From the NCBI GenBank assembly GCA_024742305.1, contig JANSYQ010000006.1, positions 129,240 to 177,296 of the forward strand: 48,057 nt of DNA. Direction: 5' to 3'. The notes below the pieces were generated by a model. It worked only from the letters and a program-made list of their open reading frames with translations. It did no database searches and was not told the origin of the DNA. The position numbers and the translations under genes are program-made. The DNA is from a bacterium (lineage in GTDB: Bacteria; Bacteroidota; Bacteroidia; Flavobacteriales_D; Crocinitomicaceae). Numbering within the stretch: the first letter of the stretch is position 1; every line of letters begins with the position of its first letter. This document shows, one piece after another, positions 1 through 48,057 of this stretch.

Positions 1-446
1 ACTCCACTGAAGTTGTTGAACGGTCCGTCAATTACTTTAACTGACTCACCGATCACGAATGGAATCTTCATTTCTTCTTCTGTCTCTGTAAGCTCATCTA
101 CCTTACCTAGGATACGATTCACTTCAGACATTCTCATCGGATGAGGCTCACCGCCCTTTTCCGCTCCGAGGAAACCAATAACGTTTGGAATACCTTTGAT
201 TACGTGAGGCACCTCTCCAACAAGAGCAGCTTCTACGAGAACATATCCAGGAAGATAAGCGCGTTCCTTACTTACTTTCTTACCATTACGGATTTGGAAT
301 ACTTTTTCAGTTGGGATAAGAATTTGCCCTACGAAATCGTCTAATTTCAAGCGTGAAATCTCCATTTCTAGGTATTCTTTCACCTTTTTCTCCTTCCCAC
401 TGATGGCTCTCACCACGTACCAACGTTTTTTTACATCTGTTGCCAT
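1..446 (-). CDS. nusG: Transcription termination/antitermination protein NusG (C-terminus cut by window edge)
   Basis: NusG binds RNA polymerase and couples it to Rho or the ribosome. The visible 148 residues begin MATDVKKRWYVVRAISGKE, which is the typical NGN-domain start. They contain the AYLPGYVLVE segment of the NGN fold and then the beginning of the KOW domain (VIGESVKVIDGPFNNFSG), where the window ends. About 35 more residues are expected outside the window. The start is the ATG at 446, 22 nt downstream of the secE stop, so secE and nusG are almost certainly one transcript, as in most bacteria. By family knowledge the ribosomal protein genes rplK, rplA, rplJ and rplL would follow beyond the left edge. 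The identification is secure; only the end is missing. Confidence 0.97.
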   Translation of the reverse strand, partial: MATDVKKRWYVVRAISGKEKKVKEYLEMEISRLKLDDFVGQILIPTEKVFQIRNGKKVSKERAYLPGYVLVEAALVGEVPHVIKGIPNVIGFLGAEKGGEPHPMRMSEVNRILGKVDELTETEEEMKIPFVIGESVKVIDGPFNNFSG

Positions 447-468
447 GCTGTAGTTGTGCTAATTGGGA

Positions 469-696
469 TTAAGAAAACAAGTCGTAAACGAATCCGAGGA
501 TTCCTCTCCAGATCATTCCTTCTTCTTCTGCACGCACTCCGAAAACGAAGTCCATTGCGAAGATGATCAAGGAGATAAGTACTGAGGCCACTACAACGAT
601 AATGGTATTACTTTGGAGTTCCTTCCAAGTGGGCCAAGTAACGCGATGTACCATTTCGGTAACAGTCTCGTTAAAATACTCTTTTACTTTTGACAT
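469..696 (-). CDS. secE: Preprotein translocase subunit SecE
   Basis: SecE is the small clamp subunit of the SecYEG translocon in the inner membrane. The 75-residue product has the short amphipathic helix and conserved WPTWKEL motif near residues 21-27, followed by one membrane helix at about residues 31-53 (IIVVVASVLISLIIFAM). This is the usual single-span bacterial form. The start chosen is the ATG at 696 (MSKVKEYF). An upstream in-frame reading would run back through tRNA-Trp and is not credible. The gene sits between tRNA-Trp (14 nt away) and nusG, the standard neighbourhood. Confidence 0.96.
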   Translation of the reverse strand: MSKVKEYFNETVTEMVHRVTWPTWKELQSNTIIVVVASVLISLIIFAMDFVFGVRAEEEGMIWRGILGFVYDLFS

Positions 697-709
697 GTCT
701 TGTTTTTTG

Positions 710-782
710 CACGGGCGGTAGGATTCGAACCCACGACCAATGGATTTGGAATCCACTACTCTACCAGCTGAGCTACACCCGT
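710..782 (-). tRNA. tRNA-Trp (anticodon CCA)
   Basis: A complete cloverleaf can be drawn on the minus strand. The 7-bp acceptor stem is ACGGGTG/CGCCCGT, the D-arm is GCTC...GAGT, the anticodon stem GGA/TCC encloses the loop TTCCAAA (anticodon CCA), and the T-arm contains GGTTCGAATCC. The discriminator base is G (710) and no CCA is encoded. It lies directly upstream of secE, a position common for tRNA-Trp in many bacteria. Confidence 0.97.
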
Positions 783-892
783 GTATCAATTAAAAATTGC
801 GAATTGAAAATTCTGTTTTCATCATTTTCAAAACGCAACTTAATTTTTTGCTTTTCAAAGGACTTTTTTGATGGACGAGAAAGACAACTCGT

Positions 893-918
893 ATAAAAAG
901 GGGAGCGAACTCCCCTTT
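893..918 (-). terminator. Rho-independent terminator of tuf
   Basis: On the minus strand a 9-bp stem AAAGGGGAG/CTCCCCTTT closes a TTCG tetraloop and runs into a T-run. It lies about 20 nt after the tuf stop. It implies that tRNA-Trp-secE-nusG either has its own promoter in 783-892, where I could not find a clear TAnnTTTG box, or depends on read-through. Confidence 0.88.
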
Positions 919-940
919 CTATTATTTCTTATGTGAAATA

Positions 941-2128
941 TTACTCTACGATTTCAGTAACCTGACCAGCTCCTACTGTTCTACCACCCTCACGGATTGC
1001 AAAACGAAGACCTTTATCCATTGCTACTGGTACGATCAAGTTTACTTCAATAGTAACGTTGTCACCTGGCATTACCATGTCACGTCCGTCAGTAGTGAAG
1101 ATTTCACCTGTTACGTCAGTTGTACGGAAGTAGAACTGAGGACGGTACTTATCGTGGAAAGGAGTGTGACGACCACCTTCTTCTTTCTTCAATACGTAAA
1201 TCTCAGCTTTGAACTTCGTGTGTGGAGTTGTTGAACCTGGCTTACAGATTACCATTCCACGCTTGATATCAGATTTTTCGATACCACGCAACAACAATCC
1301 TACGTTATCTCCAGCTTCTCCGCGATCCAAGATCTTACGGAACATCTCAACACCTGTTACAGTAGATGACAATTTCTCATCTCCCATTCCAAGGATATCA
1401 ACTGGGTCTCCGGAGTTAATAACTCCTGTTTCGATACGTCCTGTTGCTACAGTACCACGACCTGTAATAGTAAACACGTCCTCAACTGGCATCAAGAAAT
1501 CTTTATCTACATCACGTGGAGGCAATTCGATGTAAGTATCTACTGCTTCCATCAATTCGTTTACAGTTGCAACCCACTTCTCTTCTCCGTTCAATGCACC
1601 CAAAGCAGAACCTTGAATGATTGGAGCGTTATCTCCGTCGTAATCGTAGAATGACAACAACTCACGGATTTCCATCTCAACTAGTTCAAGTAGTTCCTCA
1701 TCGTCTACCATATCCACTTTGTTCATGAATACAACGATACGAGGTACACCAACCTGACGTCCAAGAAGGATGTGCTCACGAGTTTGTGGCATCGGTCCAT
1801 CCGTAGCAGCTACTACCAAGATCGCACCGTCCATCTGAGCAGCTCCCGTTACCATGTTCTTTACGTAATCGGCGTGACCTGGACAGTCAACGTGTGCGTA
1901 GTGACGATTCGCTGTTTGGTACTCGATGTGAGAAGTGTTAATAGTAATACCACGCTCTTTTTCTTCCGGTGCGTTATCGATAGAAGAGAAATCACGAGAT
2001 TCAGCCAAACCTTGAGATGACAATACTGAAGAGATTGCCGCAGTCAAAGTCGTTTTTCCGTGGTCAACGTGACCAATTGTTCCGATGTTAACGTGTGGTT
2101 TGGAACGATCGAATGTTTCCTTAGCCAT
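941..2128 (-). CDS. tuf: Translation elongation factor Tu
   Basis: EF-Tu is the GTPase that delivers aminoacyl-tRNA to the ribosome. The 395-residue product has the normal length and all G-domain motifs: [10 protein letters not shown] (G1, near residue 19), the RGITI switch (G2), DCPGH (G3) and NKVD (G4; NKCD in E. coli). The C-terminal beta-barrel domains end in the usual [11 protein letters not shown]. The ATG at 2128 gives the standard start MAKETF. It is encoded in one unit with four upstream tRNAs and ends at a strong terminator. Confidence 0.99.
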
Positions 2129-2219
2129 TGTGTTCTTTGTTTCTTAGTTAAAAAATAAACTTTTATATATGCAAAAATTCCACCCTTTTCAGGTGAAAAA
2201 ATTTTTAATCACTCCTTAG

Positions 2220-2291
2220 AGCCAATGACGAGAATTGAACTCGTGACCTCTTCCTTACCAAGGAAGCGCTCTACCACTGAGCTACACCGGC
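2220..2291 (-). tRNA. tRNA-Thr (anticodon GGT)
   Basis: The minus-strand cloverleaf has acceptor stem GCCGGTG/CATTGGC (with G-T pairs), anticodon stem CTTCC/GGAAG around TTGGTAA (anticodon GGT) and T-arm GAGTTCAATTCTC. The discriminator is T and no CCA is encoded. It is the last of the four tRNAs before tuf, equivalent to E. coli thrT. Confidence 0.96.
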
Positions 2292-2420
2292 GCAAAGTCC
2301 TTTCAAAAAAAATTCTTTAAATTGCTTTAAAGAACTGTGGACGAGTTTGACTTCGACCTATCTCCTCATTTGCATAAGAAGAAATAAACACTTCTCCACT
2401 AGGGTTTCGAAGTGTAAAAG

Positions 2421-2493
2421 AGCGGGAGACGAGATTCGAACTCGCGACCCTCAGCTTGGAAGGCTGACGCTCTACCAACTGAGCTACTCCCGC
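2421..2493 (-). tRNA. tRNA-Gly (anticodon TCC)
   Basis: The minus-strand cloverleaf has acceptor stem GCGGGAG/CTCCCGC, anticodon stem TCAGC/GCTGA around CTTCCAA (anticodon TCC) and T-arm GAGTTCGAATCTC. No CCA is encoded. The 128-nt stretch between this gene and tRNA-Thr(GGT) contains no gene that I can support. Confidence 0.97.
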
Positions 2494-2509
2494 TTAAGAG
2501 TTTGTTTTG

Positions 2510-2591
2510 TGGGGAGAGCAGGATTCGAACCTACGAAGGCGTAGCCAGCAGATTTACAGTCTGCCCTCGTTGACCGCTTGAGTATCTCCCC
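2510..2591 (-). tRNA. tRNA-Tyr (anticodon GTA)
   Basis: A class II tRNA of 82 nt on the minus strand. It has acceptor stem GGGGAGA/TCTCCCC, anticodon stem GCAGA/TCTGC around CTGTAAA (anticodon GTA), a long variable arm (GGCTACGCC region) and T-arm GGTTCGAATCC. The discriminator is A and no CCA is encoded. Confidence 0.97.
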
Positions 2592-2604
2592 AATCAAATT
2601 TCAG

Positions 2605-2678
2605 AGCCGATGGAGGGACTCGAACCCCCGACCTGCTGATTACAAATCAGCTGCTCTAGCCAGCTGAGCTACATCGGC
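2605..2678 (-). tRNA. tRNA-Thr (anticodon TGT)
   Basis: The minus-strand cloverleaf has acceptor stem GCCGATG/CATCGGC, anticodon stem GCTGA/TCAGC around TTTGTAA (anticodon TGT) and T-arm GGGGTTCGAGTCCC. It is the first tRNA of the tRNA-tuf transcript, 67 nt downstream of a clear promoter -7 box. Confidence 0.97.
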
Positions 2679-2744
2679 ACTTGTTGGTAAAATTGTTTCA
2701 GTATTTGAAAGAACTTTAATTGTGTTCCCCGCGTTTGGGGAGTG

Positions 2745-2774
2745 CAAATGTATGAAACAAATCAATAATAACAA
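2745..2774 (-). promoter_or_regulatory. Promoter of the tRNA-tuf operon
   Basis: On the minus strand a TTG (-33 element, 2772-2774) is followed by a 19-nt spacer and TACATTTG (-7 element, 2745-2752), a perfect match to the Bacteroidota consensus. The predicted transcription start, near 2739, falls inside a small palindrome (TCCCC/GGGGA, 2726-2741). It is oriented toward tRNA-Thr(TGT). Confidence 0.8.
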
Positions 2775-2794
2775 TCAGTTTTTGAAAAAAAAAT

Positions 2795-2830
2795 CAAAAA
2801 AAATAAGGATGCTTTAAAAGCACCCTTATT
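2795..2830 (-). terminator. Rho-independent terminator after hpf
   Basis: On the minus strand AATAAGGGTGCTTT pairs with AAAGCATCCTTATT (one mismatch) and is followed by a T-run. It starts 22 nt after the hpf stop and separates hpf from the tRNA-tuf promoter. Confidence 0.85.
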
Positions 2831-2852
2831 CCAATTATTGCAAGGCTTTGAT

Positions 2853-3146
2853 TTACGCTGTTTTAGCCTTATGTCGTTCGACTTGTTTTTTTAATGCTGA
2901 AACTGCTAAATCGGCCGCTTCTTCAAAACTTTTACATTGTTTCTTTGCGAACAATTCGTTTCCGGGAAGTAATAATTTCACTTCGGCAATCTTATTTTCC
3001 TTCTCCTCATTCTTATCCAACCTTAAATAAATCTCGCTAGCGATTATTCTATCATACATCAACTCGAGTTTTTTCACTTTTCCTTGAATGAAATCAACGA
3101 GCTTTTGATCTGCAGTAAAATGTACTGTGTTTACTTTGAAATCCAT
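2853..3146 (-). CDS. hpf: Ribosome hibernation promoting factor (HPF/YfiA, short form)
   Basis: These proteins bind the 30S decoding region and silence ribosomes in stationary phase. The 97-residue product has the family layout: an N-terminal VNTVHFTAD strand, a helix with LVDFIQGKVKKLELMYDRI, then a second helix with SFEEAADLAVSALKKQ and a basic tail. It lacks the C-terminal dimerisation domain of long HPF, so it is the short type. It starts 6 nt downstream of the Xer recombinase stop and is followed by a terminator, so the two are probably co-transcribed. Confidence 0.93.
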   Translation of the reverse strand: MDFKVNTVHFTADQKLVDFIQGKVKKLELMYDRIIASEIYLRLDKNEEKENKIAEVKLLLPGNELFAKKQCKSFEEAADLAVSALKKQVERHKAKTA

Positions 3147-3152
3147 TAGCGT

Positions 3153-4028
3153 CTAGTTTTTACGCCCACGTGGATGGGACTGTGAATAAATATGTGTTAA
3201 CTCCGCGAACGAATTGTGAGTGTAGACTTGTGTGGCCGAAAGGTTGGCATGTCCTAAGAGCTCTTTGAGTACTTCTAAACCTGCTCCGTTGTTCAACATG
3301 TGTGTTGCGAAGGTGTGACGAAGCACGTGTGGACTCTTTTTCTCTAAATCCGTTACCTTTCCAAGGTAGTGATTAATTTTACTATAGACAAACTTTGGAT
3401 ATAGTTTTTCGCCGTTGTTTCGAACAAAAAAATGAGGCGTTTTCAACACAATTTCTTCGCGTAAATTTCGATAGGTTTGAATCAATTCGGATAACTCGTT
3501 TGTAATTGGGATGATGCGTTCTTTATTGCGTTTTCCAAGTACTTTGATTTGATTGTTTTGAACCGATTGATCAAGCAAACCAATTAGCTCACTAGAACGT
3601 ATTCCGGTTTGGTATAACATCTCGAAGACCAATCGGTCCCGAACGCCATCAAAATCATCGTCAAAATAGTCTTGAACCTTTTCAGGTCTCAATTCGTTTT
3701 GTTGAGCAAATGACGGCGGCCGTTTTCGCACCTTTGGCCCTTCCACCATACTGATAGGACTGGAATCTATTACCCTTTCCTTTAACAACCATTTAAAGTA
3801 TGTTCTCAGGGACGATAGTTTTCGGTTAACGGAAGTATTCTCGTAATCATTATCGATTAGATCCACCATCCACCCTCTGATTACTCTTGAATTGACTTCA
3901 CGAATATCACTTTTTGTAACAACGCCCGTAAATTCCAAAAACTGCTCGATGTCTTTTCTGTATGCTAAGCACGTATGTTCTGAGAACCGTTTTTGGGTTG
4001 TCAGGTAATCAAGAAAACTATCAAGCAT
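3153..4028 (-). CDS. Tyrosine recombinase of the XerC/XerD family
   Basis: This is a site-specific recombinase of the type that resolves chromosome dimers at dif. With the ATG at 4028 the product has 291 residues beginning MLDSFLDYL, the normal XerC/D size. The N-terminal SAM-like core-binding domain covers about residues 1-85. The catalytic set is complete: Arg144 (TGIRSSEL), Lys166 (GKRNKER), His234 and Arg237 (HVLRHTF), His260 (LLGHANL) and Tyr269 (QVYTHNS). Whether it is XerC or XerD cannot be told here. Another ATG at 4043 lies inside the loop of the rpsU terminator hairpin with an AAAGGAG stretch 5 nt upstream; I prefer 4028 from homology of the N-terminus. The gene lies between rpsU and hpf. 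Confidence 0.93.
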   Translation of the reverse strand: MLDSFLDYLTTQKRFSEHTCLAYRKDIEQFLEFTGVVTKSDIREVNSRVIRGWMVDLIDNDYENTSVNRKLSSLRTYFKWLLKERVIDSSPISMVEGPKVRKRPPSFAQQNELRPEKVQDYFDDDFDGVRDRLVFEMLYQTGIRSSELIGLLDQSVQNNQIKVLGKRNKERIIPITNELSELIQTYRNLREEIVLKTPHFFVRNNGEKLYPKFVYSKINHYLGKVTDLEKKSPHVLRHTFATHMLNNGAGLEVLKELLGHANLSATQVYTHNSFAELTHIYSQSHPRGRKN

Positions 4029-4055
4029 AAAAAAAGGAGCCATATAGACTCCTTT
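4029..4055 (-). terminator. Terminator-like hairpin between rpsU and the Xer gene
   Basis: On the minus strand AAAGGAG pairs with CTCCTTT around a 9-nt loop and runs into seven T residues. The T-run abuts the ATG at 4028 of the recombinase gene, so the hairpin ends rpsU and at the same time forms the leader of the next gene. Confidence 0.8.
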
Positions 4056-4080
4056 AACGTATATCTTTAAGAAATGTTTC

Positions 4081-4272
4081 TTAATACTCAGCAGATTTCT
4101 TGCGTTGTTTGTAAGCAGCACGAATCTTTTCCTGACGCTTCAAAACAGAAGGCTTAGTGAATTCTTTGCGAGAACGCAATTCACGCATCACTTTTGTACG
4201 ATCAAATTTCTTCTTGTACTTCTTGATCGCTCTTTCAATGTTTTCTCCTTCTTTAACTGGAATAATCAACAT
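4081..4272 (-). CDS. rpsU: 30S ribosomal protein bS21
   Basis: The 63-residue basic protein MLIIPVKEGENIERAIKKYK... has the bS21 fold signature, with the KFDRT and KEFTKPS motifs and a lysine/arginine-rich tail. In Bacteroidota bS21 helps sequester the 16S rRNA anti-Shine-Dalgarno on the 30S platform. It has its own promoter (4327-4355) and a downstream hairpin terminator. The 30 nt before the ATG contain no purine-rich Shine-Dalgarno, which is noteworthy because an unusually strong one is reported for rpsU in many Flavobacteriales. Confidence 0.97.
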   Translation of the reverse strand: MLIIPVKEGENIERAIKKYKKKFDRTKVMRELRSRKEFTKPSVLKRQEKIRAAYKQRKKSAEY

Positions 4273-4326
4273 ATCTTATCTGTATTTTCTTAATTTCTTG
4301 TCTAAAGTTCGCCCGAAAGCGGACCG

Positions 4327-4355
4327 CAAATATAGAACATTTAATTTAAAAACAA
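4327..4355 (-). promoter_or_regulatory. Promoter of rpsU
   Basis: The minus strand has TTG (4353-4355), an 18-nt spacer and TATATTTG (4327-4334), a full match to the Bacteroidota consensus. The predicted start near 4322 gives a leader of about 50 nt containing a GC-rich stretch at about 4300-4326. Confidence 0.8.
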
Positions 4356-4359
4356 CTTC

Positions 4360-5499
4360 TTACTTTAAAATTTCTCGAGAAATTACCAACTTCTGAATTT
4401 CGGAGGTTCCTTCTCCGATTGTCATGAGTTTGGAATCACGCAAAAACTTCTCGGCTGGATACTCTTTCGTGTATCCGTACCCTCCCATAATTTGTACAGC
4501 TTCATTACCGCATGTAACAGATACTTCACTCGCGTAATACTTTGCGAATGCACCTTCTTTGGTTACCGGAAGTCCTTTGTTTTTTCTATCAGCCGCTTGG
4601 AAGGTCAACATCTCTGCTGCTTCCACTTGCGTAGCCATGTCTGCCAACTTGAATGAAATTGCCTGGAAATTAGCGATGGGTTTGCCGAATTGCTCACGTT
4701 CTTTGGCGTATTTCACCGATGCTTCGTAAGCTCCACGAGCCACACCACAACTAAGTGCTGCAATGGAAATTCGACCTCCGTCTAGAACTTTCATTGCTTG
4801 AACGAATCCCATTCCTACTTCTCCAATAACATTCTCGTCAGGTACACGACAGTTATCAAAAATCAATTCAGCCGTTTCACTTGCGCGAACTCCTAATTTA
4901 TCTTTGATTTTTACCGCTGAGAATCCGGGTGTTCCTTTCTCGATAATAAACGCGGTAATTCCTTTACTGTCCAACAACTCTCCAGTTCGCACCAAAACAA
5001 CGGCAACATCTCCAGAAAGTCCGTGTGTGATCCAGTTTTTTGCACCATTGATCACCCACTCGCTCCCTTCTTTAACCGCTGTTGTTTTCATGCGCATGGC
5101 ATCGGAACCCGTATTCGGCTCTGTAAGCCCCCAAGCACCAATCCATTCACCACTCGCTAACTTCGGAAGGTATTTCTTTTTCTGCTCTTCTGACCCGTGG
5201 TAGTAAATATGTCCGGTACACAATGAATTGTGCGCTGCCACGCTTAATCCAACACCTCCACATACTTTCCCCAACTCCATTAGAGCCGTTGCATACTCGA
5301 AGTAGCCCATACCACTTCCTCCATATTCTTCAGGAATGTAAATACCAAGTAGTCCCAGTTCTCCCATTTGTTTCATGGTTTCTACCGGGAAATACTCTTC
5401 AGCGTCCCATTTATTGAGGTTGGGACGGATCTCTTTTTCAGCAAAGTCACGCACCATTTGGGCAATCATCTGCTGGTTTTCATTTTTTTCGAAATTCAT
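4360..5499 (-). CDS. Acyl-CoA dehydrogenase (short/medium-chain type)
   Basis: A cytoplasmic FAD enzyme that inserts the alpha-beta double bond into acyl-CoA during fatty-acid or branched-chain amino-acid breakdown, passing electrons to ETF. The 379-residue length is standard. Visible family motifs are GLTEPNTGSDA and NGAKNWITHG (FAD/substrate binding), REQFGKPIANFQ, QIMGGYGYTKEYPAEKFLRD and the C-terminal GEGTSEIQ. Glu363 of that last motif is at the catalytic-base position of the short/medium-chain enzymes. Chain-length specificity cannot be read from the sequence. It stands alone between the apt hairpin and rpsU. Confidence 0.93.
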   Translation of the reverse strand: MNFEKNENQQMIAQMVRDFAEKEIRPNLNKWDAEEYFPVETMKQMGELGLLGIYIPEEYGGSGMGYFEYATALMELGKVCGGVGLSVAAHNSLCTGHIYYHGSEEQKKKYLPKLASGEWIGAWGLTEPNTGSDAMRMKTTAVKEGSEWVINGAKNWITHGLSGDVAVVLVRTGELLDSKGITAFIIEKGTPGFSAVKIKDKLGVRASETAELIFDNCRVPDENVIGEVGMGFVQAMKVLDGGRISIAALSCGVARGAYEASVKYAKEREQFGKPIANFQAISFKLADMATQVEAAEMLTFQAADRKNKGLPVTKEGAFAKYYASEVSVTCGNEAVQIMGGYGYTKEYPAEKFLRDSKLMTIGEGTSEIQKLVISREILK

Positions 5500-5516
5500 T
5501 TTAGGCTCAAATAAGG

Positions 5517-5541
5517 ATTGGATAGTAGTAGTCTATCCAAT
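5517..5541 (-). terminator. Hairpin at the 3' end of apt
   Basis: A perfect 8-bp inverted repeat (ATTGGATA/TATCCAAT) with a 9-nt loop begins at the apt stop codon. On the minus strand it is followed by CCTTATTTG, a weak T-tract, so it may be a modest terminator or a processing/stability hairpin. Confidence 0.55.
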
Positions 5542-6068
5542 TAATAGGCTACTAAATTACGAATATTGTCAGATAAACTTCTCAATTTATCGGCTCCTTT
5601 TAAAAATTCCAATTCGACCAGAAAATCGAAACCGATTATCTCGGCACCTCCTTTCTGAATAAGTTTCGCTGCGGCCTCTGCCGAACCACCAGTAGCGAGC
5701 AGATCATCATGAACCAACACACGTTGCCCCTTTGACACTGCATCGACATGCATTTCAATGGTTGCGGAACCGTATTCAAGATCGTAATCGTAGCTAATAG
5801 TTTTGTGCGGAAGCTTTCCTTTTTTGCGAATCAAGATGAAGGGAATCCCCAGTTCCATTGCCAAGGGATACCCAAATAAGAAACCGCGACTTTCGATTCC
5901 AGCGATGGCTTCTACTTTTTGATCTTTGTAGATAGACTTTAAATGTTGAACTATCGCCTTGGACAGCTCGGCATCCTGCATTATCGGTGTAATGTCTTTG
6001 AATACAATTCCGGGCTTGGGAAAATCGGGAATGTCCCGAATGGCCTTCTTTACTTCTTCTTGCACCAT
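5541..6068 (-). CDS. apt: Adenine phosphoribosyltransferase
   Basis: Salvages adenine with PRPP to AMP in the cytoplasm. The 175-residue protein matches the family in length. It has the adenine/loop region FPKPGIVFKDITP at residues 16-28, GIESRGFLFG at 58-66 and the PRPP-binding motif VLVHDDLLATGGSA at 117-130. It starts 3 nt after the stop of the helix-hairpin-helix gene and forms an operon with it and the symporter upstream. Confidence 0.96.
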   Translation of the reverse strand: MVQEEVKKAIRDIPDFPKPGIVFKDITPIMQDAELSKAIVQHLKSIYKDQKVEAIAGIESRGFLFGYPLAMELGIPFILIRKKGKLPHKTISYDYDLEYGSATIEMHVDAVSKGQRVLVHDDLLATGGSAEAAAKLIQKGGAEIIGFDFLVELEFLKGADKLRSLSDNIRNLVAY

Positions 6069-6071
6069 TTT

Positions 6072-6920
6072 CTAAAAGGTTAAATACGGTCTAATCTTGC
6101 TAAACAACTCTTGATTAATAAGAACGGATTTCATGATTTCTTCCAAGCTCCTATAATTTCCATGTACCTCTCTCATTTTCACAATAGAGTTCGCCACTTT
6201 ATAGGAGATATAAGGGTGGTTCTTCAGGGTTTCAATATCGGCTGTATTTACGTTCAGCTTTTTTATTCCGCCAGAAACAATGATTCGATCTTGGATTTTA
6301 TCGTAGCGTTCCGTGCCAAACTTCCACAATTCTAGTAGTTGCTCCTTTCCGACAAAACCGCCTAAATTTTCTCTTTGTTCAATAATTTTCTTTGCGTAAA
6401 AATCGCCAATTCCCGGTAGGGTCTTCAACTCCTCAAAAGATGCGGTATTGATATCTATGATGGATTCTATTTTACTTCGGTTAGTTTTGGCGAGCTTGTC
6501 CGCTTTTTTTGGGTAGTAAGTGGAATCTTGAATTAGTTTGAAAACCTCCTCCGGGATAACGAAAATCTTCTCAAGCTCTTGGTTAGACGCAACACCTCTC
6601 GAGGTAAACTTTAGGACAACATCCGCCTGTTTTTCGGATAAACCTAAATACATCCAGTCCTCACGACTGTATTCATTGGGGTCAAATTTTGTAGGTGGAG
6701 ATTTGTACGCTTTCTTTTTATTGGAATACTTGCGTTTCTTTTTGGAGTCAGCGACCTGTTGTTGCTCTTTTACTTTCTTGTCAGCAATGGCAATGGTTTC
6801 GTGAGAGACTTGAATACCCTCTTGACTCCATTCCGCTAGTACCCTTGGAATGTATGCGAGCGTTACGCATAAAATAATGAGAACCCAAATTCCGCGCCTA
6901 TTTCGCTTCGAAATTGACAT
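6072..6920 (-). CDS. ComEA-like membrane-anchored helix-hairpin-helix protein
   Basis: The 282-residue product has one N-terminal membrane helix at about residues 12-29, a lysine-rich linker, and three consecutive helix-hairpin-helix units in the C-terminal two thirds. These lie near YSREDWMYLGLSEKQA, DINTASFEELKTLPGIG and NVNTADIETLKNHPYIS. The second carries the canonical LPGIG hairpin; the third has HPYIS instead. In ComEA such repeats bind DNA during natural transformation, and similar proteins are widespread in Bacteroidota with no proven role. Its ATG follows the symporter stop directly (TAAATG), suggesting translational coupling. DNA binding is an inference from the fold. Confidence 0.8.
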   Translation of the reverse strand: MSISKRNRRGIWVLIILCVTLAYIPRVLAEWSQEGIQVSHETIAIADKKVKEQQQVADSKKKRKYSNKKKAYKSPPTKFDPNEYSREDWMYLGLSEKQADVVLKFTSRGVASNQELEKIFVIPEEVFKLIQDSTYYPKKADKLAKTNRSKIESIIDINTASFEELKTLPGIGDFYAKKIIEQRENLGGFVGKEQLLELWKFGTERYDKIQDRIIVSGGIKKLNVNTADIETLKNHPYISYKVANSIVKMREVHGNYRSLEEIMKSVLINQELFSKIRPYLTF

Positions 6921-8846
6921 TTACGCCTCCTTTGCTTCTTCCCTTCGAATCGCTTTTTTGTATTTGCGCAGCTCTTCCCGAACTTTTGGCGCTAGTAATA
7001 TCAGACCAATAATGTTAGGGAATACCATAGCAAAGATCATCGCATCGGAGAAATCAATCACCGCACCAAGACTAACTGAGGCTCCAACTACAACAAATAA
7101 CAAGAAAAGAATTTTGTAAACTGTGTCTGCCGTTTTTCCTTTTCCAAACAAGAATTTCCAAGCTTGGAGTCCGTAGTAAGACCAAGAAAGCATGGTAGAG
7201 AACGCGAAGAGAATTACTGCAATTGTTAGAACGATTGAAAAGTGTGGAATTGCCGAATCAAATGCCATTGATGTGAGGTCTACACCTCCAACGTGTTCAC
7301 CTGTTCCGTTCACAATAACATTGGAACCTTCAAGGTTACCGTAATTAAACAACCCTGATTTCAAGTTAGTGATAATAATAACCAAAGCTGTCATCGTACA
7401 AATCACGACTGTATCAATAAATGGCTCCAACAACGCTACAATTCCCTCACTTGCTGGATATTTAGTTTTAACCGCAGAGTGAGCGATTGCCGCTGAACCG
7501 ACTCCGGCCTCGTTTGAGAATGCTGCACGCTGGAATCCTACGATCAATACTCCGACAAAACCTCCGAGTGCAGCGCTCGCGTTGAACGCACCATCAAAGA
7601 TCTTTCCGAAAGCTGTCCCGATAAGGTCGTAATTCATCCCAAGAATAATCAATGCGGCTAGCACAAACGTTCCTGCCATAAACGGTACTACTCGTTCGGT
7701 AACTTTTCCAATTTTCTTAATACCTCCGATAATTACAATACCAACAAGAATTGAAACCACAATTCCGAAAATCACGGTTGCCCATCCGCTTTCAAGACCA
7801 GCCATTTTGGTGAATTGGGATGCCGCCTGATTTGCTTGGAACATATTTCCTCCTCCCAGGGAACCGCCGACACACATCACCGCGAAGAAAATGGCGAGTA
7901 CTTTACCAAGTTTCCCCATGTTTCGTTCTTTCAACCCTTTGGAAAGATAGTGCATAGGTCCACCGTATACGGTTCCGTCCTTATCTACTTCACGGTATTT
8001 TACACCGAGTGTACACTCTGTAAATTTGGACGCCATCCCGATAAAACCTGCAATGATCATCCAAAAAGTGGCACCTGGTCCTCCAAGGGCAATTGCGATG
8101 GCTACACCGGCAATGTTTCCAAGTCCAACGGTAGCAGATAGTGCAGCGGTTAGTGCCTGGAAGTGTGAAACTTCTCCTTCGGCTCCTTCCACGCCAATGG
8201 TTTCGATAGCATCTCCACCTGGAGTTGAATCTCCTGCCATTTCTCCTGCACCGTGATGGTCAATATCATCGTATTTACCACGAACAATTCGAACTGCGGT
8301 ACCGATTAGTCGTACGTTAGGGAAGGCAAAATAAATAGTAAAGAATAGTGCTCCGAGTAACAATATGATAAGCACCAAGGGTACTGAATAATAGGGTGCC
8401 GTTAACATCACTTTCACCCCTTCAGAAGAGGTTCCGGCTATAATAACCTTGCCGTCTTTCATTTTCAAGGTTCCATCCTTGCCAAGAATTTCTACTCCTT
8501 GTGCACTTTGCGAGTCACCAATCTTGATCTTCGAAAAGTCAATCTCCTTGCCTTTGAGATCTTCTCCTTCTACGATTACCTTGTACTCTTTCTCAATACT
8601 TCCAAAATTGATGCTATAGAAAACGACTGAGGTTATTGCATCTGCAACCGGTCGGAAAGCTCTATCAAATTTGGCATCGATATCATTACTAACGACATTT
8701 GTATCTGTCTTTGGCTCTAAAACAATCACTTGTGCATCGTGATCAATTTTAGCAATCGCGTAATGTCTGTACGTGGTATCGCTTTTCGCTGCAAACGACG
8801 TTACGGAAATTAAGAGAACGATGAGTCCGACTAGATACTTCTTCAT
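6921..8846 (-). CDS. Alanine/glycine:cation symporter (AGCS family) with an N-terminal extracytoplasmic domain
   Basis: Sodium-coupled uptake of alanine or glycine across the inner membrane. The core (about residues 150-641) shows AGCS hallmarks: [15 protein letters not shown] and GGPGATFWM, a [12 protein letters not shown] segment, VYGGPMHYL, and [14 protein letters not shown]. The protein is 641 residues against roughly 450-540 usually. The extra part is a signal peptide ([19 protein letters not shown]) and a soluble region of about 125 residues before the first core helix. The ATG at 8846 is the only sensible start. It heads the symporter/HhH/apt operon. Confidence 0.9.
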
Positions 8847-8878
8847 TTTGTAGAAATTATACTGGTTTTCAAGTTGAC

Positions 8879-8886
8879 CAAATATA
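8879..8886 (-). promoter_or_regulatory. Candidate -7 box for the symporter operon
   Basis: TATATTTG on the minus strand, 32 nt before the ATG at 8846, fits the Bacteroidota -7 consensus. A CTG sits 19 nt upstream in place of TTG, so the -33 element is weak. Confidence 0.45.
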
Positions 8887-8909
8887 ACAAAATATACTTA
8901 GGCCACAGA

Positions 8910-8935
8910 GGGAACTTTACAGACGGTAAAGTCCC
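8910..8935 (-). terminator. Hairpin between the potassium channel gene and the symporter gene
   Basis: GGGACTTTAC pairs with GTAAAGTTCCC on the minus strand, 10 nt after the channel stop. The stem is strong, but the T-tract on the minus strand is poor; termination is likely but not certain. Confidence 0.55.
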
Positions 8936-8945
8936 TTCTTTCCCT

Positions 8946-9959
8946 TTATTTAAAATACTTTACGAAGTCTTTGATTTGCTCCTCATTACCGAGAACGAAT
9001 AGCTTTGATCCGGGCTCAACTTTCGTGGTTTCTGGTGGGTTAATTTGATACTCTCCCTCACTTTCTTTAAACCCAATAATGGTTACTCCGGATACATTGT
9101 GCGCTTGCAGTTCGCCGACGGTTTTCCCTTGCAACTCGGCTGGAAGCTGATCGTATGTCACAGTATCCATATTGGCACCAAGTGTTCCTTGCGCTCGAAT
9201 AATGTCGAGGAATTCCATTACGTCTGGGTTAGAAATCAAGGATGCCATGTGTGACCCTCCGATGGAGTCCGGCATAATAACATTGTTTGCTCCGGCCATT
9301 CGTAACTTGGAGACAGAAGTGTTCTGTGACGCTCTCGAGACGATTAAAATATTTGCATTTTTCTCTCTTGAAGCCAGTACCACGTATATATTATCAGCAT
9401 CTTTCGGCATACACGTAATCACTGCGCGTGCACTTTGTATTCCCGCTCGTTCCAATACTTCATCATCGGTACTATCGCCTTTGATGAAAAGATATTCATC
9501 GTGGGTCGACCAGTAATCAATCACCCTTTCGTCTTTTTCGAGAATAATGAACTCCTGCCCTGCGTCATTCAAATCGGCAGCCACTTGAATTCCCACTCGA
9601 CCAAATCCACAAATAATGACGTGATTGTTCATTTTTCTAGTTTCTTTCATAACCCGATATTCTTTAATGTACCGTTTGTATTCACCACCGATTAGGTAGC
9701 GTGTTAATGATGTAATTGCATACGCAAATGTTCCGAAGCTGGAAATAATTAAAAAACCTGTGAAGAGCTTTCCGTATTCTGAAAGTGTATGTACTTCGGC
9801 GAATCCTACAGTCGAGATAGTGATGATCGTCATGTAAAGGGCATCAATGAGCCCCCAACCTTCGATTATAATGTAGCCCATTGTACCTCCAACCATGATA
9901 AATGCTATCAGGCCAAGGAAGTAGGACATTCTTTTGAATAAAGTCGATTTGACGAACAT
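8946..9959 (-). CDS. Two-helix potassium channel with RCK (TrkA-N/TrkA-C) domains
   Basis: An MthK-like ligand-gated K+ channel. Two membrane helices (about residues 13-32 and 64-88) flank a pore loop with filter TVGFAEV at 50-56 instead of the commonest TVGYGD. A Rossmann RCK domain follows with GFGRVG at 118-123 and the acidic strand end ILEKD typical of NAD(H) binding. A TrkA-C domain (about 250-337) completes the 337 residues. It ends the DUF2851/PspC/channel operon, starting 6 nt after the PspC gene. Confidence 0.9.
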   Translation of the reverse strand: MFVKSTLFKRMSYFLGLIAFIMVGGTMGYIIIEGWGLIDALYMTIITISTVGFAEVHTLSEYGKLFTGFLIISSFGTFAYAITSLTRYLIGGEYKRYIKEYRVMKETRKMNNHVIICGFGRVGIQVAADLNDAGQEFIILEKDERVIDYWSTHDEYLFIKGDSTDDEVLERAGIQSARAVITCMPKDADNIYVVLASREKNANILIVSRASQNTSVSKLRMAGANNVIMPDSIGGSHMASLISNPDVMEFLDIIRAQGTLGANMDTVTYDQLPAELQGKTVGELQAHNVSGVTIIGFKESEGEYQINPPETTKVEPGSKLFVLGNEEQIKDFVKYFK

Positions 9960-9965
9960 GCTTAA

Positions 9966-10196
9966 CTACAATTCCCAGATGGTACTTCGCTTTCTGCGTT
10001 GAAATTTGAAATAATGTTTGTGTTCTAAAATCCACGCCATGATGAGATAAATCAACAGTGGGGACCCTAATGCGATAAAGGAAGCGTAGATAAATCCAAG
10101 ACGCACCTTTGCGGAACTAATCCCGAGCTTGCGTGCCCACCAAGCACATACACCGAAGGATTTCATTTCGAAAAAGAAGATGATTTTCTGTATCAT
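9966..10196 (-). CDS. Small PspC-domain membrane protein
   Basis: A 76-residue protein with GVCAWWARKLGISSAKVRLGFI near residues 15-36, the hallmark of the PspC domain, and one hydrophobic helix at about 38-56 followed by a basic tail. PspC proteins belong to phage-shock envelope-stress systems in other bacteria; here no other psp gene is nearby. Its ATG overlaps the stop of the DUF2851 gene by 4 nt (ATGA). Confidence 0.8.
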   Translation of the reverse strand: MIQKIIFFFEMKSFGVCAWWARKLGISSAKVRLGFIYASFIALGSPLLIYLIMAWILEHKHYFKFQRRKRSTIWEL

Positions 10197-11341
10197 GCTG
10201 ATCGTTCAATTATAGCGTTTCCTACCTCGCAAGATAGGCATTTTTTCGCTTTGCAATAGTAGCGATAGAGCGCGAGCAACCCTTGAGATTCCCAAGCATT
10301 TTTAGGCGGTGATTCTATAGCTGTCCACTTGCGCGTGATATTGTTCTTTTCAGGCGGGAGTAACCGAAGAAGTTCCATGGCAAATTCTTGAAGCTGCTCG
10401 TTTTGCTCTTGCTGTGCACTGTAATAAAAGAATGGAACGACAGCATTGATAAGAATATGGTGTTTGAAATTATCTGTCAAACGTAACTGCTCTGTTTTGG
10501 GCTTCATGATTTCATCGAAGCGTTCGATAACATCTTTCGGATCGGCCAATTCTGCTAATAATTTCAGTTGATCGTCATGCATGAAGAAAGCAAACTGATA
10601 CAATCGCTTGGAAGGAAAGTTTCCTGGGCGATTCCCCTTAAAGTGCCAGCGGTCTATCGTTCTTGAATCATTGAAGATTATTCCACTTTGGGTTAGCAGT
10701 AGGTTGTAGCGTTTCATGGGCGCCATTTTCCTGAGGCGATCTGCTGGAACCGTTGCGAGTGTTTGTAAGAATGGATGCATGTTTAAGTGCCCGCCAAATG
10801 CTGCTCCTAAAAAAGTAATCATAGCATCGTTCCGGTCATTGATATACTCTTGAAGCACTTGCATCTTTTGATCCCATTTTTGCAGCAAGGCTTTTTCCAT
10901 CATATTATCAATGAAAAGAGCATTCGTTTCTTTGATCGATGCGGCGCAATGAATATCGTGCTTACTTTTTTTGAACCGCTCAAACTGTTCAAAATGATCC
11001 CAATCTATGAAAGGTTTCAATTCTAATGTTGGGAGTTTTCGTCCGTTTTGAACGACTTCCTTGTCATGCTCATAAACTACGTGAAGAATAACGTTGTTGT
11101 ACGCTTCATCAATATCATGCTTGTGCGCGTACCAATCGGAGCTTTTTACATGGATTTCAACTGGTCCGTGCCATTCCAATCCATCAATATTTAATTTCGC
11201 ATGACTGAAATCCGGCCCTGCCATGATTGCGTTATGCAAACCAGCACTTGAAATTTGGATGAGTTCATTGTCTTGTGTCTTTAACTCTGTGGCAACAATT
11301 CTTTTCAGGCTCCAAATAAAGTGGAGATACTCTTCTGTCAT
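10193..11341 (-). CDS. DUF2851 family protein
   Basis: I recognise the 382-residue protein as DUF2851, a family found almost only in Bacteroidota with no established function. Typical motifs are MTEEYLHFIWSLK at the start, MAGPDFSHAKLNIDG and WHGPVEIHVKSSDWYAHKHD near residues 40-75, and a C-terminal pair of cysteines (CLSCEVG). There is no signal peptide or membrane span, so it is probably cytoplasmic. The N-terminal half recalls PD-(D/E)XK-like folds only by impression. It is the first gene of an operon with PspC and the channel. Confidence 0.85.
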   Translation of the reverse strand: MTEEYLHFIWSLKRIVATELKTQDNELIQISSAGLHNAIMAGPDFSHAKLNIDGLEWHGPVEIHVKSSDWYAHKHDIDEAYNNVILHVVYEHDKEVVQNGRKLPTLELKPFIDWDHFEQFERFKKSKHDIHCAASIKETNALFIDNMMEKALLQKWDQKMQVLQEYINDRNDAMITFLGAAFGGHLNMHPFLQTLATVPADRLRKMAPMKRYNLLLTQSGIIFNDSRTIDRWHFKGNRPGNFPSKRLYQFAFFMHDDQLKLLAELADPKDVIERFDEIMKPKTEQLRLTDNFKHHILINAVVPFFYYSAQQEQNEQLQEFAMELLRLLPPEKNNITRKWTAIESPPKNAWESQGLLALYRYYCKAKKCLSCEVGNAIIERSA

Positions 11342-11374
11342 TGTGGTAGGTTTTAGGTTCTTACTTTAAGATAC

Positions 11375-11408
11375 AAAAAAACCCTGACGTTCTTTCGAAG
11401 TCAGGGTT
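11375..11408 (-). terminator. Rho-independent terminator after the PD40-OmpA gene
   Basis: The minus strand shows AACCCTGAC/GTCAGGGTT as a 9-bp stem followed by seven T residues. It lies about 20 nt after the gene's stop. Confidence 0.92.
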
Positions 11409-11428
11409 CATTTTTCTTATTTCTTCAC

Positions 11429-13621
11429 CTAACGATAAGGTACATAGTTAAGGTACTTCTCATCAGCTGGTGGTGCCGTCTCAGGATCGAAATCTAGTGA
11501 CAAAATTTCTGCGTCTGTTCGACGGTTGTACTGATGCAATCTTTCATACAGCTCTTTATTTGAGCGCATGTACTGATTGATGTATTTCTCCGTCAGAATA
11601 ATCTCTTCATACTGATCTTTTTCCGGATCATTTTCTTGAGGTTCTACTACGTAGTACTCGTCTCCTTTCTTCCAAACTTTTCTTGGAGAAGACTCTCCTT
11701 TACCTACTGGTACGATACGACGTGGGTCAACTCCTTTTTCTTCAACAAGGAATTTGTAACAACGACGTGCACGGTTGGTTGCTAATTTTTCGTTACGAGC
11801 TGAGCTACCGCGTGAATCCGTATGTGAGTTCAGTTGGATCACCAATTTCGGGTTGTCTTCCAACATTTTGTACACATACAACAAAGAATCTTTTGAGTTG
11901 AATGGCTTAGCCCCTGTTGAATCGATCAACAACTCCCATTTGTTCAATGGGTAACGTACCTCCGGAAGACGAATTGGACGCTGTGGAATCAGGTTCATTG
12001 CTACTACGAAATCTTGTGGGTAGTCCAAACCTTCTGTTGTTATAGTTTGTGTTTCCGGTTGCTCGTAGTACTTCTCTGGGTCTCCAGCAATGGAGATTGT
12101 GTATGTTGAATTTTCGTTGATGTAACGGTTTCCAAATGTTTCATCTTCGATTGGACGAATATCCCAAAAGATTGCTCCCTGAGCGTTTGAATATCCCTCC
12201 CATCTTTCTCCTGGATTTTCTCCGACAACAGTAATACGAACATCTTCGATTTTACGCGAAGGATCCCCAAATTCGTGGATATCCATTTTCAAAGAGTACA
12301 AGAATGGTGGAATGTTGTATGAGAAGATGTCCACATTGTATTCTCCATTTACACTCTTTCGCTCAGAGGTAAAGTAACCGTTACGATCATCGATTTCGAT
12401 GAGTGCGTAATCGTTGCTTTTCGAGTTCAAAGGTGTTCCCATGTTCGTTGGGTTCTCCCATTTGTTTTCTTCCCCTACACGGGATGCACGGAACAAATCC
12501 AAACCTCCCATTCCTGGGCGGCCGTCTGTTGAGAACATCAAGTCACCGTTCATAGCGAAGGTTGGGAACAACTCGTCTCCAGCCGTGTTGATTTCAGGCC
12601 CCATGTTCTTTGGTGCTGACCAAGTTTCGCTTTTACGATCGTACTCAGAGTACCAAAGGTCTTTTCCTCCGAAACCTCCCGCTTGATCTGAAACGAAAAT
12701 CAAGAATTTACCATCGATAGTTGCTGGGTGTCCAATAGAAACAGAATCATCAGGCTTAAGGTCAGTTAATTGCACTGGCTCTTTCCACTCTGTTTTGTTG
12801 GCTGCTTCTGACATCCAAATTTCACAACCTAGGTTTTGTTTCTTCATTACTGGACATCGTGTGAAGAACATCTTTTTGTATCGGTCATCGAAACATACTG
12901 TACCTTCCGCGTCAGGCGTGTTGATAGTGCCCTCATCATCTTCTTGTACCAAGTATGGTTTTGTCCAGTTTCCTTTTTTATCCAACTCAGAAACCCAAAG
13001 ATCCATTTGTGCATCTCCAGTTCGAGCGGATTCTTCTCCACCAACACCTCCATCGCGGCTGGATCCGAAGTAGATTTTCACTCCTTTTCGATCTCCAACT
13101 GCTGCCGCCATGTCGAAACTCTCTGTATTTAACTCAACTTCGTTTTCAATGACGTGACGTGTCTTGTTCTCAACGAAGGTCTCGTTCATCTTGATGGACT
13201 CCATACCAGCTTTTGCCAAATCGCTTTCTGGCACCAATTTCATGTACTCTTCGTACATTTCTTTGGCTTTCTCGTTCTCCCCCATCATGCGAAGCATGTC
13301 TCCATTATACAGGTACACTTCTGGCTCGTGTGAATAGTACTCAAGCAAGATCGCTCTTTCATACCATTCATTTGCTGGTCGGTACATTTCTTGGTAACGG
13401 TAACAATCTGCTGTCAGCGTCGCCATTTCTCCTTTCAAACGAAGGTTTCGACGTGTGTCTTTTGACGATATGCTTTTGTATGCTTTTTCTCCCAGTTCTT
13501 GGGCTTCAGCAAAAGCGGCACTCATGTAGGCTGTTCGTGCTTTTAACACATTGGAATTCTGTGCACTAGCGACAGTTGCAATTACAATAAATACAAGTGA
13601 TAAGACGTGTTTAACATTCAT
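11429..13621 (-). CDS. PD40/OmpA-domain envelope protein with N-terminal TPR-like region
   Basis: A 730-residue exported protein. A signal peptide (MNVKHVLSLVFIVIATVASAQ) is followed by TPR-like helices (about residues 25-140) and a beta-propeller of WD40-like PD40 repeats (several DLWVSELD/DLWYSEYD/LDLFRAS blades, about 150-430). A carboxypeptidase-regulatory-like beta domain comes next (about 440-540), then a peptidoglycan-binding OmpA domain with NSHTDSRGSSARNEKLATNR near 600. The end carries an unusual insertion and tail (about 640-730). The same architecture is found in PorE, the peptidoglycan-linked component of type IX secretion, and in other Bacteroidota proteins, so a PorE role is possible but unproven. 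The ATG at 13621 is chosen because it opens the signal peptide. Confidence 0.85.
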   Translation of the reverse strand: MNVKHVLSLVFIVIATVASAQNSNVLKARTAYMSAAFAEAQELGEKAYKSISSKDTRRNLRLKGEMATLTADCYRYQEMYRPANEWYERAILLEYYSHEPEVYLYNGDMLRMMGENEKAKEMYEEYMKLVPESDLAKAGMESIKMNETFVENKTRHVIENEVELNTESFDMAAAVGDRKGVKIYFGSSRDGGVGGEESARTGDAQMDLWVSELDKKGNWTKPYLVQEDDEGTINTPDAEGTVCFDDRYKKMFFTRCPVMKKQNLGCEIWMSEAANKTEWKEPVQLTDLKPDDSVSIGHPATIDGKFLIFVSDQAGGFGGKDLWYSEYDRKSETWSAPKNMGPEINTAGDELFPTFAMNGDLMFSTDGRPGMGGLDLFRASRVGEENKWENPTNMGTPLNSKSNDYALIEIDDRNGYFTSERKSVNGEYNVDIFSYNIPPFLYSLKMDIHEFGDPSRKIEDVRITVVGENPGERWEGYSNAQGAIFWDIRPIEDETFGNRYINENSTYTISIAGDPEKYYEQPETQTITTEGLDYPQDFVVAMNLIPQRPIRLPEVRYPLNKWELLIDSTGAKPFNSKDSLLYVYKMLEDNPKLVIQLNSHTDSRGSSARNEKLATNRARRCYKFLVEEKGVDPRRIVPVGKGESSPRKVWKKGDEYYVVEPQENDPEKDQYEEIILTEKYINQYMRSNKELYERLHQYNRRTDAEILSLDFDPETAPPADEKYLNYVPYR

Positions 13622-13674
13622 AGCTGTCCTTTTCGTATTAGTTCGCTGTAGTAGCATGTGGGTTACAATGACCG

Positions 13675-13706
13675 TAAAAGTAACAAAAAAACTGATTGAC
13701 GCACAA
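13675..13706 (-). promoter_or_regulatory. Promoter of the PD40-OmpA gene
   Basis: The minus strand has TTG (13704-13706), a 21-nt spacer and TACTTTTA (13675-13682), one mismatch from TAnnTTTG. The leader would be about 50 nt. Confidence 0.6.
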
Positions 13707-13752
13707 TCACTAATTGTTATTTCACAATGCTTTCAAATTTGAACTTTTTTGG

Positions 13753-14790
13753 TTAATCTTCTTTAATATATGTTGTCCATTTTTCGAGGATTCTTTCAAA
13801 GCCATCTGGCAGTTCGGAATCCAATCGTATAAATTCTTTTGTCTTCGGATGTTCAAACCCGAGGGTTTTTGCGTGCAAGGCTTGTCCGGGAATCAAATCG
13901 AAGCAATTCGCCACAAACTTTTTGTATTTACTTGTTGGCATGCCTTTCAAAATACTATCGCCTCCATATTCCAAGTCATGAAAAAGCGGATGACCGATGT
14001 ACTTCATGTGCGCTCTAATTTGATGTGTTCTTCCGGTTTCCAATTTACACTCTACTAACGTCACATAGCCGAAACGTTTCAGCACTTTATAGTGTGTTAC
14101 CGCATGCTTTCCGTAGTCCCCTTCAGGGAAAACGGTCATTACCTTGCGGTTTTTCAACGAACGACCAATGTTTCCTGTAACAGTTCCATCTTCATCCACA
14201 TCGCCCCAAACCAATGCATGGTAGCGTCTTTCTGTGGTGCGGTCATAGAATTGCTTGGCTAGATTGGTAAGTGCAGGTTCTGTTTTTGCAATCACCAGCA
14301 AGCCAGTGGTGTGTTTATCAAGTCGATGTACCAACCCCGGTCGTCCGTAATAATTGTCAATTCTTTCCGGTAAATTATCAAAATGGAACACCAAGGCATT
14401 GACGAGGGTTCCTTTGTAGTTTCCATAACCAGGATGCACGACCATGTCTGCAGGCTTGTTTACTACAACCAAGGTATCGTCTTCGTATACTATATTGAGC
14501 GGAATATCCTGAGGGATCAACTCAATTTCGCGCACTGGATACGGCAATACGATGCTTACCTCATCTCCAGGTTTGACTTTATAGTTTTGTTTGACCGGCT
14601 TTTTATTGACGTGGATGTTTCCTCCTTTTGCAGCAATTTGAATTTTGTTGCGGGAAGTATTGGGCATGCGGTCCATCAAGAACTTATCAATTCTTAGCAC
14701 CTCTTGACCTTCATCAGCAGAAAAACGATGATGCTCGTATAACTCTTCTTGCTGTTCTTCGTCTTCTCTATGTGCGTCCAAGTCCTGCAT
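13753..14790 (-). CDS. rluD: 23S rRNA pseudouridine synthase RluD-like
   Basis: Isomerises uridines of 23S rRNA helix 69. The 345-residue protein has an acidic N-terminus, an S4 RNA-binding domain (RIDKFLMDRMPNTSRNKIQ, about residues 33-51), and the RluA-family catalytic motif HRLDKHTTGLL with the nucleophilic Asp. GRTHQIRAHM and HALVWG motifs complete the family pattern. It starts 2 nt after the T9SS cargo gene stop and is the last gene of the LOG/PASTA/cargo/RluD operon. RluC/RluA paralogues cannot be fully excluded. Confidence 0.93.
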   Translation of the reverse strand: MQDLDAHREDEEQQEELYEHHRFSADEGQEVLRIDKFLMDRMPNTSRNKIQIAAKGGNIHVNKKPVKQNYKVKPGDEVSIVLPYPVREIELIPQDIPLNIVYEDDTLVVVNKPADMVVHPGYGNYKGTLVNALVFHFDNLPERIDNYYGRPGLVHRLDKHTTGLLVIAKTEPALTNLAKQFYDRTTERRYHALVWGDVDEDGTVTGNIGRSLKNRKVMTVFPEGDYGKHAVTHYKVLKRFGYVTLVECKLETGRTHQIRAHMKYIGHPLFHDLEYGGDSILKGMPTSKYKKFVANCFDLIPGQALHAKTLGFEHPKTKEFIRLDSELPDGFERILEKWTTYIKED

Positions 14791-14792
14791 GG

Positions 14793-17042
14793 TTACATTT
14801 TACAAATTCTGTGCATCTTACTTTCTCCGCGTATCTCTAAAAGATAAATCCCGGAAGGAAGGTCTTGCATGTAAAACTCTGTTTCTTCAATTTGTTTTAC
14901 GATTTGACCTTGCATGTTTCGCAAGATGGCACCTGTATATGTAACAGCTGGTTCAATGGTCACCTTATTTTTTGTTGGATTTGGATAAATTTTTGAAATT
15001 TCCCTGATTTCAGGCTTTTCTGCAACGCCCAAAGTAACGTTCATATCGGTAGAAAAGATTGGGCGAATCATCACGGAACCCGATTCTGTAGCTTGCTCCC
15101 AAGTTGCTCCTCCATCAATACTGAAAAAGGTATGATCGCTGTTATCAATATTTCTATCTAACCCTATATTGAGGCGTTCTGCTTCAAATTGTCGCCACCC
15201 CACATAGAAAGTACCGTTTACAGGAACTCTTACTGTGTCTTCAAAAAAGTAGTAGGAGAACATGTTGTATCCATAGTTGTACGATGGTGTTCTTGGAAAG
15301 AAAACATTGTCTTCATAGATTACATTTCCGGGTTGACCATTATTATCATCCCAAACTGTTAACAAGAAGAGATTGTTGGATACATCATTTACGGACGGTA
15401 CGAAATGCATCGCCAGTCCAAGAATGGAGTCTGCTTCATAAGGTGTGTACTGAATGGCCAATCGTGACTGAATTCCTGTTGTACCGTAGGCTGCTTCGGC
15501 GCTTCCATCATCATAACTGTAATAATTTCGGAACGACTGTGTGAATTGGGTTGTGTCATTCTGCGCGAAATTGGGCGCTCCACCTGTGGCCGTTGAGATT
15601 ACTTCAAAATCTTGCGAAATCCCCGGTTTGGATTGGTCGAAGGTATAACACGTTTGAATGTTGTGTTCTGAATATGGTATGTCCAACGCAAAGTAATTGT
15701 CGTTTACGTTTGCACAAAGAATATCACTGACTAAGGTGCATGGTGCGTTTTCGAGCAACCCACCGTAGTAAACCTCTAGGGTTCCATCGTTTGCGCTGAT
15801 ATCTGTTGGAAAGCTGTTCGCCATGGTAATGGGCACATTGGCGGACATAACGTTGTTTGGTGTTGCTAGATTCTTGTAATGATCCCATGGAACAGATGTA
15901 TAATCTTGCAGAAGCGTGTTCAGTGGATATGAAAAAGCTATATCTCGGAGTAATGAATCTGCTGAGCCACCGAATCCTGGGACAGAACGTAAGTTTACGT
16001 AATCAATGTGAAAGTGATCGAGACTTCCTGACAACCCACCGTAATTCACGAATCGGAACTGAAAGGCATCTGTGAAGTAATCCAAATCATCTATTAAAAT
16101 ATGCCCTGCGCGGAAAGTATCTACAGCTACGCCGTTTATCGCCCAAACATTTCTCCATTGGTCCAATGCCGACGCATAAAATTGCAAAACTAGAGAGTCT
16201 CCGGGTTCTGGTGGGTCTGCGAGTCCTTGTGCTTGGTACATAAAACTGAAGTACATTGAGTCTGCAACAGTTACAGTACTCATATCGATGGGTTTAGAAG
16301 TGAGATAGTCAGCGTAGTTGGTTAACGTGGAGTTAATCGCATACGGATATCCTGTTTCATCAAGACCGTCAAATGTAGCCACACCAATTGACCACGGATT
16401 CAGTGCCATGGTGTTATTGAGATAGACATAGCTATCTTCCCAAATAGCATTGGGATCATTGACGGGCATAAAAAACTGTCGTGCTGAATCTTGCGTTAAT
16501 TCGGGCCCTATAATGTAAACCGTATCAGGATTTGGATCGGTGCCTCCTGCTTGCAATATGGTATCATAAATATAATAAGGAGGATAAGCAGAAACCGTAT
16601 TGTACGACGTTGGGTAATTTGTTTGATCTCCCAATTGCACATCTACGGGGGTGAAATTGGTATTCGTAGCCACGCCCGTTTGCTCGTTATAGGTAATTCT
16701 GAATGTTTGCTGCTGCGTTCCAACGAAGTTATTTGGCAGGGGTTGAGAGGAAAGATCTAGCAAGCGGTATTCCAAGACGGACGTTACTCCGGGAGCATTA
16801 TAATCTTCAATGTACTTTTGAAACTTGTCGGAACTGAAGTCATCAAAAACGGGTAGATCGATGGTATCGGAAATGTAAATAAATGTACTATCGAAAGTGT
16901 GGGATGATTTTGCGAGAGCCGTTTGTTGTTTTGACTTCGCTAGTAATACAGGGTTTCCTGTAAGTGGTCCGACGTCTTCTCCCGGTTGTGCAAATGATAG
17001 TGTTGCCAAAATTAAGCAACAAATAATTACGATATACTTCAT
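14793..17042 (-). CDS. Secreted protein with type IX secretion C-terminal sorting domain
   Basis: A 749-residue exported protein with signal peptide MKYIVIICCLILATLSFAQ and a long beta-rich, Asp/Asn/Tyr/Thr-rich body without an enzymatic motif that I can recognise. The C-terminal 70 residues hold a type A Por sorting domain: KIYPNPTKNKVTIEP, then ILRNMQGQIVKQIEE, then LPSGIYLLEIRG. By family knowledge such proteins cross the outer membrane by the T9SS and are released or anchored. It lies between the PASTA gene and rluD with almost no spacing, so it is expressed with housekeeping genes. The function of the body is unknown. Confidence 0.9.
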   Translation of the reverse strand: MKYIVIICCLILATLSFAQPGEDVGPLTGNPVLLAKSKQQTALAKSSHTFDSTFIYISDTIDLPVFDDFSSDKFQKYIEDYNAPGVTSVLEYRLLDLSSQPLPNNFVGTQQQTFRITYNEQTGVATNTNFTPVDVQLGDQTNYPTSYNTVSAYPPYYIYDTILQAGGTDPNPDTVYIIGPELTQDSARQFFMPVNDPNAIWEDSYVYLNNTMALNPWSIGVATFDGLDETGYPYAINSTLTNYADYLTSKPIDMSTVTVADSMYFSFMYQAQGLADPPEPGDSLVLQFYASALDQWRNVWAINGVAVDTFRAGHILIDDLDYFTDAFQFRFVNYGGLSGSLDHFHIDYVNLRSVPGFGGSADSLLRDIAFSYPLNTLLQDYTSVPWDHYKNLATPNNVMSANVPITMANSFPTDISANDGTLEVYYGGLLENAPCTLVSDILCANVNDNYFALDIPYSEHNIQTCYTFDQSKPGISQDFEVISTATGGAPNFAQNDTTQFTQSFRNYYSYDDGSAEAAYGTTGIQSRLAIQYTPYEADSILGLAMHFVPSVNDVSNNLFLLTVWDDNNGQPGNVIYEDNVFFPRTPSYNYGYNMFSYYFFEDTVRVPVNGTFYVGWRQFEAERLNIGLDRNIDNSDHTFFSIDGGATWEQATESGSVMIRPIFSTDMNVTLGVAEKPEIREISKIYPNPTKNKVTIEPAVTYTGAILRNMQGQIVKQIEETEFYMQDLPSGIYLLEIRGESKMHRICKM

Positions 17043-17055
17043 AAGTTATGTAAGG

Positions 17056-17868
17056 TTATTCTGGGATCTCTTCCCCTGGAACACGTGCCATGATGACAAT
17101 CGACCCGCCGGACTCAACCGTGGCACCTTCTGTCCATTCGGGAGATTGTGTAAACACAATTGCCGATGTTGAATCTTCGGGTGTTTCGCATCCTTGACAT
17201 ACGCCCAGTAGAAACTCCATATTGATCATGCGCTCTACCTCCTTTTGTGCCTGAACGATGCTCATGCCGGAAAGGTTTGGCAAATCCTGAAGAATCCCAA
17301 CCTCATTACGTCCAACAATCAATTTTATTTTGGAACCGATAGGAATTTTTTGTCCACCCTCTATTTTTTTTCCTTTGTACCACTGTTCCAAAACGGCTCC
17401 ATCTGCCTCCTTTGTAGGTTTGTATTCCAATGTGTAACGAAATTCACGGTTTCTGAGAACTCCTTCTGCAAATCGTTGTGACTTGTCCACAAGATTGGGC
17501 ATCTCTACCAACATGGTTCTTTTTGAGACACGTAATCGGATGCGTCGACCTTCTTTCACTTTAACGCCTGTAATAGCTGTCGCTTTTGGGTCTTGAGCTA
17601 AAATTGTACCGGCTACAACGTCGGGTTTGTAAATGGAATCAAGCACTTCGTACTCCAACCCGGTGCCGTTTAACATCGACTTTGCATTATTCGAATTTTT
17701 ACCGACCATATTTGGTACCGCAACTTCCTCACCATGATTCGTAGTGCTTTTCAGCCATGCCTGTAATCCGAAGTATAGACCAAGATAAACGATGATCAAA
17801 ACCGCAAAGTTGATTCCGAAGGCTTTGCTCCAAATGAAGTTTCCGAGTTTCTTGAAAAATTCTTTCAT
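17056..17868 (-). CDS. Membrane-anchored PASTA-domain protein
   Basis: A 270-residue protein with one N-terminal membrane helix (about residues 16-36) and three PASTA repeats outside: VAVPNMVGKNSNNAKSML, VEMPNLVDKSQRFAEGVL and QDLPNLSGMSIVQAQKEV mark their starts. PASTA domains bind peptidoglycan or muropeptides in Ser/Thr kinases and PBPs, but here neither a kinase nor a transpeptidase domain is attached. Such stand-alone forms occur next to rluD in Bacteroidota. The gene lies 20 nt downstream of the LOG gene and 13 nt before the T9SS cargo gene. Confidence 0.9.
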   Translation of the reverse strand: MKEFFKKLGNFIWSKAFGINFAVLIIVYLGLYFGLQAWLKSTTNHGEEVAVPNMVGKNSNNAKSMLNGTGLEYEVLDSIYKPDVVAGTILAQDPKATAITGVKVKEGRRIRLRVSKRTMLVEMPNLVDKSQRFAEGVLRNREFRYTLEYKPTKEADGAVLEQWYKGKKIEGGQKIPIGSKIKLIVGRNEVGILQDLPNLSGMSIVQAQKEVERMINMEFLLGVCQGCETPEDSTSAIVFTQSPEWTEGATVESGGSIVIMARVPGEEIPE

Positions 17869-17888
17869 GGCTGGTACTGAATAATCCT

Positions 17889-18569
17889 TTAGAAGTTAGG
17901 CGACATTTCGTGTGACTTGTAGAAATCGTCAATATAACGATATGCTTCCTCTGCAGTATCGACAATGCCAAACAAGTCCAAATCTTTGGGTGAAATATTT
18001 GATTCGGCATCCAACATAGATGCTTTGATCCAGTCGAAAAGTCCTTGCCAATATTCTTTCCCAATCAGAACTACCGGACGGTTGTTGATTTTCTTGGTTT
18101 GAATAAGTGTAAGCGCTTCGAACAGTTCATCAAGCGTTCCAAATCCTCCGGGAAGCACGACAAATCCTTGTGCATATTTCACAAACATCACCTTTCTCAC
18201 GAAGAAGTAATCAAACTCCAATACATGTTCTGGGTCGATGTACGGATTGTGACTTTGCTCGAATGGAAGATCGATGTTCAATCCAACGGATTTTCCTCCA
18301 CCCTCCTGAGCTCCTTTGTTCCCCGCTTCCATAATTCCCGGTCCTCCGCCAGTAATTACACCATATCCACCTTTGGCCAAAAGTGCAGATACTTCTACAG
18401 CCATTTGGTAGTATTTATTGTCGGGCTTAGTGCGGGCAGAACCAAAAACTGAAATGCACGGACCAATTTTCGCCATGCGCTCGTAACCATCCACAAATTC
18501 TGCAATGATTTTAAAGATTGCCCAACTGTCGTTGGTTTTGATGTCGTTCCAGTCCTTGATATTCGTCAT
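17889..18569 (-). CDS. LOG family protein (TIGR00730-type Rossmann-fold phosphoribohydrolase)
   Basis: LOG proteins cleave nucleoside 5'-monophosphates of cytokinin type to base and ribose 5-phosphate; some bacterial members are AMP nucleosidases. The 226-residue protein carries SVFGSART near residue 40, GGGPGIMEAGNKGA near 74-87 and the family signature PGGFGTLDELFE near 141-152. The bacterial physiological substrate is unclear. It is the first gene of the operon, driven by the promoter at 18627-18654. Confidence 0.92.
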   Translation of the reverse strand: MTNIKDWNDIKTNDSWAIFKIIAEFVDGYERMAKIGPCISVFGSARTKPDNKYYQMAVEVSALLAKGGYGVITGGGPGIMEAGNKGAQEGGGKSVGLNIDLPFEQSHNPYIDPEHVLEFDYFFVRKVMFVKYAQGFVVLPGGFGTLDELFEALTLIQTKKINNRPVVLIGKEYWQGLFDWIKASMLDAESNISPKDLDLFGIVDTAEEAYRYIDDFYKSHEMSPNF

Positions 18570-18626
18570 TAATGTGTTTTTAGTGTCGCACTAGCGCCTT
18601 GATAGGCGGGGTAATTCGTAAACGAA

Positions 18627-18654
18627 CAAAAATAGCATATTTCCATGGATACAA
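18627..18654 (-). promoter_or_regulatory. Promoter of the LOG/PASTA/T9SS-cargo/rluD operon
   Basis: The minus strand has TTG (18652-18654), a 17-nt spacer and TATTTTTG (18627-18634). The predicted leader of about 50 nt contains a short inverted repeat (GCCTATCAAGGC, about 18596-18607). Confidence 0.65.
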
Positions 18655-18705
18655 ATCGCCGTTTTAAAAATACGTGTTCCGCTGCAGTAAGTTCTTGATT
18701 TAACG

Positions 18706-18713
18706 TAATTTTG
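18706..18713 (+). promoter_or_regulatory. Candidate -7 box overlapping the start of the DUF2279 gene
   Basis: TAATTTTG matches the -7 consensus and ends only 3 nt before the ATG at 18717, so the transcript would be leaderless. No good TTG lies 17-23 nt upstream, so confidence is limited. Confidence 0.4.
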
Positions 18714-18716
18714 GAT

Positions 18717-19649
18717 ATGCTCAAATTTGTAGCGATCATACTTATCAGCTTGCTTTCTACCCTGGGTATTGCTCAGGACAGTGCAACAGCAACACCCGAT
18801 AATGACTATAGTTTTTTCGAACATGCTACCTCTCCCAATAAGGGGCGTATTATAGGGGTAAGTTCATCCGTAGGAAGTGTTTGGGCAGGTTCCATGATTG
18901 CCCTGCAAACGGTTTGGTATGCAGATGGGTCGAATGGCTCCTTTCAGTTTTTTGATGATTCTCGCAATTGGTTGCAAATGGACAAAGTCGGACACGTTTA
19001 TACTGCCTATCAATTGAATCGACTAACGGGAGAATTGTATCAATGGTCGGGAATGAAAAAGGAAACCGCTACTTGGTTAGGATTTGGTATTTCAATGGGA
19101 TACCAAACAACCTTGGAAGTTTTGGATGGTTTTTCAGGCACTTGGGGTTGGTCTTGGGCCGACTTCGGCTCTAACGTGTTGGGATCATCTATTTACACGG
19201 CGCAAGAGCTTGTTTGGAAGGAGCAGCGAATTCTACCCAAATTTTCGTACAGCCCAACGCCGTTTGCCGCAGTACGACCACAGGTTTTGGGAAGTTCATT
19301 CTCTGAATCACTATTAAAGGACTACAATGGACAAACCTACTGGTTTAGTGTTAGTCCAGCGCGTTTTCTAAAGAATAGTAAAATTCCGAAGTGGGCGTGT
19401 TTATCCTTTGGGTACAGCGTACATGAAAAGCTGGTTGGGTCAGAATCGACCTACTTTGATGCATCCACGGGAACTACCTACAACGAACAACGTGAATTTT
19501 TGTTCTCGTTGGATATCGATTTCAGTCAGTTGCCAATCAAACGACCATGGCTGAAAACCTTGGTGAAGCAGTTCAATTATTTGAAAATCCCTTTCCCGGC
19601 ACTTATCATGAGGAACGGTACCCTCGTTGCTAGTCCGTTTTACTTCTGA
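18717..19649 (+). CDS. DUF2279 family exported protein
   Basis: A 310-residue protein with a signal peptide (MLKFVAIILISLLSTLGIAQ) that I recognise as DUF2279, a Bacteroidota family of unknown function. Characteristic parts are the aromatic segment WLQMDKVGHVYTAYQLNR (with His) near residue 85, ATWLGFGISMGYQTTLEVLDGFS and WGWSWADFGSN. Alternating hydrophobic stretches could be outer-membrane strands. The ATG at 18717 is preferred over a TTG two codons upstream because it begins the signal peptide directly. Its 3' end overlaps the convergent YceI-fusion gene by 10 nt. Confidence 0.8.
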   Translation: MLKFVAIILISLLSTLGIAQDSATATPDNDYSFFEHATSPNKGRIIGVSSSVGSVWAGSMIALQTVWYADGSNGSFQFFDDSRNWLQMDKVGHVYTAYQLNRLTGELYQWSGMKKETATWLGFGISMGYQTTLEVLDGFSGTWGWSWADFGSNVLGSSIYTAQELVWKEQRILPKFSYSPTPFAAVRPQVLGSSFSESLLKDYNGQTYWFSVSPARFLKNSKIPKWACLSFGYSVHEKLVGSESTYFDASTGTTYNEQREFLFSLDIDFSQLPIKRPWLKTLVKQFNYLKIPFPALIMRNGTLVASPFYF

Positions 19650-21175
19650 AGTTCTGCTTGGTAATTGAAGTCGACAACATTTCCTTCGTTTGCATTCGGT
19701 GTCATTCCAAATTCCGTTCGATCTAGAGAACCTGAACCAATCAAAACGATGCGATCTTCTAACTTAATACGCTGTATTTTTACGGTTACCGGTTTTGATT
19801 TCCCAAGCATAGTGAAACTTCCTTCTACCTCGTACAATCCGTCGCCTTTCTCAACAAAACCGGTTCCTTTAAAGGTCATTTTTGGATAGCGATCGGTGTG
19901 GAAGTAATCTTCTCCTCTCAAGCTTTTATCGCGCATGCTATTGAAGGTGGTAAAGTCTTTCATATCCAAGACCACATTCACGCTTGCTTTCGTTAAATCC
20001 TCGGTAATATTGAAAGTACCGGAAACCTTTTTAAACTGTCCTTTGGTGCGAGATCCTTCTTTCCCTAACTCGAACTGGACCACTGATTCTTCCGCCTGAA
20101 TGTTGTACTTTCCGGACAATTCGTTTAATGGCAGCACCTCAGGTCCTTTGACCTCTTCTCCATTTTCATCTTTGCCATCTGTTTGAATGGTGATTATTTC
20201 TTTTTTCTCTGATTCCTCTTCCTCGTTCACTAATAATGATGGTACAACCAAACCAAAAGCAAACAAAGGTGCAAGAAGAGAGACTCCTTGGTATGTCTTT
20301 CCTTTTATCGCATTTACCAAGCCAGCTCCGATAATCATCGCTACGAAGGCATCGAATCCTCCCAATTGCTCATAGGTTCCCCCGGCACTCGTAATTCCAA
20401 AAACAGTTGCGAAGATGATTCCGTATGCAATGACAACCAGCAAGGCGCTGCGCTTTCCTGACCACAATTTGTTCAACAACACCAATGAAAACGCGCCAAT
20501 GAGCAATCCTCCAACAACATCGGCACTTAATAATGACGGGTTCACTTCTTCACCAATGAGGAGCAGCGGAATGGATGCCAAAGCAACAACGGAAACTCCA
20601 GTGCTTGCGCTTCTCTTGTTGTCAAAAAATGAATTGATTAAGAATGCCGTACCTACTAATAGTGGTCCGTAAATTGGACTACCTAGCGAGGCTATTAAAA
20701 AACCTATACCGGCGAGCAAGGGATATACAGCCACCGACCATGAACCTGGCGTTAAAGCCGGAATCCACTTGGATAGAAAGTCCAATTTCAGGCGGATAAG
20801 AAATGGTACCAAAGCCCCCATCAAAATACCTGCTACAACGAATTTTGTTTCAGCCACCGTGGATCCTTCATTAAAAACCATCTCACCTTTCCCGGCAAAG
20901 AAAAATGCAGCCAGTACTAAAATGGTACTCGATACCGCTCCAATTACAGCCTTTTTCGGCACGAACTGAGCAATGAGATAACCAACCACCAATACTCCTG
21001 TTAGGACATGCAATGCCATTGCGCCATCACTATTGAAATGTGTAGCCGCCCACTGGATAAGGGTCACAGTAAATAGTGTATTGAAAATACCCATCAACCT
21101 TTTTTCTTTCTTCCAAAGCAACAGGATACTTGCCAAGCCCAAAACCAATAATGTAGTCAACAATAACGCATTCAT
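19640..21175 (-). CDS. Polytopic membrane protein fused to a YceI-like domain
   Basis: A 511-residue product. The N-terminal 310 residues form about ten hydrophobic helices (for example LLLTTLLVLGLASILLL, GVLVVGYLIAQFV and VALASIPLLLIG) without a family I can name. A charged linker (EEEESEKKE) leads to a complete YceI domain at about 335-511, with GKYNIQAEESVV, FNSMRDKSLRGEDYF, YFHTDRYPKMTF and SLDRTEFGM. YceI proteins are lipocalin-like barrels that bind polyisoprenoids or similar lipids in the periplasm. The ATG at 21175 is used; an upstream TTG would add six residues. The predicted promoter has a palindrome in its spacer. Confidence 0.85.
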   Translation of the reverse strand: MNALLLTTLLVLGLASILLLWKKEKRLMGIFNTLFTVTLIQWAATHFNSDGAMALHVLTGVLVVGYLIAQFVPKKAVIGAVSSTILVLAAFFFAGKGEMVFNEGSTVAETKFVVAGILMGALVPFLIRLKLDFLSKWIPALTPGSWSVAVYPLLAGIGFLIASLGSPIYGPLLVGTAFLINSFFDNKRSASTGVSVVALASIPLLLIGEEVNPSLLSADVVGGLLIGAFSLVLLNKLWSGKRSALLVVIAYGIIFATVFGITSAGGTYEQLGGFDAFVAMIIGAGLVNAIKGKTYQGVSLLAPLFAFGLVVPSLLVNEEEESEKKEIITIQTDGKDENGEEVKGPEVLPLNELSGKYNIQAEESVVQFELGKEGSRTKGQFKKVSGTFNITEDLTKASVNVVLDMKDFTTFNSMRDKSLRGEDYFHTDRYPKMTFKGTGFVEKGDGLYEVEGSFTMLGKSKPVTVKIQRIKLEDRIVLIGSGSLDRTEFGMTPNANEGNVVDFNYQAELQK

Positions 21176-21190
21176 ACTTTCAATTTTTTC

Positions 21191-21223
21191 CAAATATAAT
21201 TAATTTATTTACCATGGTAACAA
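21191..21223 (-). promoter_or_regulatory. Promoter of the YceI-fusion gene with palindromic operator candidate
   Basis: On the minus strand TTG (21221-21223), a 22-nt spacer and TATATTTG (21191-21198) form a full Bacteroidota promoter. The spacer contains the perfect 12-bp palindrome TTACCATGGTAA (21209-21220), well placed for a dimeric repressor. The leader to the ATG at 21175 would be about 10 nt. Confidence 0.65.
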
Positions 21224-21437
21224 TTATCATTGAAAAGTTTTACTTGATGGTGTGAATGGGAGATGCGAACTTGGTTAAGAAACGCCTTTTTATTGAAAAG
21301 CTATTGTTCCTTTGAACCGCGACACTTCTACATTTCGACAACCTCAATGCATCGCAGGCTCAGTGCGATTGGGACTAGGGGTGCGAAGAAGAGGTAATGT
21401 AAGTTGTGTGGTGTACCAAAAAAACTATCAAGTTGAT

Positions 21438-22184
21438 TTAGAGCAGCTGTGCGTTCTTGAGGGGCAATTCGAGCGCCTTATGGACATAAGGAAGTTTCGC
21501 CGCTTGCTCGATTTTCATGAGATGCTCAATTCGGTGACAATCACTCCCTATGAAGTCGACCATTTTTTCATCCACTAAAAGTTCTGCCTGCTTTTTGATA
21601 GCTGGACCATAATGACCGGTGAGTGAATTGATGTTCATTTGGATGTTTACTCCACGATCACGCAACTCTCTTGCTTTATCTACCGAGCCCAAGTAATAAG
21701 TATACCTTTCAAAATGTGCTAAGATGGGTTGGTATTTTTGCGTCACCATTTCGAAAACCATGGCTTCAGTTTGCCCCGGCGGCTCGTGGAAGGAAAACTC
21801 AAATAGTAGAAATCGATCGCCAAATGTAAGGAGCTCTTCCTTGTTTTGTAGTGATTTGATAAAGGCGTCATCGAAATAATATTCGGCAGCCGCTTCAATC
21901 TGAATTTTCAGCCCTAGTTTTTTTGCCGTTTCCTGCACTTCCTTGAGCCCGCGTAAAATGATTTCCGGCGTATTTTTGAAGTAGTCGCTCATGATGTGTG
22001 GTGTGGTCACGACTTTCTTATAACCAAGCGACTCAAACTTTGCCAGCATTGCGATGGTTTGATCCATATTTTGCGATCCATCATCAATTCCGGGAATTAA
22101 ATGAGAATGCATGTCCGCCTTTAGAACGCCCCAATCTGCCGGTGGCAAAAGCGTTTCTTTCTTACGAAATAGGCGGTTCCACAT
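21438..22184 (-). CDS. CpsB/CapC-type PHP tyrosine-protein phosphatase
   Basis: Manganese-dependent phosphatases of this group dephosphorylate the tyrosine kinases that control capsule and exopolysaccharide length. The 248-residue protein has the PHP metal motif ADMHSHLIPGIDDGS near residues 23-37, TPH near 61, EAAAEYYFDD, HFERY near 157 and GSDCHR near 214. It lies 2 nt after rfbB and is the last gene of the nucleotide-sugar operon. No partner tyrosine kinase (Wzc-like) is in the window. The 260 nt before the next gene hold only the YceI promoter and no gene that I can support. Confidence 0.9.
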   Translation of the reverse strand: MWNRLFRKKETLLPPADWGVLKADMHSHLIPGIDDGSQNMDQTIAMLAKFESLGYKKVVTTPHIMSDYFKNTPEIILRGLKEVQETAKKLGLKIQIEAAAEYYFDDAFIKSLQNKEELLTFGDRFLLFEFSFHEPPGQTEAMVFEMVTQKYQPILAHFERYTYYLGSVDKARELRDRGVNIQMNINSLTGHYGPAIKKQAELLVDEKMVDFIGSDCHRIEHLMKIEQAAKLPYVHKALELPLKNAQLL

Positions 22185-22186
22185 AA

Positions 22187-23245
22187 TTATCGGTCTGAAT
22201 ACATTTTGTCGTAGTAATCTTGGTAGTCACCGCTGGTTACTTGATCTACCCAGTCCTCGTTGGCAAGATACCAATCTACCGTTTTTTCCAAGCCTTCTTC
22301 AAAAGTGATGGATGGTGTCCAATTTAGTTCTTCTTCCAACTTGGATGCATCAATTGCATAGCGCAAATCGTGTCCTGCACGGTCCGTAACAAAAGTGATG
22401 AGTTTTTCATTAGTGCCCGGTTCGCGATTCAATTTAGCGTCCATCATTTTACAAAGGAATCGCACTAAGTCGATGTTGGTCCATTCGTTTAATCCTCCTA
22501 CGTTGTAAGATTCTCCTAAACGTCCTTCGTGAAAAACGGTGTCAATTGCACTGGCATGATCCACTACCCAGAGCCAGTCGCGAATATTTTCTCCTTTTCC
22601 GTAGACTGGAAGTGGCTTGTTGTGAACGATGTTATGAATCATCAACGGAATCAACTTCTCGGGGAATTGATGGCTTCCGTAATTGTTGGAACAATTGGAT
22701 ATCTTGATCGGCATTCCATACGTATGATGAAAGGCATTCACAAAATGGTCTGAAGATGCTTTCGAGGCCGAATACGGACTTCGCGGATCGTAGGCTGTTG
22801 TTTCTTCGAATAGTCCTTCTTCGCCAAGAGAACCGTACACTTCGTCGGTAGAAACATGATGAAAAACATGACCTTCTTCTTTCCCCCAGTGATCTCGAGC
22901 TGCCTGGAGTAGGTTAACTGTTCCTACCACATTGGTCACAACGAACTCAACTGGACCTTCAATGGATCTGTCTACATGTGACTCGGCTGCTAGGTGAATT
23001 ACATCAGAGATATCGTATTTCTCGAACGTATCTTTTACATCTAATGTGGAGCAGATATCTCCTTTTACGAAAACGTAATTTTCACGATCCTTTACATCTT
23101 CCAAGTTATTCAGGTTCCCGGCGTACGTCAACTTATCGAAGTTCACGATTAAGTAATCCGAATACTTATTTGTAAGTAAGCGAATTAGGTGTGAACCGAT
23201 AAATCCTGCACCGCCAGTGACCAATATTTTCTTTTTCCAATTCAT
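22187..23245 (-). CDS. rfbB: dTDP-glucose 4,6-dehydratase
   Basis: Second step of dTDP-L-rhamnose synthesis, converting dTDP-glucose to the 4-keto-6-deoxy sugar with bound NAD. The 352-residue SDR enzyme has TGGAGFIGSH at residues 10-19, HLAAESHVDRSI, the RmlB-specific STDEVYG with the catalytic Asp-Glu pair, and YSASKAS (Tyr/Lys). Its length and motifs match RfbB/RmlB rather than other epimerases. It is separated from the other rhamnose genes (rfbA, rfbC, rfbD), which lie 6.5 kb away on the opposite strand. Confidence 0.96.
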   Translation of the reverse strand: MNWKKKILVTGGAGFIGSHLIRLLTNKYSDYLIVNFDKLTYAGNLNNLEDVKDRENYVFVKGDICSTLDVKDTFEKYDISDVIHLAAESHVDRSIEGPVEFVVTNVVGTVNLLQAARDHWGKEEGHVFHHVSTDEVYGSLGEEGLFEETTAYDPRSPYSASKASSDHFVNAFHHTYGMPIKISNCSNNYGSHQFPEKLIPLMIHNIVHNKPLPVYGKGENIRDWLWVVDHASAIDTVFHEGRLGESYNVGGLNEWTNIDLVRFLCKMMDAKLNREPGTNEKLITFVTDRAGHDLRYAIDASKLEEELNWTPSITFEEGLEKTVDWYLANEDWVDQVTSGDYQDYYDKMYSDR

Positions 23246-23246
23246 T

Positions 23247-24551
23247 TTATAAACTCCAGTAATCGAGTTCTTTTATTTTGTCTTTGAAAATTCCTTTGAC
23301 ATCAACAAATACTCCGAGATCATCTTTCATGTATCCTTTAAAATCGGCTTCCGTTTTGTTTTTGTAGGCTTCATGATTCACAGCTACAATTACGGCATCG
23401 TAATCGTTGTCTGCCTGAGCTTTCAATGGCACTCCGTACTCATGTTCCATTTCCTCAGAAGACGCATGTGGGTCCACCAAGTGAACCTCTACTTGGAATG
23501 ATTTCAATTCCTTCACGATATCCACGACTTTTGAGTTTCGGATGTCGGTAACATCTTCTTTGAAGGTAGCTCCCATGACCAACACTTTCGCGTTTTGGAT
23601 GGACTTCCCTTTTGCCAAAATCTTCTTTACGGTTTGCTTTCCAATGTAGAATCCCATGGAGTCATTCACGTAACGACCGCTATTGATCACTTGGGCGTGG
23701 TATCCTGCTTGTTTTGCCTTGTGCGTGAGATAGTATGGGTCAACACCAATACAGTGCCCGCCTACCAAACCAGGCGTAAAGTTTAGGAAGTTCCATTTGG
23801 TTCCCGCTGCTTCTAAAACATCATAGGTATTAATGTTTAGCTTGTCAAAGATGATCGACAGTTCATTAATGAGTGCGATGTTGACATCACGCTGCGTATT
23901 TTCAATAATTTTTGCAGCTTCCGCCACTTTAATTGTTGAAGCGCGGTGTACGCCTGCTTCAACCACCAACTCGTATGTTTTTGCAATTTCTTCCAGTGAA
24001 GTTTCGCAGCATCCTGACACCACTTTCACGACATTTTGCAAAGTATGCACTTTATCTCCTGGGTTGATGCGCTCCGGAGAATATCCCACCATGAAGTCTT
24101 CCTTCCATTTCAATCCGGACACTTTTTCCAAAACTGGGATACAATCCTCTTCAGTACATCCAGGGTAAACTGTAGATTCAAACACCACGTAATCGCCCTT
24201 TTTCAATGCTTTACCTACTGTTTTGGATGCTCCAAGTAAAGGTTTCAAATTCGGTAATTTCGCATCATCAATTGGAGTGGGCACAGCGACAACAAAGAAA
24301 CGTGCTTCTTTAAGGTCGTCAATGTTTGCCGTAAAGCTGATGTCGCACCCTTCAAATTCTGAACTATCTAATTCGTTACTTGGGTCGATGTTGTTCTTCA
24401 TCATCTCCACACGCTCCTCGTTAATATCGAAACCGATAACTTTCGTTTTGCGTGCGAATTCCAATGCGATTGGAAGCCCTACGTATCCCAATCCGATTAC
24501 GGCCAACGCGGCCTCTCCGTTAATAAGATCGTTATAAATTGATTTGTTCAT
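23247..24551 (-). CDS. UDP-N-acetyl-hexosamine 6-dehydrogenase (TviB/WbpO/WbpA-like)
   Basis: An NAD-dependent double oxidation of UDP-GlcNAc or UDP-GalNAc to the uronic acid. The 434-residue protein has VIGLGYVGLPIALEF near residues 18-32, ESTVYPGCTEEDC, the linker region with NINTYDVLEAAGTKWNFL, and the catalytic cysteine in GGHCIGVDPYYLT, the form typical of the HexNAc enzymes (UDP-glucose dehydrogenases have GGSC). It is the second UDP-sugar dehydrogenase in the operon. The substrate could be UDP-GlcNAc (feeding WbpB/E/D) or UDP-GalNAc made by the WbpP-like epimerase. It overlaps the upstream oxidoreductase gene by 20 nt. Confidence 0.92.
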   Translation of the reverse strand: MNKSIYNDLINGEAALAVIGLGYVGLPIALEFARKTKVIGFDINEERVEMMKNNIDPSNELDSSEFEGCDISFTANIDDLKEARFFVVAVPTPIDDAKLPNLKPLLGASKTVGKALKKGDYVVFESTVYPGCTEEDCIPVLEKVSGLKWKEDFMVGYSPERINPGDKVHTLQNVVKVVSGCCETSLEEIAKTYELVVEAGVHRASTIKVAEAAKIIENTQRDVNIALINELSIIFDKLNINTYDVLEAAGTKWNFLNFTPGLVGGHCIGVDPYYLTHKAKQAGYHAQVINSGRYVNDSMGFYIGKQTVKKILAKGKSIQNAKVLVMGATFKEDVTDIRNSKVVDIVKELKSFQVEVHLVDPHASSEEMEHEYGVPLKAQADNDYDAVIVAVNHEAYKNKTEADFKGYMKDDLGVFVDVKGIFKDKIKELDYWSL

Positions 24552-25566
24552 CTCTTACTTTATAAATACGTTCAATTATTTCAACGACTTTTAAGCCTTC
24601 GAGGGCGTTTGTAGTAGCCGATGTATTTCCGTTTAGTGTATCAATCACATTTCCAATAACAAAGTTATGGTTTGCCGCCGATCCTTTGTATGGCCCATAG
24701 TCGTTTGCTGGATTTGCCTCCTTCAACGTTGGCATTTCGTAATCCTTGATATTACAAACCTCAACCTCGTTCATGTATTGTCCGCCAATTTTCACACTTC
24801 CATTTTCACCAATAATAGTGATAGAACTCTCAAGGTTTTGGTTCGCTACGGCCGTAGAATAATTCAAACATCCCATTCCGCCATTTGTAAAATCAAAGCT
24901 AACGAAGCCGGAGTCTTCAAAGTCCGTTGTTTCAGCGTGCGTGAAATCTGCGAATTTCCCTTGGATATTGTCGATATCGCCGAATAGCCAATACATAATA
25001 TCGATGAAGTGCGAAAACTGTGTAAACAAAGTTCCTCCGTCGAGGTCTTTTGTTCCTTTCCAACCGCCTTTCTTGTAATAACGATCATCGCGGTTCCAAT
25101 AGCAATTGAGCTGGACCATGTGAATTTTACCAAGAATGCCTTCTTCTACAACAGATTTAATCCATTCGGAAGGTGGGGAATATCTGTTCTGCATCACACA
25201 GAAAACGTGCTTATTTTGCTGAAGTGCCTTAAAGATGACGCGTTCACAATTATCCTTACTCAATCCCATCGGTTTTTCACAAACCACATGTTTTCCAGCT
25301 TCAAGAGCAGCCAAACTTTGTTGTGCGTGAAGTCCATTTGGGGTACAGATATTAACGACATCAATATCTAAGTTCGCCCCCAACATTTCTTCCACGGTTG
25401 AAAAGAATGGTACATCGTATGCCTCAGCACCGCATTCTTCCTGCGTTCTGATATCCACCAATGCGACCAGTTCTGCATTCGCTTCTCGAGAGATCATTTC
25501 TGCGTGACGCTTTCCGATGTGACCGGCGCCTACAACGGCAAATTTTATTTTGTTCTCAGCACTCAT
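24532..25566 (-). CDS. Gfo/Idh/MocA oxidoreductase, WbpB/WlbA-like
   Basis: The probable reaction is NAD-dependent oxidation of UDP-GlcNAcA at C-3 to the 3-keto uronate. The 344-residue protein has the Rossmann motif [14 protein letters not shown] near residues 11-24 and the family CEKPMGLS motif with the catalytic Lys near 97, then [20 protein letters not shown]. Assignment to WbpB rather than another Gfo/Idh enzyme rests on its neighbours: a WbpD-like acetyltransferase 3' overlapping by 4 nt and a WbpE-like aminotransferase in the same operon. Confidence 0.85.
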
Positions 25567-26138
25567 GCTTTCAGCTTGCTTACTTTTTTATTTTCCAATT
25601 GGTACGTTTCACCACTTTCGGGACACGTTGCCATACCTTCACTGTTGAACTCCAAGCGATGCCCGTATTCACTCATCCAGCCTATTTGAAGCGCCGGGTT
25701 TCCAACCACCAATGCGTAATCAGGAACTGTTTTTGTCACAACTGCACCTGCACCAATAAAGGCATAAGCACCAATATCATGCCCACAAACGATGGTTGCG
25801 TTGGCACCAATGCTTGCTCCTTTTTTCACTAAGGTTTTGGCGTATTGATCGCGTCGAATAATCGCACTTCGTGGATTGGTGATATTGGTAAAAACCATAG
25901 AAGGTCCGAGAAATACATCGTCCTCACAAACAACTCCGGTGTAGATGGAGACGTTGTTTTGCACCTTTACGTTCGAGCCAAGTTCTACCCCGGGCGAAAC
26001 CACCACATTTTGTCCAATATTGCATCGCTCACCAATAATACAGTTCGGCATAATATGAGAGAAATGCCAAATTTTGGTTTCTTTTCCGATGGTGCACCCA
26101 TCGTCAATTACTGCAGATTCGTGTGCGAAATAATCCAT
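25563..26138 (-). CDS. Left-handed beta-helix N-acetyltransferase, WbpD/WlbB-like
   Basis: The 191-residue protein consists mostly of hexapeptide repeats (for example [28 protein letters not shown] and [14 protein letters not shown]). Its start [16 protein letters not shown], with KIWHFSHI, and the [10 protein letters not shown] loop match WbpD/WlbB, which acetylates the 3-amino group of UDP-GlcNAc3NA. The C-terminus contains a small motif CPESGETY. It overlaps the decarboxylase gene by 1 nt and the WbpB-like gene by 4 nt. Confidence 0.9.
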
Positions 26139-27133
26139 TAGCGCGTAATGTATTTATCGAAGTTATTGTGAGAAGAACGGTTTAATTCTTCTTCGGATAA
26201 ACTCTTGAAGTATTCGTAGGTGCGTTTCAATCCTTCGGCACGATCAATCTTCGGTTCCCAGTTCAATATTTCTCTTGCTTTGGTGATATCGGGCTGACGT
26301 TGTTTCGGGTCGTTAACAGGAAGCTCCTTGTAGATCACTTTCTGTGTAGTTCCCGTTAGCGCAATAATTTCATCAGCAAATTCACGAATAGAGATTTCTG
26401 AAGGATTACCAATATTGACAGGGTGTGCGTAATCAGAGTGAAGCAATCGGTAAATTCCTTCGATCAAATCGTCTACGTAGCAGAATGAACGCGTTTGTGA
26501 ACCATCTCCAAAAACGGTTAAATCTTCTCCGCGAAGTGCTTGTCCAATAAATGCTGGTAGAACACGTCCGTCATTCAGGCGCATGCGTGGTCCGTAGGTA
26601 TTAAAAATTCGCACGATGCGCGTTTCAACTCCGTGAAAAGTATGATACGCCATGGTCATTGCTTCTTGAAAGCGTTTTGCCTCATCGTACACTCCTCTAG
26701 GTCCAACAGGATTCACGTGTCCCCAATATTCCTCTGTTTGCGGATGCACCTCAGGGTCACCGTAAACTTCCGATGTAGAAGCGATAAGCACGCGGGCATT
26801 TTTCGCTTTCGCCAATCCTAGACAGTTGTGAATTCCTAACGATCCTACTTTCAAGGTTTGGATGGGAATTTTCAAGTAGTCAATTGGACTTGCAGGCGAT
26901 GCAAAATGAAGAATATAATCTAGTTTACCCGGCACGTGAATGAATTTTGAGACATCGTGATGATAGAATTCAAAGTTTTCTAATGGGAACAAATGTTCGA
27001 TGTTCTCCATGCGACCGGTAATGAGGTTGTCCATACCAATAACATGATAGTCTTTGGCGATGAACATATCACAAAGGTTGGAACCCAGGAAACCAGCGGC
27101 ACCAGTTATTAGAATGCGTTTTCTATCACTCAT
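26138..27133 (-). CDS. uxs: UDP-glucuronate decarboxylase (UDP-xylose synthase)
   Basis: Converts UDP-glucuronate to UDP-xylose. The 331-residue SDR protein has [13 protein letters not shown] near residues 10-22, [11 protein letters not shown] near 71-81, a hallmark of this group, [23 protein letters not shown] (Tyr/Lys) and [15 protein letters not shown]. These motifs separate it from epimerases and from RfbB. The UDP-glucose dehydrogenase gene is directly upstream with a 4-nt overlap, so substrate and product enzymes are coupled. Confidence 0.93.
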
Positions 27134-28455
27134 TTTGCGTAAGAAATTACTGCGGCTGCGCGCCCCATTGAATTGTAGTAAAAACCTTCTTCTTTCATCT
27201 TATCTACGTCATAAAGATTTCTACCGTCAAAGATGATCGGTTCTTTCAAAAGGCTTTTCATTTTTGCAAAGTCAGGGTTACGGAACATGGACCACTCAGT
27301 TGCGATCAATAAGGCATCCGCTTTTTCCAAAGCATCGTATTGATTGCCAGCGTACTCAATTTTGTCGCCAATCAATTCTTTTACGTTTTCTGCAGCTTCT
27401 GGATCAAAGGCAACAATCTTCGCCCCACCGGCAACCAACTTATCAATCATATACAAAGCCGATGCTTCTCGAATATCATCCGTATCTGGTTTGAATGCCA
27501 AGCCCCAAAGTGCAAATGTTTTTCCGGCTACATCACCGTAGTAGTTCTCTACCTTGTCGACCAATTTCACCTTCTGACGATCGTTCACATCCAGTACGCT
27601 ATTGATGATCTCGAATGTGTAGTCTACCTCACGTCCACTCTTCACCAATGCCTGAACATCTTTCGGAAAACAACTTCCACCGAAACCGATTCCCGGGTAC
27701 AAGAACTTAGGTCCGATACGAGAATCTGAACCAATTCCTTGTCGAACTTTGTCTACATCGGCTCCCACCAATTCACAGAAGTTGGCAATTTCGTTCATGA
27801 AGGTGATCTTCGTCGCTAGAAATGAGTTCGCAGCATATTTGGTCAACTCCGCTGATTTTTCATCCATGACAATAATCGGATGATTCTCTCGGATAAACGG
27901 CTTGTACAATTCAGTCATCGTTTGAATGGCACGTTCATCTGAAGCACCAATAACTACACGGTCCGGATTCAAGAAATCGTCAACGGCAAACCCTTCACGT
28001 AGAAACTCCGGGTTGGAGACCACAGCGAAAGGAACGGTGGCTTTCTCGGCTACCTTGGCATGTACTTTTTCGGCAGTACCTACTGGAACCGTAGACTTAT
28101 CCACGATTACTTTATATTCCGTCATGATTTCTCCCAATTGATCTGCTACGCCCAAAACGTAACTAAGATCTGCAGAACCATCCTCACCTGGAGGGGTTGG
28201 GAGCGCTAGGAAAATGATCTCAGCAAAATCTACAGCTTCTTTTAAATCCGTGGTAAAAGAGATGCGATTGGCTCCGATATTGCGTTCAAAAATAACGTCG
28301 AGGTGTGGCTCATAAATAGGCACTTCACCTTTGCGCATTTTCTCTACTTTCTTTTCGTCTATGTCGACACAGATTACTTGGTTTCCGGTTTCCGCAAAAC
28401 ATGTTCCGGTCACCAAACCAACATACCCTGTCCCAACTACAGCTATTTTCTTCAT
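27130..28455 (-). CDS. ugd: UDP-glucose 6-dehydrogenase
   Basis: Oxidises UDP-glucose to UDP-glucuronate. The 441-residue protein has [17 protein letters not shown] near residues 5-21, [27 protein letters not shown] and the catalytic cysteine in [10 protein letters not shown] near 255. It differs from the TviB-like enzyme in the same operon by this GGSC form. It lies 19 nt downstream of the aminotransferase gene. Confidence 0.96.
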
Positions 28456-28474
28456 AGTAATTTTATCTCTCCAA

Positions 28475-29611
28475 TTATGCGTTCACGCTCATGAACTCAG
28501 CTACGGCGTTGCAAATGTAATCCAATTGTTCTTGCTCCATTTCTGTGTGAATTGGCAACGAAAGTACACGGTGTGTTAACCAATCTGTTACTGGCAAGTC
28601 AGTTGCAGCGCTGTTAAACGACTTAAACATTTCCTGACGGTGAGCAGGCACAGGATAATAAATCATGGACGGAATTTCCTTGGATGCGAGAAACTGATGT
28701 AGTTCATCGCGATCAATTCCTTCAAGAATCATTGTGTACTGATGGAACACATGCTTCGATCTAGGATCGCGCACTGGTGTTTTAATATTTTCAAATTGAG
28801 CAAAGAACGCATCGTAATGGTCAGCCACTTTTTGGCGTGCGTCGATATAATTGTCCAACTCACGCAACTTAATTCGAAGCACTGCGGCCTGAATGCTGTC
28901 CAAACGTGAATTCACTCCCACCCGATCGTGGTAGTATCTTTTGCTTTGTCCATGGTTGGCAATTTGGCGCATCACCGCTGCCAGTTCGTCATCGTTGGTG
29001 CAAATCGCACCTCCATCTCCGTAACATCCTAAGTTTTTGGATGGGAAGAATGATGTACAACCAATGGCTCCGATTGTCCCTGTTTTTTGGGTACGGCCGT
29101 CACTGAAATGATAGTCACTTCCGATTGCCTGAGCATTATCCTCTACGACCGGAACCCCATGTTTGTCCGCAATAGTCATGATCGCCTCCATATTCACTGC
29201 TTGTCCGTACAAGTGTACAGGAACGATAGCTTTTGTTTTGTCGGTAATCGCTTCTTCTAATTTTTCGGGATCCATACAGAAGGTTTTATCATCTACCTCT
29301 ACGAATACCGGTTTCAAACCAAGCAACGCCACAACTTCCACCGTAGCGATGTATGTAAACGACGGCGTAATCACCTCATCACCTGGCTTTAGTCCAAGTG
29401 CCATCATAGAAATTTGTAAGGCATCAGTACCGTTGGCACATGGAATTACATGCTTTACACCGAGGTATTCTTCCAGTTCCGATTGAAATCCTTTTACTTC
29501 AGGACCGTTTATGAATTGAGCAGTTTCGAGGATTCCTCCAATCGCTTCATCGACTGCCGGTTTGATCTTTTGGTACTGAGAGATCAAATCGACCATTTGT
29601 ATTTTTTTCAT
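28475..29611 (-). CDS. DegT/DnrJ/EryC1 sugar aminotransferase, WbpE/WlbC-like
   Basis: A PLP-dependent transamination of a keto sugar nucleotide. The 378-residue protein begins IQMVDLISQYQKIKP and has the PLP lysine in FFPSKNLGCYGDGGA near 190, VEDNAQAIGS (PLP-phosphate and ring contacts), NSRLDSIQAAVLRIKL and YYPVPAHRQ. In this setting the likely substrate is the 3-keto UDP-GlcNAcA made by the WbpB-like enzyme, giving the 3-amino sugar. A 4-keto substrate is possible. It is the first gene of the minus-strand operon, divergent from rfbA. Confidence 0.9.
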   Translation of the reverse strand: MKKIQMVDLISQYQKIKPAVDEAIGGILETAQFINGPEVKGFQSELEEYLGVKHVIPCANGTDALQISMMALGLKPGDEVITPSFTYIATVEVVALLGLKPVFVEVDDKTFCMDPEKLEEAITDKTKAIVPVHLYGQAVNMEAIMTIADKHGVPVVEDNAQAIGSDYHFSDGRTQKTGTIGAIGCTSFFPSKNLGCYGDGGAICTNDDELAAVMRQIANHGQSKRYYHDRVGVNSRLDSIQAAVLRIKLRELDNYIDARQKVADHYDAFFAQFENIKTPVRDPRSKHVFHQYTMILEGIDRDELHQFLASKEIPSMIYYPVPAHRQEMFKSFNSAATDLPVTDWLTHRVLSLPIHTEMEQEQLDYICNAVAEFMSVNA

Positions 29612-29804
29612 CCAGCGTTGTCTTTAGCCGTTTGTAACGAGTACCTTGCTTTGCATATAGCTTTGCTAAGGCGAGCGTAAAATTAAACATTTGATAGCAA
29701 ATAACGGAGAACATTTGGTTTAATTGTCTCGCTTGGATGATCACCCGAAAATCTTTTTTCGCCACTTATTTTCCCTACTTTTACGACGTAAAAATTACAC
29801 TTCA
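29612..29804. promoter_or_regulatory. Divergent control region between the sugar operon and rfbA
   Basis: A 193-nt gap that must contain both promoters. For rfbA, TACTTTTA at 29776-29783 (plus) resembles the -7 box but lacks a TTG. For the minus operon, TAATTTTA at about 29675-29682 is a weak candidate. Nothing else is recognisable. Confidence 0.4.
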
Positions 29805-30680
29805 ATGAAAGGAATCGTTTTAGCTGGTGGATCAGGTACCCGTTTGTATCCAATTACAAAGGGAGTTTCGAAGCAATTATTGCCGATTTATGACAAACCT
29901 ATGATTTACTATCCGATTTCTGTTTTGATGCTTGCTGGAATCCGCGATATCCTGATCATAAGCACCCCAATTGATCTACCAAACTTCAAGAAATTACTCG
30001 GTGATGGAAGCGACTTCGGAGTTTCATTGACCTACAAAGAACAACCGTCCCCTGATGGATTGGCACAAGCCTTTATCATCGGAGAAGAGTTCATCGGTAC
30101 TGATGATGTTTGTTTGGTTTTGGGCGATAATATATTCCATGGCCAAGGTTTGACAAAAATGCTCAAATCAGCGCGGGAAAATGTGGAGAAAGAACGAAAA
30201 TCTACCGTGTTTGGTTACTATGTGAACGATCCGGAGCGATATGGTGTGGCTGAATTTGATTCCGAAGGAAATGTGATTTCTGTGGAGGAAAAACCTCAAA
30301 ATCCGAAATCGAATTACGCGGTAGTAGGCTTGTATTTCTATACGAACGACGTTATTGAAATCGCGAAGAACATAAAACCATCTGCACGTGGAGAGTTGGA
30401 AATCACCTCCGTAAACGACGCTTACTTGAAGCGAGGCGACTTGCGCGTGGAACTTATGGGACGCGGCTACGCTTGGCTAGATACAGGAACACACGACTCT
30501 TTGTTGGAGGCAAGTAGCTTTATTCAGACCATTGAAAAACGGCAAGGATTAAAAGTAGCCTGCTTAGAGGAAATCGCCTACGAGGAAGGTTTCATAACCG
30601 CCGAGCGCGTTCTTGAATTAGCCCAACCATTGGCTAAGTCGGGTTATGGTGAATACCTGATCAAACGTGTTTCAAAATGA
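29805..30680 (+). CDS. rfbA: Glucose-1-phosphate thymidylyltransferase
   Basis: Makes dTDP-glucose from dTTP and glucose 1-phosphate. The 291-residue protein starts [18 protein letters not shown], the nucleotidyltransferase signature, followed by [30 protein letters not shown] and [19 protein letters not shown]. Its length is typical of RmlA. The start is the ATG at 29805; an upstream in-frame start would add 27 residues outside the family. Its stop overlaps rfbC by 4 nt. Confidence 0.97.
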
Positions 30681-31225
30681 AAAAAACAGCAACGGGAATC
30701 GACAATCTTTTCGTCATTGAGCCAACCGTTCATGGTGATGACCGTGGTTACTTTATGGAATCTTTCAGCGAGGAATGGTTTAAGAAAGAAATTGCTGATA
30801 CCCATTTTGTTCAAGACAACGAATCAAAATCATCTCGAGGTGTTTTACGTGGACTCCATTTTCAAAATCCGCCCATGGCGCAAGCAAAATTAGTTCGCGT
30901 TGTTCAAGGAGAAGTTTTGGACGTAGCAGTGGATTTACGCAAAAACTCCCCCACGTACGGCAGGCATTTCAGCGTGTTGTTGAGTGCAGAAAACAAAAAA
31001 CAACTTTTCGTTCCACGAGGATTTGCGCACGGCTTCTCGGTATTGTCTGAAACAGCGATCTTCTCATACAAGGTTGATAACTTTTACTCAAGGGAACTGG
31101 AGGAAGGCATCCGTTGGGATGATCCTGACCTGAACATTGATTGGCATTTACCGAAAGAGGAAATAAAGCTATCGGAGAAAGATAAAGCGCAACAAGATTT
31201 CGCGAATTACGAAAGTCAATTCTGA
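30677..31225 (+). CDS. rfbC: dTDP-4-dehydrorhamnose 3,5-epimerase
   Basis: Third step of dTDP-rhamnose synthesis. The 182-residue cupin-like enzyme has [10 protein letters not shown] near residues 20-29, the active-site His in GVLRGLHFQ near 55-63, [21 protein letters not shown], and [10 protein letters not shown] with the second conserved His. [13 protein letters not shown] completes the RmlC pattern. It overlaps rfbA by 4 nt and rfbD by 1 nt (TGATG). Confidence 0.97.
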
Positions 31226-32073
31226 TGAATATACTTGTGACAGGTCGTGATGGTCAACTAGGTTCGGAGCTACAAGTTTTGTCCAGATCCTCTGAACACA
31301 AGTTTCTATTTGTTGGCTCGAAAGACGGTGACATTACCAACAAAAATCTTATTCAAGAACTGGTTTCTAAAAATGCCATTGACCTTGTCATTAATTGCGC
31401 TGCTTATACTGCTGTAGATAAAGCTGAAACGGAAAAAGAAACTGCATTTCGCGTAAATCGCGACGGTGTACAAAACTTGGTTGATGTTTGCCAAAACTCG
31501 GGCTGTCGACTTATACATATTTCCACCGATTACGTTTTCCCGGGAAATGGAACTTCGCCCTACAAAACTGATGACCCTGTTGCACCATTAGGCGTTTACG
31601 GAGCCTCAAAATTAGCTGGTGAAGAAACTATAATTCAAAGCGGTGTTGAAGCCTTGATCATTCGTACATCTTGGGTTTTTTCTTCCTTCGGAAAGAACTT
31701 TGTGAAAACTATGTTGCATCTTGGTAAAGAACGTGATTCGTTGAATGTAGTAAATGACCAACAAGGATGTCCAACGTATGCTAAAGACTTAGCAGAAGCA
31801 ATACTTCAACTAGTGGATAACTCATGGAATCCAAAGAAAAAGGTGTTCCACTTTTCGAATTCAGGGGAGACCACTTGGTTTGATTTCGCAATGGAGATCA
31901 TGAAAATTACAGACAGTAAGTGTAAGATTCATCCAGTTCCAAGTTCAGAATTCCCAACTCCGGCACAACGCCCTTCCTACTCGGTAATGGACACCTCAGA
32001 TTTAGAGAACGACTTTGGTATTGCGGCTAGAAACTGGAAGAGCGCATTAAAGGAATGTATCTCGCAATTATGA
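31225..32073 (+). CDS. rfbD: dTDP-4-dehydrorhamnose reductase
   Basis: NADPH-dependent last step giving dTDP-L-rhamnose. The 282-residue SDR enzyme has the RmlD start NILVTGRDGQLGSEL, CAAYTAVDKAE near residue 60, HISTDYVFPG near 92 (Thr), YGASKLAGE (Tyr/Lys) and RTSWVFSSFGKNFV. It is translationally coupled to rfbC by a 1-nt overlap. The following 89 nt before the epimerase gene contain no clear promoter. Confidence 0.96.
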   Translation: MNILVTGRDGQLGSELQVLSRSSEHKFLFVGSKDGDITNKNLIQELVSKNAIDLVINCAAYTAVDKAETEKETAFRVNRDGVQNLVDVCQNSGCRLIHISTDYVFPGNGTSPYKTDDPVAPLGVYGASKLAGEETIIQSGVEALIIRTSWVFSSFGKNFVKTMLHLGKERDSLNVVNDQQGCPTYAKDLAEAILQLVDNSWNPKKKVFHFSNSGETTWFDFAMEIMKITDSKCKIHPVPSSEFPTPAQRPSYSVMDTSDLENDFGIAARNWKSALKECISQL

Positions 32074-32162
32074 TGCGAACAATCGTCTTTTTTTCATTGA
32101 ATTCTCGTAATATTGCATCGCAGTCGAGGTAGTCTCGGTGTAAAACGTGTAAAGGACGAAAA

Positions 32163-33152
32163 TTGGAATATCAACGCATTTCGAATAGTACTGTTTTAGT
32201 CACAGGAGGAGCTGGATTCATTGGCTCTAATTTATGTGAAGACTTATTGAAAAACGGCAACAGAGTAGTGTGTTTGGATAATCTATCTACTGGTAACCGT
32301 GAGAATATTGTCCCATTCCTCGAACTGGAAGCATTTACGTTTATCGAAGGTGACATCTGCGACTTGGAAACGTGCCACTCAGCAACGAAAGGCGTGGATT
32401 ACGTATTGCATCAAGCTGCACTAGGGTCAGTTCCAAGATCGTTGAACAACCCGATTGCGACCAATGAAGCGAACATTTCCGGATTTCTTAATATGCTGGT
32501 CGCGGCGCGCGATGCGAAAGTAAAACGCTTTATCTACGCAGCCAGCTCTTCGACATACGGTGACTCCAAAGAACTACCAAAGGTAGAAGACCAAATCGGG
32601 ATGCCATTGTCTCCTTATGCCGTAACGAAATACGTAAATGAGCTTTATGCACACGTTTTCGGACTGAATTACGGAATGGAAATCATTGGTCTTCGTTACT
32701 TTAATGTTTACGGCAGACGCCAGTCACCGAACGGAGCCTATGCAGCGGTAATTCCAAAGTTTGTACAACTTTTTATGGATCACGAATCACCGACAATTAA
32801 TGGTGACGGTACAAATTCAAGAGATTTCACTTACATAGATAATGTGATTCAAATGAATCACTTGGCAGCCACGACGACAAATCAAAAAGCGATTGGGGAA
32901 GTATTCAACACAGCGGTTGGAGATCGTTCTACGCTAAACGAATTGGTGGGGCATTTAAAATCGTTGTTAGCTGAATTCGATGCTGAAATTGCGAAGATTG
33001 AACCAAAATACGGACCTGAGCGTGCTGGTGATATTCCTCATTCTTTGGCTTCTGTGGAGAAAGCGAAGAATTTGCTGGGGTACCAACCCACTCATAACCT
33101 TGAACTCGGATTGCGCGAGGCTATCGCCTGGTACTGGGACGCTCTTAAGTAG
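32163..33152 (+). CDS. UDP-N-acetylglucosamine 4-epimerase, WbpP/TviC-like
   Basis: Interconverts UDP-GlcNAc and UDP-GalNAc, or the derived uronates. The 329-residue SDR protein has TGGAGFIGSNLCE near residues 14-26, QAALGSVPRS, ASSSTYGDS and SPYAVTKYVNE, which together match WbpP/TviC rather than GalE. NVYGRRQSPNGAYAAVIPKF also fits. No ATG lies at the N-terminus; the start taken is TTG at 32163, preceded by AAAGGACG, and a stop at 32130 limits alternatives. With the TviB-like dehydrogenase it could give UDP-GalNAcA. Confidence 0.9.
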   Translation: MEYQRISNSTVLVTGGAGFIGSNLCEDLLKNGNRVVCLDNLSTGNRENIVPFLELEAFTFIEGDICDLETCHSATKGVDYVLHQAALGSVPRSLNNPIATNEANISGFLNMLVAARDAKVKRFIYAASSSTYGDSKELPKVEDQIGMPLSPYAVTKYVNELYAHVFGLNYGMEIIGLRYFNVYGRRQSPNGAYAAVIPKFVQLFMDHESPTINGDGTNSRDFTYIDNVIQMNHLAATTTNQKAIGEVFNTAVGDRSTLNELVGHLKSLLAEFDAEIAKIEPKYGPERAGDIPHSLASVEKAKNLLGYQPTHNLELGLREAIAWYWDALK

Positions 33153-33160
33153 TTTTTTTT

Positions 33161-33345
33161 ACCGCAAGGGCGCAAGAGGTGCAAATTGCAGTGCTGTGTT
33201 TGCCTGGGTGGAGCGCACTAGATTGCGACTGTGTCACAATCAATACTTAATTTATCTTTGATTGAATATGTTCAGTGCATCTTGACGAAGTCGAGATCAA
33301 TACCAAATGGCAAATCTTTGCGCCCCTTGCGCCTTTGCGTTGAAT
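33161..33345. repeat. Palindromic dispersed element, copy A
   Basis: A noncoding element of about 185 bp between the epimerase and DUF2061 genes. It begins ACCGCAAGGGCGCAAGAGG and ends with CGCCTTTGCGTTGAA, so its ends are degenerate inverted repeats. Inside lies the hairpin GATTGCGAC-TGT-GTCACAATC (33221-33241). A second copy with matching left end, hairpin and right end lies at 42882-43005. It has no reading frame and resembles a REP/MITE-like intergenic family. Confidence 0.65.
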
Positions 33346-33382
33346 ACTCCCTAAGTCCATACTGTATAACAAGTGGAAAATG

Positions 33383-33390
33383 TATCTTTG
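33383..33390 (+). promoter_or_regulatory. Candidate -7 box for the PAPS operon
   Basis: TATCTTTG, a perfect TAnnTTTG, lies 16 nt before the ATG at 33407. The best -33 candidate is CTG with an 18-nt spacer. It would give a leader of only about 12 nt. Confidence 0.5.
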
Positions 33391-33406
33391 TTAGCATTGA
33401 ATTCTT

Positions 33407-33643
33407 ATGGACGCATCAAAAAAAAGACACTTAGCGAAGACAATTACTTGGCGCATCATCGCTTCAGTAACTACCTTCATTTTGGCATTTCTGTTCTTCA
33501 AGGACGATCAACATGCTGTAACCAAAGCGTCCGGTGTTGCCATTGCCGAAGCAGCAATTAAAATGGTCCTCTACTATTTTCACGAGCGCGCTTGGTACAA
33601 ATCAAATTTTGGGCTGGATAAATCGAAACGAAATAGTCAATGA
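33407..33643 (+). CDS. DUF2061 small membrane protein
   Basis: A 78-residue protein with the DUF2061 signature: KTITWRIIASVTTFILAF near residues 11-28, then AIAEAAIKMVLYYFHERAWY near 45-64, giving two hydrophobic helices. Members are often encoded beside cysC/cysD/cysN in Bacteroidota and other phyla, but the function is unknown. It leads the PAPS operon and overlaps cysC by 4 nt (ATGA), so a role linked to sulfate activation is a reasonable inference. Confidence 0.88.
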   Translation: MDASKKRHLAKTITWRIIASVTTFILAFLFFKDDQHAVTKASGVAIAEAAIKMVLYYFHERAWYKSNFGLDKSKRNSQ

Positions 33644-34239
33644 GTCCTTATATCATACGTCAAAAATTTGAGCTGTCTAAAAAAGACAGGCAATCGCTCA
33701 AGAAACACGCTTCGTTCTTGATTTGGTTTACTGGCCTATCAGGTTCTGGAAAATCTACTTTGGCAAATGCCGTAGAAGTTCGATTGCATGAGTTAGGAGT
33801 TCATACCTACCCATTGGATGGTGACAATATTCGTGATGGCATCAATAAAAACTTGAAGTTTTCTCCGGAAGATCGTGACGAAAACATTCGTCGTGTAGCG
33901 GAAATTAGTAAACTTTTTGTCGATGCCGGACTCGTGGTTCTAGGATCCTTCATCTCACCTTTCGCAAAAAGTCGGGAAGAAATTAAAGAGATTGTCGGTG
34001 CTGAAAACTTTGTAGAAGTCTTCTTGAATACCTCTTTGGAAGAATGCGAACGACGAGACGTGAAAGGACTCTACAAAAAGGCACGAAATGGAGAGATCCC
34101 ATCGTTTACTGGGATTTCATCGCCCTATGAAGCCCCCGAAAATCCGGATGTGGTAATCAAAACGGAAGAATTGACCGTAGACGAAGCAGCTGATAAAGTA
34201 ATGGCGTATATTTCAACGAAATTGGCACTCAATGAATAA
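33640..34239 (+). CDS. cysC: Adenylylsulfate kinase
   Basis: Phosphorylates APS to PAPS. The 199-residue protein has the P-loop GLSGSGKST near residues 32-40, LDGDNIRDGINKNLKFSPEDRDENIRR (APS binding), FISPFAKSREE with the family Ser, and CERRDVKGLYKKARNGEI. It is a stand-alone CysC, not fused to CysN. It overlaps cysD by 8 nt. Confidence 0.96.
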   Translation: MSPYIIRQKFELSKKDRQSLKKHASFLIWFTGLSGSGKSTLANAVEVRLHELGVHTYPLDGDNIRDGINKNLKFSPEDRDENIRRVAEISKLFVDAGLVVLGSFISPFAKSREEIKEIVGAENFVEVFLNTSLEECERRDVKGLYKKARNGEIPSFTGISSPYEAPENPDVVIKTEELTVDEAADKVMAYISTKLALNE

Positions 34240-35137
34240 GTACTATTTGGATCATCTCGAAGAATTGGAATCTGAAGCGATTTTCGTTTTGAGAGAAGTA
34301 GCGGCTAATTTTCAAAATCCCGTAATTTTATTCTCAGGCGGAAAAGACTCCATCGTGGTAACACATTTGGCAAAAAAGGCGTTTTACCCTGCGAAAATTC
34401 CGTTCTCTCTGTTGCATGTAGATACGGGACATAATTTTCCCGAAACCATTGATTTCCGCGATAAACTAGTAGAGTCCTTAGGAGTGTATTTGCTTGTTGG
34501 GTCCGTTCAGAAATCCATCGATGATGGACGTGTAGCCGAAGAACGCGGAAAAAATGCCACAAGAAACTCATTGCAAATCACCACTTTGCTTGATACCATA
34601 GAAGAGGAGCGCATTGATTGCGCCATTGGAGGTGCACGCCGAGATGAAGAAAAGGCGCGGGCAAAAGAACGATTCTTTTCCCATCGAGATGATTTCGGTC
34701 AATGGGACCCAAAAAATCAACGCCCAGAATTGTGGAACTTATTCAACGCAAAACATTTCGAAGGAGAACATTTCCGCGTATTCCCTATTTCCAATTGGAC
34801 AGAAATGGACGTTTGGGGGTACATTCTTCGGGAAAATATTGCCATTCCTTCACTGTACTACGCACATGAAAGACGTGTGTTGTGGCGCAATAATTCATGG
34901 ATTCCGGAATCAGAGCATTTACAAATTGACGAAAACGAAGAAATCGTCACGAAAAAAATTCGCTTTCGAACCTTGGGAGATATTACCATTACAGGAGGAA
35001 TTGAATCCGATGCAGATACTTTGGAAAAAATTGTAGCGGAAGTAGCGGCCATGCGAGAAACAGAACGTGGAAATCGTGCGGATGATAAACGCTCCGAAAG
35101 TGCCATGGAGGACAGAAAACGACAAGGATATTTCTAA
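34232..35137 (+). CDS. cysD: Sulfate adenylyltransferase small subunit
   Basis: The catalytic ATP-pyrophosphatase half of ATP sulfurylase, which forms APS from ATP and sulfate. The 301-residue protein has the PP-loop FSGGKDSIVV near residues 34-43, LLHVDTGHNFPET, AIGGARRDEEKARAKER and the C-terminal ERGNRADDKRSESAMEDRKRQGYF region (key parts RxxD and QGYF). It needs CysN, encoded two genes downstream, as its GTPase partner. Confidence 0.96.
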   Translation: MNKYYLDHLEELESEAIFVLREVAANFQNPVILFSGGKDSIVVTHLAKKAFYPAKIPFSLLHVDTGHNFPETIDFRDKLVESLGVYLLVGSVQKSIDDGRVAEERGKNATRNSLQITTLLDTIEEERIDCAIGGARRDEEKARAKERFFSHRDDFGQWDPKNQRPELWNLFNAKHFEGEHFRVFPISNWTEMDVWGYILRENIAIPSLYYAHERRVLWRNNSWIPESEHLQIDENEEIVTKKIRFRTLGDITITGGIESDADTLEKIVAEVAAMRETERGNRADDKRSESAMEDRKRQGYF

Positions 35138-35161
35138 TTTGATTTTACTGAATAGAATCGT

Positions 35162-35818
35162 ATGAGTTTCTTTCACCTTATTTTATATCTATTCTGCTCG
35201 CTATTAGTTTGCACACTTGGATCGTCATCAACTTTCTTAAACCAAGCAACAAGCGCAAGTCAATCTGTTCGTACTCCCCTCCATCATGAGTCCAATACAG
35301 ACCACGTCATTGATAGTTGCAGTACAGACAGTTTCATATGTATTTTGGAAGCTATTCCAAGTGAAAGAAACAACAAGTGTCGAGTCACAATTAAAAAAAA
35401 CAACCGTTCGGCTATAGCTGAAAAAGAATTAATTCTTGATGTTCCAATCGATCGATCTTCAATAAATTACTGTACCCAAGAGTATGCCGTAATTGGATTT
35501 GCTTGCGGTGGACCTTGCAGTAGCCGCATTTTCATCTTTAGTGACAAAAGAGAGCCTACTCAACTTAGTTACTGTAGAAGGGTCAAAAACAACGATAACC
35601 TTGTAACGCACATCCAAAATGAAGAGTTTGATGATTTAATCATCCATAATCTAAAGAATGGTAAGGAGTTAATTGTAAACAATCCGGACATTGATTGGAT
35701 GCAATATGGGCAAATGGACACCTTAGTTTTCTCCAATGACTCTTTGTACATGGAATATTTAAATGAGAACGGTGGAACGACCAAGAAAACGATTTCTATC
35801 AGTGAAATATTGAATTAG
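35162..35818 (+). CDS. Unknown exported protein inserted between cysD and cysN
   Basis: I do not recognise this 218-residue protein. It has a hydrophobic start (LILYLFCSLLVCTLGSSST) that could be a signal peptide or lipoprotein-like leader, and several cysteines (DSCSTDSFICILE, FACGGPCSSRIFIF, SYCRR). The C-terminus is beta-prone (KELIVNNPDIDW, DTLVFSNDSLYMEYL). The GGPC segment recalls small periplasmic proteins of unknown role. The coding sequence looks more AT-rich than the neighbouring cys genes. It lies in the same direction with 24 nt to cysD and 50 nt to cysN, breaking the usual cysD-cysN pairing. Confidence 0.7.
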   Translation: MSFFHLILYLFCSLLVCTLGSSSTFLNQATSASQSVRTPLHHESNTDHVIDSCSTDSFICILEAIPSERNNKCRVTIKKNNRSAIAEKELILDVPIDRSSINYCTQEYAVIGFACGGPCSSRIFIFSDKREPTQLSYCRRVKNNDNLVTHIQNEEFDDLIIHNLKNGKELIVNNPDIDWMQYGQMDTLVFSNDSLYMEYLNENGGTTKKTISISEILN

Positions 35819-35868
35819 CTCATTTCTTTAGTAAGATTTTGAGAAAACTTTAAAACTTTCAAATCAGC

Positions 35869-37125
35869 ATGACAACACAAACGAGTCAATTATTACGATT
35901 TACCACCGCAGGCAGTGTGGATGACGGAAAAAGTACGCTTATCGGTCGTTTGTTGTACGATTCCAAGTCCATTTTTGAGGATCAGCTAGATGCGATTGAG
36001 AAAACCAGTCAGCGCAAAGGACACGATGGAGTTGATTTGGCATTGTTCACAGATGGACTTCGAGACGAACGAGAGCAGGGAATTACCATTGATGTTGCGT
36101 ATCGCTATTTCTCCACACCGAAGCGAAAATTCATCATCGCCGACACTCCGGGTCACATCCAATATACGCGAAATATGGTGACGGGAGCGTCTACCGCTAA
36201 TGCAGCGATCATCCTCATTGACGCTAGAAACGGCGTTGTTGAGCAAACGAAAAGACATTCCTACATCGCTTCACTGTTGCAAATCTCTCATGTTATCGTC
36301 TGTGTAAACAAAATGGATTTGGTGGATTGGAGTGAAGATCGTTTCAACGAAATTGTATCGGAGTACGAAGCCGTGGCCTCTAAAATGTTGGTCAAAGACG
36401 TACATTACATTCCCATCAGCGCATTGAAAGGCGATAACGTTGTGAATCGTTCTGAAAACATGAATTGGTATATGGGCGCACCACTACTCCACTCCTTAGA
36501 AACCTTGCATATTAGCAGCGATATCAATAAGGTAGATGCACGATTTGCCGTTCAAACGGTGATCCGTCCGCAAAGTGAAGAGCATCGAGATTTCCGCGGA
36601 TACGCCGGTCGCGTGGCCAGTGGTATTTTCCGCCCGGGCGATGACGTTGTGGTACTTCCTTCCGGATTTCAATCCAAAATTTCGCGCATTGATTTCGACA
36701 CGAAAGAACTGAACGAAGCCTTCGCTCCTATGTCGGTTATTCTATCACTAGACTCTGATATTGATGTCAGTCGTGGCGACATGATAGTGAAAGCGAACAA
36801 TCAACCCGAACCCGAACAAGATGTAGAGGCGATGATCTGCTGGTTGAATAACAAAGCGGCTCGTCCAAGAACAAAATTCAGTATCCTTCATACGACCAAC
36901 GAGCAGAAAGCGATGATTCGCGAAGTCGTTTACAAAATGAACATCGACACGCTGGAGCGCAATATGGACGACAAAGAAATTGGCATGAACGACATTTGTC
37001 GTGTAAAAATTCGAACGACTCAACCCTTAATGATAGATTCGTACCGCGAAAACAGAACCACCGGAAGTTTCATTTTAATTGACGACGCAACCAACGAAAC
37101 TGTCGCGGCTGGAATGATCTTATAA
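35869..37125 (+). CDS. cysN: Sulfate adenylyltransferase large (GTPase) subunit
   Basis: EF-Tu-like GTPase that drives APS formation by CysD. The 418-residue product has GSVDDGKSTLIGRLL (G1, near residues 15-29), EQGITIDVAYRYF (G2 and the CysN-specific part), ADTPGHIQYTRNM (G3) and CVNKMDLVDW (G4), followed by two beta-barrel domains. There is no C-terminal CysC domain, consistent with the separate cysC. It starts 50 nt after the unknown gene and 14 nt before cysQ. Confidence 0.96.
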   Translation: MTTQTSQLLRFTTAGSVDDGKSTLIGRLLYDSKSIFEDQLDAIEKTSQRKGHDGVDLALFTDGLRDEREQGITIDVAYRYFSTPKRKFIIADTPGHIQYTRNMVTGASTANAAIILIDARNGVVEQTKRHSYIASLLQISHVIVCVNKMDLVDWSEDRFNEIVSEYEAVASKMLVKDVHYIPISALKGDNVVNRSENMNWYMGAPLLHSLETLHISSDINKVDARFAVQTVIRPQSEEHRDFRGYAGRVASGIFRPGDDVVVLPSGFQSKISRIDFDTKELNEAFAPMSVILSLDSDIDVSRGDMIVKANNQPEPEQDVEAMICWLNNKAARPRTKFSILHTTNEQKAMIREVVYKMNIDTLERNMDDKEIGMNDICRVKIRTTQPLMIDSYRENRTTGSFILIDDATNETVAAGMIL

Positions 37126-37139
37126 TCCTATCAAACTAC

Positions 37140-37937
37140 ATGGAGAAATTACTGGAAACTGCCATTAAAGCAGCAATTGATGCAGGAATCCGCATCATGG
37201 AAATATATGACACCGATGATTTTGGAGTCGATTTTAAATCGGACAATACACCTTTAACGCGTGCAGACATTGCTTCGCACAACATCATCATGTCGTACTT
37301 GAAGGACACAAAAATTCCCGTTTTGTCTGAAGAAGGCAGGTCAATTCCGTACGAAGAACGCAAAAACTGGAACCGCCTATGGATTGTTGACCCAATTGAT
37401 GGGACAAAAGAATTCATTAAACGTAACGGAGAATTTACCGTAAACATCGCTTTGATTGAGAATCAGCGTCCGATAGCCGGAGTTGTTTTGGTTCCTGCCT
37501 TAGGTGAACTGTACTTCTCCTCTACTGAAGTTGGATCCTTCAAAACAATGAATCTTGCTAAGAATCGCTCGCTTCAAGAACGAATCTCTGACGCAGAATT
37601 ATTACCACTTGCTGCAAGCGGTCGCCCATATACGGTTGTTGCCAGTCGATCTCACTTGACTGGAGAAACTGCAGAATTTATCCAAACATTGGAAGAAAAA
37701 CACGGAGAAGTGGCAACACTCTCGAAGGGAAGCTCATTGAAGTTATGCATGGTGGCAGAAGGCTCGGCCGATGCTTACCCACGATTTGCTCCAACCATGG
37801 AGTGGGATACCGCCGCGGGACAGGCAATTTGCAATCATTCAGGATGCACGGTTATTAACTGGGACACCAAACAACCGCTGTTGTACAATCGAGCGGAATT
37901 GTTGAATCCCTGGTTTTTGGTGGAAAGAGAAAAATAG
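37140..37937 (+). CDS. cysQ: 3'(2'),5'-bisphosphate nucleotidase
   Basis: Magnesium-dependent phosphatase that removes the toxic by-product PAP formed whenever PAPS is used. The 265-residue protein has the inositol-monophosphatase-family motifs DPIDGTKEFIKRNGEF near residues 83-98, GEFTVNIALIE, and WDTAAGQAI near 223-231, with VLSEEGR as the first metal ligand region. It ends the PAPS operon. Confidence 0.95.
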   Translation: MEKLLETAIKAAIDAGIRIMEIYDTDDFGVDFKSDNTPLTRADIASHNIIMSYLKDTKIPVLSEEGRSIPYEERKNWNRLWIVDPIDGTKEFIKRNGEFTVNIALIENQRPIAGVVLVPALGELYFSSTEVGSFKTMNLAKNRSLQERISDAELLPLAASGRPYTVVASRSHLTGETAEFIQTLEEKHGEVATLSKGSSLKLCMVAEGSADAYPRFAPTMEWDTAAGQAICNHSGCTVINWDTKQPLLYNRAELLNPWFLVEREK

Positions 37938-37955
37938 ACGCCAGATCGCTTCGCT

Positions 37956-38038
37956 TCTAGACATTAGACATGTAAGCACCATGATTCTAACAAGAAAATA
38001 AATCTAGTGTCTAGTATCTAGCTGTCTAGTGTCTGAAA
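37956..38038. repeat. TCTAGTGTCTAG-type intergenic inverted/direct repeat
   Basis: The gap between cysQ and the next gene holds TTCTAGACATTAGAC (37955-37969), and on the other side TCTAGTGTCTAG (38003-38014) and TCTAGTGTCT (38025-38034), which are direct repeats of each other and near-complementary to the first. It could fold as a hairpin and end the cysQ transcript. A related sequence (GTCTAATGTCT...TATCTAGTG) occurs at 47710-47732. Confidence 0.6.
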
Positions 38039-38064
38039 TAATCTCCTATTCTCTGTTAAAACCA

Positions 38065-38095
38065 TTGCAAACAAATTAAGATAGCCGTATTTTTG
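38065..38095 (+). promoter_or_regulatory. Promoter of the outer-membrane protein/waaA pair
   Basis: TTG (38065-38067), a 20-nt spacer and TATTTTTG (38088-38095) fit the Bacteroidota consensus perfectly. Only 7 nt separate the box from the ATG at 38103, so the mRNA would be leaderless or nearly so. Confidence 0.75.
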
Positions 38096-38102
38096 CCGTT
38101 AC

Positions 38103-38870
38103 ATGAAGAACGTATTCATTGCTATACTATTTGTCCTATCGTTAGGATTTTCCGCAAATGCGCAGTTGAACTTTCAGGATTCTGCCATCGCGATGCCGTG
38201 GGTTTCCATTCAGTATGGATTCAATTTAACCGGAGCTGATTTAGCACAGCGCCACGGTCACTTCAACCACATTGGTTTCTTTGCAGGATACAAAACCGAA
38301 AGAAACTGGGTGTACGGTGTTGATGGAAGCTTTATGTTCGGAAATGACGTTACTCCGAATACAGCTACGATGTTTGCGCATCTTGCAGACGACAAAGGGT
38401 TCATTACCGATCAAAACGGCGATCAGGCAGTAGTAGTAACCGCTTCGCGTGGGATGAACGTAAATGGAAACGTTGGAAAAGTGATTCCTATTTTTAACTC
38501 CAATCCTAACTCGGGACTTTACGCTAGTGTTGGATTTGGATGGATCGCACACAAAATCCGTGTGGAAACGCAAGATCATGTTGTTCCCGTAATTGAATTG
38601 GATTACCGTAAAGGATACGATCGCTTGGTACAAGGATTCACCACGAACCAATTTATTGGTTATGCGTTCATGTCCAACCAAAGCTTTTTGAAATTCTACG
38701 GTGGAGTTTACATTCAGGAAGGTTTAACGTATGAACGACGTACGGTTTTCTTTGATGAACCAGAGTACGAAGTTCCAACGGATGCTCGTTTGGACCTTCA
38801 ATTCGGATTGCGCCTCGGATGGATGATTCCGATTTATCCGCGTCAACCACAGGATTTTTATTTCGACTGA
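38103..38870 (+). CDS. Predicted outer-membrane beta-barrel protein
   Basis: A 255-residue exported protein with signal peptide MKNVFIAILFVLSLGFSANAQ. Alternating hydrophobic/aromatic strands (WVSIQYGFNLTG, HIGFFAGYKTERNWVYGVDGSF, GLYASVGFGWIAHKI, FLKFYGGVYIQEGL and LDLQFGLRLGWMIPIY) suggest an 8- to 10-strand barrel. There is no specific family that I can name with confidence. It overlaps waaA by 1 nt (TGATG), so both are made from one transcript, which hints at an envelope role. Confidence 0.75.
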   Translation: MKNVFIAILFVLSLGFSANAQLNFQDSAIAMPWVSIQYGFNLTGADLAQRHGHFNHIGFFAGYKTERNWVYGVDGSFMFGNDVTPNTATMFAHLADDKGFITDQNGDQAVVVTASRGMNVNGNVGKVIPIFNSNPNSGLYASVGFGWIAHKIRVETQDHVVPVIELDYRKGYDRLVQGFTTNQFIGYAFMSNQSFLKFYGGVYIQEGLTYERRTVFFDEPEYEVPTDARLDLQFGLRLGWMIPIYPRQPQDFYFD

Positions 38871-40078
38871 TGCATTTCTTGTACAATATTGGCATTCTCT
38901 TTTTAGGGATCGGCGTTCGCGTGCATGGACTGTTCAATCCAAAGTCCAAACTTTGGGTAGAGGGCAGAAAAGGATGGCGTTCGAAATTACCTGATACGGA
39001 AAATCGCGAAGTTATTTGGTTTCATTGTGCTTCTCTTGGTGAGTTTGATCAAGGACTTCCTTTGATGCGCAAATTCCGAACCGAACATCCTGACGCTTAC
39101 ATTTTGGTAACTTTCTTCTCACCTTCGGGAATGAAGCATTATCACAAGAGGAAACATCCGGCAGATCATGTCTGTTATTTGCCTCTGGATACGCCAAGTA
39201 ATGCACGCAGGATGATGCAACATTTCAAGCCGAAATATTTCTGTTTGATTAAGTACGAGTTTTGGTCGAACCATATCATGGAAGCAAAACGCATTGGAGC
39301 GAAAGTGTACAACGTAAGCGGACTGTTTCGAAAGGATCATCGTTTTTTCAAATGGTACGGTGGATTTTTCAGGCACACTTTACTGCAGTTCGATTGGTTC
39401 TTTGTGCAAAATGAGGAATCCGTTGAGTTGCTTAACTCCATTGATATCAATAATGTATCCATTGTGGGGGATAGTCGCTACGATAAAGTCTACGAAACCA
39501 AAATTTCGCATACTCCGGATCAAAGAATTGCCGAGTTCTGCGGAGAAGATCGTGTATTCATCGTTGGAAGTTGTTGGCCCAAAGACGAAGATATTTTGCT
39601 TCCGGTAATCAACAAGATGAAATGCAAAGTTATTATCGCGCCGCACAACGTAGATGAAAAATCAGTGCAAGGGATTACTAAATCATTGCGTCGACCGCAT
39701 GCGCGCTACACCAATGGAAACTTCAAATCCAACGCTGAAATTTTGGTTTTGGATACCATTGGACACCTTTCTAGTGCTTACTCATTTGGTGCCTTGGCGT
39801 ACGTCGGTGGAGGCTTTAGCGGAAACCTACACAACATTTTGGAACCTGCAGTTTTCGGAATGGGGGTAATTATAGGCCCAAATTATAGTCGATTCCCCGA
39901 AGCTTCGTCATTTATTAAGTCGGGCTTTGCCTTTGATGTCTCCACTTCCGAAGAGTTAAAACACCGTATTGATTATGTGTTAGAGAACAAAGAATACATC
40001 GACGAAAAAGCGGAATCTTTTGTGGATGAAAACCGCGGAGCTAGTCAGAAGATGTATGATTTGATTATTGCGGGGTAG
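38870..40078 (+). CDS. waaA: 3-deoxy-D-manno-octulosonic acid (Kdo) transferase
   Basis: Adds Kdo to lipid A precursor at the inner membrane. With the ATG at 38870 the protein has 402 residues, close to the usual size. An N-terminal membrane anchor (FLYNIGILFLGIGV) precedes the GT30 domain with HCASLGEFDQG (catalytic Glu) near residue 57, LIKYEFWSN near 118, VGGGFSGNLHNILEPAVFG and GPNYSRFPEA. A longer start inside the upstream barrel gene is rejected. It is the only glycosyltransferase visible in the window. Confidence 0.95.
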   Translation: MHFLYNIGILFLGIGVRVHGLFNPKSKLWVEGRKGWRSKLPDTENREVIWFHCASLGEFDQGLPLMRKFRTEHPDAYILVTFFSPSGMKHYHKRKHPADHVCYLPLDTPSNARRMMQHFKPKYFCLIKYEFWSNHIMEAKRIGAKVYNVSGLFRKDHRFFKWYGGFFRHTLLQFDWFFVQNEESVELLNSIDINNVSIVGDSRYDKVYETKISHTPDQRIAEFCGEDRVFIVGSCWPKDEDILLPVINKMKCKVIIAPHNVDEKSVQGITKSLRRPHARYTNGNFKSNAEILVLDTIGHLSSAYSFGALAYVGGGFSGNLHNILEPAVFGMGVIIGPNYSRFPEASSFIKSGFAFDVSTSEELKHRIDYVLENKEYIDEKAESFVDENRGASQKMYDLIIAG

Positions 40079-40085
40079 GGTGCGT

Positions 40086-40164
40086 GAAAAAGTGAAAGGC
40101 GAAAAGTAAAAAGAAGGACACTATTCACCTGTGACTTCTTACTTTTCACTTCTGACTTCTTACT
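40086..40164. repeat. Hairpin repeat between convergent waaA and oxyR
   Basis: An imperfect inverted repeat: GAAAAAGTGAAAGGCGAAAAG... (40086-40116) against CTTCTTACTTTTCACTTCTG... (40134-40164). The right arm contains a direct repeat of GACTTCTTACT (40133-40143 and 40154-40164). It probably serves as a bidirectional terminator and belongs to a repeat type common in Bacteroidota intergenic DNA. Confidence 0.6.
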
Positions 40165-40173
40165 CTTATTAGA

Positions 40174-41094
40174 TCAATCCCAATTCAACAACTTCAAATT
40201 CTTGATTTCCTTCTGTCCGTATTTCAGTTGCACGGTTCGAATTAAGCGTTCGATGGCATGCCATTTCGGGGTGCGATTGGAGCAAACGGCGATGATTTCT
40301 CGGGCGGGATTTTCATGCAAATCATCTGATTCGATGCGATTGAGTCCCTTTATTTGAAGGGAGGTGGCATAGTGCTCCGGAATGAGCGTGTATCCTCCGT
40401 GAAGATCGACCATTTTGACGAGCAATTCGATATTCCCGCCTTCGTAGTTCCAACCTTGATCGCTGTTGGGCTCTAACTCACAAAAATGAATCATTTGCGT
40501 ACGGAGACAATTTCCTTTGCTCAGCAACCATGGATGTTCTTTCTCCAGCTCAGAAGAGAGAATTACGCGCTCTTCTATTTGCGGAGTGTAGGCGAAAATT
40601 TCCTCGTGATAGAGAATATTCGTTCGCCACTTCGGGTGCTGAACCGGACCCGCCAAAATTCCCATATCGATGCTTTTCTCCTCAAGAGCGACCAAAATCT
40701 CTTCGGTTTTCATCTCCTCTATTGTCAATTCGATATCGCAGAGTTCCTCCTTCCACTTATCAAACAAATCGGGCAGTAAGTATCCGGCAATAGTGGGAAT
40801 TACAGCAATTCGTAACTGTTCTCTGAAAGTTCCCTCCTGTTGTTTGGTCAAGGCCTCAACACGATTGTACTCTGAAATGACATCGCGCAAAATGGGCAAT
40901 AGCTTCGATCCGTAATGCGTCAATTCCAAAGGCGATCTGGAACGATCAAAAATCTTGTTCCCCAACGTTTCTTCCGCCTTCTTAATTTGCATGGAAAGTG
41001 TAGGCTGGGTAACGAAACAACGTTCGCTGGCACGTTGAAACTGACGCTCTTCTGCAACGGTAACGATGTATTGAATTTGCTGGATGGAAATCAT
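40174..41094 (-). CDS. oxyR: Hydrogen-peroxide-sensing LysR-type regulator OxyR
   Basis: LysR-family activator. The 306-residue protein (ATG at 41094) has the HTH region MISIQQIQYIVTVAEERQF...VTQPTLSMQIKKAE in residues 1-41 and a type 2 periplasmic-binding-like sensor domain. Cys196 (KGNCLRTQ) and Cys205 (IHFCELE) are nine residues apart, exactly as the redox cysteines C199 and C208 of E. coli OxyR, so disulfide sensing is expected. It diverges from a 2-Cys peroxiredoxin gene, the classical target. A longer reading to 41268 would cross the shared promoter and the peroxiredoxin gene start and is rejected. Confidence 0.94.
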   Translation of the reverse strand: MISIQQIQYIVTVAEERQFQRASERCFVTQPTLSMQIKKAEETLGNKIFDRSRSPLELTHYGSKLLPILRDVISEYNRVEALTKQQEGTFREQLRIAVIPTIAGYLLPDLFDKWKEELCDIELTIEEMKTEEILVALEEKSIDMGILAGPVQHPKWRTNILYHEEIFAYTPQIEERVILSSELEKEHPWLLSKGNCLRTQMIHFCELEPNSDQGWNYEGGNIELLVKMVDLHGGYTLIPEHYATSLQIKGLNRIESDDLHENPAREIIAVCSNRTPKWHAIERLIRTVQLKYGQKEIKNLKLLNWD

Positions 41095-41237
41095 ATAATT
41101 ACAATTTATACTAAAATAAATAAATTCAATTATCCTTATATAAAAAGGTCTGTAAATTTGCATCAGTTCTTCAAGATTACAACACGTTTTTGAGGGAACA
41201 ATTTTTAACTTTACAGAAACACAAAAAAACAAACTAA
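41094..41237. promoter_or_regulatory. oxyR/peroxiredoxin divergent control region
   Basis: A 143-nt AT-rich gap. TATAA-N7-TTATA at 41094-41110 is an inverted repeat with LysR-like spacing next to the oxyR start, a candidate autoregulatory site. TAACTTTA (41206-41213, plus) is a possible -7 box for the peroxiredoxin gene, without a well-placed TTG, as expected for an activator-dependent promoter. Confidence 0.45.
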
Positions 41238-41870
41238 ATGTCAGTATTAGTAGGAAAAAAAGCACCATCGTTTAAAGCTGAAGCGGTGATCAATGGAGGT
41301 GAAATTGTTGACAATTTCTCATTGGATCAATACATTGGAAAAAACCCGGTTGTTTTGTTCTTCTACCCGAAGGATTTTACATTCGTTTGTCCATCGGAGT
41401 TGCACGCATTCCAAGCAAAATTGGGAGAATTTGAAGAGCGTGGCGTAAAAGTAATTGCTGCTTCTACCGACACACCTGAATCTCACTGGGGATGGTTGCA
41501 AGTACCAAAGGACCAAGGAGGAATTCAAGGAATTACGTACCCAATAATTGCTGATACATCAAAAACGATCTCTGAAGCTTACGGCGTTTTGGCAGGTGAA
41601 TACGATTACGATGTAGAAGGAAATATGATTGCAACAGGACCAATGATCGCTTACCGTGGATTGTTCTTGATCGATAAAGAAGGAACCGTGATGCATCAAT
41701 TGGTGAACAACTTCCCATTGGGTCGTAACGTAGATGAAGCTTTGCGTATGGTAGATGCTTTGCAATTCTTCGAAGAGAATGGAGAAGTTTGTCCAGCAAA
41801 CTGGAAAAAAGGTGAAGAAGGAATGAAGGACACGTTTGAAGGTGTTGCTGATTACCTATCGAAGCACTAA
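41238..41870 (+). CDS. Typical 2-Cys peroxiredoxin (AhpC/Prx1 type)
   Basis: Reduces hydrogen peroxide and organic peroxides. The 210-residue protein has the peroxidatic Cys51 in FYPKDFTFVCPSELHAF and the resolving Cys185 in NGEVCPANWKKGE. The GGIQG segment at about 94-98 partly resembles the GGLG motif of overoxidation-sensitive enzymes, but the C-terminal YF motif is absent. No AhpF is beside it, so reduction by thioredoxin is likely. It is divergent from oxyR and ends at a strong terminator. Confidence 0.95.
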   Translation: MSVLVGKKAPSFKAEAVINGGEIVDNFSLDQYIGKNPVVLFFYPKDFTFVCPSELHAFQAKLGEFEERGVKVIAASTDTPESHWGWLQVPKDQGGIQGITYPIIADTSKTISEAYGVLAGEYDYDVEGNMIATGPMIAYRGLFLIDKEGTVMHQLVNNFPLGRNVDEALRMVDALQFFEENGEVCPANWKKGEEGMKDTFEGVADYLSKH

Positions 41871-41892
41871 CACATAGTCATTAAGAGTACGA

Positions 41893-41924
41893 AAGGCTGC
41901 GTCTCAAAGACCAGCCTTTTTTTT
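41893..41924 (+). terminator. Rho-independent terminator of the peroxiredoxin gene
   Basis: AAGGCTG pairs with CAGCCTT around a 12-nt loop, followed by eight T residues. It lies 22 nt after the stop and overlaps the 3' end of the convergent gene at 41923. Confidence 0.92.
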
Positions 41925-42603
41925 ATTTCCCAAACTGGAATAGTAATCCACCACTCGCGTACCAAGGAAAGTAGCCATCGTAACTGGTAGCGTTAGAGTA
42001 TTCCTCTCTCTCCCAACCAGCGATCCATCCAACTTCTACATTTAACAGCAGTCTATGGTCAATTGGGAAGCTTCCTCCTGCATTGAAACAAGTTTGCATG
42101 TACTCATTTTGTTTTTTGCTCTCCCAATAATTCACAGCTGTTATTTCTTTCGGTTTCGGGTAGGCACCTCCACCCTTTCCGAATGGATAGAAAGATTCGA
42201 ACTGATGATACTCATAAATAATTTGATCGTGTATGTACCTGAAAAAACCATGCGTGTAGCCAACTTTCATTCCGATGTAATAAAAATTGTACTTCATCTT
42301 GAAGAACTTGTATTGGAAACCGACGTTTACACCTAGATATTGTTCGCGCCATTCTTCGCTCGTCAAGATGTACTGATCTGTATTTTGACTATCATACTCT
42401 CCACGCCCATTGGTGACTGCTTGCTCGTTAAAGTGCGCGTCAATCGTCCAGTTGATTCTTTCATTCTTATGAAAACGGTATTGCATTTGAAAGCGTTCCT
42501 GATGGAAACTATTGATACGAAATCCAATGTCATGTTTAAACGCTTCTTGTCCATGTAAGGTAAACCCAACGAATAGTAGGAAGAGAATTAAAAGCTGTTT
42601 CAT
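41923..42603 (-). CDS. Predicted outer-membrane beta-barrel protein
   Basis: A 226-residue exported protein with signal peptide MKQLLILFLLFVGFTLHGQ and alternating aromatic strands (DIGFRINSFHQERFQMQYRF, YLGVNVGFQYKFFKMKYNF, LLLNVEVGWIAGWE) ending in GGLLFQFGK, a terminal strand with aromatic residue typical of barrels inserted by BamA. The family is not recognised. It stands alone, convergent to the peroxiredoxin gene; its promoter is not obvious. Confidence 0.7.
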   Translation of the reverse strand: MKQLLILFLLFVGFTLHGQEAFKHDIGFRINSFHQERFQMQYRFHKNERINWTIDAHFNEQAVTNGRGEYDSQNTDQYILTSEEWREQYLGVNVGFQYKFFKMKYNFYYIGMKVGYTHGFFRYIHDQIIYEYHQFESFYPFGKGGGAYPKPKEITAVNYWESKKQNEYMQTCFNAGGSFPIDHRLLLNVEVGWIAGWEREEYSNATSYDGYFPWYASGGLLFQFGK

Positions 42604-42761
42604 AGAAGCATTTGTATTATTGAACGTTGAACGGAGTTGTTTCGTTGAAAATAGGCAAATCGCAAGAGCAAAACTATCATTTTTCGGGCAAGGGAAGAAT
42701 TGTATTCGCAGGCATGAAATTCGTCGTTGTCACACCTGTCATTCGCACTTCGGCATCTCGA

Positions 42762-42823
42762 CAAGCTCGATGACCTCTAGACCAATGCGGCGCAAGCTCG
42801 ATGACCTCTAGATCAGTGTAGCG
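42762..42823. repeat. 31-bp tandem duplication
   Basis: Two adjacent copies (42762-42792 and 42793-42823) both begin CAAGCTCGATGACCTCTAGA and differ at four positions in the last third. It is not a CRISPR, as there are no spacers. Confidence 0.8.
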
Positions 42824-42881
42824 CTTCAGAGGTGCGACTCGACTTTTTAGTAAACAGCAAGATGCCCAGCACCTATTGGCA

Positions 42882-43005
42882 ACCGAAAAGACGCTAAGAG
42901 CGCCAATTACAGTTTTTAAAGGTCGCAAGGGATTATGACTTTGTCATAATCTAGCTCACACCAATATTGCAATAAGATAAAACCTTGTTTTCTTTGCGGT
43001 GAATA
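42882..43005. repeat. Palindromic dispersed element, copy B
   Basis: Begins ACCGAAAAGACGCTAAGAG and ends with TTTGCGGTGAATA. It contains the perfect hairpin GATTATGAC-TTT-GTCATAATC (42931-42951). Left end, hairpin and right end align with copy A at 33161-33345, which is longer between hairpin and right end. Confidence 0.65.
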
Positions 43006-43207
43006 AAAGATGAATATTCAAGAGTTTGACATCCTGACCTCCAAAAGGAGAAAGCTAGATTTTCCACATAATAAAGCAACTTCGAAAAATGTAAATTGTA
43101 ATAGCTCAGTAGACCGAATTGGCTAAAAGAAATCAAGTCTTTCTTCTTTCCTCTTTAAGTGAGTTTAACTGCCTGCCGCAGGCACGGCGAACGATCTTTT
43201 ATCTCCC

Positions 43208-44659
43208 CTATGGCATGATCAACAACAACCCGTAATTCAATTCCGATTTGGAAATCTCCACTTTTGTTGCTAGTTCAATTTGCTTGATACGAACCTCGAG
43301 GAACTTCAATTCTCGCGCATTAATCATAAACAAGGAGCTTTCGCCATTATCGAACAACATTTGCTCTGCTTCGAGAAGATCTGAAGCGGCTTCAATGGTT
43401 TCTCCAATGATTTCGTACTGACCCGTGAGGTTTTCGATCGTGTTTCTCGCAGCGCCCAACTGATACTGTAATTTCGCATTGATTTCCGCTCCCTTTAACT
43501 GCTGCGACTCCACTTTTAACTCACCGATTCTAACATCGGCGCGTTCACGGCGTGTGAATAGCGGATACTTCAACTTCGCTCCCCAAGTGTAATCTGCCAC
43601 TGTATACTCCGAGAAAAATCCAGTAGTTGCGGGTTCATTCAAAGCTCGGTACTCCAAAGTTAATTTTGGCTTGAGGTATTCGCGCTTCAATCGTAAATCT
43701 ACCTGCTGACGTGCTACTTCCAGTTGGTTCAATTCTGCCAATGGATGATTTTGAATCACGGAGTTCAAATCGAAAAGTATGTCCATTCCTTGCACGACTT
43801 CGCTAATCTTGCTTGGCACAGCACCGTCCAACTGTAAAGGAATAAAACCTTGGTCCCATAAGTAGATTTCTAGCTTTAAACTGGCATTTTGCCAATCTAA
43901 GAGCGACTGCTGATAACTCAATTGACGGCTTTGGAACTGCATAGAAGCCTCAGTGATGTATATCTCAGGAAGGTCGCCAAATTCCACATACGATTTCACT
44001 GCTTCTAGTCGCGACTCTGCGGCAACCAAAGCATCCGAATAGACCTGTAAAATTTCGTATGCTTTCGCCCATTTCCAGTAGGCAATGGTAGCCTCGTTCA
44101 TTAGTTGGTTGGTCATGACACGCTGCTCCAACAAGGTCATGTCTTCGTACAGTCGCGCTTTTTTCAACTCAGCACGACGCTGATCAATCAACAATCCGTT
44201 CCCCAGTTCGAGGTTCAGTCCGGCATACCACAAACCATCTTCCGGAAGTCGTGCTTCGGGGTTCAAAAAGACGCCATCGGTTTGCATATATCCCGCCTCG
44301 GCTGTCAGCCCGAACCACGTAGGAATTTTCAGATTTCCGTCCAAATGACTGTAATACTGCTTGTCGTCGAAGTATTTCTGCTTGGCACTTCCGTTCACCA
44401 CCGGATCGAATCCTCCTTTGGCTCCTTGCACGCCGCGAGCTCCGGCTTCCGCCTTCATTCTAGCTCGGAAAACCATAGGGTGATGCTTCATGACACGCTC
44501 AATAAACTCGTCATAAGTCATTACGGAGTCGGCAACTTTAGTAGTGTCTGAGCTACTCTCCACAGTGATGTCAAGCGTATCCAACTGGGTATTTCCAAAG
44601 AAAAAGATACCCAGCAGGAAAACGAGCAACAAGGCGCTATTTTTTCTCTTTAATTGCAT
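43208..44659 (-). CDS. TolC-family outer-membrane efflux protein
   Basis: Outer-membrane channel of a tripartite exporter. The 483-residue protein has a signal-like N-terminus (LLLVFLLGIFFFGN), a TolC repeat start YDEFIERVMKHHPMVFRARM near residues 50-69, and long amphipathic helices with Q/E/L/R heptads in two similar halves (for example ARLYEDMTLLEQRVMTNQL and AARNTIENLTGQYEIIGE). It overlaps the adaptor gene by 23 nt and is the last gene of the ABC/HlyD/TolC operon. Confidence 0.9.
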   Translation of the reverse strand: MQLKRKNSALLLVFLLGIFFFGNTQLDTLDITVESSSDTTKVADSVMTYDEFIERVMKHHPMVFRARMKAEAGARGVQGAKGGFDPVVNGSAKQKYFDDKQYYSHLDGNLKIPTWFGLTAEAGYMQTDGVFLNPEARLPEDGLWYAGLNLELGNGLLIDQRRAELKKARLYEDMTLLEQRVMTNQLMNEATIAYWKWAKAYEILQVYSDALVAAESRLEAVKSYVEFGDLPEIYITEASMQFQSRQLSYQQSLLDWQNASLKLEIYLWDQGFIPLQLDGAVPSKISEVVQGMDILFDLNSVIQNHPLAELNQLEVARQQVDLRLKREYLKPKLTLEYRALNEPATTGFFSEYTVADYTWGAKLKYPLFTRRERADVRIGELKVESQQLKGAEINAKLQYQLGAARNTIENLTGQYEIIGETIEAASDLLEAEQMLFDNGESSLFMINARELKFLEVRIKQIELATKVEISKSELNYGLLLIMP

Positions 44660-46001
44660 CTCCGGTAACTTTGTCCGTTTTAGGTTTGTAATACTCCGGT
44701 GGGAATCCGTTCACCTGTCGCCACAATTCGTACCAAATTGGCACATCGTTCAACAAGATCATTGCTTTGAGTCCTGCTCCGTAACGTAAGGCTTTCGGCC
44801 AAGGGACATCACGCTCATCGGGCTTAATCAACATGCGGTACTTTCCATTATCACCAATGTACTGATCAATGGCGTAAATCTCTCCACCGTAGGTACCGTA
44901 GCTCGCATCGGGCCATCCTGAGAAGACAATCGCTGGCCAACCGTCGAATTGAATTCGGACGTGTTCACCAACGTGCATCAGCGGCAAATCAATCGGTTCA
45001 ATGTAAATCTCTGCTGCCAATTCGTATTCGTCAGGCATGATGCTAATTACCGGCTGACCTTCTTTAATGGTTTCTCCAATCCCCGTTACGAAAGTCTTAG
45101 TTACGTAGCCACTTTGCGGGGCCAAAATGTAGTAGTAACCGGTTCGTTTCTTGTAGTTGCTATACTGGTTCTCCATTTTGTTAATACTCCCTTCTGAATC
45201 CAAACGATTCGAGGTTGTCGTCAGCTTCTCAGACAAGATTTTCGCTTGGTATGTGTCGTATTCTGCTCGAATGGTAGAAATATCAACTCGTAAACGAATC
45301 AACTCTGTTTGGCTATTGTACCAGTTATTCCGTGCCTCTGTTTCTTTGGCTAATGTCTCTTGATATTTCAATCGGCGCTTTTCCAAATCCGTTAAGGACT
45401 TCACTCCGCGCTGGTACAAGCTGTCCATACGTTCGTACTGATACTCGGCCGTCTGCAAATCAATGATAGCTGCTTGTAGTTTAATGCTATCGTTCTGCAC
45501 CTTAAGCTTTGCCTGTTGCATCTTCATTTGCGCCTGATCGAGTTTCAATTTTTGTTGATCTCGCAACGCCTCCAATTGTGCTTCCTGGGCACTCTCTTTC
45601 TGTGAGTACGCGTCTACAACTCCCTTTTTCAGGTTGATTTGATTCTTGGTCCGTTCCAACAGTCGGTCATCCATGTAGGCGTCCTTGATCTCTGAGATAA
45701 CCATTAACGTATCTCCTTTATCCACACGCTGACCTTCGAAGACCAACCACTGATCTACTCTACCTGCAATGATCGAGTGAATCGTTTGTGGACGGTGCTC
45801 AGGAAGCACTGTGGTAACCACTCCTGTGGTGGAAACGTTCTGCGTCCAAGGTAATAACATAATCACGAAAACGGTGAAGAACGTCCATTTCAACATGCGA
45901 ATCATCAGACGCTTCGTTTTTTTCGACTCTACGTAATTTAGCGTCGAAAACACGTTCCAGTTCATGCGGTCCTGGATCTTATTTTCTGAAATGTTTAACA
46001 T
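44637..46001 (-). CDS. HlyD-type periplasmic adaptor (membrane fusion protein)
   Basis: Bridges inner-membrane ABC transporter and TolC. The 454-residue protein has a short cytoplasmic N-terminus, one membrane helix at about residues 37-52 (WTFFTVFVIMLLPW), two half-lipoyl motifs (SIIAGRVDQWLVFEGQRVDKGD and ILAPQSGYVTKTFVTGIGE) and a coiled-coil hairpin at about 110-275 rich in Q/K/L/E. The beta-barrel part follows (EIYIEPIDLPLMHVGEHVR). It overlaps the ABC gene by 7 nt and the TolC gene by 23 nt. Confidence 0.92.
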   Translation of the reverse strand: MLNISENKIQDRMNWNVFSTLNYVESKKTKRLMIRMLKWTFFTVFVIMLLPWTQNVSTTGVVTTVLPEHRPQTIHSIIAGRVDQWLVFEGQRVDKGDTLMVISEIKDAYMDDRLLERTKNQINLKKGVVDAYSQKESAQEAQLEALRDQQKLKLDQAQMKMQQAKLKVQNDSIKLQAAIIDLQTAEYQYERMDSLYQRGVKSLTDLEKRRLKYQETLAKETEARNNWYNSQTELIRLRVDISTIRAEYDTYQAKILSEKLTTTSNRLDSEGSINKMENQYSNYKKRTGYYYILAPQSGYVTKTFVTGIGETIKEGQPVISIMPDEYELAAEIYIEPIDLPLMHVGEHVRIQFDGWPAIVFSGWPDASYGTYGGEIYAIDQYIGDNGKYRMLIKPDERDVPWPKALRYGAGLKAMILLNDVPIWYELWRQVNGFPPEYYKPKTDKVTGDAIKEKK

Positions 46002-47680
46002 GATATATCTTTTATGTCAATAACTTCTCCTCTGTCGAGCACCACGCGTCGGTACTTTAAATTTTTCAGATTCTCCAAAGGCTGGGAGCTTGTGAGTAGA
46101 ACGGTCCACTCGTGGTCATGATCCAGCAAGAACTGAAGAATATTCATTCGATCTTTTTCACTGAAGACCGAAAAACTGTTTTCTAGCAACAACAATCTTG
46201 GTCGATCTACAATACTTCGTGCAATGAGGATTTTTGCCGTAGTACTTTTGGAGAACTGTCGACCTTGCGGTAATACACGCGTATCATAACCATACGGTAA
46301 ATCGTTGATAAGTGAAGACAATCCAAGAGCTTCTGTTGCCCAACGTACATTTTCAAATGTGGCACCGTCTCTTCCCAGGGTGATGTTTTCGAGCAAACTT
46401 CCTTCAAAGAGCGCCTCATCTCGGAGATAACCGCCAATTCCAGAACGCAAAGACTCAGGACAGTAGTTATTTACCGGAATGCTATCCATCACGATGGAAC
46501 CTCGGCTTGGGCTATACAATCCACCGATGAGGTATAGCAAGGTTGATTTTCCACTATCATTTTGACCGGAAATAACTACGCGTTCACCAGACTCAATATC
46601 AAGGTTGATGTTGTTTAACACAGTTTTGTTCTCTTCCGGATATTCAAAAGTTACTTGATTCAGATTTACCTCAAGTCCTTTCTTTCCTCCGTTCAAGCGA
46701 ATACCTCCTTCGGTATCCAATTCCAAGTCAGTTACCTGTGCAATTTTCTCAAGTGAAGTCAGGATATCGTAAATCGTATCGAAGTTCAACATCACTTTTT
46801 CGATCGAGTTCATGACCAATAGGATGATGATTTCCGCCGCCACGAACTGACCGATGTTCAATTGCTGTTCAATTACCAGCAAGCCACCGATGAGCAACAA
46901 TCCAAAGGCAACCAGTGCTTTGAACCCAACCATCAGTCCATATTGATTTACCAGCACAGAGAAGTGTGATTCCCGCGCTCGAATGTATCCTTCTGTTTTG
47001 GTGTTCACTTCGTTGAGTGGTAACTGCGTTTCACCCGCCAATTTAAAGGTGTAGTTGGCCTTCGCTACTTCCTGTAACCAGTGTGCTATTTGATACTTTC
47101 GTTTCGATTCATCCAAACTAGTTTCAAGTCCACGGCGAACGGTTACTCGTAGAATCAACATAACGATTACAATGAGGAACAAACTAAAAAGAATGAAAAA
47201 TGGGTGGTACAAAGAAAGTAGGATCAATCCGAAAAAAGCCTGGATACCAGCCGACGAGAAATCGATCATAATCTTTGGCAGCGCCTTTTGAATGGAAACG
47301 ATATCAAAGAAGCGATTCATTAACTCGGGTGCATAATGTTTGTGTAAACGCTCCAATCGGATTCTCGGAACTCGGTAGGCAAACTCGAAGGCTGCTCGGG
47401 AGAAAACCTTTTGCTGCAAGTTCTCCGTTATGTGCAACTGTTTAATCTGCAGGATTCCCGAAAGCGCGATACCTCCTACTACGAAGAAGATAAGTACAAT
47501 CCACGAGGTACTGACCGCGCCCCCTTGAATTAAGTTGATAATGGCTTGAATCCCGATAGGAAGCGACAGGTTGATCAACCCAATAAAGATGGCATAGATA
47601 TAAATATTCCGAATCTCGATTTTATCAGGCTTCAGCAAGAGCCAAAATCGTTTCAACGGCGTTAATTTCTGATTTTCCAT
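45995..47680 (-). CDS. ABC exporter-like protein with degenerate ATPase motifs
   Basis: The 561-residue protein has a six-helix ABC-exporter membrane domain (residues 20-310) and a nucleotide-binding domain (about 335-561), without a C39 peptidase domain. Walker A is intact (GQNDSGKST, 372-380). The other motifs deviate: R420 at the Q-loop position (GGYLRDEALFEG), FSKST at 476-480 instead of LSGGQ, E500-N501 after LLLL in place of the Walker B Asp-Glu, and Ser531 at the H-switch position (LLTSSQP). Adaptor and TolC genes follow in the same operon, so it belongs to a type I-like export complex. Either the domain binds but hardly hydrolyses ATP, or it pairs with a competent partner encoded elsewhere. 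Confidence 0.85.
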   Translation of the reverse strand: MENQKLTPLKRFWLLLKPDKIEIRNIYIYAIFIGLINLSLPIGIQAIINLIQGGAVSTSWIVLIFFVVGGIALSGILQIKQLHITENLQQKVFSRAAFEFAYRVPRIRLERLHKHYAPELMNRFFDIVSIQKALPKIMIDFSSAGIQAFFGLILLSLYHPFFILFSLFLIVIVMLILRVTVRRGLETSLDESKRKYQIAHWLQEVAKANYTFKLAGETQLPLNEVNTKTEGYIRARESHFSVLVNQYGLMVGFKALVAFGLLLIGGLLVIEQQLNIGQFVAAEIIILLVMNSIEKVMLNFDTIYDILTSLEKIAQVTDLELDTEGGIRLNGGKKGLEVNLNQVTFEYPEENKTVLNNINLDIESGERVVISGQNDSGKSTLLYLIGGLYSPSRGSIVMDSIPVNNYCPESLRSGIGGYLRDEALFEGSLLENITLGRDGATFENVRWATEALGLSSLINDLPYGYDTRVLPQGRQFSKSTTAKILIARSIVDRPRLLLLENSFSVFSEKDRMNILQFLLDHDHEWTVLLTSSQPLENLKNLKYRRVVLDRGEVIDIKDISC

Positions 47681-47693
47681 AGTTTCTTATTTG

Positions 47694-47713
47694 AGACGCT
47701 TTACCTTGCGTCT
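47694..47713. repeat. Short hairpin in the ABC gene leader
   Basis: AGACGC (47694-47699) and GCGTCT (47708-47713) are perfect inverted copies around an 8-nt loop. The following GTCTAATGTCT and TATCTAGTG resemble the repeat after cysQ. Confidence 0.5.
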
Positions 47714-47756
47714 AATGTCTTTGTATCTAGTGATTGATTAATAGATGACTGACGTC

Positions 47757-48005
47757 TCATTCTTCAAGAATTTTTTCCGTTAGTTTTCCGTAGAAAGAAC
47801 ACACAGCGTCTTCTCCGTCAATTACATTTGTCAATCGTGGTAAATGACTGGTAAAGAAACGTTGATGATGCGTTCCTTCAATGATAGTAGACACCAACAT
47901 GTGGGGATATTTAAAATCTGGGCGCATTTCTTCAATGATTCCGGCGACGAGGTGCACAACATCTTTGTAGGGAACAAAGAAACCATGACGATTGTCCTCA
48001 GCTAC
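47757..48005 (-). CDS. C-terminal fragment of an unrecognised protein
   Basis: The last 80 or so residues of a gene read leftward and end ...YGKLTEKILEE. The fragment has PYKDVVHLVAGIIEEM, YPHMLVSTIIEGTHHQRFF and HLPRLTNVIDGEDAV. I do not recognise the family; a TetR-type regulator was considered because of the neighbouring exporter, but nothing shows it. Upstream of 48005 the sequence becomes an inverted copy of 47808-47859 and the frame meets a stop there, so the true 5' part is missing. Confidence 0.6.
   Translation of the reverse strand, partial: VAEDNRHGFFVPYKDVVHLVAGIIEEMRPDFKYPHMLVSTIIEGTHHQRFFTSHLPRLTNVIDGEDAVCSFYGKLTEKILEE
47808..47859. repeat. Left arm of a 52-bp perfect inverted repeat
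   Basis: This stretch, part of the truncated gene, is repeated exactly in reverse complement at 48006-48057, the very end of the window. Confidence 0.95.
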
Positions 48006-48057
48006 TTTCTTTACCAGTCATTTACCACGATTGACAAATGTAATTGACGGAGAAGAC
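48006..48057. repeat. Right arm of the 52-bp perfect inverted repeat (window end)
   Basis: The exact reverse complement of 47808-47859, with 146 nt between the arms, ending at the last base. Identity over 52 nt within a coding region points to a chimeric fold-back at a contig end and not to a natural element. Confidence 0.95.

Follow-up and report, generated by a model that had tools for sequence, protein, structure and literature searches.

The window, by which we mean the whole stretch of 48,057 nucleotides that was analysed, holds near its end a set of genes on the reverse strand in which an ABC-type half-transporter is adjoined by a HlyD-type adaptor and a TolC-type channel, as in a tripartite export operon (Table 1). 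The window terminates in a contig-terminal inverted repeat. The C-terminal signature of the cut regulator frame recurs upstream of relatives of the locus, and a TetR_N domain was found in an intact relative of the regulator, beside locus L056.

Table 1. Features of the exporter locus, in positions of the window
Feature	Position	Strand	Remark
TolC family outer-membrane channel (OEP)	43208..44659	-	
HlyD family periplasmic adaptor	44637..46001	-	start overlaps ABC gene end by 7 bases
ABC exporter half-transporter, predicted to be ATPase-dead	45995..47680	-	561 aa, coordinates include stop codon
Transmembrane domain (TMD), residues 1-320	46721..47680	-	strongly conserved family-wide
Intracellular loop 2 / coupling helix 2 region, residues 205-222	47015..47068	-	
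Glu283 in TM6	46832..46834	-	
Degenerate nucleotide-binding domain (NBD), residues 335-561	45998..46678	-	ABC fold kept in AlphaFold2 model
Walker A, residues 372-380	46541..46567	-	GQNDSGKST, kept
Q-loop position	46421..46423	-	Arg420 in place of Gln
Signature position, residues 476-480	46241..46255	-	FSKST in place of LSGGQ
Walker B Asp / catalytic Glu positions	46178..46183	-	Glu500-Asn501
H-switch position	46085..46090	-	Ser531-Ser532
Probable TetR-type regulator gene, 3' part	47757..48005	-	cut by contig end

The frame of the ABC gene contains no internal stop, and its product has the fold and the domains of a type IV ABC exporter, a six-helix TMD with a fused NBD. Pfam ABC_membrane and ABC_tran score 38.3 and 69 bits on it (cut-offs 28 and 25), the AlphaFold2 model, made from an alignment of the window protein and 80 related loci, has a pLDDT of 85.2, and TM-scores of the model against the top TM287/288 and PCAT1 chains are 0.85-0.88. 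The NCBIfam model LssB (TIGR03375) reaches 180.2 bits against a cut-off of 693.1; the match starts at model position 139, and the N-terminal domain of the LssB model is absent from the window protein. From the ABC exporters of type I secretion, such as HlyB and LssB, the protein differs by the loss of its ATPase motifs. Walker A is present, but the LSGGQ signature, the Walker B Asp, the catalytic Glu, the Q-loop Gln and the H-switch His are all missing, and the kept Walker A and the substitutions at Arg420, FSKST and Glu500-Asn501 that a preliminary description had listed were found in the frame as described. Its placing of the H-switch at Ser531 was right in that no His is found at 531-533, whichever alignment is used; the column itself is probably Ser532, to which the His of the sister group (WTIVTISHDP) aligns, and a pairwise alignment with P-gp would place it at Q533 instead.

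The gene had also been proposed to be under selection and not a decaying pseudogene, and this agrees with two relatives of 93-94% identity, both full length, against which dN is low (TMD 0.027-0.039, NBD 0.065-0.066; dS is saturated, hence no dN/dS is given for the NBD). The coupling to HlyD and TolC genes is borne out by the relatives. A HlyD gene lies 3' of the ABC gene on the same strand in all of 129 loci, a set in which some sequences recur because they stand in two collections, and in 50 of the 51 loci of a further set, L160 being the one where it was not found. TolC is present in 94 of the 129 loci; with a laxer E-value 34 are without it, and all 34 end at most 187 bases from the HlyD frame.

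Similar sequences were suspected in other Bacteroidota, and they do occur there. After removal of rows with identical TMD core 153 rows were left, and the counts on 134 distinct NBD-bearing members exclude the sister group (12 rows), canonical paralogues, four NBD-less rows and a Sphingobium row (L188). By a strict rule, which demands Gly-Gly in the signature, all five catalytic features are lost in 109 of the 134, the window protein included, while 21 keep one, 4 keep two and none keeps more; each of the five is present in 30 of 30 members of a canonical control family. Since the strict rule fails a canonical paralogue (L002, with LSVGQ), we also give the counts for a looser rule, Ser-x-Gly, by which 81 keep none, 48 one, 5 two and none more than two. 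Ser-x-Gly still stands at the signature in 29 of the 134, and in 88 the first Gly has become Lys or Arg. The loss of the ATPase motifs is a family trait and goes beyond chance. The four substitutions are conserved as a loss and not as exact residues: in most rows position 500 is E, K or D, position 501 D or N, and position 420 S, M, R or T. Walker A is itself lost in two well-supported clades (11 and 4 rows) and in some single rows. Neither this nor the loss of the whole NBD in other clades is visible in the window by itself.

The usual pattern of conservation is inverted, with conservation much stronger in the TMD than in the NBD: mean pairwise identity is 0.597 in the TMD and 0.358 in the NBD of the family (n=134), whereas the canonical control (n=30) has 0.313 in the TMD and 0.582 in the NBD. 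Of the 38 invariant columns in an alignment of 36 rows, 37 fall in residues 1-312, where they are distributed among the helices and loops of the TMD. Several charged residues of this domain are close to invariant. One of them, Glu283, is found in 99% of the 134 NBD-bearing members, in all 22 NBD-less ones, in all 12 sister rows and in the six Sphingomonadales rows; the column is not Glu in the five canonical paralogues. The sister group, in which Glu283 is thus invariant, has more of the ATPase motifs, so the residue is not specific to an ATP-free state. Its 12 rows have Walker A and Asp500 throughout, Glu501 in 10 and the His in 8, with Gly-Gly at the signature in 1, Ser-x-Gly in 4 and the Q-loop Gln in none. 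The own-family, phylum and plasmid searches, which covered Bacteroidota genomes and plasmid records, brought up no relative in this clan with all motifs canonical; such a relative would have spoken against the preliminary description. The matches of a search from L061, labelled Saccharospirillaceae, look like the Bacteroidota set again.

Relatives that consist of the TMD only (about 335 aa) were found in 46 distinct genomes of three Bacteroidota families, by a tally made through visual inspection of open frames 334-424 aa long, with a 402-aa frame near a contig end (G531) left out. In a phylum set of 296 genomes, 75 have any match and 4 matches are NBD-less; in one family 40 of 101 genomes have a match and 12 matches are NBD-less, and in another 96 of 101, with 34 NBD-less matches in 33 genomes. 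They hold the same operon position as the NBD-bearing relatives: in all 23 loci read to the C-terminus (22 distinct) the frame terminates in the TMD-NBD linker, and the estimated HlyD start lies -17 to +43 bases from the stop. In the tree, four NBD-less rows group together as a single clade inside the degenerate ones (SH-aLRT 99). Judged from its sequence, the loop on which an NBD docks, coupling helix 2, is decayed in these proteins, with an identity to the consensus of 0.13 against 0.44 for the whole TMD, a value as low being reached in 4 of 289 windows. Intracellular loop 1 stands at about the family level (0.49 against the same 0.44), and in the sister group, which does bear an NBD, intracellular loop 2 is likewise rather divergent, at 28% where the TMD has 38% (64 of 289 windows reach a value as low).

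ATP hydrolysis is a defining trait of ABC pumps. The residues of the window protein make it very likely that it carries out no productive ATP hydrolysis, and it is fairly probable that the locus encodes a tripartite exporter, made of an ABC-like inner-membrane protein, HlyD and TolC beside a TetR-type gene, whose ABC half no longer hydrolyses ATP. As the surroundings of the gene yielded no second half, the half-transporter would act as a homodimer, and it likely does so without a canonical partner. Across 81 rows the catalytic positions drift, but Walker A and the A-loop Tyr belong to the NBD columns with the highest conservation, and through these two conserved features we infer that ATP is probably still bound, without ordinary hydrolysis, as had been suggested before; in the clade of the window the NBD pair would then bind ATP as a structural or regulatory clamp and not as a motor. 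The strong constraint on Walker A and the A-loop Tyr, together with the low dN of the NBD, means that ATP probably still matters in the relatives of the window protein. The weakest step is the driving force, which may be an ion gradient or the flow of substrate through the TMD. An ion gradient is a possibility that we put forward with some doubt, and the charged TMD residues, for example Glu283, would be candidates for such a drive, which would resemble the working of SbmA/BacA and of NBD-truncated LmrA. We tentatively hypothesize that this exporter family of Bacteroidota and Sphingomonadales is an ABC exporter turned into a non-ATPase, ion-driven secondary transporter with HlyD and TolC, separately from SbmA. 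Its stages might still be alive, from the sister group over hydrolysis-dead proteins that bind ATP to those without Walker A and finally those without an NBD.

The NBD could instead be an active ATPase of an unconventional kind, where Glu500, Asp or Asn at 501 and the Lys or Arg of the FSK/LPR motif have taken over Mg binding and the contact to the gamma-phosphate. The constraint on Walker A and the A-loop would fit with this, as would the basic residue so common at the first signature Gly and the limited number of 500/501 pairs (KD 27, EN 22 and ED 22 of 81 rows), and slow hydrolysis with Glu500 as Mg ligand is conceivable. A Lys at the Mg-ligand position 500 in 27 of the 81 rows, the drift of the Q-loop and H-switch columns in the same rows and the existence of other family members that have no Walker A or no NBD nevertheless make us regard it as unlikely. 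We give a similarly low probability to a protein that is no longer a pump at all, only an inner-membrane docking platform for HlyD and TolC, with substrates that enter from the periplasm or passively. A TMD kept together with HlyD at every one of the 129 loci, with a dispensable energy domain, is what such a platform would look like, but the invariant columns across the TMD helices and loops and the near-invariant charges are seemingly more than a scaffold needs.

The motif state of the window protein resembles that of the degenerate-site half of known heterodimeric exporters, and it had been suggested that the protein is such a half, the canonical one being encoded elsewhere. TmrAB, TM287/288 and TAP likewise combine degenerate catalytic residues with a kept Walker A, the structure model closely matches TmrAB and TM287/288 chains, and the genome does encode other ABC exporters. 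These systems, however, share one canonical site with a partner, and we could not find any adjoining ABC half at 140 loci with two canonical queries in flanks of varying length, many of about 2.5 kb; a second ABC-like ORF turned up at two of the loci, each more than 3 kb away. The other ABC proteins of the genome are only 23-27% identical to the window protein, and the five canonical paralogues compared are without most of the family-conserved TMD residues, Arg123 and Asp126 being common to both. In some clades of the window family Walker A or the NBD is gone, unlike in the heterodimers, and the members without any NBD persist in the same operon. The suggestion thus finds little support, and we think it improbable. 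Even less probable is a shared ATPase subunit, encoded elsewhere, that docks in trans and powers the TMDs. The family-level conservation of intracellular loop 1 in the NBD-less proteins would suit it, but their coupling helix 2 has decayed, and where an NBD is fused to the TMD it would itself fill the dock. The flanks of four NBD-less loci (L146-L149, at least about 2.5 kb per side) yielded no further ABC-like ORF. A weaker pattern scan of these four gave one match, in an ORF beside L148, that looks like chance; the ORFs of L147 were swamped by long antisense frames. A sequencing or assembly error or a pseudogene, to which the inverted repeat at the contig end could point, is refuted by the homologues, since the same losses recur in many independent genomes where the frame is open and the operon intact.

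Our preferred reading, a tripartite exporter whose ABC half has given up hydrolysis, has some likeness to known systems. The secondary peptide transporters SbmA/BacA (SLiPT) are described as a lineage derived from ABC exporters that works without an NBD and has lost its coupling helices (PMC13316013); the decay of coupling helix 2 in our NBD-less proteins is similar. According to the same paper SbmA is an importer, carries additional TM0 helices and a glutamate ladder, and presumably arose from YddA-like proteins (PMC13316013). Unlike SbmA, the window family goes together with HlyD and TolC and includes degenerate intermediates that bear an NBD; the window protein keeps its own, and it is only some relatives that, like a SLiPT, are without. 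In Lactococcus, according to two reports, the truncated LmrA-MD moves substrate by ion coupling through a TMD without NBD, and in full-length LmrA, which has a TM6 glutamate (E314), ATP binding is a switch (PMC6155054, PMC2704374). E314 and Glu283 are both TM6 glutamates, which need not stand at corresponding positions. LmrA, however, is an ATP-hydrolysing protein, and LmrA-MD is a laboratory construct, whereas the loss in the window family is natural.

We found no published description of an ABC/HlyD/TolC family with lost ATPase in a literature search that covered mostly journals without subscription. A conserved and common operon with graded loss of the ATPase makes it possible to test substrate transport by a TMD alone, as argued from truncated LmrA and from SbmA, and the natural TMD-only proteins could be used for structural and transport work. 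The annotation “ABC transporter ATP-binding protein” can be misleading about the energy source of such a protein. Should the family indeed be ion-driven, nature would here have converted a primary pump into a secondary one, independently of SbmA. None of three N-terminal extensions scanned (L158, L163 and L165) matched Pfam; such extensions, of about 165-250 aa, are present in five proteins, namely three sister rows, L163 and L165.

As the preliminary description had it, Walker A is kept in the 561-aa protein (unbroken, from residue 372), and the Q-loop Gln, LSGGQ and the Walker B Asp-Glu are replaced by Arg420, FSKST and Glu500-Asn501. It had also placed the H-switch at Ser531, and there is indeed no histidine, but the column falls on Ser532 in the alignment to the sister group (12 rows, set apart from the family count, that keep Walker A and mostly Asp-Glu and His) and on Gln533 in a pairwise alignment to P-gp; His is found at none of Ser531, Ser532 and Gln533. 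Both ABC_membrane and ABC_tran exceed their Pfam cut-offs, and AlphaFold2, with 80 relatives in the alignment, predicts with confidence the full ABC exporter fold, nucleotide-binding domain (NBD) included (pLDDT 85.2, pTM 0.70). In a structure comparison the nearest structures to this model were TM287/288, PCAT1, TmrAB and HlyB.

Features of the exporter locus
Feature	Position	Strand	Remark
ATPase-motif-poor ABC exporter, intact, 561 aa	45995-47680	-	open frame
Probable TetR-type regulator gene	upstream of the ABC gene, cut by the contig end		frame visible in the window

The loss of catalytic motifs is a trait of the whole family. Scanning named genomes turned up 80 loci with 51-94% identity, and in the window's own family 122 of 200 genomes contain a match at E <= 1e-60. 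Five features were scored: Q-loop Gln, signature Gly-Gly, Walker B Asp, catalytic Glu and H-switch His. Among 134 distinct NBD-bearing members, the window included, 109 retain none of them, 21 retain one and 4 retain two; allowing Ser-x-Gly as signature shifts these counts to 81, 48 and 5, and Ser-x-Gly followed by Gln or Glu was seen in 0 of the 134. Homologues, which the preliminary description left to be looked for, share the loss but not the exact four substitutions, and by neither rule does any member keep more than two features, whereas canonical exporters of the same phylum, fetched in the same way, have each of the five in 30/30. In 88 members Lys or Arg stands in place of the signature's first Gly (residue 478 in the family alignment), and this residue might work on partner-bound ATP in the manner of an arginine finger.

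The usual pattern of conservation between the membrane domain (TMD) and the NBD is also inverted. Mean pairwise identity is 0.597 in the TMD and 0.358 in the NBD of the family, against 0.313 and 0.582 in the canonical control, where only the ratio within each set is meaningful because the two differ in overall divergence. Of 38 invariant columns in a 36-row alignment, 37 lie within residues 1-312.

Within the window's branch (the window and 80 relatives, 81 rows) Walker A is selectively retained. Gly372 and Gly377 are invariant, Lys378 is present in 79 rows, and these three outrank 93-95% of the NBD columns in conservation, as the A-loop Tyr347 outranks 88%; the Q-loop and H-switch columns exceed most of the NBD in variability, and those of the signature and Walker B are mid-range. 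The earlier claim that the gene is under selection agrees with a low dN in both domains against the two closest relatives (dS is saturated). Since Walker A and the A-loop are conserved, the catalytic columns variable or middling and dN low, the NBD of this branch is, judging from the sequences, not junk but probably a module that binds nucleotide without hydrolysing it in the ordinary way.

Other branches have gone further. Walker A is absent in 15 of 20 more distant members read, and on a tree of TMD columns (153 rows, quick method) its state requires 7 changes, with L102 and L109 scored as lost solely for a Lys to Arg change; two clades without Walker A (11 and 4 rows) are well supported. 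The phylum search also gave four matches with frames of just 334-349 aa. When the families of two of these four were searched, frames of this NBD-less length accounted for 12 matches in one family (101 genomes searched, 40 with any match) and 34 matches in 33 of 101 genomes in the other (96 with any match), in total 46 distinct genomes as judged by frame length. At the 23 loci read, 22 of them distinct, the protein ends in the TMD-NBD linker, and the HlyD start, as estimated from the HlyD alignment, lies anywhere from 17 bases ahead of that stop to 43 bases past it. The first four NBD-less rows group as a single clade (SH-aLRT 99), nested within degenerate NBD-bearing rows; ABC_membrane is the sole Pfam match in two of these four (L146, L148), and a look for another ABC-like ORF in the four loci found none. 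The two forms can coexist: genomes G618 and G650 each carry both an NBD-less and a full-length member.

In ABC exporters, docking on the NBD is made by a coupling helix in intracellular loop 2. An ATPase docking in trans could in principle serve the NBD-less TMDs, but at residues 205-222 their identity to the consensus of members that keep Walker A is just 13%, compared with 44% over the full TMD (among 289 windows of equal length, 4 are as low). The nearest NBD-bearing kin have 60% there (211 of 289 as low), and Walker-A-less members are in between (31% against 59%). Identity at this loop is rather low in the NBD-bearing sister group as well (28% against 38%; 64 of 289), which weakens a simple reading of this decay; on balance, the decayed loop argues against docking in trans. 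It parallels SbmA, a transporter derived from ABC exporters that works without NBD and whose coupling helices are reported to be lost (PMC13316013). The heterodimer proposed earlier, with this protein as the degenerate half, is unlikely, since another ABC-like ORF was found in just 2 of 140 loci examined, both more than 3 kb distant.

What does accompany the gene is an adaptor and a channel, as had been claimed. In the window it overlaps the HlyD gene by 7 bases, and this in turn overlaps the TolC-family gene. HlyD lies downstream on the same strand in 129/129 loci (gap at most 43 bases in 128, 338 in L072) and in 50 of 51 additional loci, L160 being the one where it was not found. TolC was found in 94/129; with a laxer E-value it is missing in 34 loci, all ending at most 187 bases from the HlyD frame. 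When the loci of the 80 relatives were inspected, the C-terminal signature of the window's truncated regulator frame was present in 41 of the 66 with a long enough upstream ORF, and the intact upstream gene beside L056 matches TetR_N at 27.4 bits (cut-off 24). Because a TetR-type gene is present, small-molecule substrates are suggested. An exact 52-base inverted repeat at the contig end (47808-47859 and 48006-48057), which cuts this gene short in the window, is probably an assembly artefact.

Most likely, the TMD dimer, HlyD and TolC would form a conduit no longer run by ATP hydrolysis, and for the window's branch one role of bound ATP may be to hold or switch the NBD pair. Transport is perhaps driven by an ion gradient or by substrate flow, with SbmA and the NBD-truncated LmrA-MD as precedents (PMC13316013, PMC6155054, PMC2704374); charged TMD residues, Glu283 among them, are no more than candidates. 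NBD-less and sister rows have Glu283 without exception, and five canonical paralogues have another residue there; it probably predates the ATPase loss, since the sister group has it too. No account of an ABC/HlyD/TolC family with lost ATPase was found in the literature covered, which included few subscription journals, and in the relevant passages of a large review of tripartite systems, degenerate nucleotide sites come up only in connection with heterodimers, TmrAB for example (PMC8277102). We view the family as an ABC exporter lineage in the middle of a change into something else.

Similar sequences had been expected in other Bacteroidota, where they were found, and they occur also on Sphingomonadales plasmids. 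A record labelled Saccharospirillaceae with a Bacteroidota-type member (L061) is probably mislabelled; a phylum search around its genome gave seemingly the same Bacteroidota matches. Five proteins (L156-L158, L163, L165) have an extra N-terminal 165-250 aa, comparable in size to a C39-like domain, and the three scanned (L158, L163, L165) gave no Pfam match there; frames of like length occur in other sister rows too. The Sphingomonadales plasmid relatives are 50-76% identical to one another (15 records, the query's own included), and the Sphingobium member shares 28% identity with the window protein. All six members read (L188, L263-L266, L268) have lost Walker A, Asp-Glu and His, and a partial signature persists in L263 (LSVGE) and L264 (LSIGE). 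The TM6 glutamate aligned with Glu283 is present in the members read, adaptor-like and TolC genes follow downstream, and a DUF2309 gene adjoins the Sphingobium plasmid operon.
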